Positions 1-64,000 of a DNA stretch of 64,000 nucleotides are shown one piece after another. Origin of the DNA: Candidatus Gastranaerophilales bacterium (GTDB lineage: Bacteria; Cyanobacteriota; Vampirovibrionia; Gastranaerophilales; Gastranaerophilaceae); the NCBI GenBank assembly GCA_017402995.1, contig JAFQOV010000009.1:1-64000 (forward strand), written 5' to 3'. The position numbers and the translations under genes were made by a program. The notes under the pieces are model-generated. The model ran no database searches. It had not been told where the DNA came from and was given only the letters and a program-made list of their open reading frames with translations. Each line of letters begins with the position of its first letter. The first letter of the stretch is position 1.

Positions 1-1
1 T

Positions 2-661
2 GCAAAAGAAAATGTTGAAACTACAAAGACAACAGAGCTTGAAAAAGCAAATGAAGTTGTTACAACAAAGCAAACTGAATTGAATGATATTGTGAAGAAG
101 TTAGATGAAGCAAAAGCGAAAGAGATTGAAAAAGAAAATTCAGTTTCTAACTTTGACTTTGATTTCGACGAAAAATTAATCGGCAATCAAGCCGCAGATT
201 TAGAAAAATTCAAACAACTTTACGCACAAAATGAAGCAAAATATAAAGAAGTTGAAAGACAAACAGGCGTTCCAGCAGAACTTGTTGCAGCACTTCACTG
301 GAGAGAATCTGGCGGAAACTTTAATACATACTTGCACAATGGCGACCCACTAGGCAAACCAACAGTCCATGTTCCAAGGGGTGTAATGTTCAACGATTGG
401 ACAGCAGCAGCAGTTGACGCCTTGAAAAACCATGGTGGCGATATTTCATCAATCGACAAAAATGACGTCAAAACATATTATGAATATGCAGAACGCTACA
501 ATGGACTTGGCTATCGCAACAAAGGCGTACCTTCGCCTTATGTTTGGGCAGGCACGACAAACTATTCAGGCGGTAAATATGTCGCAGACGGCGTTTACGA
601 CCCAAATCATGTCGACAAGCAACTTGGTGTTGCGATAATGTTAAAAGCATTAATGAGTTAG
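2..661 (+). CDS. Lysozyme-like / phage-type peptidoglycan hydrolase, 5' partial
   Basis: The reading frame is open to the left window edge, so the N-terminus is missing; a TTG at 80 is only an internal codon. The first 60 visible residues are Lys/Glu/Thr-rich and probably coiled coil. The C-terminal ~130 residues carry VPAELVAALHWRES, then HNGDPLGKPTVHVP and a Trp/Ala-rich helix, a pattern I associate with phage- and cell-wall-associated lysozyme-like domains; the Glu of HWRES is the likely catalytic acid. A role in peptidoglycan cleavage is inferred from this resemblance only. Upstream domains cannot be judged. Confidence 0.6.
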   Translation, partial: AKENVETTKTTELEKANEVVTTKQTELNDIVKKLDEAKAKEIEKENSVSNFDFDFDEKLIGNQAADLEKFKQLYAQNEAKYKEVERQTGVPAELVAALHWRESGGNFNTYLHNGDPLGKPTVHVPRGVMFNDWTAAAVDALKNHGGDISSIDKNDVKTYYEYAERYNGLGYRNKGVPSPYVWAGTTNYSGGKYVADGVYDPNHVDKQLGVAIMLKALMS

Positions 662-704
662 TTAAATTTCTTAAAATATCGTTTCTTTTTTACAAAGATA
701 ATGT

Positions 705-710
705 TATAAT
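705..710 (+). promoter_or_regulatory. -10 box for rimP-nusA
   Basis: A perfect TATAAT lies at 705-710, 89 bases before rimP. No clear TTGACA-type -35 is visible at the usual spacing. A transcript from here would start near 717 and cross the hairpin at 748-784 before reaching rimP. Confidence 0.45.
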
Positions 711-747
711 TAAACACGTGAAAAGTTCACAACTAGTTTAATATTTT

Positions 748-784
748 AAAACTAGAACGCCCTAATTTAGAGCGTTCTAGTTTT
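748..784 (+). terminator. Hairpin in the rimP leader (terminator or attenuator)
   Basis: A 13-bp perfect stem (748-760 with 772-784, AAAACTAGAACGC) closes an 11-base loop and is followed by TATATAA. It ends only 14 bases before the rimP ATG, so most rimP transcripts must read through it. It may terminate the upstream gene, attenuate rimP-nusA, or both. Confidence 0.6.
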
Positions 785-798
785 ATATAAGGACAATT

Positions 799-1308
799 AT
801 GAGAGAATTTAGCAAACGAGAAGTCATTGAAACTATTGAACCTGTCATTGAAAACACAGCAATGCGTTACGGTTTAATTCCGCTTGAAGTTTCACTAGAG
901 CGCGAAAATAACCGTTGGTTTTTAAGAATTTTCATTTATTCAACTGCTCACAACGTTTCACATCAAGATTGCGAAAATATGTCGCGCGGTCTTGGTGATA
1001 TGCTAGATGAATTAATACCTTTCAAATATTATCTTGAAGTATCTTCCCCTGGGCTTGATAGAAAATTTAAATCAGAAAAAGAATATATTATTTTCAAAGG
1101 ACATGATGTCATTATCAAACTTAAAAATTCAATCGAAGAAACAAAAGACAAGACATTTGAAGCAAAATTACTTGATTATAACGAAAGCTTTGGAGTTAAA
1201 GTCGAATTAAATAATCAAGAAGTTATAATCCCAATGGAAAAAATCCATTATACAAAATTGAACGATAAAATTAACATAAATAAAAATAAAGGAGAAGAAA
1301 ATGATTAA
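799..1308 (+). CDS. rimP: Ribosome maturation factor RimP
   Basis: A 169-residue protein of normal RimP length. The N-terminal alpha/beta domain has the family pattern YGLIPLEVSLERENNRW followed by LRIFIY and the LEVSSPGLDR motif (about residues 80-90), then a short SH3-like C-terminal domain. RimP assists late 30S subunit assembly. An AAGGA ribosome site sits 6 bases before the ATG. The 3' end overlaps nusA by 8 bases, the classical rimP-nusA arrangement, so the two are probably translationally coupled. Confidence 0.95.
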   Translation: MREFSKREVIETIEPVIENTAMRYGLIPLEVSLERENNRWFLRIFIYSTAHNVSHQDCENMSRGLGDMLDELIPFKYYLEVSSPGLDRKFKSEKEYIIFKGHDVIIKLKNSIEETKDKTFEAKLLDYNESFGVKVELNNQEVIIPMEKIHYTKLNDKININKNKGEEND

Positions 1309-2536
1309 AATCGGAACCGCTTTATTTGAAGCAGCAGAACAATTTGAACGCGAAAAAGGCATTTCAAAAGAAGTTTTAATTTCATCACTTTGCGACGCGT
1401 TAGCTGCAGCATATAAAAAACATATTAAAGACAAAGACGCAACAAATGTTGAAGCAATATTAGACGAAGAAAACGGCGAAATCGGCGTATTTAGAACAAA
1501 AGTTGTTGTTGAAAGCGTTGAAGATGAAAATACTGAAATTTCATTGGCAGATGCTAAAGATATCGACGAAGACGTTGAATTAGACGACGAAGTTAAAATC
1601 GAAGTGACACCTGAAAACTTTGGCCGTGTTGCTGCGCAATCTGCAAAACAAGTTATTACTCAAAGAATTAGAGAAGCTGAAAGAAAAATCGTTTTAGACG
1701 AGTTTATGTCTAAAAAAGGCACTTTAATTACAGGTATTATCCAAAGAAGAACAGATAGAGCTGTTATTGTTAACATTGGCAAAACTGACGCAATTATGCC
1801 ATCTCGCGAACAAATCCCAGGCGAATATTACAAACCTGGAAACCGTATCAGAGTATTTGTTTTAGACGTTAAAGAAACTTCTAAACTTCCTCAAGTTATT
1901 GTTTCACAAGCTCACGCTGAAATCGTTAGAGAATTATTTGAACTTGAAGTTCCAGAAATCGAAGACGGCATTGTTGAAATCAAATCAATCGCTCGTGAAG
2001 CAGGCTTCAGAACAAAACTTGCTGTTTGGTCAAACGACCCTTCAGTTGACTCTGTTGGTGCTTGTATCGGACCTCGTGGTACTCGTATTCAAACAATTGT
2101 TGGCGAATTGAAAAATGAAAAAATTGATATCGTAAGATATTCACAAGATCCTGTTGAATATATCGTTAACGCTTTATCTCCAGCAAGAATTATCTCTGTT
2201 GATATTTTGGCTGACGAAGAAGATAGAAAAGAAGCTTTCGTTATCGTTCCAGATGACCAATTATCTTTGGCTATTGGTCGCGAAGGTCAAAACGTACGTC
2301 TTGCACACAGATTAACAAATTGGAAAATTGATATTAAATCTGAATCTCAAGCAAGAGAACTAGAAAACAGAAACGTAGATAACCAATATGACGCTTCTGA
2401 AATTGAATCTTGGGAAGATGAAGAAGAACTAGATGAAATTGCAATGGAAGCAATGGAAGAAACAAACCAAATGGGATTAGACGAAGAAGACCAAGAAATT
2501 GAAATCCCAGAAGAAGAAACTCAAGACGAAGAATAA
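1301..2536 (+). CDS. nusA: Transcription termination/antitermination factor NusA
   Basis: 411 residues. Order: N-terminal RNA-polymerase-binding domain (about 1-130), S1 domain (about 135-200, GTLITGIIQRR), KH1 (about 225-290, GPRGTRIQ) and KH2 (about 305-345, LAIGREGQNVRLA). The tail after residue 350 is very acidic (repeated EDE/EEE) and replaces the Gammaproteobacterial AR repeats. NusA binds RNA polymerase, modulates pausing and promotes hairpin-dependent termination. It starts inside the end of rimP with a GGAGAAG ribosome site. A strong terminator follows. Confidence 0.97.
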   Translation: MIKIGTALFEAAEQFEREKGISKEVLISSLCDALAAAYKKHIKDKDATNVEAILDEENGEIGVFRTKVVVESVEDENTEISLADAKDIDEDVELDDEVKIEVTPENFGRVAAQSAKQVITQRIREAERKIVLDEFMSKKGTLITGIIQRRTDRAVIVNIGKTDAIMPSREQIPGEYYKPGNRIRVFVLDVKETSKLPQVIVSQAHAEIVRELFELEVPEIEDGIVEIKSIAREAGFRTKLAVWSNDPSVDSVGACIGPRGTRIQTIVGELKNEKIDIVRYSQDPVEYIVNALSPARIISVDILADEEDRKEAFVIVPDDQLSLAIGREGQNVRLAHRLTNWKIDIKSESQARELENRNVDNQYDASEIESWEDEEELDEIAMEAMEETNQMGLDEEDQEIEIPEEETQDEE

Positions 2537-2546
2537 AAAAATAATT

Positions 2547-2572
2547 AAGCGAGCCAAATGGCTCGCTTTTTT
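2547..2572 (+). terminator. Rho-independent terminator of rimP-nusA
   Basis: Nine-bp stem AAGCGAGCC / GGCTCGCTT (2547-2555 with 2560-2568) with an AAAT loop, followed by a T run to 2572. It lies just after the nusA stop. Confidence 0.93.
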
Positions 2573-2589
2573 GATATAATAAAAATATG
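2572..2589 (+). promoter_or_regulatory. Extended -10 abutting an ATG (candidate leaderless start)
   Basis: TGA-TATAAT with the hexamer at 2575-2580, then six bases, then the ATG at 2587. No ribosome-binding sequence fits between. Transcription would begin at or next to the start codon. Confidence 0.5.
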
Positions 2590-3468
2590 GCAAAAGTTGT
2601 TTTAGTTGGATATGGTGAAATGCTTTATTCCTTAATTAAAGGAATAAAAAATTCAAACCACGAAATCCTTGGTGTTTTAAGAAGTGAGCGAATAAGGTAT
2701 AATTCTTTTCAACTTTTTTTTAAAGATATTTTTGCACCATCACAAGACTATTCAATTATAAAATCTTTTCAACTTAAAGATATCAAAGCAAACAGCGTCA
2801 ATGATAAAAAATTTATCAAACAAATTAAAAAATTAAACCCTGATTTAATTATTGTTGGCTCTTGGGGCGAAAAATTTAAAAAAGAAATCCTCAAAACTGT
2901 TCCTTGTATCAATTTTCACCCTGCGCTTTTACCAAAAAACAGAGGTGCCAACCCTTATTTTTGGGTAATCTACAACAATCAAAGCGTCACTGGTTTATCT
3001 GCCCATTTTATGAACGAAAAGTTTGATAAAGGCGATATTATTTTGCAAGAAGCTATCACAATAGCGCAAAACGAAACAGGAAAAAGTTTAAAACAAAAAA
3101 CGACAAAACTAGCGCAAGCCATGGTTAAAGATGTGCTAGATTTATTTGATAAAAAACAAATTCAACCAATAAAACAAGACGAAAAATTTGCAACATATGA
3201 ACCTCAAATTTCACAAGAAAACGTTGTAATTGATTTGAATAAATCTAAAGAAGAAGTCTCTCGCCACTTAAGAGCGCTTTTTCCTTGGTCTGTTCCATAT
3301 GTTAAGGTTTCAAATCAATACATCAAAATTAGAAATTTCAAATTTTTAGAGCTAAATGAAACAACAAAAAATGAAAAGCCATATACAATTGTTGAAAACA
3401 CAAACAGCTATATAACCTTAAAAGGCAATGGGTTTTTGCTTAAAATAGCTAAACATAATACTTTTTGA
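2587..3468 (+). CDS. Formyltransferase, methionyl-tRNA formyltransferase-like
   Basis: 293 residues, slightly shorter than typical Fmt (about 310). The catalytic triad of the N10-formyl-tetrahydrofolate transferase fold is visible: Asn109 and His111 in INFHPALLP, and Asp147 in FDKGD. RG(A)NPYFW follows the loop as in Fmt. The C-terminal part (IDLNKSKEEVSRHLRALFPW, about 215-235) resembles the Fmt tRNA-binding domain. It may be the organism's only Fmt or a paralog formylating a sugar nucleotide; no other fmt is in the window. It is flanked by the nusA terminator and the lpt operon and appears to be transcribed alone. Confidence 0.72.
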   Translation: MAKVVLVGYGEMLYSLIKGIKNSNHEILGVLRSERIRYNSFQLFFKDIFAPSQDYSIIKSFQLKDIKANSVNDKKFIKQIKKLNPDLIIVGSWGEKFKKEILKTVPCINFHPALLPKNRGANPYFWVIYNNQSVTGLSAHFMNEKFDKGDIILQEAITIAQNETGKSLKQKTTKLAQAMVKDVLDLFDKKQIQPIKQDEKFATYEPQISQENVVIDLNKSKEEVSRHLRALFPWSVPYVKVSNQYIKIRNFKFLELNETTKNEKPYTIVENTNSYITLKGNGFLLKIAKHNTF

Positions 3469-3483
3469 TTTATCTTTTTGTAC

Positions 3484-3489
3484 TATAAT
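3484..3489 (+). promoter_or_regulatory. -10 box for the lpt operon
   Basis: TATAAT at 3484-3489, preceded by a T-rich stretch but no convincing -35. The AGAGAGA ribosome site of lptB follows 11 bases later. Confidence 0.4.
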
Positions 3490-3511
3490 TATCATAAAAA
3501 GAGAGAAAAAT

Positions 3512-4252
3512 ATGAGAATAATTACAAAAAATTTAGTTAAAATATACGGCGATAGATCTGTTGTAAATGATGTATCTTTTGATGTTAACAAAGGCGAAGT
3601 CGTCGGTCTTTTAGGTCCAAATGGTGCTGGTAAAACAACTACTTTTTATATGGTTGTTGGGCTTGTTAAAGCAAACAAAGGACAAGTTTTATTGGAAGAT
3701 GATGACAAAAACATTATTGACATTACAAATTTGCCAATGAACGAGCGTGCGCGCCTTGGAATTGGCTATTTGCCTCAAGAAACGTCTATTTTTAGAAAAT
3801 TAAACGTCGAAGACAATTTAAAACTCGTTTTAGAAATGAACGACAAATTAAATCAAGAACAAAAAGATGAATTACTAGAAACTCTTTTAGAAGAGTTTGG
3901 CGTCAAAAAACTAAGAGCAGCCTCTTCTGTTGCGTTATCTGGCGGTGAAAGAAGAAGGGTTGAAATCGCAAGAGCACTAGCTGCAACTCCATCATTCATT
4001 TTACTTGACGAACCATTCACAGGGATTGACCCAATTGCAATCGGTGAAATTAAAGAAAACATTTATAAGCTTGCAAAAGAAAAAAATATCGGCATTTTAA
4101 TTACAGACCACAACCCAAAAGCAACTCTTTCAATTACAGATAGAGCAAATGTTATTTTTGATGGCAAAATTAAAATTTCTGGCAAAAGTACAGATGTTGC
4201 TGTTGACCCTGTCGCAAAAGAGTTCTACTTAGGCAAGGATTTTACACTGTAA
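3512..4252 (+). CDS. lptB: LPS export ABC transporter ATPase LptB
   Basis: 246 residues, normal for LptB. Walker A is GPNGAGKT at 35-42, the Q-loop YLPQE at 87-91, the signature LSGGERRR at 142-149, and Walker B FILLDEPFTGIDP at about 162-174. LptB hydrolyses ATP at the inner membrane to extract lipopolysaccharide for transport to the outer membrane. The stop overlaps the next start by one base (TAATG), tying it to the adjacent LptF/G-type permease. Its presence indicates a diderm envelope. Confidence 0.95.
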   Translation: MRIITKNLVKIYGDRSVVNDVSFDVNKGEVVGLLGPNGAGKTTTFYMVVGLVKANKGQVLLEDDDKNIIDITNLPMNERARLGIGYLPQETSIFRKLNVEDNLKLVLEMNDKLNQEQKDELLETLLEEFGVKKLRAASSVALSGGERRRVEIARALAATPSFILLDEPFTGIDPIAIGEIKENIYKLAKEKNIGILITDHNPKATLSITDRANVIFDGKIKISGKSTDVAVDPVAKEFYLGKDFTL

Positions 4253-5379
4253 TGGAGTTAATAAACAAAATTAAAAACTATAAAATCACAATGCTTGATA
4301 AATTCATTTTATCTCAAGTTTTTGTTGCAACTTTAGTTTGTTTATTTTTGTTCATTATTGTTTGGATTGCGCCAGAAACACTTTTTAAAATAATCAAAAA
4401 AATCTTAAGAGATACCTACACTCCACTTTTTGGACTTAAAGTATTAATTTTAGAAATTCCAAAAGTACTAGCTAAAGCAATCCCTGTCGGCATTTTGCTT
4501 GGTTCAATTTTCACATTCGATAGATTATCAAAAAACTCAGAACTTAGCATTTTAAGAAGCATAGGCATTTCTTTTAACAGAATTATGGCGCCAGTCATTG
4601 TTTTAGGCGCTGTTTTGTCAATTTTTTGCTATTTCGTAAACGACAAACTTGTTCCAATCGCGAGTCAAAAACTCGGCGAAAGCAAAGGTGGCGGCAGCCA
4701 TTTTGTATATATCGTTGAAAACCCTGACAAAACGCCAAAACAAAACATTATTGTTTCAAATTTCACCCCAAAGGAAATTTTTAATATAACAGTAATGAAC
4801 TTTGCAAAAGAAACCTATACAGACGCCATTTTGTTTGATAGCATTGTTTTTGCGCCAAACGCGCACGTTGAAAAAAACTCCTGGGTTTTATCTGACGCAC
4901 TTATATATAAAATTGACGAAGACGGTATTTATACAAATATTCAACGCGCAGAAAAATATCCGATTTTAACAGAAGGAAACCAAGCCAAAGATGTCTTTGA
5001 TTTGATGTTGAATAATACAAGAAAAGAACGCGTTTTCACAAATCATCAAATTTCAAAATATTCAAAACTCTTAAAAAGAGCTAATTTTTCAGATGAATAT
5101 CGATATTTTAAAGCAAAACTTTACCAAAGATATTTGCACCCATTAACTTGTATTCTTTTTGCAATAATTGGTTGTTTGCTTGGTTTTGCACCGCCAAGAA
5201 GCCAAAGACTTGTCGGTTTCACAATTGCTGTTGGTATGATTTTTGGATATTATATTACGCTTCCATTTTTTGACTTATTAGCTCAAAAAGCCGTTTTACC
5301 GCCATTTATCGCAGCAGCTTTCCCAATAATTTTGTTTATTGTTTCAATTTTTATAATCAAAAAAGTAAAGGACTTATAG
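4252..5379 (+). CDS. LptF/LptG family permease
   Basis: 375 residues of the YjgP/YjgQ family. Three N-terminal membrane segments lie at about 16-38, 60-82 and 103-122. A periplasmic jellyroll-type domain of about 130 residues follows, and three more segments lie at about 295-375. It forms the membrane channel of the LPS extraction complex with LptB. Only one permease gene is present here, so the organism either uses a homodimer, as in cyanobacteria, or has a second gene elsewhere. It overlaps lptB by one base and abuts the next gene. Confidence 0.9.
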   Translation: MELINKIKNYKITMLDKFILSQVFVATLVCLFLFIIVWIAPETLFKIIKKILRDTYTPLFGLKVLILEIPKVLAKAIPVGILLGSIFTFDRLSKNSELSILRSIGISFNRIMAPVIVLGAVLSIFCYFVNDKLVPIASQKLGESKGGGSHFVYIVENPDKTPKQNIIVSNFTPKEIFNITVMNFAKETYTDAILFDSIVFAPNAHVEKNSWVLSDALIYKIDEDGIYTNIQRAEKYPILTEGNQAKDVFDLMLNNTRKERVFTNHQISKYSKLLKRANFSDEYRYFKAKLYQRYLHPLTCILFAIIGCLLGFAPPRSQRLVGFTIAVGMIFGYYITLPFFDLLAQKAVLPPFIAAAFPIILFIVSIFIIKKVKDL

Positions 5380-6180
5380 ATGAAAAAATTTTTCGCTATA
5401 TTGACAATGTTTGTTTTCTTTTGCTCAAATGCTTTTGCAAAAGAAGAAATCGAATTTCAAAACCCACAAGCTGGTGTTTATATTTTCAAAATCAACACTA
5501 AAAAATATGGCGACAAAATCAAGCCTTATATGAGCACAAAATTAAAAACACCAAGAAGAATATACAAGGACAACTGTGTTCATTTAGTTGTTAACGGTGG
5601 TTTTTTTGATATGGAAAACGGAAAAAGTGTTTCTTATGTTGTGATTAACAACGAAGAAGTATCTGAAATAGATAAAAATATCACTTTTTTAGAACAAATT
5701 AAATCCGAAAACAGACTTGAAAACGTCTTAAATCGTGGCGAATTGAGAATTTTAGAAAATAAACGCGGAAAATTAAAGTTTGATATCGCTTTTCATAATG
5801 ACCCAATTAAAAAAGGCTACAAAATCAAACACTCTTTGCAAGCTGGTCCAACAATGCTTCCAACAATGGATTTAGTCCAAGAGGGGTTTGTAAAATATGA
5901 AGAAGGAATGGTAAAATTCCAAAGTGCAGATGTCCTTAAAAGGCGCGAAAGAACGGCTATCGGGCTTAAAGGAAAATATTTATACATAATTCTTTTCACA
6001 AAAGAACACAAAGCAGACATTAATGAACTAAAAAATTATATTCAAAAAGAACTCAAAATCAAACGTGCACTAGCGTTTGACGGGGGTTTATCAACAGCGT
6101 TTAACTACAAAAATTTATCTGTTGGTTCAGTTGGAAAATACCAAAGAAGAGTTAAATCGTTTTTGATTATTGAAAGGTAA
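5380..6180 (+). CDS. Exported phosphodiester glycosidase (NAGPA-like)
   Basis: 266 residues with a signal peptide (about 1-20, ending in AFA). The NAGPA/DUF2233 fold motifs appear in order: VNGGFFD (about 70), QAGPTML (about 152), RTAIGL (about 190) and AFDGGLSTAF (about 228). The family cleaves phosphodiester-linked sugars. Sitting directly after the LptF/G gene with no gap, preceded by AAGGA, suggests a periplasmic role in envelope glycan processing; that role is inferred. Confidence 0.8.
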   Translation: MKKFFAILTMFVFFCSNAFAKEEIEFQNPQAGVYIFKINTKKYGDKIKPYMSTKLKTPRRIYKDNCVHLVVNGGFFDMENGKSVSYVVINNEEVSEIDKNITFLEQIKSENRLENVLNRGELRILENKRGKLKFDIAFHNDPIKKGYKIKHSLQAGPTMLPTMDLVQEGFVKYEEGMVKFQSADVLKRRERTAIGLKGKYLYIILFTKEHKADINELKNYIQKELKIKRALAFDGGLSTAFNYKNLSVGSVGKYQRRVKSFLIIER

Positions 6181-6183
6181 AAA

Positions 6184-6630
6184 ATGAGCTTTAAAAATAT
6201 AGATTTTTCTAAGATTAATAAAATTGCAACAATTGAAATTGTTGTATTTATTTTGCTTTTTGTTGGCATTGGAATTTATACATCACCATATTTTCTAAAA
6301 GACCAAAAAGCTTTAAAAGCAGCTAAAGTCAAAGCAGATAGCTCGATTTTCACAGCAAAAGTTTTGGAAGAATTTGCTCAAGACAAAACGCAAAAAGCAT
6401 CAAGCGTTGCGCAAAAAATCTGTAATGAATTAAATTTTGTTATGGCAAATCCGTACGACAAAAAAGCCCCAGCTTTCACGTATGAGCTAAATTGCAAAGG
6501 TTGTAACAGCGTTGAATTTGACGACAAAGCTCAAATGGTAACCATTACAACGTATGACAAACGTGGCGATATGATTGCAAGAACGGTAATCAAACCACCT
6601 TCATTTGTTAAATACGAAAAAGAAGATTAA
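6184..6630 (+). CDS. Membrane-anchored pilin-like protein
   Basis: 148 residues, four bases after the glycosidase gene. One hydrophobic helix (about 15-37) is preceded by a short basic segment and contains TIEIVVFILL, resembling the conserved N-terminal helix of type IV pilins with Glu18 at the +5 position. The prepilin-peptidase glycine is absent (Lys13 takes its place). The globular part has two Cys (KGCN and an earlier LNC) and a strand-rich end (VTITTYDKRGD). The function is unknown; it could be an unprocessed pseudopilin or an LptC-like anchored protein. Confidence 0.7.
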   Translation: MSFKNIDFSKINKIATIEIVVFILLFVGIGIYTSPYFLKDQKALKAAKVKADSSIFTAKVLEEFAQDKTQKASSVAQKICNELNFVMANPYDKKAPAFTYELNCKGCNSVEFDDKAQMVTITTYDKRGDMIARTVIKPPSFVKYEKED

Positions 6631-6657
6631 AAAATTAATGACTTTTTAAAAAATACC

Positions 6658-6690
6658 ATTAAACCTTTAAAGTTAAGGTTTAATTCTTTT
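6658..6690 (+). terminator. Terminator of the lpt operon
   Basis: Ten-bp stem ATTAAACCTT / AAGGTTTAAT (6658-6667 with 6675-6684), seven-base loop, tail TCTTTT. The AT-rich stem and interrupted T tail make it moderate. Confidence 0.55.
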
Positions 6691-6742
6691 GCTAAAAACT
6701 CCTATAAACAGATGATTTTTTAAAAAAAATGTTATTTTTTTT

Positions 6743-6770
6743 TAAAGAGTGGTTAACTTCTGTCCGTTTT
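6743..6770 (+). promoter_or_regulatory. Possible flagellar sigma-28-like promoter
   Basis: TAAAGAGT (6743-6750), 12 bases, then TCCGTTTT (6763-6770), loosely like TAAAGTTT-N11-GCCGATAA. It stands just before the first gene of the flagellar operon. The downstream box matches poorly. Confidence 0.25.
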
Positions 6771-6796
6771 ATTTAGCAAGGGAGACGGGTATTTTT

Positions 6797-7465
6797 ATGT
6801 TTAGTCCACAAATCCAAAATTACATAAACACCTCAGGGCAATCATCAGCATATAATCGTGTAAATGAGCTTAATAGCTATATAAACACGCTATATCCTCA
6901 AGAAAATTTACAACAAAACAACCCGCTGGATTCTTTTGAAAAAATCTTAGCTGAATCTAAAGCTGAGCAAAATCCAAGCGTTTTTGAACTTGACCCGCCT
7001 CCTTTAGCAAAAATTAAAAAACCTGAGATTGAGAAGGTTCCTTTTGGAGCATTGTCTAAAATACCTGTAAATACAGAAAAATTAACCGCAAGAGAAAAAA
7101 TTACAAACTATATTAAACAAGCAAGTGAAAAATATGGAGTAGAGGAAAAGTTAATATCCGCCCTTATTAAACAAGAATCTAACTTTAACCCAAATGCTGT
7201 ATCTTCAGCTGGCGCTAAAGGTTTAATGCAATTAATGCCACAAACAGCAAAATCTTTAGGAGTTAAAAACGTATTTAACCCAGAAGAAAATATTGACGGC
7301 GGGGTTAAATATTTAAAACAAATGTTAGACAAATACCACGGAAATAAAATCCTAGCATTAGCTGCCTATAACGCAGGACCAGGAGCCGTTGATAAATATG
7401 ACGGTATTCCGCCATATAAAGAAACTCAAAACTACGTTAAATCAATATTAGCTCAATATTTGTAA
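6797..7465 (+). CDS. Flagellar-operon lytic transglycosylase (SLT domain)
   Basis: I place the start at the ATG at 6797 because AAGGGAGA lies 12 bases upstream; a longer frame from a GTG at 6749 lacks a ribosome site. The product is 222 residues with no signal peptide. The C-terminal SLT domain (about 105-222) has the catalytic Glu in KQESNFNP, then [16 protein letters not shown] and [11 protein letters not shown], the hallmark series of soluble lytic transglycosylases. Position directly before fliE suggests local opening of peptidoglycan for the flagellar rod. Confidence 0.88.
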
Positions 7466-7477
7466 AGGAGAGAGCAA

Positions 7478-7792
7478 ATGAACAAAATAAACCAAGTTAA
7501 TTTTTTTCAAATGAAACAAATTGAGCCAATGCAATTAAATGGCAATATCTCAATCAATTCAAATGATACAACAACAAAATCTTTCAAAGATGTTGTATCA
7601 GATTTAATGGTTGAATTGAATAATGTGACAGAAAAACCAAAAGAGCTCACAAACCTTGCTATGCAAGGAAAAGCAGAAATTCATGATGTTATGAGTGCAA
7701 TTGCGCAAAGTGAAATCACAGTGCAAGCAGCAACAACTGTTACAGGGAAAATACTGCAAACATATGAAAAAATTATGCAAATACAGATTTAA
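7478..7792 (+). CDS. fliE: Flagellar hook-basal body protein FliE
   Basis: 104 residues, the usual size. The C-terminal half carries the FliE pattern KAEIHDVMSAIAQSE, then a helix ending in QTYEKIMQIQI. FliE joins the MS ring to the rod. A GGAGAG site precedes the ATG. It lies between the transglycosylase and fliF as in many flagellar operons. Confidence 0.93.
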   Translation: MNKINQVNFFQMKQIEPMQLNGNISINSNDTTTKSFKDVVSDLMVELNNVTEKPKELTNLAMQGKAEIHDVMSAIAQSEITVQAATTVTGKILQTYEKIMQIQI

Positions 7793-7794
7793 CC

Positions 7795-7823
7795 TTAACT
7801 TTGCTGAATTATAATAGTATAAT
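7795..7823 (+). promoter_or_regulatory. Possible promoter for fliF
   Basis: TTAACT (7795-7800), 17 bases, TATAAT (7818-7823). The spacing and -10 are ideal and the -35 is weak. fliF follows with its own AAGAAGAAG site. Confidence 0.5.
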
Positions 7824-7842
7824 TGAATTGTAAGAAGAAGAT

Positions 7843-9567
7843 ATGGAAAAATTTGACCTAAAACAATTAATGGAAAACAAACCACTTCTATACGCCATCA
7901 TTGGGGGTGTAGGGGTTGTTGTTGTAATGTTTGTTTTAATACTTGTGCTTTTTGCACAAGTAAATAGCTCAAAAGGTGCAAATGCACCAATTGACAAACA
8001 AATAAAAGTGTCAGAAAAAGTCATCAAAAATGACCCTGTAACTCTTTTGACAACAGAAAATATCGGTAAAGCTCTTGAAATTCAAGCTCTTTTAGCAAGA
8101 GAAGGGATTACCGCACAAAGAGCAGATAACGGTTCTAAAACAAGCGTTATTTTAAAAGAATATACAAAAGACCAAAGAGATAGAGCTCTTTTAGCAATCG
8201 TTAAAAGCGGTTTAATGGACGAACACACAGGGCTTGAAATTTTTGACAAAGGTGACTTTACATCTACAAAAGATGATAAAAAAATCAGACTTGTAAGAGC
8301 AATTAATGGCGAATTAGCAAGATTAATCAGAAAAATTCCGCCAATTGAAAACGCACAAGTCTTTATCTCAATTCCTGAACAAACCTTCTTCTCACAAAAC
8401 CAAAAACCAATCACAGCAACTGTTCAAATCACAATGCCATCAGGCGATAGATTAGACAACATGAAAGTAAAAGCAATTTCTAACTTGCTTTTAGGTGCTG
8501 TACACGGCTTGCAACCAGACAATATCTCAATTACAGACACAAACGGAACAGTTTATAATTCAATCATTGGCGCTTCAGACGACGCAATTGCAAAAATTGA
8601 AGAAAACGACAAATATATGCAATCAAAAGTCAATGCTCAATTAGACAAATTAATCGGCAAAGAGCACTATATCGCAACTGTTTCAACATATTTAACTCAA
8701 TCTCCAATTGAAAAAACAAGCATTGTTTACAATCCAGAACAAAAAACTTCAATTGCCGAACAAAGCTTTAAAGAAAACCTTGGAGATAACCAAAACGACT
8801 CTACGACATCTGGAATGAACCCTGTTAGCGTTTATGTTCCATCAGGAGTTAAAGGCTCAATTCAAACAGGTTCATCTTCTCAAGATAGAAAATACTCAAG
8901 AACAGCAACAGAAACTCAATATGGCGTTTCAAAAACTCAAATTAATGAATATATGGGTGCTGGAATAATCGAAAAAATTTCAATTGCGGTTTCAATTGAA
9001 GAAAGCGCTATTCCAACAAACATGAGCCTTTTTGAGCTTAAAACTTTAATTGCAAAAGCAGCAAGTCCAAAAGTTGACCCAAATGATGTTTCAATTGCTT
9101 TTGTTGAATCAAATAGCTTAATTTTAGCACCAGACAAAGAAAACGCTCTTCCTGAAGCAGCTGAATCTGGCAATCCTTGGTGGGTTGTTGGCGCTTTACT
9201 TGGCATTGGCTTGATTTTTGGCTTAAGCCATATTGGCAAAAAAGTTAAAAACGAAGCTAAAAAACAAGAAGAGGAACTTGAATATTTAAGACAAATCGCT
9301 GCAAGCCAAGAGCAACAGCTAAAAACAGTGACTCAACAAGCGACAACTTTAATTGCGCAACAAGAAAAAATGGCGCAAAATTTAATAGAACAAAAAGAAC
9401 AATACGCTATCGCAATCGAACAAGCAAAATCTATTGCACAAACTCAAGCACAACCAAGAGGAAACAATGCGCTAGATAATGCTATTGAAGAATTAGAATC
9501 TGATTTTAATTCAATGGACGAAAATGAAGCGATTGAAAAAATTAAAAATTGGATTGAAAGCACATAG
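7843..9567 (+). CDS. fliF: Flagellar MS-ring protein FliF
   Basis: 574 residues, normal for FliF. An N-terminal membrane helix (about 17-42) is followed by the secretin/YscJ-like ring domains (about 60-240, with ISIPEQTFFSQNQKPITATV), a low-complexity loop, and a second membrane helix (about 445-465). The cytoplasmic tail is Gln/Glu-rich and ends EAIEKIKNWIEST. That end resembles the canonical FliG-binding tail of FliF, which implies that a FliG partner exists. Confidence 0.95.
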   Translation: MEKFDLKQLMENKPLLYAIIGGVGVVVVMFVLILVLFAQVNSSKGANAPIDKQIKVSEKVIKNDPVTLLTTENIGKALEIQALLAREGITAQRADNGSKTSVILKEYTKDQRDRALLAIVKSGLMDEHTGLEIFDKGDFTSTKDDKKIRLVRAINGELARLIRKIPPIENAQVFISIPEQTFFSQNQKPITATVQITMPSGDRLDNMKVKAISNLLLGAVHGLQPDNISITDTNGTVYNSIIGASDDAIAKIEENDKYMQSKVNAQLDKLIGKEHYIATVSTYLTQSPIEKTSIVYNPEQKTSIAEQSFKENLGDNQNDSTTSGMNPVSVYVPSGVKGSIQTGSSSQDRKYSRTATETQYGVSKTQINEYMGAGIIEKISIAVSIEESAIPTNMSLFELKTLIAKAASPKVDPNDVSIAFVESNSLILAPDKENALPEAAESGNPWWVVGALLGIGLIFGLSHIGKKVKNEAKKQEEELEYLRQIAASQEQQLKTVTQQATTLIAQQEKMAQNLIEQKEQYAIAIEQAKSIAQTQAQPRGNNALDNAIEELESDFNSMDENEAIEKIKNWIEST

Positions 9568-9579
9568 AAACGAGGGGAA

Positions 9580-10539
9580 ATGCCAGAAGATGAAAACAAT
9601 ATAGCAGCATTTGACCCCGAGGCTTTCGCGAGCGATTTAGCTGGGCAAGCAGGACAAGTAATCCCACAAGATATTAACAAAAACGAAAAAGAATTTATCT
9701 TAGGGATTATTTATCGTTTTTGCAAAATGGCAGGCGAAGCAATTATAAAAGAAGAAAATACAACGCTAAACGCAGGGGAAGCAAGCCTTGTTGTCCAATT
9801 TATCGGCGAATGGATTTTCCACAAATCTATTGATATTATTCGCGCAGAAATTGACCCACAATATTACGAAGGTATTTTACAAAAAGTTGCTTTTACGGTT
9901 TATGACATAGCAAAAAAAGCCGTAGAAAAACAAATCCCACAAGACCAATTAATCACGCTTGTTGAAGCGCAAGTCAAAAAAGCTTTCGAAAAAGCTCTTG
10001 CAGATTTGCAAAAAAGAGGCGTATTACCAGAAAACGCGGTGAATAATGCGCTAAATCAATCAAATGTTGATTCAATGTCACAAGAACAAGTTGTTGAAGA
10101 ACTTGAAGAAGAAATCAAAAACATGTCTGATGAAAAAATAATCAAACTCGCTTCATTGGCTGTTTTAATGAAAAATTTTTCAAGCGAAAAAATCAAAAAT
10201 GTCTTGCAAAATTTCAACAAACCAGAACGTGATGTAATCTTAAAATATTTAAAAACTTCAGACTTGGATAAAAAACTAGACACCAAAGCAATTTTAAAAT
10301 GTTTTGATGAAATGAAGAGTACTCTTCCGGAGGCGATTGTTGTGAGTTACGAAAAAGCATACAAAAAAATGTATAAAATTGTTAAAAATTCACAAAAATA
10401 TGAAATTTTGAATATTATAGAGAAAGAAAGACCAAACGTTAAGGAATTTGTTCTTTCATGTTATGAAGGCAAAAGAAAGAAAATGCCGGCATATGTTGCA
10501 GATGTTATATCTAAATATGTAGAAGATAAAATTTCATGA
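9580..10539 (+). CDS. Protein in FliG position (divergent FliG or unrelated)
   Basis: 319 residues, almost the length of FliG (about 335), between fliF and fliH, where fliG normally sits, with a GAGGGG site. It appears all-helical. I cannot see FliG hallmarks: no EHPQ motif in the middle domain and no MFVFEDI in the C-terminal domain. Residues about 180-319 have repeating helical motifs (KIIKLASLAVLM, EKIKNVLQNFNKPERDVIL) that could be a very diverged FliG-M/C. The adjacent FliF keeps a FliG-binding-like tail, so a switch role is plausible but inferred from context. Confidence 0.6.
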   Translation: MPEDENNIAAFDPEAFASDLAGQAGQVIPQDINKNEKEFILGIIYRFCKMAGEAIIKEENTTLNAGEASLVVQFIGEWIFHKSIDIIRAEIDPQYYEGILQKVAFTVYDIAKKAVEKQIPQDQLITLVEAQVKKAFEKALADLQKRGVLPENAVNNALNQSNVDSMSQEQVVEELEEEIKNMSDEKIIKLASLAVLMKNFSSEKIKNVLQNFNKPERDVILKYLKTSDLDKKLDTKAILKCFDEMKSTLPEAIVVSYEKAYKKMYKIVKNSQKYEILNIIEKERPNVKEFVLSCYEGKRKKMPAYVADVISKYVEDKIS

Positions 10540-11345
10540 TAATCAAAAAACAAGGACAACCAAAAAAAGATAATTCATCTTCTCAATCTTCAAAAGGTGG
10601 CGCAAAAAGAAATGTCATCAAAAAAGAAGATTTAATTTTAGATACAAAAAATATTCAAGATACAAACCAAGACAAAAAAGAAATTCACCCAAGCGTTCAA
10701 TTAAAAGGCAAAGCACAACAGGAAGAAACCTTCGAAAAAATAGATATCTCATCAATCGAATTTAAAGAAAGAATTGAAAGAAGAAGAGGGGACAGACGCA
10801 GAGGATATAGAAGAATTGACGAAAGGTCTTTGGTTTCTCGCGCTCAACAAGAAGCCCACACAATTAAAGAGCTTGCGGCTCGCGAAGGCTACCAAAACGG
10901 TTTAGCGCGCGCAAAAAACGAAATTAGCGAAATAAAAACTTCTTTGGTTGAATTTTTGGCAATGAAGGATAAAATGTATGAAGATTTTTATCCACACATT
11001 ATGGAACTTGCATTAATCAGTGCAAAAAGAATAATCAAAAAAGAAGTTGAATTATCAAACGATATTTTAAAAGAAGTTGTCACAACAGCGATTGAAGAAT
11101 TAAATTCTGATACAGAAAAAATTACAATCAAAGTAAATCCAGATGACCTTGAATTTGCAAGTGCTTCATTACCCGAAGTTGTTGAAGCAAAAGGTCTTGG
11201 GGTTAAAACAACAATTATTTCAGACGAAATTGTTGAAAAAGGAAGCGCTATAATTATTGCCAACAATGGCGTAATTGACGCAAACTTTAAAACTCAACTT
11301 TCAGTGTTGCAAAGTGCATTTGGAATATACCAAGGGGGGCTATAG
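10536..11345 (+). CDS. fliH: Flagellar export apparatus protein FliH
   Basis: 269 residues, overlapping the previous gene by ATGA. The first 90 residues are Lys/Gln-rich and disordered, with an Arg-rich patch (RRRGDRRRGYRR, about 87-98). The C-terminal half is FliH/YscL-like: a long helix, then KITIKVNPDDLEFA, VEKGSAIIIANNGVIDANFKTQL. FliH is the stator of the export ATPase FliI. No fliI follows; flhA comes next. Confidence 0.85.
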   Translation: MIIKKQGQPKKDNSSSQSSKGGAKRNVIKKEDLILDTKNIQDTNQDKKEIHPSVQLKGKAQQEETFEKIDISSIEFKERIERRRGDRRRGYRRIDERSLVSRAQQEAHTIKELAAREGYQNGLARAKNEISEIKTSLVEFLAMKDKMYEDFYPHIMELALISAKRIIKKEVELSNDILKEVVTTAIEELNSDTEKITIKVNPDDLEFASASLPEVVEAKGLGVKTTIISDEIVEKGSAIIIANNGVIDANFKTQLSVLQSAFGIYQGGL

Positions 11346-13430
11346 ATGGCAGCACCCGAGGGAAATTCTAATCCAATATCCGAAATAGCTTTAGCTGGCT
11401 TTGTCATCATAGCAATCTTAATTTTGCTACTTGAAATGCCAACTTGGGTTGTTAACTTTTCAATAAGCTTCAATATCACTCTTGGTATTGTGCTTTTGAT
11501 GATATCTTTGTACGTCAACAAGCCCCTTGAGCTTGCGGCTTTCCCATCTATTCTTTTGATTGGTACAGTTTTCAGACTTGTACTTTCAATCGCGTCTACT
11601 CGTTTAATTTTAGCAAAAGGTGACGCCGGTGAAGTTGTCGAGGCATTCGGTAATTTCGTCACAGGTGGGAATATGGTTGTTGGTGGTGTAATTTTCTTAA
11701 TTATCACCATTGTGCAATTCATGGTTATCACCAAAGGTGCCGAACGTATCGCCGAGGTTTCTGCACGTTTTGCACTGGATGCGATGCCTGGTAAACAAAT
11801 GACAATTGACGCCGACTTTAATGCGGGCTTAATCTCGCCAGAAGAAGCGGTTAAACGCCGTGAAGACTTGCAAAGAGAATCAAGTTTATATGGTTCTATG
11901 GACGGTGCAATGAAATTCGTAAAAGGTGATACCATTGCTGGTATCATCATTACATTGATTAATATTATTGGTGGCTTGATTATTGGTATCATAATGAACG
12001 GCATGCAACCAGCTGATGCCGTTTCAAAATATACTATTTTAACAATTGGTGACGGCTTGGCTTCTCAAGTTCCATCACTTTTGATGGCAATTTCTTCTGG
12101 TATCGTGATGACACGTGCAACAGGTGGTGGCGTTGCATTGGGTTCAGATTTATCTATCCAAATTTTGTCTAAGCCAATGAGTTTGTTTTTAGCAGCTGGC
12201 TTTTTGCTTTTAATCGCTTTCACATCACCAATCACAGGCTTGCCATTTTTGCCATTTTTGATATTTTCAGCTGTTTTAATTTTAGGTGGTTTGTCTGTTT
12301 TAGTTAATCAAGACGTGCAACAACAAATGGGACAATTAGACGTTGTTAAACAAAACATGCAAGATTTAGTTAACCCAAACAAAATGTATGAGCGCCTTGG
12401 GGTTGACGTTTTGTCGTTGCAAGTTGGCGCGGGTTTGTTAGTTATCGCCGACCCTGAACAAGATGGTCAATTGTTGGCTAAAATTGCAGCTTTACGTCAA
12501 AGGGTAACAGACGACCTTGGTTATATCATTCCAAACATAAGAATTATGGACTCTAGTGCCATTGGTGATAACGAATATTTAATTTCAATCCGTGGAAACC
12601 CTGTTGCGACAGGCTCAGTTTACCCTGGAAAATTAATGGTTATTGCAGATCAATATGAAGCATTAGGCAAAAAATTGCCAGAAAATGCTATTGTTTCTGT
12701 TGAGCCAACTTTCCAATCTCAAGCATATTGGTTAAATCCTCAACATATCGGTAAAAACGACAAAATCCAAGCGGTTGACGCAGTTGACGTTATCGTTACA
12801 CATTTACAAGAATGTGTCAGAAAATATGTTGATGAAGTCATGACTAAAACTGATGTTTTAAAATTAATGGAGCTTGTAAAATCGCAAGACCCAACTCTTG
12901 TTAACGACTTGGTTCCTACAATTATTTCAACATCAGATTTAAGAAAGATTTTTGTTAATTTAATCCGTGAAAAAGTTTCAATTAAAGACGTAATCTTTAT
13001 TTTTGAAAGACTTTGTGACTATGCTCGTTTTTCAAAAGAGCCAGATATCCTATCTGAGCGTTTAAGAGCTGCTTTGGGCAGACAAATTTGCTTATCAAAT
13101 TCAAACAAAGAAAAAGTTTTATACGCTCTGACATTATCATCTCAATGGGAAAAAATCCTAGATGATAGCTGCCAAAGAACAGAATTGGGCACAATGTTTT
13201 TGCTAAATCCAATGCAAGTTCAAGAGCTAATTGAATCCACAGCAACCACTTTAATGCGTGCGCAAAGTGCAATTGGGCTTCAACCTGTAATTCTTTGTTC
13301 GCCAAGAATACGTTTGCCGCTTTATCAAATGCTTGAACGTCACATTCCAACCATTGTCGTAATTTCATATTCAGAATTAATCACCGATATTCGCGTTGAA
13401 GCTATCGATACAATCGGTGAAGAATATTAA
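11346..13430 (+). CDS. flhA: Flagellar export gate protein FlhA
   Basis: 694 residues with no gap after fliH. Eight membrane segments in the first ~320 residues include the family signature RLVLSIASTRLIL...GDAGEVVEAFG and the charged loop AERIAEVSARFALDAMPGKQM (about 140-170). The cytoplasmic domain (about 345-694) contains RLGVDVLSLQVG. FlhA is the proton-coupled gate of the flagellar secretion system. Confidence 0.97.
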   Translation: MAAPEGNSNPISEIALAGFVIIAILILLLEMPTWVVNFSISFNITLGIVLLMISLYVNKPLELAAFPSILLIGTVFRLVLSIASTRLILAKGDAGEVVEAFGNFVTGGNMVVGGVIFLIITIVQFMVITKGAERIAEVSARFALDAMPGKQMTIDADFNAGLISPEEAVKRREDLQRESSLYGSMDGAMKFVKGDTIAGIIITLINIIGGLIIGIIMNGMQPADAVSKYTILTIGDGLASQVPSLLMAISSGIVMTRATGGGVALGSDLSIQILSKPMSLFLAAGFLLLIAFTSPITGLPFLPFLIFSAVLILGGLSVLVNQDVQQQMGQLDVVKQNMQDLVNPNKMYERLGVDVLSLQVGAGLLVIADPEQDGQLLAKIAALRQRVTDDLGYIIPNIRIMDSSAIGDNEYLISIRGNPVATGSVYPGKLMVIADQYEALGKKLPENAIVSVEPTFQSQAYWLNPQHIGKNDKIQAVDAVDVIVTHLQECVRKYVDEVMTKTDVLKLMELVKSQDPTLVNDLVPTIISTSDLRKIFVNLIREKVSIKDVIFIFERLCDYARFSKEPDILSERLRAALGRQICLSNSNKEKVLYALTLSSQWEKILDDSCQRTELGTMFLLNPMQVQELIESTATTLMRAQSAIGLQPVILCSPRIRLPLYQMLERHIPTIVVISYSELITDIRVEAIDTIGEEY

Positions 13431-13454
13431 TTTTTGTAAATTTAGTTAACATGC

Positions 13455-13501
13455 GGGCAATTGCTTTTCTCAAAAATACTTTATTTAAATATAGAGTATT
13501 T
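13455..13501 (+). promoter_or_regulatory. GSGCAAWW-N13-ATASTT element, copy A
   Basis: GGGCAATT at 13455-13462, 13 bases, ATACTT at 13476-13481. The second half continues into a dyad, AAATACT ... AGTATTT (13474-13480 and 13495-13501), around TATTTAAATA. It lies between flhA and the small ORF at 13520. Similar to copy B over about 50 bases. Confidence 0.6.
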
Positions 13502-13519
13502 AGATTTTGAGAGAAGAAT

Positions 13520-13726
13520 ATGACAGAAGTAGAACTAAATGCTTTGTTTAACATTTGCCCTGAAAGGGTGCAAAACGTATATGCAACAAACTCCATTAAA
13601 GATGTTAGACAAATCCAAAGTATAGTTAAAGTTTTCAACATTGCACGCGAACAACGCGCAACGTCAAAAAAGATTGCCGCAAGAAGTCTTGCTGCTTTTA
13701 GAACAATTTTGGCAAGCAATAATTAA
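13520..13726 (+). CDS. Small helical protein after flhA, unknown
   Basis: 68 residues with a GAGAGAAG ribosome site and its own upstream element (copy A). It is predicted all-helical: an acidic N-terminus (VELNALFNICPERV) and a basic amphipathic C-terminal helix (REQRATSKKIAARSLAAF). I do not recognise the family. Position at the end of the flagellar operon hints at a motility-related role. The stop overlaps the converging gene by four bases (TTAA). The ribosome site and separate promoter-like element make it likely real. Confidence 0.6.
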   Translation: MTEVELNALFNICPERVQNVYATNSIKDVRQIQSIVKVFNIAREQRATSKKIAARSLAAFRTILASNN

Positions 13727-15066
13727 CTTTTCTTTTTTAAAACAATAATAAATTTATCAATTAATTCGGATAGCATTAATGACATTTTACGATAATCTAG
13801 TATCGTAAAATCTATTGTTTCGGTTTCAAAAAGTCTTTTTTGGTCGTTGTCCATAATGGTCAAACGAACAACAACTTTTTCAATACCGCTATATTCTAGC
13901 GCGCAAGTTGCGCTAACTTCACCAGATGAAACACTGAACATAGATTTTGTTCCAGTGTAGGAATTAATTGCTAAATCGTGCTTTTTAATTCTTAAGATGT
14001 TTTCATATTTTTTAAAAGCTGGCGCTACAACTACTTTTAATTTTCTTTGATATGCTTGATTAAATAGCTTAATGCTATTTTTGTCAAATGCACTATCTGC
14101 ACCTTTCATGGCTTCTGTGCCAAGTTTTTCTTCTTTGATTTTCATTTCTTGTTTTTTCAAGATATCTTTTGGCCCATCAATAGATAAGATTTGATTTTCT
14201 TCTTGAGCATAAAAATCTGATGCAACAATCAATGAATTTGTATTTTCAGACGCTTTTTCAAGCGCTGTATCTAGCGCTTCAATAATATCTTCAAATTTTT
14301 GTTCTTGAATTTCAACAACACTTGCATTAATTCCGCAATCGCTTCCAAGATTGTTATTTATTCTTTCAAAAACGCTATACGCGCCGTTTAATTTTGTTTT
14401 TTGCAAATAAGCATAGAATTTATCTACGTCTTTGATTGCAACGGAATCGTTCAAACGAATTGATTTTTTAATAATTTCAATTAATTCTTTAGCATCTTTT
14501 TGTTGAGGATATTTTTTATCTTGTGAAATCAACATTAAGCAAGCTCTTTGAGAATATTTTTTAGATTGAGAAATTTCATTTTTCAAAAATTCATCACAAT
14601 ATTTTTGCGTGTAAACACCAGTATCTGTTTGCAAAACGCCCAAAGTTGTCAAGAAATTTGTTCTTGATTCAATAGATAAATTTAGTTCGTTTTTCTTTAA
14701 ACACCAAATTACACGAATTAAAAGTTCGTAATCAATAATCGGCATAAACAAAACATCAGTAATGCCGTTATCAAAAGCTTCGATTACAAGCTCTCTTGAG
14801 CAATTTTCATTAATTAAAAGAATTGGGAGATTTTTGTATATGTCTTGTTTTTTTAATCTTTTAACAAGGTTAACTGCTTGAATATTGTTGTTTGCACAGT
14901 GGAGAATTAAAACATTAGGATTAAACCCATCAAGCATATTTTGCGCTTCTTCAATTGAACAAGATTTAATCTTGTCAAGGCTTCTTAAAAGCACAAGTTT
15001 AGCTGAAATTTGATTAACTAGCTCTTGCTTATCGCTAACAATTACAACGGTATTAACATCAGCCAT
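13723..15066 (-). CDS. Degenerate receiver plus degenerate GGDEF signalling protein
   Basis: 447 residues. The first ~120 have a receiver-domain layout, but the phospho-acceptor Asp is replaced (NVLILHCAN instead of LILxD). Residues about 135-285 follow the GGDEF-domain layout (LTTLGVLQTDTGVYTQKYCDEFL), but the active-site GGDEF is absent (DVDKFYAYL). The last ~130 residues form a separate unknown domain rich in strands. Catalysis and phosphorylation both seem lost, so a protein-interaction or ligand-sensing role is likely. A GGGGAG site precedes the ATG. It is next to the flagellar genes, transcribed toward them. Confidence 0.7.
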   Translation of the reverse strand: MADVNTVVIVSDKQELVNQISAKLVLLRSLDKIKSCSIEEAQNMLDGFNPNVLILHCANNNIQAVNLVKRLKKQDIYKNLPILLINENCSRELVIEAFDNGITDVLFMPIIDYELLIRVIWCLKKNELNLSIESRTNFLTTLGVLQTDTGVYTQKYCDEFLKNEISQSKKYSQRACLMLISQDKKYPQQKDAKELIEIIKKSIRLNDSVAIKDVDKFYAYLQKTKLNGAYSVFERINNNLGSDCGINASVVEIQEQKFEDIIEALDTALEKASENTNSLIVASDFYAQEENQILSIDGPKDILKKQEMKIKEEKLGTEAMKGADSAFDKNSIKLFNQAYQRKLKVVVAPAFKKYENILRIKKHDLAINSYTGTKSMFSVSSGEVSATCALEYSGIEKVVVRLTIMDNDQKRLFETETIDFTILDYRKMSLMLSELIDKFIIVLKKKS

Positions 15067-15162
15067 TGAAAAACTTTTCTCCCCAATATTCTTCTTATAC
15101 TACAATACTACAAAAACAGCTTTTTTGTAAAAAATTTTACAAATGACAACAAAGAAATATTT

Positions 15163-15180
15163 TGATAGAATTATCTTATG
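15163..15180 (+). promoter_or_regulatory. Extended -10 abutting an ATG (candidate leaderless start)
   Basis: TGA-TAGAAT (hexamer 15166-15171), six bases, then the ATG at 15178, with no ribosome site between. Confidence 0.4.
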
Positions 15181-16569
15181 AAGAATTTTTTAAAAGATAA
15201 CAAAGTAATTTTAATAATTATTTTATTAGTAGGATTATTATTACGTTTATGGAACTTAAACAAGCCAGAAGGGCTTTGGAATGATGAATATATCACATAT
15301 TCGATTTCAATGTTAAAATTTCCTTTTGATTTTTTTGAAGGCATTAAAACAAACTGCCATGCACCTTTGCACTATTTTTATCTAAAACTTTGGAGTGCAA
15401 TCTTTAAAGATTCAGATTTTATGTTAAGAATGTCCTCTTTGGTTCCTAATTTGTTGGGTTGTTTGGTAATGTATCATGTTGGAAAAAATTACCAAACCAA
15501 AAATTGTTCAATTAATATTGGGCTTGCTTGTGCTACAATCAGCGCTATAAGCTCGTTTTTAATCTTTTTCTCACAAGAAGTTAGAATATACTCGCTAATT
15601 TTCTTGTTGTCATCTTTAATTTTGTTGTATTCAATCAAAATGTATGAATTTCCTTGCAAAAAACACGCTTGGTTGTTGATTTTATTTTCGGTTTTATTAA
15701 TTTTCGAACATACAATCGGCTTTGTTTTTGTAATATTCAACATTTTCGGACTTTTAACCTTTAGACCAAAAAAGAAAAAAGAAACCGATTTATATATCCC
15801 AATTTTATCTGGGCTGATTTTATGCTTGCCTTTAATACCGTTTTTAATCAGGCTTTTTGCGCACCCAACATATTTTTCTCAATGGTGGGCGCCATTTTCT
15901 TGGTCAAAAATATTTTTCTATTTCACAGATTTATTCTCTCCGGTTTTAAGAAACATCACAAATTCACCTTCGAGCTTTTACAAGCAAATTATCTGTAATG
16001 ATGTAATAAACATTGGTTTTATTATGTTTGCGCTTGTTCCAGCTTTGATTTGTCTTGTTCTTATAATTAAACCAAATCTTGAAGCAAAAAGAATTAATAA
16101 ATATCTTTTAAGCGTTTTCACTGCAACATTTTTGACTATTTTAATCGCTTCAATTGCGGGTAAAATCATCTTTTTAACAAAATATTTAACAGAACTCTAC
16201 CCAATTTTAATTTTAATGGCAGCAATCGGTTGGGCGCAATTATATTCAAAAGGCGCAAAAATTGCCCTTGCAACAATTTATATCTTTATGACCTTGTTTT
16301 ATATCACCGTTTCACACACTTCTGCTATCAAATTAACGCGCAACGAAGGTCAAAGATTGCCTGTTTTAGCAATGCAAGAAATGAACATTCAAAAAAACGA
16401 TAAAATTTTATTTTTATATTACCCCGAAACGCATTTTTCAAAATATCAAAACAATTCAAATTACATAACTTATTCAATTCACAAACACAACTTTTCAGAT
16501 ATCTTAGACAAAGGCTCAACCTATGACGCATTTTTAGATGGTCATAATTTATATCAAGTTTTTTTTTAA
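15178..16569 (+). CDS. GT-C membrane glycosyltransferase (PMT/ArnT-like), N-terminal part of frameshifted gene
   Basis: 463 residues in this frame. An acidic catalytic-type motif LWNDEYITY lies in the first extracytoplasmic loop (about 34-42), followed by ten or so membrane segments (for example about 8-25, 85-105, 120-140, 160-180, 205-225, 285-305, 320-340, 355-370). This fits the GT-C/GT39/83 family that uses lipid-linked sugars to modify lipids or proteins outside the inner membrane. The frame stops at TAA 16567-16569 inside a run of nine Ts; the homologous continuation lies in the -1 frame. Confidence 0.8.
   Translation: MKNFLKDNKVILIIILLVGLLLRLWNLNKPEGLWNDEYITYSISMLKFPFDFFEGIKTNCHAPLHYFYLKLWSAIFKDSDFMLRMSSLVPNLLGCLVMYHVGKNYQTKNCSINIGLACATISAISSFLIFFSQEVRIYSLIFLLSSLILLYSIKMYEFPCKKHAWLLILFSVLLIFEHTIGFVFVIFNIFGLLTFRPKKKKETDLYIPILSGLILCLPLIPFLIRLFAHPTYFSQWWAPFSWSKIFFYFTDLFSPVLRNITNSPSSFYKQIICNDVINIGFIMFALVPALICLVLIIKPNLEAKRINKYLLSVFTATFLTILIASIAGKIIFLTKYLTELYPILILMAAIGWAQLYSKGAKIALATIYIFMTLFYITVSHTSAIKLTRNEGQRLPVLAMQEMNIQKNDKILFLYYPETHFSKYQNNSNYITYSIHKHNFSDILDKGSTYDAFLDGHNLYQVFF
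16559..16567 (+). repeat. T9 homopolymer at the frameshift
   Basis: Nine consecutive Ts. Ten Ts would join the upstream frame (ending HNLYQVFF) directly to the downstream frame (LNAENKSLDKK). It is therefore a candidate for phase variation, transcriptional slippage or a sequencing error. Confidence 0.8.
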
Positions 16570-16853
16570 ATGCTGAAAATAAATCTTTAGATAAAAAATT
16601 GAAAAAAAATCTCTTGTCTAAAATGAAAAAGGGCGAAAGTCTTTTTATTGTTGATTTAACAACGGTTAGCATTTTTAATGAAAGTTATTTAAAAAAACTA
16701 GCGCAAGACGAAAAGCAATATAAGAAAACTCCGTTTCTATACCTTTTATTTTCATACACAAGAAATTATTCAATAAATTGGGCAAACAAAAACCTTAATT
16801 ACGCTGATAAACGCAAAAAAGGTTCTTGGATAATTTATAAATTTGTTTATTAA
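16570..16853 (+). pseudogene. C-terminal part of the frameshifted GT-C glycosyltransferase
   Basis: The open frame runs without stops from the T9 tract to TAA at 16851-16853, giving about 95 residues: LNAENKSLDKK, then KKGESLFIVDLTTVSIFNE and an Asn/Tyr-rich end. It looks like the soluble periplasmic tail common in this transferase class. A possible TTG start at 16599 has no ribosome site, so separate translation is unlikely. With one extra T the whole protein would be 558 residues. The stop overlaps the converging clpP stop by four bases. Confidence 0.7.
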
Positions 16854-17458
16854 TCTTTTGTGATGATTTTATCAATCAAGCCATATTCAAGAGCTTCTTG
16901 AGCAGTCATGAAGTTGTCGCGTTCTGTATCTTTTGCGATTTTTTCAATTTTTTGACCGGTGTGTTCTGCTAATAAACCATTTAACATTGATTTCATTCTC
17001 AAAATTTCTTTTGCTTCGATTTCAATATCAGTTGCTTGACCTTTTGCGCCACCTAATGGTTGGTGAATCATAATTCTAGAATTTGGAAGAGCCATTCTCT
17101 TGCCTTTTTCGCCACCAGAAAGCAAAAACGCGCCCATAGATGCAGCATCACCAAGGCAAATTGTGCAAACAGGAGCTTTGATTAATTTCATTGTGTCGTA
17201 AATTGCCATGCCAGCAGTGATGACCCCACCTGGTGAATTAATATATAACATGATATCTTTTTCAGAATTTTCGCTATCTAAAAGCAAAAGTTGCGCAACG
17301 ATTGAATTTGCAACGTCGTCATTAATTTCAGAACCAAGAAAAATAATTCTTTCTCTTAAAAGTCTTGAAAAAATATCAAAAGCACGTTCCCCTCTGCTTG
17401 AATTTTCAACAACTGTTGGAACGTAATCTACAATTTTAAATTCATTTAATCCGTACAT
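16850..17458 (-). CDS. clpP: ATP-dependent Clp protease proteolytic subunit
   Basis: 202 residues. The serine-protease triad is Ser107 (DAASMGAF), His132 (MIHQPLGG) and Asp181 (ERDNFM); the oxyanion region NSPGG lies at 74-78. ClpP forms a tetradecameric barrel fed by ClpX, ClpA or ClpC. An AAGGAT site precedes the ATG. No clpX follows; it faces the glycosyltransferase tail to tail. Confidence 0.97.
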
Positions 17459-17599
17459 ATTTTATCCTTTTTGCACCTATATAATAACTATATTAAAGGA
17501 ATGTTAAAAATTCAAGATAAAACATGGCGAATTAGTTTATTTGTTGTAAAATGAGATAGGAGCTATTCCCCGTTAGTTTAATTTAGAAGGAAGTAAATA

Positions 17600-18973
17600 A
17601 TGTACAATGTTGCAATCGTTGGGGGTGGCCCTGCTGGTATTTTCACTGCTTTAGAAATCACCAAACTTAAACCAGATTGGAAAGTTTTATTAATTGAAAA
17701 AGGCAGAAGAATTGAAAAAAGAATTTGCCCAATCAGAGAAGGTCAAAAAAAATGTTTAAGTTGTAAAACTTGCGGACTTCTTTGCGGTTGGGGCGGAGCA
17801 GGTGCTTTTTCTGATGGTAAATTAACCCTAACTCCCGAAGTTGGTGGACACTTAGTTGACTATATGTCATACAACGAAGTTGAAAAACTGATTGAATATT
17901 GCGATAACATGTATCTTGACCATGGCGCAACGAAAACAGTTTTTGGCAGAAACAGAGAAGAATTTGCCGACATTGAACATGCAGCAACTTTAGCTGAATT
18001 AAAACTTGTGCACTCCCCTGTTCGTCACTTAGGAACAGAAAAATCTCTTGCGGTTTTAAAATCTATGCAAGATTATCTTGACTCAAAAATTGATATCATA
18101 AACAACGAATATGTTGATGAATTAATCATTGAAGATAACAAAATTAAAGGCTTTACAACAACTCAAGGAAAAGAATATTTAGCAGATTACGTTGTTGTAG
18201 CTCCTGGCAGAGAAGGTGCAGATTGGTTATCTAACCAATTCTTAAAAAACAAAATTCACATGGTTAATAACGCAGTTGACGTTGGTGTTCGTGTTGAACT
18301 TCCAGCGCCTGTTATGGAGCCAATCACATCAAGATTATATGAATCAAAATTAATCTACCACACTCCAACATTTGGTGACGAAGTTAGAACTTTCTGTATG
18401 AATCCAAATGGCGAAGTTGTAAACGAAAACTATAACGGCATTTCAACCGTTAATGGACACTCTTATGCAGATAAGAAAACTCCAAATACAAACTTTGCAC
18501 TTTTAGTTTCTAAAAAATTCACAGAACCATTCCACGAACCAATTAAATATGGTCAACATATCGCTTCTTTGGCAAATATGCTTGCTGGGGGCATTTTGGT
18601 TCAAAGATTTGGAGATTTAGTTGAAGGACGTCGTTCAACTCCACAAAGAATTAAAGAATCAATCATTAAACCAACCCTAGAATGTGCTACTCCTGGGGAT
18701 TTGAGCCTAGTTTTACCATATAGACAACTTTTAAGCATTATCGAAATGATTTATGCTCTTGATAAAATCGCACCAGGCGTTGCTTCAAGATACACTCTTC
18801 TATATGGTGTTGAAGTTAAATTCTACTCTGCAAGAGTTTTAATTTCAAACGAACTTGAAACAATGGGAGTTAAAAACTTGTTCGCAATCGGCGACGGCGC
18901 TGGCGTTACAAGAGGTTTAATGCAAGCAAGTGCCTCTGGTGTCCATGTTGCAAGGGTTATCGCTGGAAGATAA
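17600..18973 (+). CDS. FAD-dependent oxidoreductase (COG2509-type) with Cys cluster
   Basis: 457 residues. The N-terminal FAD-binding Rossmann motif is VAIVGGGPAGIFTA (4-17) and an FAD-contacting GDGAG lies near 434. Between them is a Cys-rich segment (C43, C52, C55, C58, C62: CLSCKTCGLLCGWGG) that looks able to bind an iron-sulfur cluster or zinc. The family is widespread and of unknown substrate. AGGAAG lies upstream of the ATG; the gene appears monocistronic and ends at a bidirectional terminator. Confidence 0.85.
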   Translation: MYNVAIVGGGPAGIFTALEITKLKPDWKVLLIEKGRRIEKRICPIREGQKKCLSCKTCGLLCGWGGAGAFSDGKLTLTPEVGGHLVDYMSYNEVEKLIEYCDNMYLDHGATKTVFGRNREEFADIEHAATLAELKLVHSPVRHLGTEKSLAVLKSMQDYLDSKIDIINNEYVDELIIEDNKIKGFTTTQGKEYLADYVVVAPGREGADWLSNQFLKNKIHMVNNAVDVGVRVELPAPVMEPITSRLYESKLIYHTPTFGDEVRTFCMNPNGEVVNENYNGISTVNGHSYADKKTPNTNFALLVSKKFTEPFHEPIKYGQHIASLANMLAGGILVQRFGDLVEGRRSTPQRIKESIIKPTLECATPGDLSLVLPYRQLLSIIEMIYALDKIAPGVASRYTLLYGVEVKFYSARVLISNELETMGVKNLFAIGDGAGVTRGLMQASASGVHVARVIAGR

Positions 18974-18996
18974 ACGCTTAATTTTTTTTAAAAATA

Positions 18997-19026
18997 ATTA
19001 AAAGGTTGCATTAGCAACCTTTTAAT
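18997..19026. terminator. Bidirectional terminator
   Basis: Thirteen-bp stem ATTAAAAGGTTGC / GCAACCTTTTAAT (18997-19009 with 19014-19026) with an ATTA loop, T-rich on both sides. It serves the FAD protein gene on + and the small gene on -; the latter's stop codon is inside the stem. Confidence 0.85.
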
Positions 19027-19276
19027 TTTGAAAATATATTTTTATGAGCTCGTTGAGCAATATTTTATTTTTTTCTTTCATCTCTTCATTATAATAATTA
19101 AAATCCGAAATTTCTCTTTGCGCCATTTGATTATTTAAAATGCAAAATCTTATCTCCTCTATCAAACCAAACATTATATCTTGCAATTCACAAATATAAT
19201 CTAGCAAATATAAAAATTCTTCTTGCCTTTTTTCAGATAATTTAACAGTTTCATTTTTCATATTTAAAGCTAACAT
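19022..19276 (-). CDS. Small helical protein, unknown
   Basis: 84 residues (79 if the second Met, 15 bases on, is used). It is predicted helical and rich in Glu, Lys, Ile and Asn, with two Cys-poor amphipathic stretches (EEFLYLLDYICELQDIMFGLIEEI and a Lys/Glu-rich end). I do not recognise it. It has a real terminator and lies divergent to the XRE regulator gene 90 bases away, which may regulate it. Confidence 0.55.
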   Translation of the reverse strand: MLALNMKNETVKLSEKRQEEFLYLLDYICELQDIMFGLIEEIRFCILNNQMAQREISDFNYYNEEMKEKNKILLNELIKIYFQN

Positions 19277-19365
19277 ATTTTTTCATATTATGCAATTTAT
19301 AACGGAGTTTCTGCTCTTTTAAATTCATAGAAATTCATGAAGAAAAAATTTATCATGTAATTACT

Positions 19366-19686
19366 ATGTACGACATAAAGAAAATATTTGCCAAAAACAT
19401 AAAAAGACTTAGAAAAGAGCGCAATTTGACGCAAGAGCAATTTGCGGAAATCGTTGGCGTACAATGGAAAACTGTTGTAAATTTTGAAGCTGGGAGAAAT
19501 TTGGCTAATTCTGAAAACATGCAAAATATTTGCAACAAATTAAACATATCACCATATGAATTATTTTTGACATCGAATGAAGAAAAATGCGATATTAAAA
19601 ATCAAATCAACTGTGAATTAGAAAAATTAAACACCAAAGAATTAAAAAGAATTTTAAAAATAATCAAAGCCTTAAACAACGATTAA
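19366..19686 (+). CDS. XRE-family transcriptional regulator
   Basis: 106 residues. The N-terminal Cro/C1 helix-turn-helix occupies about 7-65: IKRLRKERNLTQEQFAEIVGV, then WKTVVNFEAGRNL and the closing helix ICNKLNISPYELF. The C-terminal ~35 residues are a charged helix likely used for dimerisation. No ribosome site is clear. It may control itself and the divergent small gene. Confidence 0.88.
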   Translation: MYDIKKIFAKNIKRLRKERNLTQEQFAEIVGVQWKTVVNFEAGRNLANSENMQNICNKLNISPYELFLTSNEEKCDIKNQINCELEKLNTKELKRILKIIKALNND

Positions 19687-19696
19687 TCAATTTCCA

Positions 19697-19714
19697 TGAT
19701 AAAATTAAACCATG
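19697..19714 (+). promoter_or_regulatory. Extended -10 abutting an ATG (candidate leaderless start)
   Basis: TGA-TAAAAT (hexamer 19700-19705), six bases, ATG at 19712; no ribosome site. Confidence 0.5.
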
Positions 19715-20446
19715 CAAAAAGATATTATCGCCTTTTGGGGTTATCCAAGAAAAGAATTGATTAATGAATATAAAACAATCTATCCAAACGCTACTTGGAT
19801 AGATTTAGATATTGATTACAATTACCCCAATTTAAAATTAGTACCAGATAATTATTGCACCATAATTAAAAACATTTATAACAACGCATATTATTTAAAA
19901 GATAGAATTATCGCAATTTTAGCACCAATTGGCAAAGACAAATGCGACAGCGCATTTTTTGTGAGCGAAATTTTAAAACAAGATGGCTTTAAGGTTGTTC
20001 AAAGTATTTTTGAAGACAAATGTCCAAACATTAACGACTTAAATCTGCCAATCAGCCAAAGCAATTTGCCATTAAAAGAAAAAATTAATTTAATTACAAA
20101 AAATATTTATGAGCAAAAAGACTATTCTTATCTTGAAAAAGCAAAACCACAATTTGGCTTTTGGGGCGTACCGCCAAATGATTTATCTATTTTAGATATT
20201 TTTCCAAATAACACCGAGCTTTTTGGCTGGACAAGAGCAGTCGAGGCGGGATATCCTGGAGATTTTGAACTTGAAATGTATGTTGATGAAAATTTACCAA
20301 CAATATTTTTCACACAAGCTTTTTGCTCTAAAACACAAATTGCGCGCCACCTAGCAAACAAATATAATGGGCTTTTTATTGATATAGATACCATTCCAAC
20401 CAATTCAATAAAAGCAAAAATTGAAGCGTTTTTGAGGTTGAGATGA
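19712..20446 (+). CDS. Unknown protein paired with a dehydratase-activase-type ATPase
   Basis: 244 residues that I do not recognise. There is a weak internal repeat: IIAFWGYPRKELI near the N-terminus and FGFWGVPPNDLSI near residue 150, each followed by a short hydrophobic strand, suggesting two related alpha/beta lobes. Cys occur at about 50, 90, 115 and 208. The stop overlaps the following activase gene by ATGA, so the two proteins are probably made together. By analogy with 2-hydroxyacyl-CoA dehydratase and benzoyl-CoA reductase systems it could be the activase's target, but no iron-sulfur ligand pattern is clear. Confidence 0.6.
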   Translation: MQKDIIAFWGYPRKELINEYKTIYPNATWIDLDIDYNYPNLKLVPDNYCTIIKNIYNNAYYLKDRIIAILAPIGKDKCDSAFFVSEILKQDGFKVVQSIFEDKCPNINDLNLPISQSNLPLKEKINLITKNIYEQKDYSYLEKAKPQFGFWGVPPNDLSILDIFPNNTELFGWTRAVEAGYPGDFELEMYVDENLPTIFFTQAFCSKTQIARHLANKYNGLFIDIDTIPTNSIKAKIEAFLRLR

Positions 20447-21099
20447 TTAAAAGATATATTGACGCAGGAACAACTTGGACAAAAATCTTAGAAATCCAAG
20501 ACGGGAAAAAAGAATATAAGGTTATTTCGACCGCAGAATTTCGCAAATTAAATTTAGATTATGAAAAATCAACAGGTCATAGCCTAGACAAAATCAAAAA
20601 CAAATATGAAAACGAAGTTGTAGCGCTTTCATATGGTGCTAAAAAATATTTAGAAGATGATTTTATAGCTCTTGATTTAGGCTCAAGAGATATTAAATAT
20701 GTCAAATTTCAAAATAAAAAATTTAAAGATATGGATTGGAACGCAAGTTGCGCAAGTGCAACGGGCGCAACGGTTGAAATGCTTTTAAAATTTTATGATG
20801 TTGACATCAAAAACTTAAAATATACCCCCGAAAAATATGCTGTTACTTGCGGAATTTTTGGTTTAGAAAAAATTATGGACGACGTTTCAAAAGGCTTAAA
20901 CCCAGAAATTGCAATTTCAAAATTTATCCATGGACTTGCATATAATGCCTATAATTTTACAAAAAACCCTGAAAAAATCTGCATTTCTGGCGGTTTTTGC
21001 GAAAATGATTGCTTTATCGAAAGCTTAAAACAATACTGCGAAGTTTTGCCTTTGGGCAGATTTATCCTTGTAGATGGGTTATTAGAAATGGAAAACTAA
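20443..21099 (+). CDS. BadF/BadG/HgdC-family ATPase (acyl-CoA dehydratase activase-like)
   Basis: 218 residues, shorter than HgdC (about 260). The ASKHA-fold phosphate loops are DAGTTWTKIL (7-16) and ALDLGSRDIKYV (76-87), with ISGGF near 187. Cys103 (NASCASATGATVE) and Cys136 (AVTCGIFG) correspond to the two Cys that in HgdC hold one [4Fe-4S] cluster between two subunits. The family couples ATP hydrolysis to low-potential electron transfer. No dehydratase or reductase subunits are present here, only the unknown 244-residue partner. The stop overlaps converging cheA by four bases. Confidence 0.8.
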   Translation: MIKRYIDAGTTWTKILEIQDGKKEYKVISTAEFRKLNLDYEKSTGHSLDKIKNKYENEVVALSYGAKKYLEDDFIALDLGSRDIKYVKFQNKKFKDMDWNASCASATGATVEMLLKFYDVDIKNLKYTPEKYAVTCGIFGLEKIMDDVSKGLNPEIAISKFIHGLAYNAYNFTKNPEKICISGGFCENDCFIESLKQYCEVLPLGRFILVDGLLEMEN

Positions 21100-24000
21100 G
21101 GAAGAATTTCTTCGATTGTTTTTATCAATTCTTCTTGTTTGAATGAATTTTTTTGAATATATTTAGAAACCCTTGCATATTCCATATCTTGAATATGATT
21201 TTCCATTGGCTCAGACGAAACAACAATCACTGGGATTGTTTCGTAGTTTATAATTTTTCTTAATTCGCCAATAAATTCAAAACCGTTCATATGTGGCATT
21301 TGAATATCAGAAATTATTAGGTCATATTTGTTATTTCTTGCTTTTTCAAGCGCAATTAGTGGATTTGTCGCTGTTGAAACGTTATATCCTTTATTGACCA
21401 AAATATTTTTTTGCAAAATTCTTGTTGTGTGCGAATCATCAACGACTAAGATTTTTTTATCTAGATGTTCTTGCGCGCGAATAATGCCATTTTTGCTGAT
21501 AATTTTCATGCCAATCTTTCTTGAATTGATTGTTGAAATAATATCACTTGATGATAAAATCAAGCAAGCTTCGCCATTAGCAAGCGTTGTAATGCCTGAA
21601 ACATGTTTAATTTTATATAATGGTGGAGATAATTTTTTGTGGACAATTTCTTGGTCAGATACCAATTTTTCAACAATAATCCCGCAAGTGCCGTTTTCTG
21701 TTTCAATTATCATCAACGTATATTTAAGAGCTTCACGTGGTTTATTTGCAAAGTTTAAAATCTGAGACAAGGTATAAATTTCTATTGCCTCATTGTTATA
21801 AATATAAAAATTCTTTTCGTCTTTTTCAAAAATATCATCAGGATTAACCCTAACAATAGTTTTAATTACAGACGTATCTATCGCAAAAAGTTGCTCTTGC
21901 TCTTGAATAATGAACACTTTTCTTGTTGCAACAGTTGCTGGCAAAGTTATTTGCACAACTGTTCCTTGGTTTAATTGCGAAAATACGTCTACTCTGCCGT
22001 TTAATTGATTAATTTTGTTATTTACAATATCAAGCCCCAAACCGCGACCAGAGAGCTCTGTTACAAAATTTTCTGTTGAAAATCCAGGATAAAATATCAA
22101 ATTTGTCAATTCTTCATCACTAATTGCAGAGATTTCTTCTTGGGTCAAAAGCTTCTTCTCAAGCGCTTTTTGCTTGATTTTTTCAATATCTATCCCTCTG
22201 CCATCATCTTTAACACTAATGATAACTTTATTATCTTTATATTTTGCCTCAACTTCAATTCTACCAACAGGGTTTTTGCCAAGCTCACGGCGCGTTTGCG
22301 CATCTTCAATCCCATGATCAATTGCATTTCTAATAATATGAATTAAAGGAATTTTTATTTCTTCAATAATCGTTTTGTCGGCTGAAACCTCGGCGCCTTT
22401 TGTAACAAAGTCAATTTTTTTATTTTTATCGCGTGCAATGTTGTGCACCATTCTTGGAAACAATTGGAAAATAATTGAAAGTGGCAAAATTCTCATGTTT
22501 TTAACCATGTTTTCAATCTCTGTTGTTGTTGAATTAAGCTGACTTTCGCTCTCTTGCAACTGTTTAAATAAGTTTTGCACTTCTTTTAAAATATTTGAAA
22601 CATTTTCAATGTGCATTTCGCTTAATGCGCTCAATTGCTTGTTATATGAAACAATTTTTCTATAATCCTGATTTTCGCGCATTGGGTCAGACAAATATTT
22701 TTTATCAAAATATTTGATATAATAATTCATTTTCACAAAGTTTTTTTGCCAATCAACAATATCAGAATTAATCTTTTTAACAAGAGACAGTTGTTCATTT
22801 GTCTTAATTTTTGAAACAATCAATTCTCCGATTTGTCCAACCAAATTATCAAGCTTGTTTGAGTCAATTCTAAGGGTTTTAATTTCTGAATTTGTAATCG
22901 TATTCAAAATATCTTTTTGCGTTTGTTCAAGATTGACCTCTTTAACTTTTTCGTTTTGTGGCTTAAAATTTGCCATAATCTTGATTACATCAGATTTTTT
23001 ATGTACTTCTTGAATTAATTTAATATCGTTTGTTTTAATCGCTTCAAGCGTTTCAACAAGCCCCATTGAAACATCTTTTGGGATTGGTTTTTCTTTGTTT
23101 TTGTATATTTTTAATAAATCTAATACATTTTTATAAACTTCTTTGATTTCATCATCTTGAGCGCTCAAAAATACTTTATTTACAAGCAATAAAACCTCAT
23201 CAAAATGATTTTCGCTGACTTCAAGAAGAGAAACTCTTGCGATAATTTCATCAATTTCGTTTAGTTTAATATCTTTTGGGTTAATTGTTGTTACTTCATT
23301 TTTAGAATTTAATTTCTCATCAACAATCTCGTAATAGTTTTGTTTTTTAATTTTTTCCCCATCAAACAGAGCGCAAAGCATCTCAATCAGGCGAGAAACC
23401 GTCGAATTAACATCTAAAAAAACAAATTCTTTATTTTCTTGAACTTTAAATTTATCTAAAGCCGTCAAAACATTTTGAGCACAGTTGTTGATTGAAAAAA
23501 TTTTTTCGCTTTCAATATTTCTAAAAATATCAACAAGCTTGTTTATCTTAAATTCAATCTCATAAATGTCCGAAAAAACATTTCTACTTCTTGCATCTGA
23601 AACTATATATAAAATATCAATTATTATCTGCTCAATTCTATCCAAAACAGGCAAAAGCTGCTTTTTGAGCGGGGTATAGTCTTCTTCTTTTTCTTCAATT
23701 TCTTGTTTTTGATTTACAATATTTTCCAATTTTTGAATATATTGACCAATTTCATCACTTTTAAATTCTGTCTTGTTTTCAACAGTTTTATTAATCAAGC
23801 CCATAATAAAATCAAGACATTCCGAAATTGTATCTGTGACAGTATTTGTGACTTGAAGCCCATCTTCTTTAATGAGGCTTATGACATCTTCAATTTTGTG
23901 TGCAATATTTTGAATGTCATCAAAACCAAGCATTCTAGCCGAGCCCTTCAATGAATGGGCGTCGCGAAACAACTGCATTGCAAGCTCTGGAGATTTTTCT

Positions 24001-24104
24001 TTTTCAATTGCAAGCAATTTTTCATCCATAGAAGCAATAATTTCAGCACTTTCCTGCTGAAAAATATTTAATATTTCATTCAATTCATTTTCTTGAAATT
24101 CCAT
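21096..24104 (-). CDS. cheA: Chemotaxis histidine kinase CheA with C-terminal receiver
   Basis: 1002 residues. Domains: HPt with phospho-His50 (FRDAHSLKGSARMLG); a long Lys/Glu-rich linker of about 280 residues; dimerisation helices (about 405-540); HATPase with N box HIIRNAIDHGIED, DDGRGID and GRGLGL (about 560-705); CheW-like regulatory domain (about 710-850); and a receiver (about 880-1002) with phospho-Asp in LIISDIQMP. The CheA-receiver fusion is frequent in cyanobacteria. Partners alongside are an MCP, a receiver protein and a tandem CheW; no cheY, cheB or cheR is in the window. Confidence 0.96.
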   Translation of the reverse strand: MEFQENELNEILNIFQQESAEIIASMDEKLLAIEKEKSPELAMQLFRDAHSLKGSARMLGFDDIQNIAHKIEDVISLIKEDGLQVTNTVTDTISECLDFIMGLINKTVENKTEFKSDEIGQYIQKLENIVNQKQEIEEKEEDYTPLKKQLLPVLDRIEQIIIDILYIVSDARSRNVFSDIYEIEFKINKLVDIFRNIESEKIFSINNCAQNVLTALDKFKVQENKEFVFLDVNSTVSRLIEMLCALFDGEKIKKQNYYEIVDEKLNSKNEVTTINPKDIKLNEIDEIIARVSLLEVSENHFDEVLLLVNKVFLSAQDDEIKEVYKNVLDLLKIYKNKEKPIPKDVSMGLVETLEAIKTNDIKLIQEVHKKSDVIKIMANFKPQNEKVKEVNLEQTQKDILNTITNSEIKTLRIDSNKLDNLVGQIGELIVSKIKTNEQLSLVKKINSDIVDWQKNFVKMNYYIKYFDKKYLSDPMRENQDYRKIVSYNKQLSALSEMHIENVSNILKEVQNLFKQLQESESQLNSTTTEIENMVKNMRILPLSIIFQLFPRMVHNIARDKNKKIDFVTKGAEVSADKTIIEEIKIPLIHIIRNAIDHGIEDAQTRRELGKNPVGRIEVEAKYKDNKVIISVKDDGRGIDIEKIKQKALEKKLLTQEEISAISDEELTNLIFYPGFSTENFVTELSGRGLGLDIVNNKINQLNGRVDVFSQLNQGTVVQITLPATVATRKVFIIQEQEQLFAIDTSVIKTIVRVNPDDIFEKDEKNFYIYNNEAIEIYTLSQILNFANKPREALKYTLMIIETENGTCGIIVEKLVSDQEIVHKKLSPPLYKIKHVSGITTLANGEACLILSSSDIISTINSRKIGMKIISKNGIIRAQEHLDKKILVVDDSHTTRILQKNILVNKGYNVSTATNPLIALEKARNNKYDLIISDIQMPHMNGFEFIGELRKIINYETIPVIVVSSEPMENHIQDMEYARVSKYIQKNSFKQEELIKTIEEILP

Positions 24105-24119
24105 ATTTTTCTTTTTGCC

Positions 24120-25166
24120 CTATATGGATTGTTTTAGGTCGTTTGAAGTTGTTTCAATTTGTTCAAAAATTGTTTCGTTCTCAATGTTAATTTTGCGGTT
24201 TTCTTCAACCATTTGAGAAATTTCTTTAACATAACCGTCAGTTGAAACGCTATCTTGGTTAATTTGATTTGATGAGAAAATAATTTCTTTCATATTCATT
24301 GAAATTTCGCTCATAGCACCGATTAACTGTTCAATATTTTCACTGATTAAATGTGCCAATTCTAAACCAGATTCGATTTCTTTTGTGCCTTCTTCTGTCG
24401 CTAAAACAGTTGAATTTGCTGTTTGTTGAATATCATTAATCAAAGAAATAATTTTTGTTGTCGCTTGCTTAGATTCATCAGCCAACTTTCTAATTTCAGA
24501 CGCAACAACCGCAAAGCCTTTGCCGTGTTCGCCTGCGCGCGCCGCTTCTACTGCCGCATTAAGCGCCAAAAGATTTGTTTGCTCAGCAATATCTTCAACA
24601 AGACCGACAGTTGAAGAAATTGATTGAACAAAATCTGACAATTCCAAAATTAATTCTGCAATTGTTTGAATTTTATGTCTGATTGAAAACATTTTTTCAA
24701 TATTTGATTTAACAGCGCCATATTCATTATTTGTAAAATTTAATGATTCGTCTGTTTTTTCTTGAGTTTTTGTTATTAATTCCTTCATATCAAAAGAAAA
24801 TTTTTGCAAATTTTCAACAAGTTCTTGAACATTTTTAATTCTAGAACTTGAAACTGCATTTTTTTCTTTTTGTGCAAAATTTTTATTTTGAATTAGGTTA
24901 ATGTCTGTGATTGTTTTATCGGAAGTTGTTGTAATGACATTTTCGATTTTATTTTTAATTGAATTTTTGCTAAATTCAAATGCCAAAAAAGTAACTAAAT
25001 ATAAAACTCCAAGAGTAATACCGAGCTCATAACCGGAAAACTCTAGAAAATGTACAACATAGAAAACAATTGCGATTGTTATAAACAATACAAAACAATC
25101 AATAATTTGTTTTTTTACTAATTCACGATTAAAGCTAATTCTATTATTATTTACTTCTTTTGACAT
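24120..25166 (-). CDS. Methyl-accepting chemotaxis protein without a large sensor domain
   Basis: 348 residues. Two adjacent membrane helices lie near the N-terminus (about 20-40 and 48-68) with only a few residues between them, so no periplasmic ligand domain. No HAMP is obvious. The cytoplasmic coiled coil carries the MCP hairpin tip ([23 protein letters not shown], then [16 protein letters not shown], about 193-240). It probably signals to the CheA 15 bases downstream and may sense a membrane or cytoplasmic state. Confidence 0.93.
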
Positions 25167-25231
25167 ATTCCACCTTTTAATAAAAAATTGTATAATCTAA
25201 TTATAATTAATTATAGTAAATAAGTTAAGTT

Positions 25232-26581
25232 ATGACAAAAAAAGTAATTATAATAGATGATAGTTCGCTTCAATTGAACGTTTTGAAGATGAAATTTTCA
25301 AAAGATTTTTGGCAAGTTCGCATTGTCAAAAATTCTATTGAAGCATATTCAACAATCTATGAAATTGCGCCAGATTTAATCATAACAGACGCTATAATGC
25401 CCCACGTTAGTGGTTTTGGACTTGTTAAAACAATTAGAAATGACGAAAAAATTTCCAAAATTCCTATAATTATTTATAGCGTTTTGCCAGAAAATAACGT
25501 GAAGTTATACCTTAAAAAAGAAAGACCAGAATTTTTCTTTTCAAAAGAAAAAAATGTCGAAGAATTAATCTCTTTTGCGAATGAAACTTGCAAAAAAAAT
25601 CCGCTTCCAGAAAAATATAAAAACGAAATTTTAAATACAAAAAAAGAAAAAGTTGAAGAAAATATCAAAAAAATTGAATCAAACACGGTTAATTCGCTTG
25701 AAAGCATTAAAGAAAAACTCGAACATGTCAACTTTTTAAATGACGATAAAAAAATCTTGTCAGATTGCTTTAATATTCTTTATTCATCAATCGACTACAA
25801 CCTTGCAATTGCCTGCGTGGAAGATGAAGAAGAGGGCAAAACAATCTTTTTTGATATAAGAAATATCATTTTAAGCCCAATTTTACAAAGCACTCTTTTA
25901 AAAGAATATGACGGCAAAACGCCTGTTTTAAACAAACAATACGCGCCAAATTTAAAAATTATTCATTTAAAAGAAGATTTTTCATCAAAAGTTGAGTTTA
26001 ATTTTAATTATTTAGACAAAAACATAGGAAAAATTACAATTTTTTCTCTTAAAACTCATCTTTTAACCAATGAGGACAAGGAGTTTTTAGAAAATATTTT
26101 GTTTAATTTCTTTAGAACAAGATTTGTCAAAAAAAATTCACAAAAAAAGAAAACAGAAAAATATTTCACAAATAACTCCATAAAACTTGAAAAAAATATT
26201 GAAAAGATTAACGAATATAGCGCCTATTGCGCAATTGTCAAAATCGCAAATTACCAAGATTTAGCGGTTTATTTAAGCATTGAAGATATTGATATTTTAA
26301 ATATCAAAATAACTCAAATAATCACTCAATATTTAGAAAATGACGAAAAAATATTTAAAGAAGCAGATGATGAATTTAGCTTGGTCATTTTTGAAAAAGA
26401 AAACGAGCTCGCGCAAAAACGTTTAAAATCCTTAAATGACGCGCTTAACAGCATATCTATTGAAGGATTAAATTTGAAAAGTTTAATTGGGGTGTCAAAT
26501 TGCAATTTTAATGGCAAATTTGACCTGAAAGAAGCACAAAAAACGGCGAGAAAAACGCTAGAAACAATACAAAAACTGTAA
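25232..26581 (+). CDS. Receiver-domain protein with degenerate GGDEF-like C-terminus
   Basis: 449 residues, divergent from the MCP gene. The receiver (1-120) is intact: VIIIDDSS at the N-terminus, phospho-Asp in LIITDAIMP, and a later Lys in FFSKEKN. A middle region (about 160-290) looks like a GAF-type sensor. The last ~150 residues resemble a GGDEF fold, but the motif is reduced to ADDEFSLVIF, so cyclase activity is doubtful. It lies 4 bases before the tandem CheW gene, so it is likely the output or adaptor protein of this chemosensory array. Confidence 0.75.
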   Translation: MTKKVIIIDDSSLQLNVLKMKFSKDFWQVRIVKNSIEAYSTIYEIAPDLIITDAIMPHVSGFGLVKTIRNDEKISKIPIIIYSVLPENNVKLYLKKERPEFFFSKEKNVEELISFANETCKKNPLPEKYKNEILNTKKEKVEENIKKIESNTVNSLESIKEKLEHVNFLNDDKKILSDCFNILYSSIDYNLAIACVEDEEEGKTIFFDIRNIILSPILQSTLLKEYDGKTPVLNKQYAPNLKIIHLKEDFSSKVEFNFNYLDKNIGKITIFSLKTHLLTNEDKEFLENILFNFFRTRFVKKNSQKKKTEKYFTNNSIKLEKNIEKINEYSAYCAIVKIANYQDLAVYLSIEDIDILNIKITQIITQYLENDEKIFKEADDEFSLVIFEKENELAQKRLKSLNDALNSISIEGLNLKSLIGVSNCNFNGKFDLKEAQKTARKTLETIQKL

Positions 26582-26585
26582 AATT

Positions 26586-27620
26586 ATGGATAATTTAGCA
26601 ATAAAAGAAGAAAATAAGTTAATTGAACAAAAAAACGACAAAAATTTCACCTTAATTGAAGTCGATTCTAAAAAATATGCTCTTAAAACAAAAGCCGTTC
26701 AAGAAATCGTAAAAATCATTGAATTTGATTATCCGCTTGAAATGCCAACGTGCGTTTTAGGGCTGATTAAACACGAAGAAAAACCAATCAGCGTCATTGA
26801 TTTAAGAGAACTTTTCAAAAAAGAAAGAATTGTCTACGACACAAATGCAAAAATTATTGTTGCAAAAACTCAAAACGCAACTTTAGCATTTTTGTGCGAC
26901 AAAGTCATAGATATTAAAAAGCTAAACGCTACAAATATTCATAATCTTCCTTTTCAAAAAGAAAACGATTTTTATGATGGAATTTTTATTGAAAACGAAG
27001 AAAATATCTATATTTTAAACGTTGAAAATATCCAAAAATATCTTGAAAATTATAAAGGTGAAATTCAAGATGAAAAAACTGCAAAAAATTTCATTAAAAC
27101 TGACGAACAAACAACGCTAATTTTAAAAGAGCGAAAAACCCTTTTATACCAATACAACAACGATTTAGCGCAAATTGATACACCGCTTTATGACAGAGGG
27201 GTTTCTTTTTCAATTAATGATGTAAAATATTACATTAATCTTGCAAGCATAAAAGAATTTCACAGATTAAACGACCAAAAATTTATCAAAGTGCCAAATT
27301 GTCCTGAATATATCATGGGATTAATTAACATAAAAGGTGATTACATCTGTATTTTAGACATTCGTTCCTTGTATGGCGCTACAAAAACGCAAATCAAAGA
27401 AAAATCAACTTTAATTATTTTAAACTCTGAAGAGTTTAAAATTGGAATTTTAGCAGACGAAATTTGCGAAAATATGAATATAGATTTTGAAGAAATCATT
27501 CAAAACAAAATCCAAAAACAAGAAGATGATAAAATGTTGGAATTTGTGAAAAATGATGAAATTTATCAAATCATTGACACTGAAAAGTTGCTAAACGACA
27601 AGCGTTTGACCATTTGCTAG
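26586..27620 (+). CDS. Tandem CheW-domain scaffold protein
   Basis: 344 residues with two CheW-like domains, about 18-155 (FTLIEVDSKKYALKTKAVQEIV, VLGLIKHEEKPISVIDL) and about 200-335 (YYINLASIKEF, YIMGLINIKGDYICILDIRSL). CheW proteins bridge receptors and CheA; a double domain could cross-link the array. Same operon as the preceding receiver protein. Its stop lies one base from the converging Maf gene. Confidence 0.88.
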   Translation: MDNLAIKEENKLIEQKNDKNFTLIEVDSKKYALKTKAVQEIVKIIEFDYPLEMPTCVLGLIKHEEKPISVIDLRELFKKERIVYDTNAKIIVAKTQNATLAFLCDKVIDIKKLNATNIHNLPFQKENDFYDGIFIENEENIYILNVENIQKYLENYKGEIQDEKTAKNFIKTDEQTTLILKERKTLLYQYNNDLAQIDTPLYDRGVSFSINDVKYYINLASIKEFHRLNDQKFIKVPNCPEYIMGLINIKGDYICILDIRSLYGATKTQIKEKSTLIILNSEEFKIGILADEICENMNIDFEEIIQNKIQKQEDDKMLEFVKNDEIYQIIDTEKLLNDKRLTIC

Positions 27621-27621
27621 T

Positions 27622-29496
27622 TTATATTGGATAAAATGTTAAAGCACGATTTGTGCGGAAATTTAGCTTTTCCAATTTTTCTTTTGCACTTTTAATATCG
27701 CTATAATCTGCACTCAAAACAAAAGGTGCCAATGGCGCAATATACGCCATTAAAAAGGTTTTTAAATCTTCTTCTTTTTTAAATTCTTCAAGCGCAATTA
27801 AACATTGGACATGTTTTAAAAGAAGCTTATTTGCGTTATGGGTAAAGATTTTTTTGGTATTCAATTCGTTGTATAGTGCCTTATTCACGTTTTGCAAATT
27901 CAAAATTGCCTCTTTTAATTTTTTCAAATTTTGCTCAGTTTTTAAATATTTTAATTCAAATTTTTCTTTATCATAATCGTTTTGAACACTTTCAAAATTA
28001 ATCTTTTCAATATCCCCAAGCCCTGATATAGCTTCATTCAAAGGCATGTTAACAAAGCCATTAATTTGTGCACCGCCACAGGAAGAATTAATTAATTCAA
28101 TGTCTGGATATTTTTCTTTTGTCTCAATAGCCATTTTTGAAAAAACATCAATAAAAAACGCATAGCCATATTGGGTCGGCAAGGGTTTGTTCTCTTGAGA
28201 CATAACAGTGTGAATATTATCGTTCAAATTTTTAATATGTTCATTTGCCCATAAAAGTGCTTGTTCGTCAGTAATTCTATCAATTTTTATTTTTTTAACA
28301 AATTTTTCAAAATCCTTTGCTACAATTTTATATTTGTTTTCAACTTCATCAAAAACACACTCTAATTCTTCAAATTGCGCACCTTTAGTATAGCACTTTC
28401 CGTCACTATAAGCTAAATCTTGCCCAAGCATAATGATTTTTTTAAAACCCATTAAAAGCGCACTGTAAAAAGCCGTGCTTGAAACACTGCCGTACGTTTT
28501 TAAATCTTCTTTTATATCAAAACAATCTCTAAACCAAGGGTTAATGAAGTTATCTTGTGAGATATAGTTAAAAGTTTTTCTTGTTTTTAAATTCATCACC
28601 TTTGGTTCTATAAAAGGTTCTGCAACAAGGCAAGAACTAGATAAATCAATGTTTTCAAACTGTTTATAGTTATCTGCTGTTTCAATATCAAAAACAAAAT
28701 CTGGAGTGATATTTTTTTCGCTTAATAATTTTAAAGTTGGATTTAGCGCAAAAATCACAAATTTATTTTGATTTTTGGCGACACTTTCAATATTTTTTTC
28801 TAATGACGGTCCTGCGCAAAGTATCAGCGCTGTTTTTCCTTCATAAACATTTTTAAGCTTTGTGATATCAGGGTTTTTTAAAATTTGGTCGATATTTTTA
28901 AACGCGTTTGAAAAAGCATAATATGACTTTTTAAATAAAGTGTTTTTGTTTGCAACCTTTTCCCCTTGTGCCATTTGAGCACTTTCAAAAGTTTTTTTAA
29001 TGTCATCAAAAAATAATTTTTTATATGAATTTAAAAATGAAATTGAAAGGTCTGTATTATCTGTGGCTAAATTTTTCACATGTTCGCACAATTTCGCTTT
29101 GTTTTGGCACAAAATTACATTTTTTTGAAATAAAGCATCAATTTGCGCAATAGATAAAACATAATGAATTAATTCAATATTTGGTTCATAAATAATTATT
29201 GGAAAATTTTTAATTTTTTGCGCAATAATATCTGGCAAATAGCCCAAACCAAGCCCATAGACAATAGTTAGCGCGTTATCTGTTTGAATTTTTTGGGCAA
29301 TATTGTTTGCTTCAAGGGTCGGATTGGTTGAGTCATGGAGCAATTCGTTTTGGAAAAAAAGATTATACTCCCCATTTTCTGATTGAACTAATTGAAGATT
29401 TGATTTTTCGTTTTCGAACCTTAAAAGTTTATTAGCAAGCTCTCCATCATAAGCATCTATATGGGCTATATTTTTCTGTAATACTTTATTTTCCAT
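27622..29496 (-). CDS. Maf-type motility-associated glycosyltransferase (DUF115)
   Basis: 624 residues from the ATG at 29496; a TTG two codons earlier is less likely. Central Maf/MptE-like domain (about 225-430): TALILCAGPSLEKNI, FALNPTLKLL, TPDFVFDIE, LMGFKKIIMLGQDLAYSDGKCYTKGAQ. Maf proteins transfer pseudaminic or legionaminic acid to flagellin. No sugar-biosynthesis genes or flagellin are in the window, but the chemotaxis genes next to it fit a motility role. A real ribosome site is not visible. Confidence 0.85.
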   Translation of the reverse strand: MENKVLQKNIAHIDAYDGELANKLLRFENEKSNLQLVQSENGEYNLFFQNELLHDSTNPTLEANNIAQKIQTDNALTIVYGLGLGYLPDIIAQKIKNFPIIIYEPNIELIHYVLSIAQIDALFQKNVILCQNKAKLCEHVKNLATDNTDLSISFLNSYKKLFFDDIKKTFESAQMAQGEKVANKNTLFKKSYYAFSNAFKNIDQILKNPDITKLKNVYEGKTALILCAGPSLEKNIESVAKNQNKFVIFALNPTLKLLSEKNITPDFVFDIETADNYKQFENIDLSSSCLVAEPFIEPKVMNLKTRKTFNYISQDNFINPWFRDCFDIKEDLKTYGSVSSTAFYSALLMGFKKIIMLGQDLAYSDGKCYTKGAQFEELECVFDEVENKYKIVAKDFEKFVKKIKIDRITDEQALLWANEHIKNLNDNIHTVMSQENKPLPTQYGYAFFIDVFSKMAIETKEKYPDIELINSSCGGAQINGFVNMPLNEAISGLGDIEKINFESVQNDYDKEKFELKYLKTEQNLKKLKEAILNLQNVNKALYNELNTKKIFTHNANKLLLKHVQCLIALEEFKKEEDLKTFLMAYIAPLAPFVLSADYSDIKSAKEKLEKLNFRTNRALTFYPI

Positions 29497-29526
29497 AGTC
29501 AATATGGTAGCATTAATTAAGACATT

Positions 29527-30129
29527 ATGGCAAATTATACAAAAAAAATCGGTTCATTCTTTCTTGTTTTACTTACTTTTTTAAGTATCAATTTTTCATT
29601 TGCAAACGAAAATATACCAAAAACTGACTTAGATGATTACGAAAAAATATACGAAAATCTTGAAGAGGCAGATTTTGAATATATCTTTGGGATTGACCCA
29701 AACCAAGCCGACGACTATACAAAATATATGTATTCACCATATCCTTTGTTTAGAAGCGGAATCAACATAATCTATAAATCAAAAGTAATTCCTCCAGGAT
29801 ATTATCTTTTAACTCCTCGCGAAAAAAATGGCAAAACATATATTTTATTCAAAGAAAATGGCAGAGTTGTTTATACAATTCCTGTTTATAATGAAGATAT
29901 TGTTGTTGAAGAATTTTACGAAGAAAAATTCCCCCACCCGAAACCAAATGCCTATGAAAAAATCAAAAAGAAAACAATGGATTTCATTGGCACAAAATGG
30001 GGACACAGAAACCAAAGAACACCTATCCCAAAAGCATATATCGAATTTAACGACAAGGGCGAATATTGGGATATGATTTTATATTACGGATTAAAAAAAT
30101 ATTATCTGCTTTTCAAGAAGGATATGTAA
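29527..30129 (+). CDS. Exported protein, unknown
   Basis: 200 residues with a signal peptide (about 1-26, ending FSFAN). The mature part is rich in Tyr, Asp and Lys, with a strand-rich middle (IPPGYYLLTPREKNGKTYILF). No family is recognised. It begins a tight operon with the next exported protein, lspA and a pseudouridine synthase: the next ATG follows its stop directly and has an AAGGA site. Confidence 0.7.
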   Translation: MANYTKKIGSFFLVLLTFLSINFSFANENIPKTDLDDYEKIYENLEEADFEYIFGIDPNQADDYTKYMYSPYPLFRSGINIIYKSKVIPPGYYLLTPREKNGKTYILFKENGRVVYTIPVYNEDIVVEEFYEEKFPHPKPNAYEKIKKKTMDFIGTKWGHRNQRTPIPKAYIEFNDKGEYWDMILYYGLKKYYLLFKKDM

Positions 30130-31008
30130 ATGAAAAAAATATTATCATTTTTTGTTATAAGTCTTTTGGCAAGCAATGTTGCTTGTTTTGGGTGTAATTT
30201 ATCAAATATTTTTACAACAGACAAAAACAAAAAAGAGGTCTATTCAACTGTTAAAAAGCACACAAAAGCAATGCAAGATTATGACCTTGAAAAGCTAAAA
30301 AGCTTTTACCACAAAGACTATATCAGCACTGACGGTTTTGATATTTCAAGTTTAATTGAAATGTTGAACAAAACACATTCTTCTTATAAAAACATGAAAT
30401 ATAAAACAAAAATTAATAACATAATGGCATATGACAATTGGGCTTTGGTTCAAATGTCAGATGAAACAAAAGCGATAGTTTATCCTGATGAAAAAGAAAA
30501 GCTCAAGGACAAAACAGGGCTTTTAAAAGGCTCAAGCTCTTGGAATTTATATTTAAAAAAAGAAAACGGGGTTTGGAAAATCATCAGCGAAGATATTTTA
30601 ATGGAAGAAACGTCATTGAAATATGGAATTGCCAAAAAAATAGACATGGATTTAATTACCCCTGTTTTTGTTAAAAGTGGCGAAGAATATGATATTTCTT
30701 TAAAAATGAACACCCCAGAAGATATCATTGCCCTTGCGTCAATTACAAAAGAAGAGGTTGCTTATCCGCCCAAAGATTACGACGATAAATTTCGAAAAAT
30801 ACCAGAAAATGGCGATTTAGAGCGCCTTGTTAGAGCAAATAATAAAAATATTAATGAGTATGGCGTGGCTTCAATTGGTTTTACAAAAGTCAGCATAAAC
30901 GAAGAAGAAACCAAAGCAAAGATTGAAATTCTCGGTATGGCATATTTAATGAAAAGAATAAACATGGAAAAAAATATGTTTCGTCTTTTGACAGAGGGAG
31001 AAATTTAA
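30130..31008 (+). CDS. Exported NTF2-like protein, possible lipoprotein
   Basis: 292 residues. The N-terminus is a signal peptide (LSFFVISLLASNVAC) whose Cys could act as a weak lipobox. Residues about 35-160 follow the NTF2/SnoaL pattern: VKKHTKAMQDYDLEKLKSFYHKDY, then WALVQMSDE and WNLYLKKENGVWKIISED. The remainder is unknown. It overlaps lspA by one base, so if it is a lipoprotein it sits next to the enzyme that matures lipoproteins. Confidence 0.68.
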   Translation: MKKILSFFVISLLASNVACFGCNLSNIFTTDKNKKEVYSTVKKHTKAMQDYDLEKLKSFYHKDYISTDGFDISSLIEMLNKTHSSYKNMKYKTKINNIMAYDNWALVQMSDETKAIVYPDEKEKLKDKTGLLKGSSSWNLYLKKENGVWKIISEDILMEETSLKYGIAKKIDMDLITPVFVKSGEEYDISLKMNTPEDIIALASITKEEVAYPPKDYDDKFRKIPENGDLERLVRANNKNINEYGVASIGFTKVSINEEETKAKIEILGMAYLMKRINMEKNMFRLLTEGEI

Positions 31009-31484
31009 TGTTGAAAGATAAAAAAGCGTTCATTTTCTTCTTTTTGATGACGGTTATTTTTCTTGATTTTGCAAGACAATTGAAAAAAATCAGCTTCAAT
31101 TCAATCATTGAAAACATTAATAATCCAGTTTTTCAAATTGTACATGTAAACAATTCGGGCGGTGCCTTTGGAATTTTTGAAAATAGCGCTTTAATCCTTG
31201 CAATATTGGGACTTGTCGCCGTTTCATATATCACAGGATACGTTTTTAAACACGTTTGCTTTAGCGACAAACTAGTTTTATTGTCTTCCACTCTTTTTTG
31301 CGCAGGAACGCTTGGAAACGTCATTGAAAGGTTAAAATATGGCTATGTCATTGACTACATTAAGCTAAATTTTGTCGATTTTCCCGTTTTTAATAGTTAC
31401 GACATAATGATTTGCGTTGGTATTATAATATATTTTGTTTATATTGTTTTAAGTTACAAAAAAGGCGAATATGATAGTAATTGA
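31008..31484 (+). CDS. lspA: Lipoprotein signal peptidase
   Basis: 158 residues with four membrane helices. Conserved blocks: VNNSGGAFGIF (47-57), AGTLGNVIERLKYGYVIDYI (99-118) and FNSYDIMI (128-135). The catalytic aspartates are Asp116 and Asp132. Glu replaces the usual Asp in the GNxIDR block, which is not a catalytic position. It cleaves prolipoprotein signal peptides in the inner membrane. It overlaps its neighbours on both sides (1 and 14 bases). Confidence 0.92.
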   Translation: MLKDKKAFIFFFLMTVIFLDFARQLKKISFNSIIENINNPVFQIVHVNNSGGAFGIFENSALILAILGLVAVSYITGYVFKHVCFSDKLVLLSSTLFCAGTLGNVIERLKYGYVIDYIKLNFVDFPVFNSYDIMICVGIIIYFVYIVLSYKKGEYDSN

Positions 31485-32436
31485 TAACGAAAACAATATC
31501 AAAAAAAGGTTAGACGTTTTTTTGGTTGAATATTTTGAAAAATATCAAAGAAGCAAAATTTCTTCTTTAATTGAAGAGGGCTATGTTTTTGTAAACGAGA
31601 AAATTCAAAAACCGTCATATAAAACAAAATTAAACGACAAAATCACCTTTAAAGAAGACTTTGAAGCTTTTTTAAACCCGTCAGATGAGCTTATCCCGCT
31701 TGATTTTAAGCTTGATATTATCTATGAAGATGATGATTTAATTGTTTTAAACAAGCCAAAAGATATTTTGTGTCACCCAACAAAACATGAACGCCAAAAA
31801 ACGCTCGTAAACGCACTTTTGGCCTATTGCCCTGATACATTATCATCTATTGGCGGATTAGAGCGCCAAGGAATTGTCCATAGATTAGATAAAAATACTT
31901 CTGGACTGATGTTGATAGCAAAAAATGACTCAACACACGTCAATCTATCCAAACAAATTGGCGAAAAAACAGCAATTAGAAGATATTTGGCAATTGCCTT
32001 GGGTGAATTTAAAGAAAAAAAAGGAATAATAGATAAACCACTTGTACATTATTTAAAAGACAATGTCAAAATGATGATAGCACCATGCGGGGAAGGGCTT
32101 GAGGCGATAACGCATTTTGAAGTTAAAGAAGAATTTAAAGGCGCAAGCTTGGTTGAATTAGAACTTAAAACAGGAAGAACTCACCAAATAAGAGCGCACC
32201 TATCCTCTATTAATCACCCAATTTTTGGCGACAGCCTCTATGGTGCAGGTGGTTTAATGAGAAACGAATTTTATAATTTAAAAACCCAAGAACAACTCTT
32301 GCAGTCCTATTTTCTTTCTTTCAATCACCCAAAAACAAATGAAAGAATGGAATTTTGCTTAAAAGAAGAAGCTTTCAGCAAAGATTTTATTAAAGTATTA
32401 AATTTTTTAAGGAGTAAAAATGCAACTGACAATTAA
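31471..32436 (+). CDS. RluA/RluD-family pseudouridine synthase
   Basis: 321 residues. An S4 RNA-binding domain occupies about 10-70 and the synthase domain about 85-315, with catalytic Asp140 in VHRLDKNTSG and the downstream LKTGRTHQIRAHL. It converts uridine to pseudouridine in RNA; the RluD-like length suggests 23S rRNA, not provable here. Its start overlaps lspA by 14 bases and its end overlaps the next small gene by 17. Confidence 0.92.
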   Translation: MIVIDNENNIKKRLDVFLVEYFEKYQRSKISSLIEEGYVFVNEKIQKPSYKTKLNDKITFKEDFEAFLNPSDELIPLDFKLDIIYEDDDLIVLNKPKDILCHPTKHERQKTLVNALLAYCPDTLSSIGGLERQGIVHRLDKNTSGLMLIAKNDSTHVNLSKQIGEKTAIRRYLAIALGEFKEKKGIIDKPLVHYLKDNVKMMIAPCGEGLEAITHFEVKEEFKGASLVELELKTGRTHQIRAHLSSINHPIFGDSLYGAGGLMRNEFYNLKTQEQLLQSYFLSFNHPKTNERMEFCLKEEAFSKDFIKVLNFLRSKNATDN

Positions 32437-32650
32437 TTTAGTAGATTTTTATTATTTTCTTGCAGGTATTTTGTTTGCAAGTGTGATTTTTTTGATTTAT
32501 GCAAATAAAATTAAAAAAGAATTGAAAAGTTTAAAAAGACAATACGAAAAAAAAGCTATCGGCGCAGATGATTCGTCTTTGAGAGTTAAGACGTTGGAAA
32601 ATAAAATCAAAACGCTTGAAACTGCACTTAAAAAACAATCTGAACAGTAA
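32420..32650 (+). CDS. Small membrane protein with coiled coil (LapA-like)
   Basis: 76 residues. One membrane helix (about 8-28) is followed by a cytoplasmic Lys/Glu-rich coiled coil with leucine heptads (LKSLKRQYEKK, LRVKTLENKIKTLETALKK). It starts inside the end of the pseudouridine synthase gene with a good AAGGAG site, so it is probably real. It resembles LapA/DUF1049-type membrane proteins in layout only. Confidence 0.65.
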   Translation: MQLTINLVDFYYFLAGILFASVIFLIYANKIKKELKSLKRQYEKKAIGADDSSLRVKTLENKIKTLETALKKQSEQ

Positions 32651-32683
32651 AAATTTATACCTACAAAAAAATAATTAAATGAT

Positions 32684-32908
32684 TTATTCATAAATAATTT
32701 CTTTTGGGTGAAATTTTGTGTTTTTTATTTTGCAATAATTTCCTTTATCATGCCAAATCCAGTTATTTTTAAGACAAGTATTTTTGTCTATTTTAATTTC
32801 TTTATCATCAACTATAATTATTCTTCCAATCTTGCAGTCCCCATCTTCTAAACAATAGTCACTTTTGGGCAAAATTGGCGATAATATAATCACAAATAAT
32901 GCAAACAA
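32684..32908 (-). CDS. Small exported Cys-rich protein (start uncertain, maybe degenerate)
   Basis: 74 residues from a TTG at 32908; no ATG is in frame upstream before a stop. Hydrophobic N-terminus (LFVIILSPIL) is followed by YCLEDGDCKIG and CLKNNWIWHDKGNYCKI, giving four Cys that could form two disulfides. The regular Cys spacing argues for a real secreted or membrane-anchored small protein; the missing ATG allows a 5'-damaged gene. The family is not known to me. Confidence 0.45.
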   Translation of the reverse strand: MFALFVIILSPILPKSDYCLEDGDCKIGRIIIVDDKEIKIDKNTCLKNNWIWHDKGNYCKIKNTKFHPKEIIYE

Positions 32909-33013
32909 AACAAAAAAGGCAAACAGTCCAACAAATATTATTCATAATGCATATATTATTGACTTAAGTACAATGAATATCTGTTTTATAAATTTTTTCA
33001 TAATTTAATTATA

Positions 33014-33031
33014 TGCTAAAATCAACATATG
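33014..33031 (+). promoter_or_regulatory. Extended -10 abutting an ATG (candidate leaderless start)
   Basis: TGC-TAAAAT (hexamer 33017-33022), six bases, ATG at 33029. The same TGCTAAAAT occurs before the next gene. Confidence 0.5.
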
Positions 33032-33373
33032 AATTTTTATAATAAAATATATCATTATTTTTTATATTTTGCTTCATGTGTTCTTGCTTTTATTCCACTT
33101 GCAATTTTTCTTTTTATAATTGCTCTTGCAACAATTTTTAAATTTAAAAATTTTTCAACCTTTTTTACTTTATTTGCTAATAAAATCATTGATTTTTTAA
33201 TTTATATAATTCCAATTTTATTACCAATACTAATCATTTGCTTAATTATTCAATGTTTTTTCAAAAGCAAAAATAAAAAATTTTTCGAATGGAATTTGCT
33301 TTTAGTTTTGATTTACGGGTTAATTTTCGTTTTGGCTTTTTTTATTAATTTTATAGCTGAAAATATTGTTTAA
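33029..33373 (+). CDS. Small four-helix membrane protein, unknown
   Basis: 114 residues, almost entirely hydrophobic, with about four membrane helices (about 8-35, 42-68 with a charged break, 55-76, 85-112). No recognised family. It is in tandem with a similar-sized membrane protein whose promoter is near identical. Both face the MuF/toxin-like gene tail to tail, so an immunity role is possible but unproven. Confidence 0.55.
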   Translation: MNFYNKIYHYFLYFASCVLAFIPLAIFLFIIALATIFKFKNFSTFFTLFANKIIDFLIYIIPILLPILIICLIIQCFFKSKNKKFFEWNLLLVLIYGLIFVLAFFINFIAENIV

Positions 33374-33374
33374 G

Positions 33375-33393
33375 TGCTAAAATTAAATTTATG
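33375..33393 (+). promoter_or_regulatory. Extended -10 abutting an ATG (candidate leaderless start)
   Basis: TGC-TAAAAT (hexamer 33378-33383), seven bases, ATG at 33391. No ribosome site. Confidence 0.5.
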
Positions 33394-33732
33394 AACAAAA
33401 TTGATAAACTTCTTGCAATAACACTAATCATATTACCAATTATTATAGCTATCCCTATATTAGCCTTTTTGTTTACATATAAAATTGCAATGACAAACCC
33501 ACCAAACAATGTTGGACATTTTGTATATTTTTTATTTAAACTTAATTGCGTTTTGCTTCCCTTGTGCAGTTTGATTTTGTTTTATACTTTTTGTAAAAAA
33601 ATAATAATCAAAAATAAAACATTTAACAGCTGGTTAATAATTGTTTTAAATTTAATCTTTATGATAGCATGTTTCATTATTTCCTATGTGTGGATTGCAG
33701 AAGTTTTAATATCAAACGGAATAAATAGTTAA
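33391..33732 (+). CDS. Small membrane protein, unknown
   Basis: 113 residues with three or four membrane helices (about 8-30, 45-65 and 80-105). Overall layout matches the preceding gene (short charged N-terminus, long helix, conserved-looking NxW near the last helix), so they may be old paralogs. Its stop overlaps the converging MuF-motif gene by four bases. Confidence 0.55.
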   Translation: MNKIDKLLAITLIILPIIIAIPILAFLFTYKIAMTNPPNNVGHFVYFLFKLNCVLLPLCSLILFYTFCKKIIIKNKTFNSWLIIVLNLIFMIACFIISYVWIAEVLISNGINS

Positions 33733-34640
33733 TATTTGTTTCTATGAGATTTAGGAATTAAATCTTTCATCAATTCTCTGCAATCACAAGTTGGATTTTC
33801 TTTGCCTCTTAATCTTCCTAATCTATTTGCAACTTGGTCTCTTTCAGAATCCGCCTTGGCTTCTTCTATAGTTACGCCATGGGATTTTGCATATACATCT
33901 TCCCATTGGTCGTAATATTCTTTAAAATCACTAAGCATAGTTGCAGCTGCTTCGCCAAATTCACCTAATTGAGCACCTTTGCAATTTGCAACAGAATGTC
34001 TATATTTATCCATTCCTGCTCTTTTTAAAACATAGGCCTCATGCAGTAAAATGACATATTGGGATATAAAATACAAAACAACTTTTTCTTGCGTCTTGTT
34101 AAATTCAATTAATGTAACTGCAGATTTTATTAGCGTTGACAATTCGTCTATTTTTTTGTTAATTTCATCCCAGATTTCACTTAAGCCATTACTGCAAAAA
34201 GCTAAATGATCCTTGATTTCATTTTCTACTTCTTGAAGCATATTTTTATAACTTTGTATTATCTCTTCAAAATGTTTTTGTGAGTCTAATAATTTAAACT
34301 CTAGTTTACTATAATCAGCTGCCAAACTTTGCGCATCACCCTTACCTTTTTCTAATTCAAATATCAAATTATCAAGATATTGTTCATTGCAATCACAAAG
34401 CTCATCATCTTCCCAAGATTCACTAGAATTTGAATAATCTATTTCACCTTCGCCATTACCATTATTTCCCTCGCTCACTTCAACCCAACATCTGCAATTT
34501 GGGTGAGGTTTATTTGGAATTTCATTTGGGTCAGTAAACTTTTGCCCGTTTAACATTTGACATTTTTCACAAGCCCCGTCTTCACTTCTCCAAATATAGT
34601 CAATATAGCTAATTCCACCCTTTAAAACAAATTCTGACAT
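33729..34640 (-). CDS. MuF-motif protein with toxin-like C-terminal domain
   Basis: 303 residues. The N-terminus has the phage Mu gpF-type motif: C24xxC27, LNGQKF, then HPNCRCW (46-52), known from head-morphogenesis proteins and from MuF polymorphic toxins. A central helical stretch (about 85-205) follows. The C-terminal ~95 residues have YRHSVANCKGAQLGEFGE (213-230), KEYYD (240-244), RDQVANRLGRLRG (267-279) and CDC (285-287). The RH...KE...D-x3-N-x2-G series resembles C-terminal domains of polymorphic toxins. The activity is unknown. It directly follows the 182-residue gene with a GGAGG site. Confidence 0.6.
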   Translation of the reverse strand: MSEFVLKGGISYIDYIWRSEDGACEKCQMLNGQKFTDPNEIPNKPHPNCRCWVEVSEGNNGNGEGEIDYSNSSESWEDDELCDCNEQYLDNLIFELEKGKGDAQSLAADYSKLEFKLLDSQKHFEEIIQSYKNMLQEVENEIKDHLAFCSNGLSEIWDEINKKIDELSTLIKSAVTLIEFNKTQEKVVLYFISQYVILLHEAYVLKRAGMDKYRHSVANCKGAQLGEFGEAAATMLSDFKEYYDQWEDVYAKSHGVTIEEAKADSERDQVANRLGRLRGKENPTCDCRELMKDLIPKSHRNKY

Positions 34641-35189
34641 TTAAATTTTTTCCTCCAAACTTAATTTTATATTCTTCAACAATTTTGCCGTATCAACATT
34701 TTCATCATTTTTAGTATCAAAAATGATATTATTTAAAACAGCTTTTAAAATATATTTCTTAATTACTCTTGAATTGTAATTTTTGCACGCTTCATGCAAA
34801 GAAGCTTTTGTCTTAATTCCATAAATTCCATCTTCTTTTAAAGCATTTTTTGCTTCAATAATGCAATTTTTCCTGTTTTTATTTAACAAGCTCAAACCTG
34901 TTTGAAGTGCAATAATCGCCTGTTTTTTACTTAATTTTTGAGCAATAAATTCAATAAATTCTAAAACTTCTTTAATTTTTTCTTCGAGCGTTTGATTGTT
35001 TAATCTTTCAAATTCTAGTAAAAACTTTTCTTTTCTTTCGTTTTTTAAAATTTCAATTAATTCTTCTTTTGTTGCGTAAAGCACCTTTTCATTAGGTAAC
35101 TCTTTTTTAATTAAAGATAAAACTTTTTCGCGCGTCAAAGATGGCTTCTTTTTCTTGAACTTCATGCCTAAATGAATAATATTTTGCAT
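34641..35189 (-). CDS. Protein with peptidoglycan-binding-like C-terminus
   Basis: 182 residues. The N-terminal ~90 residues are Lys/Glu-rich helices. The C-terminal part (about 100-160) has the pattern ALQTGLSLLN...ALKEDGIYGIKTKASLHEA, like the peptidoglycan-binding repeat at the end of phage endolysins (LxDGIxGPxTxxAL). A strong GAGGAGG site precedes the ATG. It is the first gene of a two-gene unit with the MuF-motif protein and may help that protein reach or cross cell wall. Confidence 0.55.
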   Translation of the reverse strand: MQNIIHLGMKFKKKKPSLTREKVLSLIKKELPNEKVLYATKEELIEILKNERKEKFLLEFERLNNQTLEEKIKEVLEFIEFIAQKLSKKQAIIALQTGLSLLNKNRKNCIIEAKNALKEDGIYGIKTKASLHEACKNYNSRVIKKYILKAVLNNIIFDTKNDENVDTAKLLKNIKLSLEEKI

Positions 35190-35323
35190 AATTCCTCCTC
35201 GTTAATTAATTAATTCCAACCAATAAAATAAATTTAAAAAAGCAATACAAATTATAAATATAATTTTAAATAAAAGTATAAATTTATTATACACTATTTC
35301 AAAACATTCTTCAAGACATCAAC

Positions 35324-35359
35324 AAAAAAATGGCTCCTGCAAACTGCAAGAGCCATTTT
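35324..35359 (-). terminator. Terminator of the SLH-protein gene
   Basis: Fifteen-bp stem with one mismatch (35327-35341 with 35345-35359, AAAATGGCTC core), followed on the minus strand by a run of Ts. Confidence 0.88.
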
Positions 35360-35374
35360 CTATAAACCTAACTT

Positions 35375-36574
35375 TTAAATATCTTCATCAACATTAAAGA
35401 TTTTAACTCTTAAAGGTTCAAGTAAAACAAAGTTCACTCTTTGTCCTTTGTGGATATATTCATTTTGACCTTTAATGATGTTATATCTTGTTCTTGTTAA
35501 ATAAGGGTCGTTGCGGATAATTCTCATGTCGGCGTCGCGCTCAGCAAGACCCGGCATAAGTTTTAAATCTTTTTGACCTTTATTATTAATAACGTTTGAC
35601 ATAGTCAAAGCCATATAAGCATTTTTGAAAAATCTCAATGGACGTTTAACTTTGTGAACTTTGCCATCAACTTGCACACCAACAGGAACCACGACATATT
35701 TTTCTCTTGTCACATAGTTAAATGGCGCACGAGCAACAAAAGTTTCGCCTTCTTGAACTTTTTTAGCGTTCAAACATTTATCAACTGTCATTGGTAAAAC
35801 AGTTCCTTTTGGAATAACAGCATATTCTTCGTCATAATATACGTTATCTAAAATATAGCCGTCTGCTTTTTTAGGTTCAGCAGGTTTTTTTGGTTGAATT
35901 TCTTCTTTAATTTTGTCGCTTGGAATTTCTTTAACATAATTCATCATGTTGAATACAAATTTTGCCAATTCACCGCGAGTTGCAGGGCGCATTGGTTCAA
36001 GTGTATGTTCATGTCCTGGAGTATTATAAACAATCCCTAACATTTGACATTGACCAGCGGCAATTAAAGCCCAATTAGGAATTTCAGAATAATCGCTATA
36101 TACAGAAACAAAGTGTTTTGCTTGTTCAGAATCAATATTTTCAGGTGACAATGCGTTTAAAACGATATTCAAAGCTTCCATTCTTGTTACGTCGTTGTTT
36201 GGATAAAACAAATCGTTTGGATAGCCCTTAACTAAACCATAATATGATGCAACTTGAATATTTCTTTTTGCCCAGTGTTTGTCGATATCTTTGTATGGGA
36301 AAATTTGAGCTGTATCTTTTTCGTATAGCCCTAATGCTTTAATTACCATTGTTGAAAATTCGCCACGAGTAACTTTTTGATCAGGTCTATATAACCCATC
36401 AGGGTAACCAACGGTGATTTTATGGTCTGTTAAAAACGTAACAGCTTCATATGCCCAGTGGTCTTTTGGCAAATCAGGGTAACTTGCGGGACCTTGTTCA
36501 AGCTCATATGTTGCAGCTTGCACACCAACACTCAACGCTAACATGGCAATAATATTAAACAATACTTTTTTCAT
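35375..36574 (-). CDS. Exported S-layer-homology (SLH) domain protein
   Basis: 399 residues with a signal peptide (1-20, ending VQA). Three SLH repeats: about 34-80 (DHWAYEAVTFL, GYPDGLYRPDQKVTRGEF), about 95-145 (KHWAKRNIQVASYYG, GYPNDLFYP, VTRMEA) and a weaker one about 160-210 (NWALIAAGQCQMLG, ATRGELAKFVF). The rest is strand-rich and unknown. SLH domains bind pyruvylated wall polymers and, in cyanobacteria-related diderms, tie the outer membrane to the wall. A TTGCAT-N17-TAAAAT promoter and GAGGTAATG site precede it. Confidence 0.9.
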   Translation of the reverse strand: MKKVLFNIIAMLALSVGVQAATYELEQGPASYPDLPKDHWAYEAVTFLTDHKITVGYPDGLYRPDQKVTRGEFSTMVIKALGLYEKDTAQIFPYKDIDKHWAKRNIQVASYYGLVKGYPNDLFYPNNDVTRMEALNIVLNALSPENIDSEQAKHFVSVYSDYSEIPNWALIAAGQCQMLGIVYNTPGHEHTLEPMRPATRGELAKFVFNMMNYVKEIPSDKIKEEIQPKKPAEPKKADGYILDNVYYDEEYAVIPKGTVLPMTVDKCLNAKKVQEGETFVARAPFNYVTREKYVVVPVGVQVDGKVHKVKRPLRFFKNAYMALTMSNVINNKGQKDLKLMPGLAERDADMRIIRNDPYLTRTRYNIIKGQNEYIHKGQRVNFVLLEPLRVKIFNVDEDI

Positions 36575-36601
36575 CTACATTACCTCATTCTTAATAAAAT
36601 A

Positions 36602-36630
36602 ATTTTACATGTAAAAGACGCGACATGCAA
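36602..36630 (-). promoter_or_regulatory. Sigma-70-type promoter of the SLH gene
   Basis: On the minus strand, TTGCAT (36630-36625), 17 bases, TAAAAT (36607-36602). The ATG follows about 28 bases downstream. Confidence 0.7.
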
Positions 36631-36663
36631 GGGATTTTATCTTTTTTCATACAAATAAAACAG

Positions 36664-38181
36664 TTAAAAATTTCTCAACTGCAAGGCTTGTGCAATATGT
36701 GAAACATTAATTTCACTTGTACCTTCTAAATCGGCGATAGTTCTTGAAATTTTCAACAATCTGTCATATGCTCTTGCGGACAGTTCAAACTGATTTATGG
36801 CATTTTTTAAAAACTGTTTTGTTTTGTCATCAATTTTACAATATTTTTTGATTAATTTCGGCGTCAATTCAGAATTGACCAAAATTCCATCATTTTTATA
36901 TCTTTCTTTTTGAATTTTTCTTGCTTGAATAACTCTTTTTCTAATCGTTTCAGATGTTTCAGCATTTGTTTGATTATTTAAAAGCTCATCATCATTTAGC
37001 CTTTGAACTTTTATTTGAATATCAATTCTATCTAATAATGGTCCAGATAATCTTGAACGATAGCGATTTATTTGAAACTCAGAACATGTGCAATTTTTCT
37101 TGCTATCCCCTAAAAATCCGCAAGGACAAGGATTCATAGCACCTAATAATATGAAATTTGCAGGATACTGAACGCTTGTCTGCGCTCTTGAAATTGTAAC
37201 AACGCCGTCTTCTAATGGTTGTCTTAAAACTTCAAGCGTTTGTCTTGGAAATTCAACCATTTCATCTAAAAACAAAACGCCCCTATGAGCTAATGTTATC
37301 TCCCCAGGTTTTGGATTTGACCCACCGCCAATAATCCCGACAGCGCTTGCGCTATGGTGAGGCGAGCGGAAAGGACGAGTTGTGATTAAGGGGTTGCTTT
37401 TGTCTAAAAGTCCCGAAATAGAATAAATTTTGGTTAATTCAATCGCTTCTTGCTTTTCTAATGGCGGTAAAATCGACATAAAAGCGCGTGAAAGCATTGT
37501 TTTACCAGAACCAGGAGACCCAGACATTAAAACATTATGTGCACCAGCTGCGGCAATTTCAAGCGCGCGTTTTGCTTGTGCTTGCCCTTTTACAAAAGAA
37601 AAATCTTGCGAAAAATCTTGCGAAGCGCCCAAAAAATCTTCCACATTTTGTTTCATTGTAGATAAATCAATTTCACCATTTAAATATGAAACAACTTCTG
37701 CAAGGTTTTTAGCACCCAACACTTCAATTTCATCTATAAAACTTGCTTCTTTTAAATTTTCAAATGGTAAAATTACGCGCTCAAGCCCAAGCTTTTTCAA
37801 ATTTGAAACAATAGGCAAAACCCCATTTATGCTTCTTAAAGAGCCATCTAGCGATAATTCACCCAAGAAAGCAATATTTGAAAAATCATTTTGTTTGATA
37901 TTTCCTTCTTTAATTAAAATCCCGACCGCCATAGCAAGATCATATGATGAACCTTCTTTTTTAAGGTCAGCTGGCGCAAGGTTGATTACAACTTTTGTTT
38001 GCGGAAAAGAAAAACCCGCGTTTTTAATCGCCAATCTTAATCTTTCTTTTGCTTCAGATATTGCTGTATCTGGCAAGCCGACAATTGCAACTTGCGGAAT
38101 TGAATTAATAGTATCTACTTCAACATTAATTTCAAAAACTTCTAAACCAATGACAGTGGCACTTTTTGTTGTAATAACCAA
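36664..38181 (-). CDS. comM: YifB/ComM family Mg-chelatase-like ATPase
   Basis: 505 residues. The N-terminal Lon-protease-like fold (about 1-165: IVGLPDTAISEAKERLRLAI, KVVINLAPADLKKEG) leads to an AAA+ core with Walker A MSGSPGSGKTML (about 215) and HRGVLFLDEMVEF as Walker B. A Cys cluster (NPCPCGFLG, CTC) and the C-terminal RAYDRLLKISRTIADL follow. ComM is a helicase for branch migration in natural transformation. The start is a TTG with GAGGAAA upstream, right after the stop of the TPR gene. comEC is also in this window. Confidence 0.93.
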   Translation of the reverse strand: MVITTKSATVIGLEVFEINVEVDTINSIPQVAIVGLPDTAISEAKERLRLAIKNAGFSFPQTKVVINLAPADLKKEGSSYDLAMAVGILIKEGNIKQNDFSNIAFLGELSLDGSLRSINGVLPIVSNLKKLGLERVILPFENLKEASFIDEIEVLGAKNLAEVVSYLNGEIDLSTMKQNVEDFLGASQDFSQDFSFVKGQAQAKRALEIAAAGAHNVLMSGSPGSGKTMLSRAFMSILPPLEKQEAIELTKIYSISGLLDKSNPLITTRPFRSPHHSASAVGIIGGGSNPKPGEITLAHRGVLFLDEMVEFPRQTLEVLRQPLEDGVVTISRAQTSVQYPANFILLGAMNPCPCGFLGDSKKNCTCSEFQINRYRSRLSGPLLDRIDIQIKVQRLNDDELLNNQTNAETSETIRKRVIQARKIQKERYKNDGILVNSELTPKLIKKYCKIDDKTKQFLKNAINQFELSARAYDRLLKISRTIADLEGTSEINVSHIAQALQLRNF

Positions 38182-39801
38182 TTATATTTCCTCGCTATTT
38201 GTATCAGGAATCAATTTCAAAAGTCTTTTGTTCGCAATTTCAAAGTTTGGATTTAAATTTAAGGAACTTTTGTAATATTGAATTGCTTTTTCGTTTTTAT
38301 TTATTGCTTCATTATATAAAGCGCAAAGATAATAGTAATAGTAATTTTTTTCTAATGTGAAAGACACATCATAGAGCAAATTTTGAGCAATTTCATAGTT
38401 TTTATTTTTTAAATAAAGCTCAATTAATTGCCCTAATGAATTTTCATGTAATGGGTTAAAAGTCAATGTACGCTTTAAAAAATCCTCTTTTAAAACATCA
38501 TTTTTGTTTGCAATCGTTAAAGCAGAATTGTAATAGCTTAGATATTCGCTTTTTGGCATTTTTTCAAGCATTTGCTCATATTTTTTCAATTCTTTTGGTT
38601 TTTTTGCATATTCTCTTAGCGCGCAAACTAATTTAATTATGATTTCATAATTGTTTTTATCTTTGTTTAACGCTTGTTTATAGATTTTTATCGCGTTTTT
38701 ATAATCGCCATGTAAATAGCGAATATCCCCAATTCCAACCATTGTTTTTGGATTATTTTTATTTACGCGATACGCATTAACATAGTAAACATTTGCTCTT
38801 TCAATATTTCCAAGCGCAAGCTCGCTTTTTGCAAAAAGCGAAATGACATTAACGTTATCTTTATCAAAATTTAAAATATTTTGACAATCTTTTTTTGTTT
38901 TTTCAAAATTACCTTCTAAAAAACTTTTGTTTGCAACAAAATATTTCTTTTCTTTGTCATCTTTTGTCAAATTTGCAAGCGCAATTTCTTTTTTAATTTG
39001 CAATTTATCTTGGAAAACTATTGCGTTTTTTTCCACTTTTTCAATCAAACTTTTTGCTTCTTTATATTTTTTCATTGCCAACAGAATATCAATTTTATGC
39101 AATTGATATTGCAAATTTGTTGGGTTTAAATTAAGCGCTTTTGAAACAAAATGAAGCGCATATGGATATTGTTTTTGAATGTAATATGCTCTTGATAACA
39201 TCAAATTTGCGTAATCATTTTTTTGATACTCAGGTTTAATGTCGTGCTTTTTATGGGTTAAATCAACGATTGTTTCTTGGGCAAGATTTGCAAAATAAAT
39301 ATTGCTATACAATTTTGCAAAATATATTTCTTCTTCCTTTGTCAAAGTTTTTTTAGGTTTATATGCTTTATCTAAATCAAAAAGATTTTCATAAAATTGG
39401 TTTTTGTAAAAAATTTTTTCTTGCGCTTTTAAGGACAAAGAAAAATATCCAATTTCATAAAAAACCTTTGATAAAGCCAAAAGAGAGTTATCATTATCTA
39501 TTTTTTCAATTAATTTTTCATATTCATCATATGCAACTTTTGCATTTCCTTGATTAAATTTTGTTGAAATATTTAAAAAATCTTTTCGATTTTGTGCTTT
39601 TAAATCAAGTGTTTGAGGGGTGTTATCGGTTTTTAAAATTGTATCTACAATATTTGCAAGATTAAAAGCGCCCTTTGAATTTGTTTCCGTTTTGTTTGAG
39701 ATGGGCTCTAATAGGTTATCTTGGGCTAATAAAAGAGAACTTTGCGACAAAAAAAGGAAAGAAAAGAAAAATAAAACTGCTTTTTTCCCCAAAAATTTCA
39801 T
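38182..39801 (-). CDS. Exported TPR-repeat protein
   Basis: 539 residues. Signal peptide at 1-27 (LFFFSFLFLSQSSLLLAQ). From about residue 60 on it is all helix pairs of TPR type (ANLMLSRAYYIQKQYPYALHFVSKALNLNPTN, GDIRYLHGDYKNAIKIYKQALNKD, YYKSSLNLNPNFEIANKRLL). Probably a periplasmic scaffold; the partner is unknown. The next gene, comM, starts directly at its stop. Confidence 0.82.
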   Translation of the reverse strand: MKFLGKKAVLFFFSFLFLSQSSLLLAQDNLLEPISNKTETNSKGAFNLANIVDTILKTDNTPQTLDLKAQNRKDFLNISTKFNQGNAKVAYDEYEKLIEKIDNDNSLLALSKVFYEIGYFSLSLKAQEKIFYKNQFYENLFDLDKAYKPKKTLTKEEEIYFAKLYSNIYFANLAQETIVDLTHKKHDIKPEYQKNDYANLMLSRAYYIQKQYPYALHFVSKALNLNPTNLQYQLHKIDILLAMKKYKEAKSLIEKVEKNAIVFQDKLQIKKEIALANLTKDDKEKKYFVANKSFLEGNFEKTKKDCQNILNFDKDNVNVISLFAKSELALGNIERANVYYVNAYRVNKNNPKTMVGIGDIRYLHGDYKNAIKIYKQALNKDKNNYEIIIKLVCALREYAKKPKELKKYEQMLEKMPKSEYLSYYNSALTIANKNDVLKEDFLKRTLTFNPLHENSLGQLIELYLKNKNYEIAQNLLYDVSFTLEKNYYYYYLCALYNEAINKNEKAIQYYKSSLNLNPNFEIANKRLLKLIPDTNSEEI

Positions 39802-39818
39802 TTTTACACCCTTTTAGC

Positions 39819-41573
39819 CTACTTATTGTAATGATAGAATTTATTGAAAATCTCAACCAATTTTTGTTCTTTAAAATCAAGCTTTTCTTTTAATACAATA
39901 GCATATAAATCGTTTAAATTAAACTCTTTTAATAAACTCTTTTCGTCATCAAAATCACAATTTAATTCGCTTGTGATAACTTTCAAGATATCATAGACCG
40001 AAATGTTAAAAAACGCATTGACCAAATTTTCATCAAAATGCTTATTTTTGCCCTCAATCATAATGTCGAGCGCATCTTTGATATTCATTTTGTCACGATA
40101 GTGTCTTTTTGAAGTAATAGCATCAAACACATCTGAAACGGCTAAAATCCTTCCGCCCAAAGGAATTTCTTCACCTTTTAAGCCTTTAAAATAACCCGTT
40201 CCATCATATTTCTCATGGTGAGATGAAGCAATTTGATTAACTTCTTTGAAATTTTTTGAAAAATAAACTCTGCTTAAAATGCTGTGTGTCAAGCGAACAT
40301 GCTCTTTAATATGTTCATATTCTTCGCTTGTTAATTTACCTTCTTTTTGTAAAACCGAATCTTTAATCCCGATTTTGCCGATATCATGCAACAAAGAGGC
40401 ATTTTTGATTGTTTCTTTTTCTTCTTCACTCAATTTCACAACGTCGCAAATTAAACACGCATACATCATCACGCGTCTTGAATGACCAGATGTTATTTTA
40501 TCTCTTGCGTCAATTGAGGCTGAAAGCGTATCAATAAAGCTAGAAAAAAGTGTTTTTTGCTCTTCGATTAATTTTTTTTGTTTTTCAAACAAATTCGCAT
40601 TTTCTAAAGCAATCCCAGCACTTGAACCAATCGCAATCAACAAATCTTCGTCTTTTTGCGTAAAATCGCCTTCAAATTTGTTTAAAACTTGGAAAACTCC
40701 AACAATTTGATGGGATAGATTACGAATTGGCATACAGAGAATGTTTTTTGTTGTATAGCCTGTTTGAACGTCAATTTCTTTGTTGAAATATTCACTTTCG
40801 TACGCATTTTTGATGTTTATTGTTTCACCAGTAAGCGCAACATGACCAGCCAAACCTTTGCTTGCAGGAAAACGAATTTCTTGCATTTCAAGCCCTAGCG
40901 CAACTTTGCTCCAAAGCTCATTGTGCTCATCATCAAGCAAAAATACAGTACATCTATCAGCATTTAGTGCCTGTTGAATTTGTTGCGCAATGATTGTCAA
41001 AAGGCTATCTATATTTGTTTCAACGGCGATTGTTCTTCCAACTTGCAACAGTGCTAAAAGTGCGTCATCTTTAATTTCGCTTGAAACAAAAGAAGGCGGA
41101 GTCGCCGCAATTGCCTTTTTGACGTTTTGGTTTTCTATTTTTTGTTTATATTTCAATATTTCTTCATCAAAACGCTTGTTATCCTCGCCCAGCTTAATAT
41201 ACAAGCTTGCTTTAATTAAATTCGACGCAATATCAATATTTTTTTCAAAATATTCAATCAATCCGATACAAAAGGTGTTTATTTTTTGCGCAAGTAAACT
41301 ATCAGACGAATTTGCAAGATATTTTGCGTCATTTAAAAGGCTTAAAGTTTGGTAATAGCGCGCGCCTTGACGATAATTGTTTATCGCAATATAAGACATA
41401 ATAATAGAAACATAATCAAAAACTTTATGCGCAATTAAAAGCTTATGAATATCGTTTAATTCTTGTTGTTTAAACGATTTATTTTCAATAATATGCGTGA
41501 AAAAAGAGTCGACAATAAACTCTTTGATTTCATCGATATTCATTTTGTTTATATCTTGCGCAAACTTAATCAT
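39819..41573 (-). CDS. GAF / HD-GYP domain protein (likely c-di-GMP phosphodiesterase)
   Basis: 584 residues. An N-terminal helical region of ~170 residues precedes a GAF sensor domain (about 175-335, DRCTVFLLDDEHNELWS, GLAGHVALTGE). The HD-GYP domain (about 355-540) has HSRRVMMYA, LLHDIGKIGI, HHEKYDGTGYFKGLKGEEIPLGGRIL and DVFDAI, with all metal-binding His/Asp pairs visible. The family hydrolyses cyclic di-GMP. A near-consensus sigma-70 promoter (TTGACA-N17-TAAAAT) lies upstream. Confidence 0.92.
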   Translation of the reverse strand: MIKFAQDINKMNIDEIKEFIVDSFFTHIIENKSFKQQELNDIHKLLIAHKVFDYVSIIMSYIAINNYRQGARYYQTLSLLNDAKYLANSSDSLLAQKINTFCIGLIEYFEKNIDIASNLIKASLYIKLGEDNKRFDEEILKYKQKIENQNVKKAIAATPPSFVSSEIKDDALLALLQVGRTIAVETNIDSLLTIIAQQIQQALNADRCTVFLLDDEHNELWSKVALGLEMQEIRFPASKGLAGHVALTGETINIKNAYESEYFNKEIDVQTGYTTKNILCMPIRNLSHQIVGVFQVLNKFEGDFTQKDEDLLIAIGSSAGIALENANLFEKQKKLIEEQKTLFSSFIDTLSASIDARDKITSGHSRRVMMYACLICDVVKLSEEEKETIKNASLLHDIGKIGIKDSVLQKEGKLTSEEYEHIKEHVRLTHSILSRVYFSKNFKEVNQIASSHHEKYDGTGYFKGLKGEEIPLGGRILAVSDVFDAITSKRHYRDKMNIKDALDIMIEGKNKHFDENLVNAFFNISVYDILKVITSELNCDFDDEKSLLKEFNLNDLYAIVLKEKLDFKEQKLVEIFNKFYHYNK

Positions 41574-41589
41574 TTTCTATCCTATCTAC

Positions 41590-41618
41590 ATTTTAGGATT
41601 ATTATAGATTGATGTCAA
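41590..41618 (-). promoter_or_regulatory. Consensus sigma-70 promoter of the HD-GYP gene
   Basis: On the minus strand, TTGACA (41618-41613), 17 bases, TAAAAT (41595-41590). It is the best canonical promoter in the window. Confidence 0.8.
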
Positions 41619-41667
41619 ATAGATAAATTTTGGCAATTGTAAACAAATGTAACAAAAAAACTTAAGC

Positions 41668-41694
41668 GCGCAATTTCCATGTGTAGATATACTT
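41668..41694 (+). promoter_or_regulatory. GSGCAAWW-N13-ATASTT element, copy C
   Basis: GCGCAATT (41668-41675), 13 bases, ATACTT (41689-41694), continuing TATATAT. It precedes the terminator-bounded small RNA candidate. Confidence 0.6.
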
Positions 41695-41701
41695 TATATA
41701 T

Positions 41702-41817
41702 ATGTAAGACATAACGAACCTTAATAACACAAATCATACACTAACTACACACTAACCTTTTTACACGAGAATCAAGCAAACAGATTTTCAAGTCCTCTCA
41801 TTACGAGAGGCTTTTTA
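41702..41817 (+). ncRNA. Candidate small RNA
   Basis: An intergenic + strand stretch with no ORF (the first ATG is followed at once by TAA) is bounded by a promoter-like element (copy C) and a good + strand terminator. Both neighbouring genes are on the minus strand, so the terminator needs a + transcript of its own. The body is C/A-rich and unstructured with ACACTAAC twice (near 41740 and 41750), which could be a pairing seed. The 5' end is approximate. Confidence 0.5.
41794..41817 (+). terminator. Orphan + strand terminator
   Basis: Six-bp GC-rich stem CCTCTC / GAGAGG (41794-41799 with 41805-41810), five-base loop, then CTTTTTATT. On the minus strand no T run follows, so it acts on +. Confidence 0.8.
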
Positions 41818-41822
41818 TTATG

Positions 41823-42596
41823 TTAAATTAGTGAAATTGCGCAAAATTCATCAACAGAAAAGCACATAAACGTTTCACAATAATCACAATTGTGTTGAAT
41901 AGAACGAAAAGCGTTAATGCCGATTACTTTATCTACCAACATTGGATATTTATCTTCTGGATAAAAGATTTTGAGCATTTTTTTCTTTGTTTCAATAATT
42001 GATGAAATATTTACAAAGTAATCCAGCGTACATAACGGAAAATCAGATTCATACATTATGATTTTTAGGCTTTGTTTGTGTTCTTTGTCTTTCAAAATTT
42101 GTTTAAAATGTTTCAAAAGAGCAATTGTATCGATATTGTTGTCATAAACATTTGGAACAAAGATATAATCAACTTCTGAGATATCTATTTTTTTAAACGT
42201 AGCATAATGATTTTTCAAAGTTTTATCGTCGATATCAAAAATTTTATGCCCTTTAACACGAGTCATTTTCATGACTTCTTGGAATTGTTGCTTTTTAATG
42301 CTCGCAGATTCAATAGGATCAAGATGGGACAATAAAGTTGAGCCATTTGTTAAACACAAAATTTCAAAATTTTTCGGATATTGTGCAATCAAACCGCCCA
42401 AGCCTTTTGTTTCAGCACCTGGATATTGCGACAAAACAAGACATTTGGTATTAATATTGATTTTAAATTGCCCAAAGTGGCTCTTTAAACCAAAAAGAAA
42501 ATAAAACACGAATTTATTATAGTTAATTCGCTTGATTATGTTTGTTTTTTTAACAAAATCTATAAATTTTCTCTTAGTTGAATACCAAAAATCCAT
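41823..42596 (-). CDS. PIG-L/LmbE-like protein with lost metal site
   Basis: 257 residues. After a basic N-terminal helix (about 1-45) the layout follows PIG-L deacetylases: strand CLVLSQYPGAETKGLGGLI (52-70), EILCLTNGS, a helix with QQFQEVMKMTRVKGHKI, and DYIFVPNVYDNNIDT. The zinc ligands are missing: the HPDDE motif reads YPGAE and the later HxxH reads NNID. It is probably not a deacetylase; it may bind a sugar or be an interaction module. TTGG-rich upstream sequence gives no clear promoter. Confidence 0.6.
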   Translation of the reverse strand: MDFWYSTKRKFIDFVKKTNIIKRINYNKFVFYFLFGLKSHFGQFKININTKCLVLSQYPGAETKGLGGLIAQYPKNFEILCLTNGSTLLSHLDPIESASIKKQQFQEVMKMTRVKGHKIFDIDDKTLKNHYATFKKIDISEVDYIFVPNVYDNNIDTIALLKHFKQILKDKEHKQSLKIIMYESDFPLCTLDYFVNISSIIETKKKMLKIFYPEDKYPMLVDKVIGINAFRSIQHNCDYCETFMCFSVDEFCAISLI

Positions 42597-42677
42597 GTAA
42601 ATCCATCTTTCCTAAGTTGGACTATATCAAAAAAATCCAACAAATGAAAGAAATAAAGCCTTAATTGTAAAGTTTAA

Positions 42678-43808
42678 TTAATTATTTTTTTGAGTATTGT
42701 TTTGATTTTTATTTAAAGTCAAAAGTTTATATCCAAAAAACCCAATCGCAGCAACACATGCGCCCATAAACGCCATTTTTGGCATAGACATTTTTAGAGC
42801 TTTTTTTGTTTCTTTTGCCCAATTTTTGTCAAAAAACAAATCTTGCGCATTTTTGTAAAATATTTTTTCAGTCAATTCTTCAGCTTCAGAAGGAAACTCT
42901 TTTTTGATGGCTTTAGAAATGTCTTTAATATAATCTCCATATATTTTTGTGCCTTCAGCGCCATTATATCTCGCAATAGGGATATCTGTACCAAACAAAA
43001 TTCGCTCTGTCATATCACCTTTTGAAGAATTTTTTAATTTTTTAATTATTTCGACAAGTTTTTCCATGTGCCTTGCGTCGTTTTTATAGTCATCTATTCC
43101 AACCCAAGAAATATCAACATAAAGTTTCGCATTATTTTTTTTGATAGACTCTAACACAATATCCACGCAAGCATTAATATCTTCTTTTTCTGGACCACCA
43201 CAATGCGCCATCACAACAGGAACTTCTGGATGTCTTTTCGCTAGAGAATAAATTTGATCTGGTCTTGAAAATAAAGACTTATATACAGGATATTTCTCTC
43301 CTTTTGCGCCTCTATAAACCTTATCAAAAGACCTATCTGAGTGGAATAAACAAGGCAATTTTTTCTCTTTTGCAAAGCTTAAATAATCATCATATAATTC
43401 GCTCTCTGCCGGAAGTTCAGACATGTTTGGGTGAAACTTTAAACCAACAAACTTATCAGGATTTTCATCAATTAATTGTCTAATATTTTCAACATTGCCT
43501 GTTTTTGGCTGACAAACAGCTAAAAAATCACGAACAGGAGTGTTTTCATATGTTTTTAAAATTTTGCTATTACCTGCAATTTCATCTGCAAGAGGTTTCC
43601 CATCTTGGCTCAACAAACAATCTGCGCTTGATGGAATAATTTGTTTTAAAACAAATGTGTCGCTATCTGCTTGATATTCTTTTAAAAATTTTGTCGTATC
43701 AATACTTTTCGCAGGAGTTTTCACGTCTATATCCTTATCATGCACGTGCATATCGGTGCAATAATATATTCTTTTAAAAGAAATGTTGTTCATTTTAGTT
43801 ATTTTCAT
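42678..43808 (-). CDS. Amidohydrolase-2 family protein with C-terminal membrane helix
   Basis: 376 residues. TIM-barrel amidohydrolase motifs: DMHVHD (19-24), GLKFHPNMSE (about 137), CLFHSDRS (about 168), VVMAHCGG (about 212) and LFGTDIP (about 290), the metal-ligand His/His/His/His/Asp series. A hydrophobic segment near 345-365 (MAFMGACVAAIGFFGYKLL) would anchor it. The N-terminus NNISFKR is of a type seen in other proteins here. The substrate is unknown. It overlaps the upstream 680-residue gene by one base. Confidence 0.75.
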   Translation of the reverse strand: MKITKMNNISFKRIYYCTDMHVHDKDIDVKTPAKSIDTTKFLKEYQADSDTFVLKQIIPSSADCLLSQDGKPLADEIAGNSKILKTYENTPVRDFLAVCQPKTGNVENIRQLIDENPDKFVGLKFHPNMSELPAESELYDDYLSFAKEKKLPCLFHSDRSFDKVYRGAKGEKYPVYKSLFSRPDQIYSLAKRHPEVPVVMAHCGGPEKEDINACVDIVLESIKKNNAKLYVDISWVGIDDYKNDARHMEKLVEIIKKLKNSSKGDMTERILFGTDIPIARYNGAEGTKIYGDYIKDISKAIKKEFPSEAEELTEKIFYKNAQDLFFDKNWAKETKKALKMSMPKMAFMGACVAAIGFFGYKLLTLNKNQNNTQKNN

Positions 43809-45850
43809 TAGACACTTCCTTTCGAAATATGTGGATATAAATCGCCAATATAATATACTCCGTCTTTTCGCAATCCAATTACTCTTTCAGCTCGTTGATT
43901 TCCATCTAAAATGTCTTCTGAAACGCAACGGCAAACATTAGCAGGATATTTTTCGCCCCTTTTGTCGCAAACATCACTCATTTTTGAATATAATTGAGCA
44001 CATTTTTTAGCTACATTTTCAAAAATATTATAGCCTTCTTTGTGATTTGGAAATTCGCCATAATGTATTGGCCTATTTGGATATTTAGAAATTAACATTT
44101 TAAAAAATGAATATCCATCAAATTCTTTTTTATATCTGTCATATTCTTCATCAGCTTGTTTATATTCGATATATTTTTCGTAATCTGTTTTATATTCTTC
44201 AAGAGTTTTATCGCCACGTTTTGCAAAATATTCATCACACAATGCGTTTATTGCTTGGTTATAGCAAGCTTGCGCTAGTTCGTATTTTCCTTGTTTAAAA
44301 TGTAAGTCGCCTAAAAGTGCATGTGGTCTATAATCAGAATATGGCAAATTTAGCGCTTCTTTTTTTAATTTAGAGCGCTCAATAGCGTCATTTAAATAGT
44401 CTTGCGCTAAGTTATAGCTTGGTTGTGTGATATATGACAAACCAATAATCGCTTCTGCTCTAACAATTAAATTATCTATTTTTTTATCTAAAACGTCTTT
44501 GTTTGTTTCGATATTATCCCCGTAATAGTGTTTGATTTTGTCCTTTAACTTGATATCTCTTGCAATAGCATTAAACGTTGAAAAACAACTTCCCCACATT
44601 GAAAGAACGCTCGGCTTGCCACTTCCTTCGCAATCGCATTTTGGAAAAATTATATCCCCTGCATGATTTGTATCAAAAAACAATTCTAGCGATTTATCCA
44701 CAAATCTTCCTTGCAAATCAATTTTTTTATTTTTTATTTCTTCTTTTGAAAAAACTTCTTCTACCGGATATAATTTATCTGCGCAATTTTGAGTCGATTT
44801 TCCTTCTTTTAAACATTCTTTTAATTTTTCAATATCTTTTTTAGAAGCAATTGTTGAAAGATAATCTTTACCGACAAATTTTGAAATATTTGCTATTTTA
44901 TCATTTGCTGGAAACTCATCAAACGGATATTCAACTGTTTTTTTATCTGTATAGCTATATCCAATAATTTCATTGTTTTCTCTAATCGGAGTGAAATTAT
45001 ATACCCCTCTTTCGCCATCTGTAATACAAGAATCATATGCGGCAAACATGTAATCTTGTGGACCTTTTGCCCCTTTAACACCGACAATATTTGCGTCTGA
45101 CAAAGCTAAAAGATTGAAATCATACCAATTATTTTCTTTGATTTCATTGTGCATTTTTGTTATGACATTATCTTTGTCTTTTCCCTTTGCGATATAGTAA
45201 TATAGCTCTGGTTTATAGCCTCTTTGCTCTGCCATCCACTTTAATGTTTGGTCCTGCGGGTGTCCAGATGGAACATAAACTTTTGCACCTTTTTTAACTA
45301 ATTTATTAATTTCTTGAATAACGCCCCAAACATATTGAAGCCCTTGATTTGTCGAATCCATATTGCGAGCATATTGAGAATATATTGATGGATAATCATA
45401 TATTTTTTTCAAAAACTCCAAAAGGTCTTTTTTATGAGATTTGATATTTTCTGGCGTTAATTTAATGTTTTCACCCATTAGGCGATTATATTGCGCTTGA
45501 ATATTTAACAAAGGAACTGTTGCAAGCGCAGGAACTGCAACAAAAGCATTTTTCAAATTATCTTCTTCGTTTAATTCTTGCAATCTTTTTTCAAGACTTT
45601 TTAAATTTTTAATCGTATCGTGCTCAACAAGGGTTTCAACGGGTCTGATTTGTGTTTCCATATCTTTAGATATTGCATTTGCAAAATGCTCCATATTATC
45701 TGCATGTGCGCCACCATCAACAATATAGACAGGATAACCCAAAAAAGAGAGTATATTTTTAGGTTGAGCAATATTTTTTCGCACATCAAAAAAACTTTTG
45801 TTGAAAAAATTTTTTGGATAACTAACTTGGTTAACGCAACTTATTCTCAT
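43808..45850 (-). CDS. Large unknown protein with TPR-like C-terminus
   Basis: 680 residues, family not recognised. The N-terminal two thirds is alpha/beta with LGYPVYIVDGGAHADNMEHF (about 37-55), GAKVYVPSGHPQDQTLKW (about 195-212) and CDCEGSGKPSVLSMWGSC (about 413-430). Residues about 460-560 have TPR-like helices (HALLGDLHFKQGKYELAQACYNQA). No signal peptide. It begins MRISCVNQVSYPKNF, like other MKI-N-x-ISF starts here. It is first gene of an operon with the amidohydrolase and has an upstream element (copy E). Confidence 0.65.
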   Translation of the reverse strand: MRISCVNQVSYPKNFFNKSFFDVRKNIAQPKNILSFLGYPVYIVDGGAHADNMEHFANAISKDMETQIRPVETLVEHDTIKNLKSLEKRLQELNEEDNLKNAFVAVPALATVPLLNIQAQYNRLMGENIKLTPENIKSHKKDLLEFLKKIYDYPSIYSQYARNMDSTNQGLQYVWGVIQEINKLVKKGAKVYVPSGHPQDQTLKWMAEQRGYKPELYYYIAKGKDKDNVITKMHNEIKENNWYDFNLLALSDANIVGVKGAKGPQDYMFAAYDSCITDGERGVYNFTPIRENNEIIGYSYTDKKTVEYPFDEFPANDKIANISKFVGKDYLSTIASKKDIEKLKECLKEGKSTQNCADKLYPVEEVFSKEEIKNKKIDLQGRFVDKSLELFFDTNHAGDIIFPKCDCEGSGKPSVLSMWGSCFSTFNAIARDIKLKDKIKHYYGDNIETNKDVLDKKIDNLIVRAEAIIGLSYITQPSYNLAQDYLNDAIERSKLKKEALNLPYSDYRPHALLGDLHFKQGKYELAQACYNQAINALCDEYFAKRGDKTLEEYKTDYEKYIEYKQADEEYDRYKKEFDGYSFFKMLISKYPNRPIHYGEFPNHKEGYNIFENVAKKCAQLYSKMSDVCDKRGEKYPANVCRCVSEDILDGNQRAERVIGLRKDGVYYIGDLYPHISKGSV

Positions 45851-45911
45851 CTTGACCCCAACACTCTTTTTAATATGATATCATCTCTCGGTTTTTATAG
45901 AGTAATGTATT

Positions 45912-45938
45912 AAGTATTGTGAAAATTAAATTTTGCGC
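45912..45938 (-). promoter_or_regulatory. GSGCAAWW-N13-ATASTT element, copy E
   Basis: On the minus strand, GCGCAAAA (45938-45931), 13 bases, ATACTT (45917-45912). It is divergent from copy B and shares the TTGCGCAA palindrome at 45933-45940. Confidence 0.6.
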
Positions 45939-45961
45939 AATTTTTTCCTTAGAAAATACTT
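45935..45961 (+). promoter_or_regulatory. GSGCAAWW-N13-ATASTT element, copy B
   Basis: GCGCAATT (45935-45942), 13 bases, ATACTT (45956-45961), extending into AAATACT ... AGTATTT as in copy A. It precedes the small ORF at 46008. Confidence 0.6.
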
Positions 45962-45995
45962 TATATAAATAAGAGAGTATTTTTTAAAAATAAGT

Positions 45996-46010
45996 TATAA
46001 TTTAATTATG
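45996..46010 (+). promoter_or_regulatory. -10 box abutting an ATG (candidate leaderless start)
   Basis: TATAAT (45996-46001), six bases, ATG at 46008; no ribosome site. It lies downstream of copy B, so the gene may have two modes of expression. Confidence 0.4.
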
Positions 46011-46163
46011 AAAAAAGAAAAAATCACATTTTTAAAAGAAAAGAAAGTTTCAAAATTGGCAAAAACAAATTTTGAAAATACTTATGCTCAAAATCCAATT
46101 CAAGCAAAATTCTTGGCTTTTAAAGAAACTAAAAAATCAATTGATGTTAAAGACTTATTTTAA
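46008..46163 (+). CDS. Small basic protein, 51 residues, unknown
   Basis: A 51-residue frame beginning MKKEKITFLKEKKVSKLAK and ending SIDVKDLF. Highly basic, no membrane segment. The stop and the next ATG overlap (TAATG), which supports real translation and coupling to the 159-residue protein. I do not recognise it; it could be a nucleic-acid-binding or antitoxin-like peptide. Confidence 0.6.
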   Translation: MKKEKITFLKEKKVSKLAKTNFENTYAQNPIQAKFLAFKETKKSIDVKDLF

Positions 46164-46642
46164 TGCAAAATATTAAAGCTACTCTTTTTTTATATTTAAC
46201 TTCGCGCCAAAAAACTCAACTTCTTGGCACCTTAAAGTCATATTTTAAAAAATTTAAAGAACTACCAATCGAAGATGTTGCCTATAAATTCATTGAAGAT
46301 GAGCAATATTATTTTAATATTCAACAACCACATTTTGAATTTGTAATTGAATATTTAGAAGATGAAAATTTTTTAAAAGACATAAAAAAATATCTTAATT
46401 TTTGTGCTTTTGAAGAAAAACAAAAAGAAACCAAGGAGCCATATCTTCAAAAACAAAAAGAATTTGCTCGCGAACAAAGAAAAAAAGCGCAAGAATATAA
46501 AATGTCCAAATTGAAACCGACCAAAAAACAACTTTTATATTATGAAAAACTAACGCGTGCGCACGGAGTTGAAAAAAAGGATACAAAAGACGCATCTAGA
46601 CTTGATTTAAGAAATTGGATTATGGAAATTTTAAATAATTAA
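46163..46642 (+). CDS. Unknown protein with DUF3072-like C-terminus
   Basis: 159 residues. The N-terminal ~80 residues are mixed helix and strand with many aromatic and acidic residues (EDEQYYFNIQQPHFEFVIEYLEDENF). A long charged helix follows. The C-terminal ~45 residues (KPTKKQLLYYEKLTRAHGV, then ASRLDLRNWIMEIL) resemble the short helical module found at the end of some phage and single-strand annealing proteins and in DUF3072. The function is unknown. It is coupled to the 51-residue gene and ends four bases over the converging HD-GYP gene. Confidence 0.65.
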   Translation: MQNIKATLFLYLTSRQKTQLLGTLKSYFKKFKELPIEDVAYKFIEDEQYYFNIQQPHFEFVIEYLEDENFLKDIKKYLNFCAFEEKQKETKEPYLQKQKEFAREQRKKAQEYKMSKLKPTKKQLLYYEKLTRAHGVEKKDTKDASRLDLRNWIMEILNN

Positions 46643-47538
46643 TTTGAAGAACCCGCCAACAAAGGTTTTAAATTTTTTAAATAAAACTCGTCTGGATTTT
46701 CTTTCGCAGCTTTAATTTTGTTTTGAATTTCAATAAATTTTTCAGCTAAAATTGGGTCAAATTGAGTTCCTGCGCATTTTTTAATTTCTTTTATTGCTTC
46801 GTCATGGCTCAATGCTTTTCGGTATGAACGCGTTGAAGTCATCGCATCATATGTATCTGCAAGGGCAACAATGCGCGCAAAAAATGGGATTTCTTCACCT
46901 TGCAATTTATCTGGATAGCCCCTTCCGTCCCACCTTTCATGGTGATGCCTAACTATTGGAATAATATTTTCTAGTTTTTTAATTCCTGTAATGATTTTTT
47001 CAGCATTTTCTGAGTGAGTTTTCATAATTTCATATTCTTCATCAGTCAAACCTGTTGGTTTTTGAAGAATTTCTTCCGAAATTCCGACTTTTCCAATATC
47101 ATGTAACAAAGAGGCAATTTCAAGCTTTTCAATATCTGTTTGCGAAACACCCAATTCTTTAGCTAAAAGAATTGAATACAAAGTTACACGCATTGAATGC
47201 CCTCTTGTGTATTTATCTTCTGAATCAAGCGCTAAAGCAATTGATTTAATAACATCATAAAAAGGACCTTTTAGATTTGGTTTTGAAGTTTGATTATCTG
47301 TTTTAGATTTTTTATTTAACTCAACAAGGCGCTGATGAAGGATATTTAAGCTTTCTTCATCAGTTAAATCATCTTCTTGCAAATTTGACTTAAAATTTAC
47401 AAGATAAAAAGAATAATTTGGAAATTGAAACGAATTTTGTTGCGCGCAAAGACTTCTGCTTGTATTGGCAGATTTTTCTTTGGTGCTCAAAACTTTCTTT
47501 GAAAAGCCTATTTGGTTGTTAATGTAATTAATTTTCAT
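46639..47538 (-). CDS. HD-GYP domain protein (likely c-di-GMP phosphodiesterase)
   Basis: 299 residues. The first ~95 residues are unstructured and begin MKINYINNQIGFSKK. The HD-GYP domain (about 98-270) has SEDKYTRGHSMRVTLY, LLHDIGKVGI, RHHERWDGRGYPDKLQGEEIPFFARI and DTYDAMTSTRSYR; the GYP triplet is intact and all metal ligands are visible. There is no sensor domain, unlike the GAF-containing paralog at 39.8-41.6 kb. Confidence 0.92.
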   Translation of the reverse strand: MKINYINNQIGFSKKVLSTKEKSANTSRSLCAQQNSFQFPNYSFYLVNFKSNLQEDDLTDEESLNILHQRLVELNKKSKTDNQTSKPNLKGPFYDVIKSIALALDSEDKYTRGHSMRVTLYSILLAKELGVSQTDIEKLEIASLLHDIGKVGISEEILQKPTGLTDEEYEIMKTHSENAEKIITGIKKLENIIPIVRHHHERWDGRGYPDKLQGEEIPFFARIVALADTYDAMTSTRSYRKALSHDEAIKEIKKCAGTQFDPILAEKFIEIQNKIKAAKENPDEFYLKNLKPLLAGSSN

Positions 47539-47631
47539 TTTCTTGGAATTAAAAATGCTTAATTATTATAATAAAAACCAGCTACACAAAACTATTGCCA
47601 AACCTGCCTAATTTTTGTTTTTTGATTTTTT

Positions 47632-47665
47632 GCAAAAAATGCTGGAATTAAAATTCCAGCATTTT
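47632..47665 (-). terminator. Terminator of dnaK
   Basis: Fourteen-bp perfect stem AAAATGCTGGAATT / AATTCCAGCATTTT (47636-47649 with 47652-47665), with six Ts on the minus strand after it. Confidence 0.9.
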
Positions 47666-47667
47666 AT

Positions 47668-47724
47668 ATCCTTCTGCCCTCAAGGCGTTCGCTCGACTGT
47701 CGTCGGCTCCTTGCCTTTCGGGTT
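47668..47724 (-). other. GC-rich structured segment in the dnaK 3' untranslated region
   Basis: The ~55 bases between the dnaK stop and its terminator are far richer in G and C than any other intergenic region here. On the minus strand AAGGC and GCCTT can pair around CGACGACAGTCG, itself partly self-complementary. No coding or known RNA family is recognised; it could be a stability element or an inserted repeat. Confidence 0.4.
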
Positions 47725-47726
47725 GT

Positions 47727-49574
<1,848 letters not shown>

Positions 49575-49705
49575 TTATGTTTCTCCTTTAAAATATATTT
49601 TTCCTTATAGCTTAACAATATCACTGTTTTTCAAAAACAATTAAAAAATAAACAATTTCTTAATTTTTTAAAAAAATAGCCCTTCAGGCTTTAATTTTGT
49701 CTAAT

Positions 49706-49733
49706 TTGTATTAAAAAATATTTATGTTATCAT
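49706..49733 (+). promoter_or_regulatory. Promoter of secG
   Basis: TTGTAT (49706-49711), 16 bases, TATCAT (49728-49733) with a TG extension. The secG ATG follows 27 bases later. Confidence 0.55.
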
Positions 49734-49760
49734 GAGCTAAAGACTTAAAAAGGGTTAGAG

Positions 49761-49982
49761 ATGACAACATTTTTTTATACAATGCAAATAGTTTCAGCAA
49801 TTTTTGCAATTATTTTAGTTTTATTACACTCACCAAAAGGTGATGGAATGGCTTCTATTGGCGCTGCAAGCCAATTATTCTCATCTCAAAAATCAACAGA
49901 AAAAGGCTTGAACAAAGTTACATATTTCTTTGTTGGCATTTTCATTATTTCAAGCTTTTTTCTTGGCTTCATTTTAAAATAA
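49761..49982 (+). CDS. secG: Preprotein translocase subunit SecG
   Basis: 73 residues with two membrane helices (about 4-22 and 52-72). Between them is the conserved SecG segment HSPKGDGMASIGAASQLFSSQKSTEKGLNKVT in shortened form. SecG stimulates the SecYE channel. A promoter and an AAGGGTT ribosome site lie upstream. The stop abuts the converging glgC stop with no space. Confidence 0.9.
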   Translation: MTTFFYTMQIVSAIFAIILVLLHSPKGDGMASIGAASQLFSSQKSTEKGLNKVTYFFVGIFIISSFFLGFILK

Positions 49983-51221
49983 TTATTTAATTATCGCGCC
50001 TTTTGGAACAACCGTGATTCCACCTTGCGAAACATAGAAACCGCGCTTTAAATCTTCTTCTTTATTAAAGCCAATTTCCGTATATGGCGGAATATCAACG
50101 TTTTTGTCAATTATCGCACGATTAATTTGCGAGTGTCTACCTATTGTCACGTTTTCCATTAAAATCGAATCGCAAACGCTTGAATAGCTGTTAATTCGAA
50201 CTTTTGGCGACAAAACACAACCAGAAATCATACCACCAGAAATGATACAACCCTCAGATACTAATGAATTTTTAGCTAAACCTACACGCTCATCTTCGTC
50301 CCAAATAAATTTTGCAGGCGGAAAATTATAGTTATAGGTTCTTAATGGCCAATGTTTTGAATATAAATCTAATTCAGGAGCATATGCCAAAAGGTCCATG
50401 TTTGCTTGCCAATAGCTATCTACTGTCCCAACATCTCTCCAATAACCACGCTCAGCAGGGGACATACCTTGATATGTGTTTGATGAAAAATTATAGACGT
50501 ATACTTTTGAACCATTTTTCAACATTTCAGGAATAATATTTTTTCCAAAATCATGGCTTGAAGCCTCATTTTGCGCGTCTTTTTTTAATTCTTCAACTAA
50601 TTTTTCAGGTTTAAAAATGTAATTTCCCATTGAAGCAAGACACATTGTCGGGTCTCCTGGGATATGTTTTGGAGTTGTTGTTGGTTTTTCAATGAAATTT
50701 TGCAAACGCCAATTGTTATCTACTTCAATAATTCCATATTCAGAAGCAAGTTCAATTGGAATTGCAATAGCGGAAATTGTTAAATCCGCCTGTTTTTCGC
50801 AATGATATGTAAGCATTTGGCGAATATCCATTTTATAAATATGGTCACCACCAAAAACGCAAACATGTTCAAAATCTTCATCTGTTATTTGATTAATATT
50901 TTGATAAATAGCGTCAGCTGTGCCTTTATACCAATTTCCATCTGTTCTCATTTGCGCTGGAACTAAATCGACGTATTGGTCAATTGAAGAACACAAATTC
51001 CAACCGCGAGAAATATGTTTATTTAAAGAATCTGATTTATATTGAGTTAAAACTTTAATTTTATGAAAACCTGAATTAACAAAGTTATTCAAAACAAAGT
51101 CAATAATACGATATCTTCCACCAAAGGGAACTGCGGGTTTTGCTCTATCTTTTGTTAAAGGAAGAAGTCTTTTTCCTTGTCCGCCAGCCAAAACCATTGC
51201 TAAAACTTTGTTATGATACAT
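49983..51221 (-). CDS. glgC: Glucose-1-phosphate adenylyltransferase
   Basis: 412 residues. Nucleotidyltransferase motif AMVLAGGQGKRLLPLTKDRAKPAVPFGG (8-35) in the N-terminal domain, EYGIIEVD and FIEKP in the middle, and a C-terminal left-handed beta-helix with repeated hydrophobic strands (LVSEGCIISGGMISGCVLSP). It makes ADP-glucose for glycogen. The other glg genes are not nearby. The promoter is TTGTTT-N17-TAAAAT and the ribosome site AAAGGGG. Confidence 0.96.
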   Translation of the reverse strand: MYHNKVLAMVLAGGQGKRLLPLTKDRAKPAVPFGGRYRIIDFVLNNFVNSGFHKIKVLTQYKSDSLNKHISRGWNLCSSIDQYVDLVPAQMRTDGNWYKGTADAIYQNINQITDEDFEHVCVFGGDHIYKMDIRQMLTYHCEKQADLTISAIAIPIELASEYGIIEVDNNWRLQNFIEKPTTTPKHIPGDPTMCLASMGNYIFKPEKLVEELKKDAQNEASSHDFGKNIIPEMLKNGSKVYVYNFSSNTYQGMSPAERGYWRDVGTVDSYWQANMDLLAYAPELDLYSKHWPLRTYNYNFPPAKFIWDEDERVGLAKNSLVSEGCIISGGMISGCVLSPKVRINSYSSVCDSILMENVTIGRHSQINRAIIDKNVDIPPYTEIGFNKEEDLKRGFYVSQGGITVVPKGAIIK

Positions 51222-51245
51222 ATTTTAACCCCTTTTACTATCTTT

Positions 51246-51274
51246 ATTTTACTTTTTTCTTTGGTTAAAAACAA
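51246..51274 (-). promoter_or_regulatory. Sigma-70-type promoter of glgC
   Basis: On the minus strand, TTGTTT (51274-51269), 17 bases, TAAAAT (51251-51246). Confidence 0.6.
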
Positions 51275-51348
51275 TAATTCAAATATAGGTTATTTTAGAC
51301 TATTTTGGTTTTTTATAATACAATTGAAAAAAAGAATAAGGATATTTT

Positions 51349-52080
51349 ATGACATCAACAATCGCGCTAATCGGAAAAAGCGGTAGCGGAAAAACCACAC
51401 TGGCAAAAAGTTTTTTATCATTAATTAAAAATAATTTTCCAACAAGTTCAATTTTACTTGTTGATAACGATTTAAGTTTAGAATTATCTGACAGTTTCGG
51501 AATTAAAACAAGAAACACAATCTACGGCATTAAATCAGGAAAACATGAATATAAAACCGGAATTCCTGCTGGAATGAGCAAACAAGAATTTATCGAATGG
51601 GCAATCGAAGACATTTTAGTTAATGTTGATGAAAATATCGATATTATTGCTTCTTGGTTTGTCACTCCGAAAGATTGCAAGTGTCCTTCTACAAAATTAA
51701 CCCGAGACAGTTTATCAAAACTTTTTGATAGATATGATTTTGTTATTATTGATTGCGAATTTGATTTGAAATATCTAAATTCATTAGTTGACTACCCAAT
51801 TGATGAAGCAATTATTGTTTCAACATGTGGCAAAAAAGAGCTTGCACTTGCTTCTAAAATTGCAGATTTTTCAAAAAAATATGCAACAGAGGGTCAACTT
51901 GGGGTAATTTTAAACAAAGCTCAAAATGCAGAATTAAACCAAGCAACACAACTTTTATCTGACCTAGAGCTTGATTTATTGGGTTATATTGAAAATTTTG
52001 ACAATATAAACTATGATGAAATTGCAAATAAACTAGAAAATTTCTATTCAAGAATGAATCTTCCACAAATTGAACAATAA
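51349..52080 (+). CDS. CooC-like P-loop ATPase
   Basis: 243 residues. Deviant Walker A GKSGSGKT at 9-16. The CxC motif (Cys110, Cys112 in KDCKCPSTK) lies at the position of the metal-binding CxC of CooC, followed as in CooC by a helix and YDFVIIDCEFDLKYL (about 131-145). CooC inserts nickel into carbon monoxide dehydrogenase as a metal-bridged dimer. No such enzyme is in the window. It lies 10 bases before folD, with an AAGGA site, so it is probably co-transcribed with the folate gene. Confidence 0.8.
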   Translation: MTSTIALIGKSGSGKTTLAKSFLSLIKNNFPTSSILLVDNDLSLELSDSFGIKTRNTIYGIKSGKHEYKTGIPAGMSKQEFIEWAIEDILVNVDENIDIIASWFVTPKDCKCPSTKLTRDSLSKLFDRYDFVIIDCEFDLKYLNSLVDYPIDEAIIVSTCGKKELALASKIADFSKKYATEGQLGVILNKAQNAELNQATQLLSDLELDLLGYIENFDNINYDEIANKLENFYSRMNLPQIEQ

Positions 52081-52089
52081 AGGCAAAAG

Positions 52090-52932
52090 ATGATTATTTT
52101 AGATGGCAAAAAGTTAGCAAAAAAAATCTTAGAAGATTTAAAAACAAAAACCGAAGCTTTAGCTAAAAAGCCAAGCTTGGCGGTAATTTTGGCAAATGAT
52201 AATCCATCAAGCAAAATCTATGTTTCATCAAAGGAAAAATGCGCTCTTGAATTAGGATATCAATCCTTAATCTATAAGTTTGACAACACAGTCACTCAAG
52301 AAAAACTTATTGCTTTAATTAATGAGCTCAACCAAAACAGTGACGTGAACGGCATTTTGGTGCAATTACCATTGTTTAATCATCTAAATGCTCAACAATT
52401 AATTGAAATTATTAATCCTAAAAAAGACGTTGATGGCTTTCACCCGATTAATGTCGGCAAATTAAATTGTGGCTTAAAGCCATATGCAATTTGTTGCACG
52501 CCAAAAGGGGTAATTAAAATTTTAGATGAATATAAAATTGATTTAGAAGGCAAAAATGTCATTGTAATTGGACGTTCAAATATCGTTGGAAAACCACTTG
52601 CAACCTTGCTTTTACAAAGAAACGCAACTGTTACTGTTGCCCATTCTAAAACTAAAAACTTAAAAGAAATTACCAAAACAAAAGATATTGTCATTAGCGC
52701 TGTCGGAATTGCAAATTTCGTTAAACAGGACATGATTAAAAAAGACGCTGTTGTAATTGACGTCGGCATTTCAAAACAAACAAACACAAAAATTATGGGT
52801 GATGTTGATTTTGAAAACGTTAAAAACATAGCAAGCCATATTACCCCTGTGCCAGGTGGAGTTGGACCAATGACAATCGCTTGTTTGATGGAAAATACAT
52901 ATGAGCTTTATTTGGAGCAAAATAAAAAATAA
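52090..52932 (+). CDS. folD: Methylenetetrahydrofolate dehydrogenase/cyclohydrolase FolD
   Basis: 280 residues. Signature segments: SKIYVSSKEKCALELG with the catalytic Lys (about 47-62), GILVQLPLFNHL (about 95), PKKDVDGFHPINVGKL (about 111-126), the NADP-binding VIGRSNIVGKPLA (about 158-170) and HITPVPGGVGPMTIACL (about 251-267). It interconverts methylene- and formyl-tetrahydrofolate, the substrate of the formyltransferase at 2.6 kb. Coupled to alr by a one-base overlap. Confidence 0.96.
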   Translation: MIILDGKKLAKKILEDLKTKTEALAKKPSLAVILANDNPSSKIYVSSKEKCALELGYQSLIYKFDNTVTQEKLIALINELNQNSDVNGILVQLPLFNHLNAQQLIEIINPKKDVDGFHPINVGKLNCGLKPYAICCTPKGVIKILDEYKIDLEGKNVIVIGRSNIVGKPLATLLLQRNATVTVAHSKTKNLKEITKTKDIVISAVGIANFVKQDMIKKDAVVIDVGISKQTNTKIMGDVDFENVKNIASHITPVPGGVGPMTIACLMENTYELYLEQNKK

Positions 52933-54080
52933 TGCAAAATTTTAGAGGCACATTTGTAAATACAAATAGAGACGCTTGGGTTGAAATAAACCTTTCTAAT
53001 TTAGAGCACAATGTTTTAAAAATTAAAGATTTTTTAGAAAAAAACACTACAAAAACTCCCGAGCTTTTTGCCGTTATCAAAGCAGACGCTTATGGACATG
53101 GGTCTTTGATGTGTGCTCCAATATTAGAAGCATGTGGAGTGGATACATTTGGCGTTGCAAGCATAGATGAAGGCATAGAACTTCGTTCTCATAAAATCAA
53201 AAAACCAATACTTGTGCTTGGCGCAAGTCCATTGTGGGCATTTGAAAATGCAATTAAAAATAATATTTCAATATCTATTTTTAATGATGAACATTTAGAT
53301 ATGGCGCAACAGTTGTTTAAAAGATTAAACAAAAAATTAAAAGCACATATCAAAATAGATACTGGAATGAATAGAATTGGGATTGATTTTTCAAGCGCGC
53401 AAGAATATATTAAAAAAGTTTTAAATTCAGAATATATCGAATTACAAGGTGTTTTCACTCATTTTGCAGATGTTGAAAACGAAAAAATTTTTAAAAGACA
53501 AATAGATGAATTTAACTCCATTATTGAACCATTTAAAGACACTTTCAAATCTAAAAATATAAAAATTCATTGCTTAAATTCGCAAGGAATTTTTATGTAT
53601 CCAAAATATTCATATGATATGGTCAGAATGGGCATAATTATGTGGGGGTTGAGCCCTTTTGCAACCGAACAAAATTACCCCGAAATGTTACCTGTTATGG
53701 GTTTAAAAGCAAGAATTACAAATATTCATACTCTTAAAAAAGGTGACGGCATTAGCTATGGTCATACTCATATTGCAAAAAAAGACACGAAAGTAATCAC
53801 TTTGCCACTAGGTTATGCGGACGGCATAGACAGACGCCTCTCAGATAACATTTGCGCTATTTTAAACGGACAAAAAATCAAACAAATTGGCAGAATTACC
53901 ATGGATCAAATTATGTTTGACGCAAGCGATATTGATTGCTCTATTGGAGATGTGGTCACAATTTTAGGCGAAGAAAATAAAAACGATACAATAGACACTT
54001 GGGCGCAAAAGCTTGGAACAATCAATTACGAACTCACTTGTCGCTTGAAAATGAGAGTTGGAAGAATTTATACGCGTTAA
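52932..54080 (+). CDS. alr: Alanine racemase
   Basis: 382 residues. The PLP-binding Lys50 is in AVIKADAYGHG; the second catalytic residue is the Tyr of ISYGHTHIAK near residue 277, with LGYADGIDR nearby. It makes D-alanine for peptidoglycan. The ATG overlaps the folD stop (TAATG). Last gene of the CooC-like/folD/alr unit. Confidence 0.95.
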   Translation: MQNFRGTFVNTNRDAWVEINLSNLEHNVLKIKDFLEKNTTKTPELFAVIKADAYGHGSLMCAPILEACGVDTFGVASIDEGIELRSHKIKKPILVLGASPLWAFENAIKNNISISIFNDEHLDMAQQLFKRLNKKLKAHIKIDTGMNRIGIDFSSAQEYIKKVLNSEYIELQGVFTHFADVENEKIFKRQIDEFNSIIEPFKDTFKSKNIKIHCLNSQGIFMYPKYSYDMVRMGIIMWGLSPFATEQNYPEMLPVMGLKARITNIHTLKKGDGISYGHTHIAKKDTKVITLPLGYADGIDRRLSDNICAILNGQKIKQIGRITMDQIMFDASDIDCSIGDVVTILGEENKNDTIDTWAQKLGTINYELTCRLKMRVGRIYTR

Positions 54081-54114
54081 TATTACAAGAATTTACAAAA
54101 AAATTTAAAATTCT

Positions 54115-54142
54115 TTGCAAAAATCGCAAACTATGGTAAATA
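54115..54142 (+). promoter_or_regulatory. Promoter of gcvH
   Basis: TTGCAA (54115-54120), 16 bases, TAAATA (54137-54142) with a TGG extension. Confidence 0.5.
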
Positions 54143-54177
54143 AATAGTTAATAAGTAGCTAAGGAGAAACTCCAACA

Positions 54178-54555
54178 ATGTATATGCCTGATGGTATTTT
54201 GTGTTCTTCTACTCACGAGTGGGTGTGTGAAGAAGATAATATCGCAACAATTGGTTTAACAGATGTTGCAATTGAACATTTGGGCGAAATTCTATTTTTG
54301 GAATTACCCGAAATTGACGCATATTTTTCTAAAGACGAACCTTTTGCAACAATTAACTCTACAAAAGGTGCACATGAATTATACATGCCGGTTTCAGGAA
54401 CAATTGTTGAAGCAAATGAGCAATTAATCAACTCCGTTGAGCTTTTAAACGAAGATTGCTATTCTAATTGGCTGATTAAAATAAAACCAGATGATTTTAA
54501 TAAAGACGCAGCAAATTTAATGGAATATAGCGATTATATAGATGAAGTAAAATAA
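54178..54555 (+). CDS. gcvH: Glycine cleavage system H protein
   Basis: 125 residues, the usual length. The lipoyl-accepting Lys63 is in INSTKGAHELYMPVSG; the start has THEWV and IGLTDVAIEHLGEILFLELP. It shuttles the aminomethyl group in glycine cleavage. gcvP and gcvT are not nearby; a stand-alone gcvH can also serve lipoate transfer. A TAAGGAG site precedes the ATG. Confidence 0.95.
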   Translation: MYMPDGILCSSTHEWVCEEDNIATIGLTDVAIEHLGEILFLELPEIDAYFSKDEPFATINSTKGAHELYMPVSGTIVEANEQLINSVELLNEDCYSNWLIKIKPDDFNKDAANLMEYSDYIDEVK

Positions 54556-54556
54556 A

Positions 54557-54583
54557 AAAAGCCTCTTTGAAAGAGGCTTTTAA
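54557..54583. terminator. Bidirectional terminator between gcvH and the surface protein gene
   Basis: Stem GCCTCTT / AAGAGGC (54561-54567 with 54571-54577) extended by A/T pairs, with a run of seven Ts on the minus strand and CTTTTAATTT on the plus strand. Confidence 0.9.
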
Positions 54584-54604
54584 TTTATTTGTTTATTTGT
54601 TTTA

Positions 54605-57475
54605 TTATTCTAACATACTATCATCTAGCATTGAAGAGAAATCTAAGCCACCGTCTTGTGCTTCAACTGAGTCTGTTGCGGTTGCTGGTGCTTCTTCTAC
54701 AACTGGTGCATTTTCAACAATTGTTTCAACTTCAGGAGCTACTTCAACAGCTGACGCATCATCAGTTGTTTTAACTTCAGGAACTTCATCTATGACTGGA
54801 GGAAGGTCTAAAGAGCTATCTTCACCGTCTGGGTCTGGTCCTGCACCTGTTGTTTTTGGTTCTTCGTTAATATCATCTTCAACAGCGTCATCTTTTGATG
54901 TTGCAGATGTTGTTGTATTTGCATTATTTGAACCATTCGAACCATTTGCACCATTTGTGCTATTTGAACTTTGAGAATTTGTATTTGTAGTTGTATTTGT
55001 AGTTGTATTTGTGTTTGTGTTTGTCACAGGAGCTTCAACAGGAACATAATCTATTGTAACTTCGTCATATTCTGAAACATCACCAACAGGAGCTTCGTCT
55101 ATTACAACTGTTTCAGTAACTGTTGTTTTAAAATTAATTCCGCCGTCGCCAGTATTTGTTGTGTCATCATCTGTATCAACTTCTGGCATATCTGTGCAAT
55201 CGCCACCAGCTGGAGGATTAACTACTCCACCTTGTTCCGGAGTTTCTGTGCCTGTTGTTGTGTCATCACTTCCGCCTTCATCACCAAAACCGATTCCACC
55301 GTCACCAGCATCAGTACCACCTTCATCTTTTGGACCTTCATCTGGACCAACTAATGGGCAATCATCATCATCATCTGTTTCATTATCGCCACCGCCGATA
55401 TTGACTCCACCGTCACCAGCTTCTGGGTCTTTATCACCAGGTATTGTTTCATCACCAACTTCTGGTAATTCTGGGCAATTTGGGTCATCTTTGTCGATAT
55501 AAATATATACAGGAACTTCTTTGATTACTTCAACATATTTTGTTTCACCTGGGATATAAACTGGAACTTCTTTAATTACTTCCTTTTCAATATATACAGG
55601 TTTATCAACATAAACTGTTTTTGTTCTTGTTCTATATACGATTTTTTCAACAGGAACTTCTTTGATTACTTCAACTGGAACTTCCTTGATGATTTCTTTT
55701 ACAACTTCAACAGGAACTTCTTTGATTACTTCTTTAACAACTTCAACAGGAACTTCCTTGATGATTTCTTTTACAACTTCAACAGGAACTTCAACATATT
55801 CTGTTTTTCCAGGAACTTCTTTGATTACTTCTTTAACAACTTCATATGGAACTTTAACATATTCAGTTTTTCCAGGAATATAAACTGTTTCACCAGGAAC
55901 TTCTTTGATTACTTCTTTTTCAAGGTAAACAATAGAATCTGGATCAGACTCTTGTTTTTCAACAAACGCTAAAGGTTGCAAGTTAATTCTTAATTCTTTT
56001 TCTGGCGCTTGAGAAAAATCAATTGGCTCATATAAATCCATTGCTGTGATTGAACGGTCTTTGTATACGCCTAATAGAGCATTATTGTTGTCTATTGTTT
56101 GTCTAACTGCACTTAGGGCTAATGATTCATATTTATCTGGATTTTTTTCATATGCTTCTTTTAAAGTTGTGCCATCAGTAAATTTGTACATACCTAAAAC
56201 ATTGATGAAAGTTCTTTCATTTTCTTTGAAATCTTTCATATCAATAACAGGTTCTTCGTGTGCAACATAGCTGATGACTGCTTTGTTATAGTCTGCTGGT
56301 AATTCTTCTTGTAATAATGTATGAATATCATCATTACCAATAGAAGAATCTAAGCGGTTTGTTGTTTCTTCCGCCATAACGCTAACTGGAACGTTTGGAA
56401 GAACTAAATCTAGGTTATATCCATTGTTGATAACGTATTTAACAAGTGCTTGTTGGTTATCATTTTCGCTTGAATTTTTGAAAATTTCTTCGTTTGGTTC
56501 ATACAAGCTAATACCATGCCAAATTGCGATACCAGCTTTTGAATTCATTGTTTTAATGCCGTATGTTTCAGCTAATGCTTTATCTACGATTGCAATGATT
56601 GCCTCTGCATCTTTCGCATTTTTCAATTGTTCACTATCAAACTCAAGAGAAATCGCATGTCCTTCTTCAAGCTCTGTTGAAGGAGTATATGTAGTTGAAC
56701 CGACAAATACTGTATCATGATCGTTTCTCATTTCTTCAAATACAGTAACATCTGGTAAATGGATTGATTTAACAGAATCATCTTTAATGAATTTTGTTTC
56801 CATAATTGTTTCATATGGGATATTTGTAACGTCACCGTCACCATATGAATCTTTGTTTTCATCTAAAACAATATCTGCCATCCAAGGATTTGATTTCAAA
56901 ATTGAATATGCAGCCAATTGTCTTTCTTGGTAATCATCTTCTTCAATGTTATAGACATAAGTCATGATATCATCTAGGTTTGAATATTGACCTAATGTTT
57001 CAGTTTCATTTTTCATTTGAACAATTGAAGAATCAGGTTTAATTATTCTTGCTTTGTAGTTGTCTGTTAAGTCAAAAGTCAATGATGGTGCGTCATTTGT
57101 TTGTCCTTCTTGGAAAACTCTATCAATCATACCAGAATAATCAGGCATTTCGCCAGATTCATGGATTCCAGGAGGATTTAAAATATCTGCATCATCAGTT
57201 TTTTTACTTAAAATAGCGCTACAACCAGGAATGATTGAAGTTAGCGCCATAGCGCCTGCTGCAGCACCTGCTTTAATTCTTGTGGCAAGACTGTATGAAC
57301 CAGTATTTTTTTTGGCTTTTTTCTCTTTTTTAGCTTTTTTTGCTTTTTTACCTTTGCCAGAAAAACTAACGCTATCATATGAATTAGCATATAAAGAAGG
57401 GTTATATGCTGTTTTTGCAAGCTTTAAACCATTTTTATTTGTTAATTCTAAATAAGATATTTTCTTAACGTCCAT
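54605..57475 (-). CDS. Large repeat-rich surface protein
   Basis: 956 residues from the ATG at 57475, chosen because AAAGGTAAG lies just upstream; a longer frame reaches 57580 without one. Layout: N-terminal tail with SVSFSGK (35-41) and a Lys/Ala-rich patch (41-57); a hydrophobic stretch ending SIIPGC (about 62-83) that may be an internal lipobox or anchor; a mixed domain (about 90-490); EVPVEVVKEVIK-type repeats; and a long Asp/Gly-rich then Asn/Thr-rich low-complexity region. It looks like an extended stalk or adhesin. Copy D of the element lies upstream. Confidence 0.7.
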   Translation of the reverse strand: MDVKKISYLELTNKNGLKLAKTAYNPSLYANSYDSVSFSGKGKKAKKAKKEKKAKKNTGSYSLATRIKAGAAAGAMALTSIIPGCSAILSKKTDDADILNPPGIHESGEMPDYSGMIDRVFQEGQTNDAPSLTFDLTDNYKARIIKPDSSIVQMKNETETLGQYSNLDDIMTYVYNIEEDDYQERQLAAYSILKSNPWMADIVLDENKDSYGDGDVTNIPYETIMETKFIKDDSVKSIHLPDVTVFEEMRNDHDTVFVGSTTYTPSTELEEGHAISLEFDSEQLKNAKDAEAIIAIVDKALAETYGIKTMNSKAGIAIWHGISLYEPNEEIFKNSSENDNQQALVKYVINNGYNLDLVLPNVPVSVMAEETTNRLDSSIGNDDIHTLLQEELPADYNKAVISYVAHEEPVIDMKDFKENERTFINVLGMYKFTDGTTLKEAYEKNPDKYESLALSAVRQTIDNNNALLGVYKDRSITAMDLYEPIDFSQAPEKELRINLQPLAFVEKQESDPDSIVYLEKEVIKEVPGETVYIPGKTEYVKVPYEVVKEVIKEVPGKTEYVEVPVEVVKEIIKEVPVEVVKEVIKEVPVEVVKEIIKEVPVEVIKEVPVEKIVYRTRTKTVYVDKPVYIEKEVIKEVPVYIPGETKYVEVIKEVPVYIYIDKDDPNCPELPEVGDETIPGDKDPEAGDGGVNIGGGDNETDDDDDCPLVGPDEGPKDEGGTDAGDGGIGFGDEGGSDDTTTGTETPEQGGVVNPPAGGDCTDMPEVDTDDDTTNTGDGGINFKTTVTETVVIDEAPVGDVSEYDEVTIDYVPVEAPVTNTNTNTTTNTTTNTNSQSSNSTNGANGSNGSNNANTTTSATSKDDAVEDDINEEPKTTGAGPDPDGEDSSLDLPPVIDEVPEVKTTDDASAVEVAPEVETIVENAPVVEEAPATATDSVEAQDGGLDFSSMLDDSMLE
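55500..55930 (-). repeat. EVPVEVVKEV tandem repeats in the surface protein gene
   Basis: Imperfect repeats of the units KEVIKEVPVEVV and YIPGxTxYVEV, alternating charged and beta-branched residues. The DNA repeats are close enough to recombine. Such repeats form stiff rods in surface proteins. Confidence 0.85.
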
Positions 57476-57507
57476 ATTACTTACCTTTTTACAAATTCTG
57501 TATTTAC

Positions 57508-57534
57508 AACTATTAAAAACGATAATAATTGCCC
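57508..57534 (-). promoter_or_regulatory. GSGCAAWW-N13-ATASTT element, copy D (variant)
   Basis: On the minus strand, GGGCAATT (57534-57527), 13 bases, ATAGTT (57513-57508); one base differs from ATACTT. The ATG of the surface protein follows 32 bases on. Confidence 0.5.
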
Positions 57535-57612
57535 TTGTTCTAGCGATTTTTTTTAAATTTTTTACAATTCTTAATATCAACCCCTAGGGAATAATTATCA
57601 TATCACAAAAAA

Positions 57613-60168
57613 TTATTTTGAATATTTTTTTATTATTTTTTGCATAAATTTTGTTTTATGAAATGGCAAATTTTCATTTTTTTCAAAATTAATATGAATT
57701 AATTTATTTTTTTCAGGGTTAAAATTGTAAAATTTTTCTCCGTCGTTTTCAAAAATAATTTTTGAAAAACCATAATTTTTAGAATAAATTGTTTTAATTT
57801 CAAAATCATTTAACAATTCAACTGTTTCAAAATGCGGGTGGTTAAATTTGTTTATTCCAACCGAAACAAGTGCAAATTTTGGCTTTGAATATTCAAGCAT
57901 GGCTTTGCTTAAAGTACCTTTTGCGCCGTGGTGACCAACTTTTAAAATATCAATTTGCGAAAAATATTTTTTCAATTCTTCAAAAACTTTATTTGAACAA
58001 TCTGCCATAAATAAAACGTTTTTGTCTTTATAATTTAATAATGAAATTATAGAAGTTTCATTATCTGACTTACTTTTCAAGTGTTTAGAGTTTTGCGAAA
58101 CAAAAGTTTTTAAGCTTAAATTTTCTTCGTCATATACCACTTGGTTATTTTTTGCAATTTCATAATTTAATTTATTTTCTTCAAGATAATCCAAAATATT
58201 TTGTGATAGTTCAGATTTTGCATTTTTAGTTTGAATTAAAATCTTATTTACTTTTGTTGTTTTTAAAATGTCTAGCGCACCACCACAATGGTCAGAATCA
58301 AAATGAGTAATAATCATTAATTCTAATTCTTTGATTCTTTTATTCCTCAAATATGGATTAATTACACTATCTGCGCTAGAAAAAGATTTATATATCTTTT
58401 TACCTGTATCAATCATGATGAATTTATTTTTTGGAGTTTTAATCAAAAAACTGTCCGCATTTTCAACATCAAACATAACAATTTCTAGGTTTTTAGATGG
58501 AATTTGTACAAAAGTCATTGAAAAAATTAAAATCAAACCAATTAAAATCAAGTTCATTTTTCTTTTTTGAAAATTAATTTTGATGTTATAGGTCAAAAAT
58601 AAAACCAATGTCCAAAATAGAAACATTTGAAAAATGCTATAACCCTTAATTAAAATCAAGGAGTGTTTAAATGAAGCAAAGAAGGCGCTTGTTTTAACCA
58701 AAAGAAGCAAAAATGGATATGCCAAAAAATCAAAAACTTGTACTAAAAATTCGTTTAAAAACGGAATTAAAGCTAAAATTGAACCCAAAAAACCCACAAA
58801 ACTCAAAAGTGCAATAAAAGGAACAACTACAATATTTGCAAACAGAGAAAAGGTTGCAATGTTGTTAAAATAATATATTTGTAGTGGCAAAACCCAAAGT
58901 TGCGCAACAAGCGGAATTGCAACAATAGAGGCTAATTTTTTAGGCGAAAACAAAAAGAAAAGATATTTCTTAACTCTTGAAGCTTTTTTATATTTTTCAA
59001 TATATTTTTCATCTAATTCATTAAATTTCTCAATTATCACAGGAACGCACAAAACAAGACCGATTGTCACAATGAAAGAAAGTTGAAAACCAATATCAAA
59101 AATCATTTTAGGACTAAAAAGCAAAATTAAAAAAGCAACAAATGAAATCAGAGCAATGGAATTTGCCTCTCTATCAATTAATTTTCCAAATAAAACAAAT
59201 AAAAGCATTAAAGAAGCTCTTAAAATTGAAGGCGGAAAACCAGTCATAAACGTATAAAACACGACGAAAATTGCACCCGTTGCAATTGAAAGATTATACG
59301 GAAAACGAAAAAGGGTTGCTATCCACCACCAAATCCCAAAAATTAAAGCAACGTTTAAACCACTCGCGGCTAAAAGATGTAAAAGACCGGAATTTTTAAA
59401 ATTTTCTTTAACATTTTCATCAGGATTAATCGTTTCCGAACCAAAAACAATGCCCGCCAAGATTTCAAGCTCAGGCGATTTAATATTTTTTGCATGTTGC
59501 AAAACGATTTCATTTCTTTTTATCTCAAAAACTCTTAAAATTGAATACCAAAAATCGTTCAAATCTTTATTTAGTTCTGGCTCTTTAACCTTTTCAAAAG
59601 TTTCAATATCACCATATAAAATATTTTTCACACCCTGATTTGATAAATATTTTCGATAATCAAATTGATATGGGTTTGTTGCGTTTTTTGGTGTTCTTAA
59701 TTTGCCTTTGATTTTAATATAATCGCCGATTAAGATATTATCGAGATTTTTATTTTTTAAATCTATACTAACTAAAATTTTTGGACAAATTTGTTCAAAT
59801 TTTTTGTCTAAAACCTTAATTTCATTTGCATTAACATAAAACTTCAACTTATTTGAATCTTTTTTAAAATCTTTTGAGGAAATAACTTGCCCAGATAATT
59901 CAACATTATTCAAATTCAAATTGTCGACATATGTTTTTTCAATATTTGTAATATTTTGCGCCCTAAAAATTCCAAAGAAAAATATCAAAGACAAAATTAA
60001 AATTTTCTTATTTTCAAAAACTTTAAATGTAATCCCCAAAATCAATGTCAAAAGGGCAAAAAGGGCGAAAGTGATTTCTTTTGATGAAAAAACCGCCAAA
60101 ATCCCAAGGATATAAAAAATCGAAATAAAAATCGTGAATATTTTTGTTTTTGGTAATTTCTCTTCCAT
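57613..60168 (-). CDS. comEC: ComEC/Rec2 DNA-uptake channel protein
   Basis: 851 residues. Two early membrane helices, an OB-like periplasmic domain (about 75-200), the competence membrane core (about 230-560, GSETINPDENVKENFKNSGLLHLLAASGLNV) and a cytoplasmic metallo-beta-lactamase-like domain (about 570-830) with MIITHFDSDHCGGA and VLFMADCS. It passes single-stranded DNA through the inner membrane. With comM it indicates a potential for natural transformation. It begins two bases after ftsY. Confidence 0.94.
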   Translation of the reverse strand: MEEKLPKTKIFTIFISIFYILGILAVFSSKEITFALFALLTLILGITFKVFENKKILILSLIFFFGIFRAQNITNIEKTYVDNLNLNNVELSGQVISSKDFKKDSNKLKFYVNANEIKVLDKKFEQICPKILVSIDLKNKNLDNILIGDYIKIKGKLRTPKNATNPYQFDYRKYLSNQGVKNILYGDIETFEKVKEPELNKDLNDFWYSILRVFEIKRNEIVLQHAKNIKSPELEILAGIVFGSETINPDENVKENFKNSGLLHLLAASGLNVALIFGIWWWIATLFRFPYNLSIATGAIFVVFYTFMTGFPPSILRASLMLLFVLFGKLIDREANSIALISFVAFLILLFSPKMIFDIGFQLSFIVTIGLVLCVPVIIEKFNELDEKYIEKYKKASRVKKYLFFLFSPKKLASIVAIPLVAQLWVLPLQIYYFNNIATFSLFANIVVVPFIALLSFVGFLGSILALIPFLNEFLVQVFDFLAYPFLLLLVKTSAFFASFKHSLILIKGYSIFQMFLFWTLVLFLTYNIKINFQKRKMNLILIGLILIFSMTFVQIPSKNLEIVMFDVENADSFLIKTPKNKFIMIDTGKKIYKSFSSADSVINPYLRNKRIKELELMIITHFDSDHCGGALDILKTTKVNKILIQTKNAKSELSQNILDYLEENKLNYEIAKNNQVVYDEENLSLKTFVSQNSKHLKSKSDNETSIISLLNYKDKNVLFMADCSNKVFEELKKYFSQIDILKVGHHGAKGTLSKAMLEYSKPKFALVSVGINKFNHPHFETVELLNDFEIKTIYSKNYGFSKIIFENDGEKFYNFNPEKNKLIHINFEKNENLPFHKTKFMQKIIKKYSK

Positions 60169-60170
60169 TT

Positions 60171-61115
60171 TTAATCAAAAATTGCACTGATAAAATCATC
60201 TTTTTTAAAATCGGCCAAGTCGTCAATTCCTTCGCCAAGTCCAATTAATTTTGTTGGAATGTTTAAATCTTTTGCAATTGAAAAAATCATGCCACCTTTT
60301 GGCGTGCCATCAAGTTTTGTTATCGCACAAGCGCTAATTTCCATTGCTTCTTTAAACACACTTGCTTGGCTCAAACCGTTTTGTCCTTGTGAACCATCAA
60401 GCACCAACAAGGTTTCTAAATTATCATTTTCTTCAACTTTTTTTGAAATTACGTTTTTAATTTTTTTCAATTCTTCAATTAAATTAAACTTATTTTGTAA
60501 ACGCCCAGCTGTGTCGATTATTACAACATTGTGGCTGTCTTTTCTTGCTAAATCTATTCCGCGATAAGCTAAAGAAGCACTATCTGCTTTGTCTTCTCTT
60601 AAAATTGCAACATCTGCGCGCTTTGCCCAAATTTCAAGCTGCTCCTCTGCCGCCGCTCTAAAAGTATCTCCCGCAACCAATAAAACAGAATTTCCCTCTT
60701 TTTTAAATTTGTTTGCAAGTTTTCCAATCAAAGTCGTTTTACCAGCACCATTAACACCTACGACAAGATAAATGTTTAATTTATCTTTATCAAATTTTAG
60801 GGTATTTGTTTCGGTTTTGTTTAAAATTGCAGATAATTCATCTTTTAAAAAGTCTTTAAGCTGGTGCGCTTTAACATTTTGAGATTTAATTTTTTCAACA
60901 ATTTCATATGCCAAATTAACACCAATATCGGCTTTAATTAACATTGCCTCAATATCATCTAGCGCATATTCGTCTATTTCTTCGCCGACAACATCTAAAA
61001 CGCTATCTACGATTGAATTTGCGGTTTTTTTCAAAGCATTTTTTAAAAGGTCAAACCCGCCAATGTTGGCAGGTTTTTCGACTTCATTATTATTTTTTTT
61101 AAAAAAATTAAACAT
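60171..61115 (-). CDS. ftsY: Signal recognition particle receptor FtsY
   Basis: I place the start at the ATG at 61115 (MFNFFKK), preceded by GAAAGAT; a TTG four codons earlier is less likely. 314 residues: N domain then GTPase domain with VVGVNGAGKTTLIGKLA, DTFRAAAEEQLE, IIDTAGRLQNK, ITKLDGTPKGG and GLGEGIDDLADF. The acidic A domain is missing, as in many bacteria. It docks SRP-ribosome complexes at the membrane. Overlaps the nusB end by eight bases. Confidence 0.96.
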   Translation of the reverse strand: MFNFFKKNNNEVEKPANIGGFDLLKNALKKTANSIVDSVLDVVGEEIDEYALDDIEAMLIKADIGVNLAYEIVEKIKSQNVKAHQLKDFLKDELSAILNKTETNTLKFDKDKLNIYLVVGVNGAGKTTLIGKLANKFKKEGNSVLLVAGDTFRAAAEEQLEIWAKRADVAILREDKADSASLAYRGIDLARKDSHNVVIIDTAGRLQNKFNLIEELKKIKNVISKKVEENDNLETLLVLDGSQGQNGLSQASVFKEAMEISACAITKLDGTPKGGMIFSIAKDLNIPTKLIGLGEGIDDLADFKKDDFISAIFD

Positions 61116-61761
61116 ATCTTTCAACAACTCTTGCTAAAATGCCATTGATAAATGATGGTGAATCATCTGTTGAATATTTTTTAGCTAATTCTAGTGCTTC
61201 ATCAATAATTACTTTATGTGGCGCATCTTTAATGAATGCTAGTTCTGTGATTGCAATTCTTAAAATATCTTTATCGATTTTGAATAATCTTTCAATATCC
61301 CAACCGAAAGCGAACTCGCTAATCATTTTATCGATTTCATTTTTATTTTGTTGATATTCATAACATATTTTCATGACATATTCTTCAACGTCATCATTTT
61401 CAGATAATGTGCAAAGTTCGGCGATATCTAGCGCGCTTAAAGTTTTTTCAGCTGCAGATAACATTGAATCAATTTTTGCTTCAAAATCTGATGTTAAAGG
61501 AATTGCAACAGGGATATTATCCGCATCAATTGGGCGAGAAAGGTTATCTTCGTGATTGTTTTCAAATTCAATGATTTCATTTTTAATATCATTTAATTTT
61601 GAAATCGCCATTGAAACTTCTTCGCTTGCTGATGAGATTAATGTTCTCACTGATTTTAAAATGATTTGTGAAAAATCTTCTGTTTTATATTTTTCGATAT
61701 TTTTATCTAATTGTGAAAATAATATTAAAGCTATTTCTCTGCTTGCTCTTCTTGCTTGCAT
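61108..61761 (-). CDS. nusB: Transcription antitermination factor NusB
   Basis: 217 residues, longer than usual (about 140-160). The start RRASREIALILFSQLD and the end LRIAITELAFIKDAPHKVIIDEALELAKKYSTDDSPSFINGILARV are typical. The extra length is in a Glu/Asp-rich insert near residues 60-120. NusB acts with NusE in rRNA antitermination. Overlaps ftsY. Confidence 0.92.
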   Translation of the reverse strand: MQARRASREIALILFSQLDKNIEKYKTEDFSQIILKSVRTLISSASEEVSMAISKLNDIKNEIIEFENNHEDNLSRPIDADNIPVAIPLTSDFEAKIDSMLSAAEKTLSALDIAELCTLSENDDVEEYVMKICYEYQQNKNEIDKMISEFAFGWDIERLFKIDKDILRIAITELAFIKDAPHKVIIDEALELAKKYSTDDSPSFINGILARVVERYV

Positions 61762-61815
61762 TTTTAATTCCTTTTCGTTTCTGATAAATTTATTATATTG
61801 AAAAAAAATCTATTT

Positions 61816-62889
61816 TCATAGAATTTTTTTAATTACATCAACATATTTCGTCATAATTTCATTTTTTTCATAATCTTTTATGTTTTGTAGCGCATTTTTT
61901 GAAATTTTTTCTTTTTCTTCGCTATTCATTTTTGAAATCTTAGTCAAAATTTCTTTAATTTCATCTGCTCGAGGTTCAATTAAAAAACCATTTTCATAGT
62001 TTTTTATGACCCCATCAATCCCTGTGTTTTTAACTCCAATTGTAATCAAACCCCTTGATAGCGCTTCAAGATATGATATTCCAAAAGTTTCATTAACAGA
62101 TGGCAAAATAAAAATATCGTAATTATCTAGCGTTTGATGAATTTTTGAGTGCTCAATTTGTCCGCATAAATTAATTTTATTTTCCAAATTATATTTTTTA
62201 ATTAATTTTTTTAATTTTTTTTCTTCCCTACCGCTTCCATAAATATCATACTCAAAATCAAACCCTGCTTGACTAAGCGCCAAAATAACTTTATCTAAAT
62301 TTTTTCTTTTAATTAATTTTGATAGGGTGACAATTTTTAATTTTTCATTATTAAATTCTTTTTTTGAAACAATATTTTCTTTCAAAACATATGAAGGCAA
62401 CAAAAATTTAGCGTTTAATTTTTCTTTTAAAAACTCATTTCTTGCGCCAATAATTTTTGCACAATTAAGCGCTTTTTTAAGAGCATTTTTAAAATAAAAC
62501 AAATATTTAAAAGAACTTAAAACCTCAAAATCACTTTGATGAATAATTGCAACATGGGGCAAATTTAACTTTTTGTTCATTTCGTATGCGCATAAATGCC
62601 CAGATGGCATATGAGAAATTATTAAATCAAAATCTATATCAAATGGATTTTTCGCATTAAAAAAAGGAAAAATAAAATTTTGATTATAGATTTTTATTCC
62701 TTGTTTTTCAAAAAACCCATTTTTCACAATTTTATGTTTTCGAATTATTGAATTTAACAAAAAATTAGGGCGAAAAACACAAAGTTCTTCGCCAAAATCT
62801 TTTAAACCAACTGCAAAATCTAAAATTGCGTTTGGAATTGTTTTATCTTCAATGATTGGATATAAATCAGTTATTAATAATATCTTCAT
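61816..62889 (-). CDS. GT4-family glycosyltransferase
   Basis: 357 residues with a GT-B fold. The donor-binding domain has KIVTLSKLIKRKNLDKVILAL (about 184-204), YGSGREEKKLKKLI (about 217) and the EX7E-type FILPSVNETFGISYLEALSRGL (about 255-276). The family transfers sugars from nucleotide donors, often in cell-surface glycan building; the acceptor is unknown. It overlaps the glyS stop by one base and precedes nusB. Confidence 0.88.
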   Translation of the reverse strand: MKILLITDLYPIIEDKTIPNAILDFAVGLKDFGEELCVFRPNFLLNSIIRKHKIVKNGFFEKQGIKIYNQNFIFPFFNAKNPFDIDFDLIISHMPSGHLCAYEMNKKLNLPHVAIIHQSDFEVLSSFKYLFYFKNALKKALNCAKIIGARNEFLKEKLNAKFLLPSYVLKENIVSKKEFNNEKLKIVTLSKLIKRKNLDKVILALSQAGFDFEYDIYGSGREEKKLKKLIKKYNLENKINLCGQIEHSKIHQTLDNYDIFILPSVNETFGISYLEALSRGLITIGVKNTGIDGVIKNYENGFLIEPRADEIKEILTKISKMNSEEKEKISKNALQNIKDYEKNEIMTKYVDVIKKIL

Positions 62890-64000
62890 TATAGCTTTTC
62901 AAAATCACAAACAACGCTGAATTTATCTTTTAATTGATTTAAAAGTGCAATTCTGTTGTTTTTAATTTTTTCATCTTTATCCATAACCAAAACTTTATCA
63001 AAAAATTGAACAATTGGTTGAACTAAAGTTTTTAAAGATAAGATATATTCATCTATATTTTTATTATCTGCATTATGAGCCGAAATTGCGTCGTATAGAG
63101 CTTTTTCTTCTTCTAAAACAAACAATTTTTCATCAACTTGACTAAATTTGTCATCTTTTAAAATACGATTAATACGAACCGCATTTTCTTTGATTAGCGC
63201 AAAATCATTGTCATTTGAATATTTTTTCAATGCTTCAATTCTTAAAACAAAGCTTGCTAAATCGTTTAATGGTTCAAGAGTTAAAGCAGACGATAAGATA
63301 TTTGATGAATATTCCTTTTCAAACATAAACATCAATCTTGATGTGAAAAATTCTTTTAATTCATCTAAAATTGTAGCTTCAAGCTCAATTTCAAATTCTT
63401 TTGACAATAATTCAAGAGAATATTTTAAAAGATTTTCAAGATTAATATTCAACTTGTTTTCAATCAAAATTCTCAAAACACCAATTGCCGCACGTCTTGC
63501 GCCAAGTGGGTCTGCAGAGCCTGTTGGACGTTTTTTCTTTTTATCGCCTTGAGTTGAAATAAACAATGCACAAATTGTATCAATCTTATCTGCTATTGAA
63601 ACAATTTGAGAAACGATATTTGATGGCAACTCAGAATATGCGCCAAGTGGGAAATAGTGTTCTGAGATACCTTTTGCAACGATATCTTTTTCGCCATCAA
63701 TTGTTGCATAATCTTGACCAATAAAGCCTTGTAGTTCTGTAAATTCAAAAACCAATTTACAAGACAGGTCGCATTTTGCTAAAGTTGCACATCTTAAAAC
63801 GTCAGTTTTATCTTGAACGTTTAAAATATCAGCTAATTTATCAGATATTTTAATCATTCTTTGAGTTTTGTCATATAAACTTCCTAAACCTTTTTGGAAA
63901 GTCATTCCTTTAAGGTTTTCAAGTTTATCGATTAATTTTGTTTTTGTATCTTCTTTAAAGAAAAATACACCGTCTTCAAGTCTTGCAACAATAACTCTTT
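62889..64000 (-). CDS. glyS: Glycyl-tRNA synthetase beta subunit, 5' partial
   Basis: The frame is open to the right window edge; a Met at 63905 is internal. The visible part (about 370 residues) reads ARLEDGVFFFKEDTKTKLIDK, LKGMTFQKGLGSLYDKT, then FPLGAYSELPSNIVSQIVSIADKIDT and GSADPLGARRAAIGVLRI, all typical of the GlyS beta subunit. It forms an alpha2beta2 enzyme with GlyQ, which should lie just outside the window. Confidence 0.93.
   Translation of the reverse strand, partial: RVIVARLEDGVFFFKEDTKTKLIDKLENLKGMTFQKGLGSLYDKTQRMIKISDKLADILNVQDKTDVLRCATLAKCDLSCKLVFEFTELQGFIGQDYATIDGEKDIVAKGISEHYFPLGAYSELPSNIVSQIVSIADKIDTICALFISTQGDKKKKRPTGSADPLGARRAAIGVLRILIENKLNINLENLLKYSLELLSKEFEIELEATILDELKEFFTSRLMFMFEKEYSSNILSSALTLEPLNDLASFVLRIEALKKYSNDNDFALIKENAVRINRILKDDKFSQVDEKLFVLEEEKALYDAISAHNADNKNIDEYILSLKTLVQPIVQFFDKVLVMDKDEKIKNNRIALLNQLKDKFSVVCDFEKL

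Follow-up and report, generated by a model that had tools for sequence, protein, structure and literature searches.

The overlapping genes at positions 19,712-21,099 of the window (the whole stretch of DNA that was analysed, 64,000 nucleotides from a Candidatus Gastranaerophilales bacterium) are a real, conserved two-gene system, which probably operates as a very small redox system of the BCR/HAD/DCCP type (benzoyl-CoA reductase, 2-hydroxyacyl-CoA dehydratase and double-cubane cluster protein), with two components, low potential and ATP as the driving force. The upstream gene encodes a protein of 244 residues (A) and the downstream gene an activase-like ATPase of 218 residues (B). Protein A does not have a new fold but belongs to a strongly reduced branch of the BCR/HAD fold, one that the searched libraries miss by sequence.

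Both open reading frames appeared where the first-pass annotation had placed them, and overlap as ATGA, with the ATG of B at 20,443 and the TGA of A ending at 20,446. The draft of the source genome comprises 1.7 Mb in 26 contigs and contains a single match to A. A search among relatives found A in 45 of 58 genomes, its own genome counted. When A and B were compared with those of four close relatives, the differences were mostly silent (NG86 dN 0.15-0.22, dS 0.89-3.9, the dS values being near saturation). Because of this wide retention and the mainly silent-site divergence, the pair is not a product of chance. The positions of the genes and of the residues discussed below are collected in the table.

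Table. Features of the A/B gene pair, in positions of the window
Feature	Positions	Strand	Basis
Gene A: minimal protein of the BCR/HAD fold with 244 residues and one predicted [4Fe-4S] cluster	19712..20446	+	ORF; AlphaFold2 pLDDT 93.5; Foldseek and VIA matches to DCCP, HadC, BzdN, MbdN
First FWG-x-P motif of A (FWGYP, residues 8-12)	19733..19747	+	DSSP strand 5-8; internal repeat test
Cys49 codon of A, predicted cluster ligand	19856..19858	+	Cys in 83/83 rows; aligned with YjiM Cys78
Cys78 codon of A, predicted cluster ligand	19943..19945	+	Cys in 83/83 rows; aligned with YjiM Cys108
Second FWG-x-P motif of A (FWGVP, residues 150-154), closing the first strand of the C-terminal alpha/beta domain	20159..20173	+	DSSP strand 148-152; internal repeat test
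Cys205 codon of A, predicted cluster ligand	20324..20326	+	Cys in 83/83 rows; aligned with YjiM Cys335, C-half score not above null
Gene B: 218-residue activase-like ASKHA ATPase, ATGA overlap with A	20443..21099	+	ORF; TIGR00241 below cut-off; AlphaFold2 pLDDT 90.6; top fold match DCCP-R
Cys103 codon of B, predicted to ligate the cluster that bridges the dimer	20749..20751	+	41/41 rows of alignment A2; Cys in 73/74 rows of a wider set, the rest a gap
Cys136 codon of B, predicted to ligate the cluster that bridges the dimer	20848..20850	+	41/41 rows of alignment A2; Cys in 72/74 rows of a wider set, the rest gaps
Extra Cys186-x3-Cys190 of B	20998..21012	+	Cys in 72/74 and 70/74 rows; not a pair in reference activases

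Protein A was initially described as matching nothing, and the sequence libraries indeed miss it. Pfam and NCBIfam searches returned nothing above any cut-off, the HGD-D family of Pfam was listed for 2 of 46 A members (best E-value 0.065) and not for the A of the window, the double_cubane entry of NCBIfam did not list A, and PDB sequence searches gave no meaningful match. Pfam rows for shikimate kinase and FTHFS were discarded, as they lie below the cut-offs and span 37 and 34 residues, respectively. For profile comparisons we gathered an HGD-D set from E. coli and plasmid records, in which 18 frames matched; after identical frames and those with 250 or fewer aligned residues were dropped, 13 rows remained, with YjiM as the first. 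The N-terminal half of A scored 26.4 against this profile, with Cys49 and Cys78 opposite Cys78 and Cys108 of YjiM, and the maximum of 100 column-shuffled controls was 16.6. The score of the C-terminal half was reached by 8 of 100 shuffled controls, and the relationship of this half is therefore not established by sequence alone; in the same comparison, the score of which is not above the null, Cys205 pairs with YjiM Cys335 and the EAFL end of A with the EAF end of the HGD-D family. Comparison of the full-length profiles gave a probability of 8.9%. We also rejected a relationship of A to the order's own DUF2229-type proteins (hhalign probability below 1% in three runs); at that probability, two of the three runs bring the same cysteines together or near each other.

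What the sequence libraries miss is recovered by the predicted fold, which, together with the cysteines, places A with the BCR/HAD subunits. The AlphaFold2 model of A computed from 46 sequences has a mean pLDDT of 93.5 and a pTM of 0.89. Foldseek found only five matches in the PDB with an E-value of 0.001 or below, namely MbdN (a chain of 3-methylbenzoyl-CoA reductase), three entries of DCCP, and HadC (the beta subunit of 2-hydroxyisocaproyl-CoA dehydratase). VIA-align placed members of the BCR/HAD/DCCP family at ranks 1-9 (Z 14.1 to 11.1, with 226-233 of the 244 residues aligned), and LpxB followed at rank 10 with a Z of 6.4 over 89 residues. The two alpha/beta domains of the BCR/HAD fold are thus present in the model, and no other family stands out. 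As an outcome that would speak against a novel redox pair, the first-pass annotation had named a known dehydratase subunit matching A strongly at the profile level; the profile match obtained here is weak and the fold match strong. Its statement that no dehydratase or reductase subunits lie nearby holds for canonical ones, none of which adjoins the pair in the list of open reading frames between 14,000 and 27,000, but is wrong in substance, because A itself has the fold of such a subunit.

The model of A is short of two elements that dehydratases and class I BCRs possess, the three-helix middle domain and the N-terminal helix. According to DSSP, it opens with a strand (residues 5-8), and a single helix (residues 121-134) lies between the two domains. 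Consistent with this, 83 A sequences span 232-248 aligned residues, in comparison with 373-436 in the nine fold-matched chains. In BzdN and BzdO, the middle domain is described as having three helices and 72-78 residues in all; with the N-terminal helix it makes up a bundle that contributes to the CoA channel (PMC11971306). Since A has no N-terminal helix and only one interdomain helix in the model, a classical CoA site in this protein appears unlikely.

Three cysteines of A, Cys49, Cys78 and Cys205, are invariant among the 83 distinct A sequences. In the printed BzdN alignment, the same columns are occupied by the published ligands Cys73 and Cys100 and, by position in our own counting, Cys327. 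In the DSSP assignment of the model, each of the three cysteines of A either immediately precedes a helix or sits in a strand-to-helix connection. Cluster sites of the BCR/HAD family are formed by strand-helix linkers, and BzdO holds a [4Fe-4S]-OH2 cluster by Cys95, Cys128 and Cys380 (PMC11971306). Judging from the fold and the secondary structure of the model, the three cysteines of A would likewise meet in space. Three invariant cysteines do not amount to the six of the [8Fe-9S] site in double-cubane proteins. Cys176, which is a cysteine in 60 of the 83 rows and an alanine in the window protein, might serve as a fourth ligand in most relatives.

The two FWG-x-P repeats reported in the first-pass annotation are present, and each of them ends strand 1 of one alpha/beta domain. 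The halves of A match each other exactly at these motifs (score 28.5, reached by none of 60 shuffles), a match that we regard as a trace of the two similar domains of the family. Trp151 is retained in all 83 A sequences, and position 9 is a tryptophan in 77 of them. Aligned by eye, FWGYP faces the YjiM stretch around Cys40 and BzdN Cys36, the latter being a ligand of the double cubane. In BzdO one sub-cluster has been lost, and the space is filled by Trp46 and the ring of the substrate (PMC11971306). We propose that a tryptophan may similarly fill the place of the lost sub-cluster in A.

Protein B shows both hallmarks of an activase, the ASKHA fold and the two cluster cysteines, the latter already noted from the sequence at the outset; Cys103 and Cys136 fall in the cluster columns of the reference activases. 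Its match to TIGR00241 (52.4 bits) is below the cut-off of 125.4, and a PDB sequence search with B found the activator of 2-hydroxyglutaryl-CoA dehydratase (E-value 2.8e-08). Among the fold matches of its AlphaFold2 model (pLDDT 90.6), DCCP-R came first (Z 21.0), with the other activases at Z 19.9-20.6 and type II pantothenate kinases next at 17.5. The phosphate loops of the ASKHA family are present, albeit the second reads GSRD in place of the GGQD of most reference activases, with S81 and R82 conserved in all 74 rows. The C-terminus of B also differs from that of the reference activases. The extra CxxxC of B (residues 186-190) lies near the nucleotide-binding GG motif, and could be a redox switch or a second metal site.

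The two genes are inherited together. One draw of 386 genomes from the phylum yielded A in 74 and B (E-value of 1e-30 or below) also in 74, and comparison of the two lists by hand gave 73 genomes with both, one with A only (G395), one with B only (G350) and 311 with neither (Fisher's test, P = 5e-77, a value that ignores kinship). Within the order, taken as 173 genomes (the 169 with a symporter match, see below, plus four non-matches listed among them in a list that runs by kinship), 72 carry both genes, one carries A only, one carries B only and 99 carry neither. B lies downstream of A on the same strand at 74 of the 83 A loci, at a distance of 40 bases or less at all but one of them (L053, 119 bases). 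The remaining nine loci have no adjoining B, and at two of these (L052 and L054) the contig ends within 800 bases. In 19 of the 73 genomes with both genes, A and B are on different contigs, and at four split loci (L082, L086, L095 and L099) at least 7.6 kb downstream of A is free of B; here the two genes are truly apart, yet both have been kept. Mapped on the A tree, the loci whose B lies elsewhere require three changes, so the separation occurred more than once or was reversed. The first-pass reading is supported in that the activase has a dedicated partner from which it is genetically inseparable, and an ATP-driven low-potential redox pair is plausible.

Outside the order, a very diverged A/B pair was detected in one of 18 genomes of another class of the phylum (G069). 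At this locus (L081, contig C106, positions 1-5,386), the most diverged of all, IscU-like and NifS-like genes, named by eye from their translations, lie nearby on the opposite strand, and the first FWG-x-P loop reads FYGCP, with a cysteine inside. A scan of contigs with the single A protein of the window gave 11 loci, all in close relatives, and leaves room for relatives in other phyla. No match was found on plasmids by tblastn with A, nor on viral contigs searched with the A alignment. A search of the literature on dehydratases and activases of Gastranaerophilales/Melainabacteria found no paper on the A/B pair.

The genes around A and B differ from genus to genus, and none of the neighbours at the 83 loci points to the substrate of A. 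A GltP/DctA-like symporter (NCBIfam matches below cut-off) is encoded directly upstream of A in the same direction at 10 of the 83 loci (L024, L048, L050, L063, L065, L091, L093, L094, L096 and L100). We rejected it as a specific partner or a hint to the substrate, because it occurs in 169 of the 386 genomes with or without A and B, and is a general gene of the order. A YraN-type gene follows B within the fetched flank at 10 of the 83 loci. In the window, A is preceded at a distance of 25 bases by a small HTH gene (19,366-19,686; an RstR-like NCBIfam match below cut-off), which is not conserved there in relatives. Further upstream (17,600-18,973) is a gene for an FAD-dependent oxidoreductase with a cysteine-rich stretch (CPIREGQKKCLSCKTCGLLCG), an arrangement seen only within the genus, in several of its members. 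After the pair (21,096-27,620) comes a chemotaxis-like cluster, comprising a 1002-residue Hpt/CheA/CheW/receiver hybrid kinase, a short MCP-signal protein, a receiver protein and a double CheW protein.

Elsewhere in the genome, on other contigs, we found a second, canonical activase (L028, contig C5) and two DUF2229-type proteins (L026 on C22 and L027 on C23). The latter two carry weak HGD-D tails, are more distant, and are encoded apart from A. PF06050 (HGD-D) matches of this DUF2229 sort were obtained in all 39 genomes searched, including those without A and B, and thus belong to a separate system. Dehydratases and class I BCRs have two different catalytic subunits; here one A match was found in the genome, with no second subunit beside it.

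Among known systems, DCCP with its activase DCCP-R (PDB 6eno, 7yyl and 7yzm) and YjiM/YjiL of E. coli resemble A/B in pairing one reductase-type protein with one activase. DCCP is the best fold match of A and DCCP-R that of B, and the first two predicted cluster cysteines of A align with YjiM. Nevertheless, DCCP chains have about 420 residues and a double cubane, whereas A has about 240 residues and three invariant cysteines and is devoid of the three-helix middle domain; the double cubane of BzdN takes six cysteines (PMC11971306). The (R)-2-hydroxyisocaproyl-CoA dehydratase HadBC and its activator (PDB 3o3m, 3o3n and 4eht) are similar in fold to A (Z 13.7) and B (Z 19.9-20.1). HadBC consists of two different subunits, has a CoA-binding middle domain, and works in a pathway with a CoA transferase. 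For A, in contrast, no second subunit, middle domain or family III CoA transferase was found. In HadBC a cluster of the [4Fe-4S] type replaces the double cubane (PMC11971306), and one of this type is predicted for A. Of the BzdNO(PQ) and MbdONPQ enzymes (PDB 8s02, 9g87 and 9gai), BzdO has a single [4Fe-4S]-OH2 cluster on three cysteines accompanied by a tryptophan (PMC11971306), to be compared with the three invariant cysteines and the conserved Trp9 and Trp151 of A. Class I BCRs have a heterodimeric architecture, a CoA channel and two activase subunits, whereas A is a two-domain protein encoded with one activase gene. To our knowledge, TudS, a 4-thiouridine-5'-monophosphate desulfidase, has no activase. 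TudS is, like A, a shortened member of the family with one cluster, but differs from the two-domain A in having one domain, a [4Fe-5S] cluster and an activity of sulfur transfer (PMC11971306).

Activases of this family spend ATP on activating single electrons, which pass to the cluster of the partner protein, and radical chemistry follows there (PMC11971306); by the same mechanism, B should charge the cluster of A. B would act as an ASKHA ATPase dimer, its two chains holding one [4Fe-4S] cluster between them through Cys103 and Cys136, and, on binding and hydrolysis of ATP, would hand single electrons of very low potential to A. In the two-domain alpha/beta protein A, three strand-helix linkers carrying Cys49, Cys78 and Cys205 are predicted to bind a single [4Fe-4S] cluster in which one iron site is open. 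As only one A gene was found, A is most likely a homodimer. With the N-terminal helix and the three-helix middle domain lost, A probably does not act on a CoA thioester bound in the established manner; its substrate may instead be a smaller or protein-bound compound, which would be reduced or reductively cleaved at the cluster.

Could A/B be a degenerate but classical enzyme, a 2-hydroxyacyl-CoA dehydratase or an acyl-CoA reductase, acting on a CoA ester? Both the fold of A and the activase B belong to that family, and the symporter upstream of A at some loci would carry glutamate or dicarboxylates, (R)-2-hydroxyglutaryl-CoA dehydratase being part of glutamate fermentation. The presence of the symporter regardless of A/B takes away from the latter point. 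Dehydratase-type CoA chemistry is unlikely because there is one A-like subunit in place of the two different ones of dehydratases and BCRs, because the middle domain and the N-terminal helix, which in BzdNO contribute to CoA binding, are missing from A, and because family III CoA transferases, which known HAD pathways use, were found in 0 of 57 genomes of the order (a count that does not cover family I); the only genome searched outside the order has one.

Two further roles also deserve consideration. That A is a sulfur- or cluster-handling protein similar to the desulfidase TudS, with B keeping the cluster reduced or repaired, seems quite improbable: A possesses both domains of the fold and TudS one, and 73 of the 74 A-bearing genomes encode the activase-like partner, which a sulfur transferase would not need. 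TudS does offer a precedent, having changed within the family from generating radicals to transferring sulfur (PMC11971306), and the IscU-like and NifS-like genes near the most distant pair would fit such a role. Alternatively, A may carry or store electrons for another enzyme, such as a corrinoid protein or the DUF2229-type proteins encoded elsewhere. The double cubane of BzdN changed from an active site to an electron store (PMC11971306), and the genome does have two DUF2229-type proteins and the second, canonical activase. We nevertheless consider this role unlikely, since the DUF2229-type matches in all 39 genomes, also in those without A/B, indicate that the pair is not needed for them, the B12-binding domains present in 52 of the 58 genomes have no visible link to A, and the three invariant cysteines suggest one open cluster site only.

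Returning to an ATP-driven reductase that acts on its own substrate, we tentatively put forward a more specific proposal, which we hold with some reserve: A/B may be the smallest ATP-driven reductase of the BCR/HAD type, independent of CoA and working with a single open [4Fe-4S] cluster, in which the tryptophans of the two pseudo-symmetric FWG-x-P loops take over the space of the lost sub-cluster and form a pocket for a substrate that is small or bound to a protein. If this is the case, the low-potential chemistry of the BCR/HAD family would not need activation of the substrate by CoA. According to PMC11971306, enzymatic Birch reduction is at present limited by its restriction to CoA esters; the same paper describes the biological role of DCCPs as unknown. 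A family member that keeps the cluster site and the activase, and is devoid of most of the CoA-binding part, would provide a direct model for CoA-free, ATP-driven reduction, and its small size should ease expression. For the Gastranaerophilales, gut relatives of Cyanobacteria, the A/B pair would add an ATP-driven redox enzyme.
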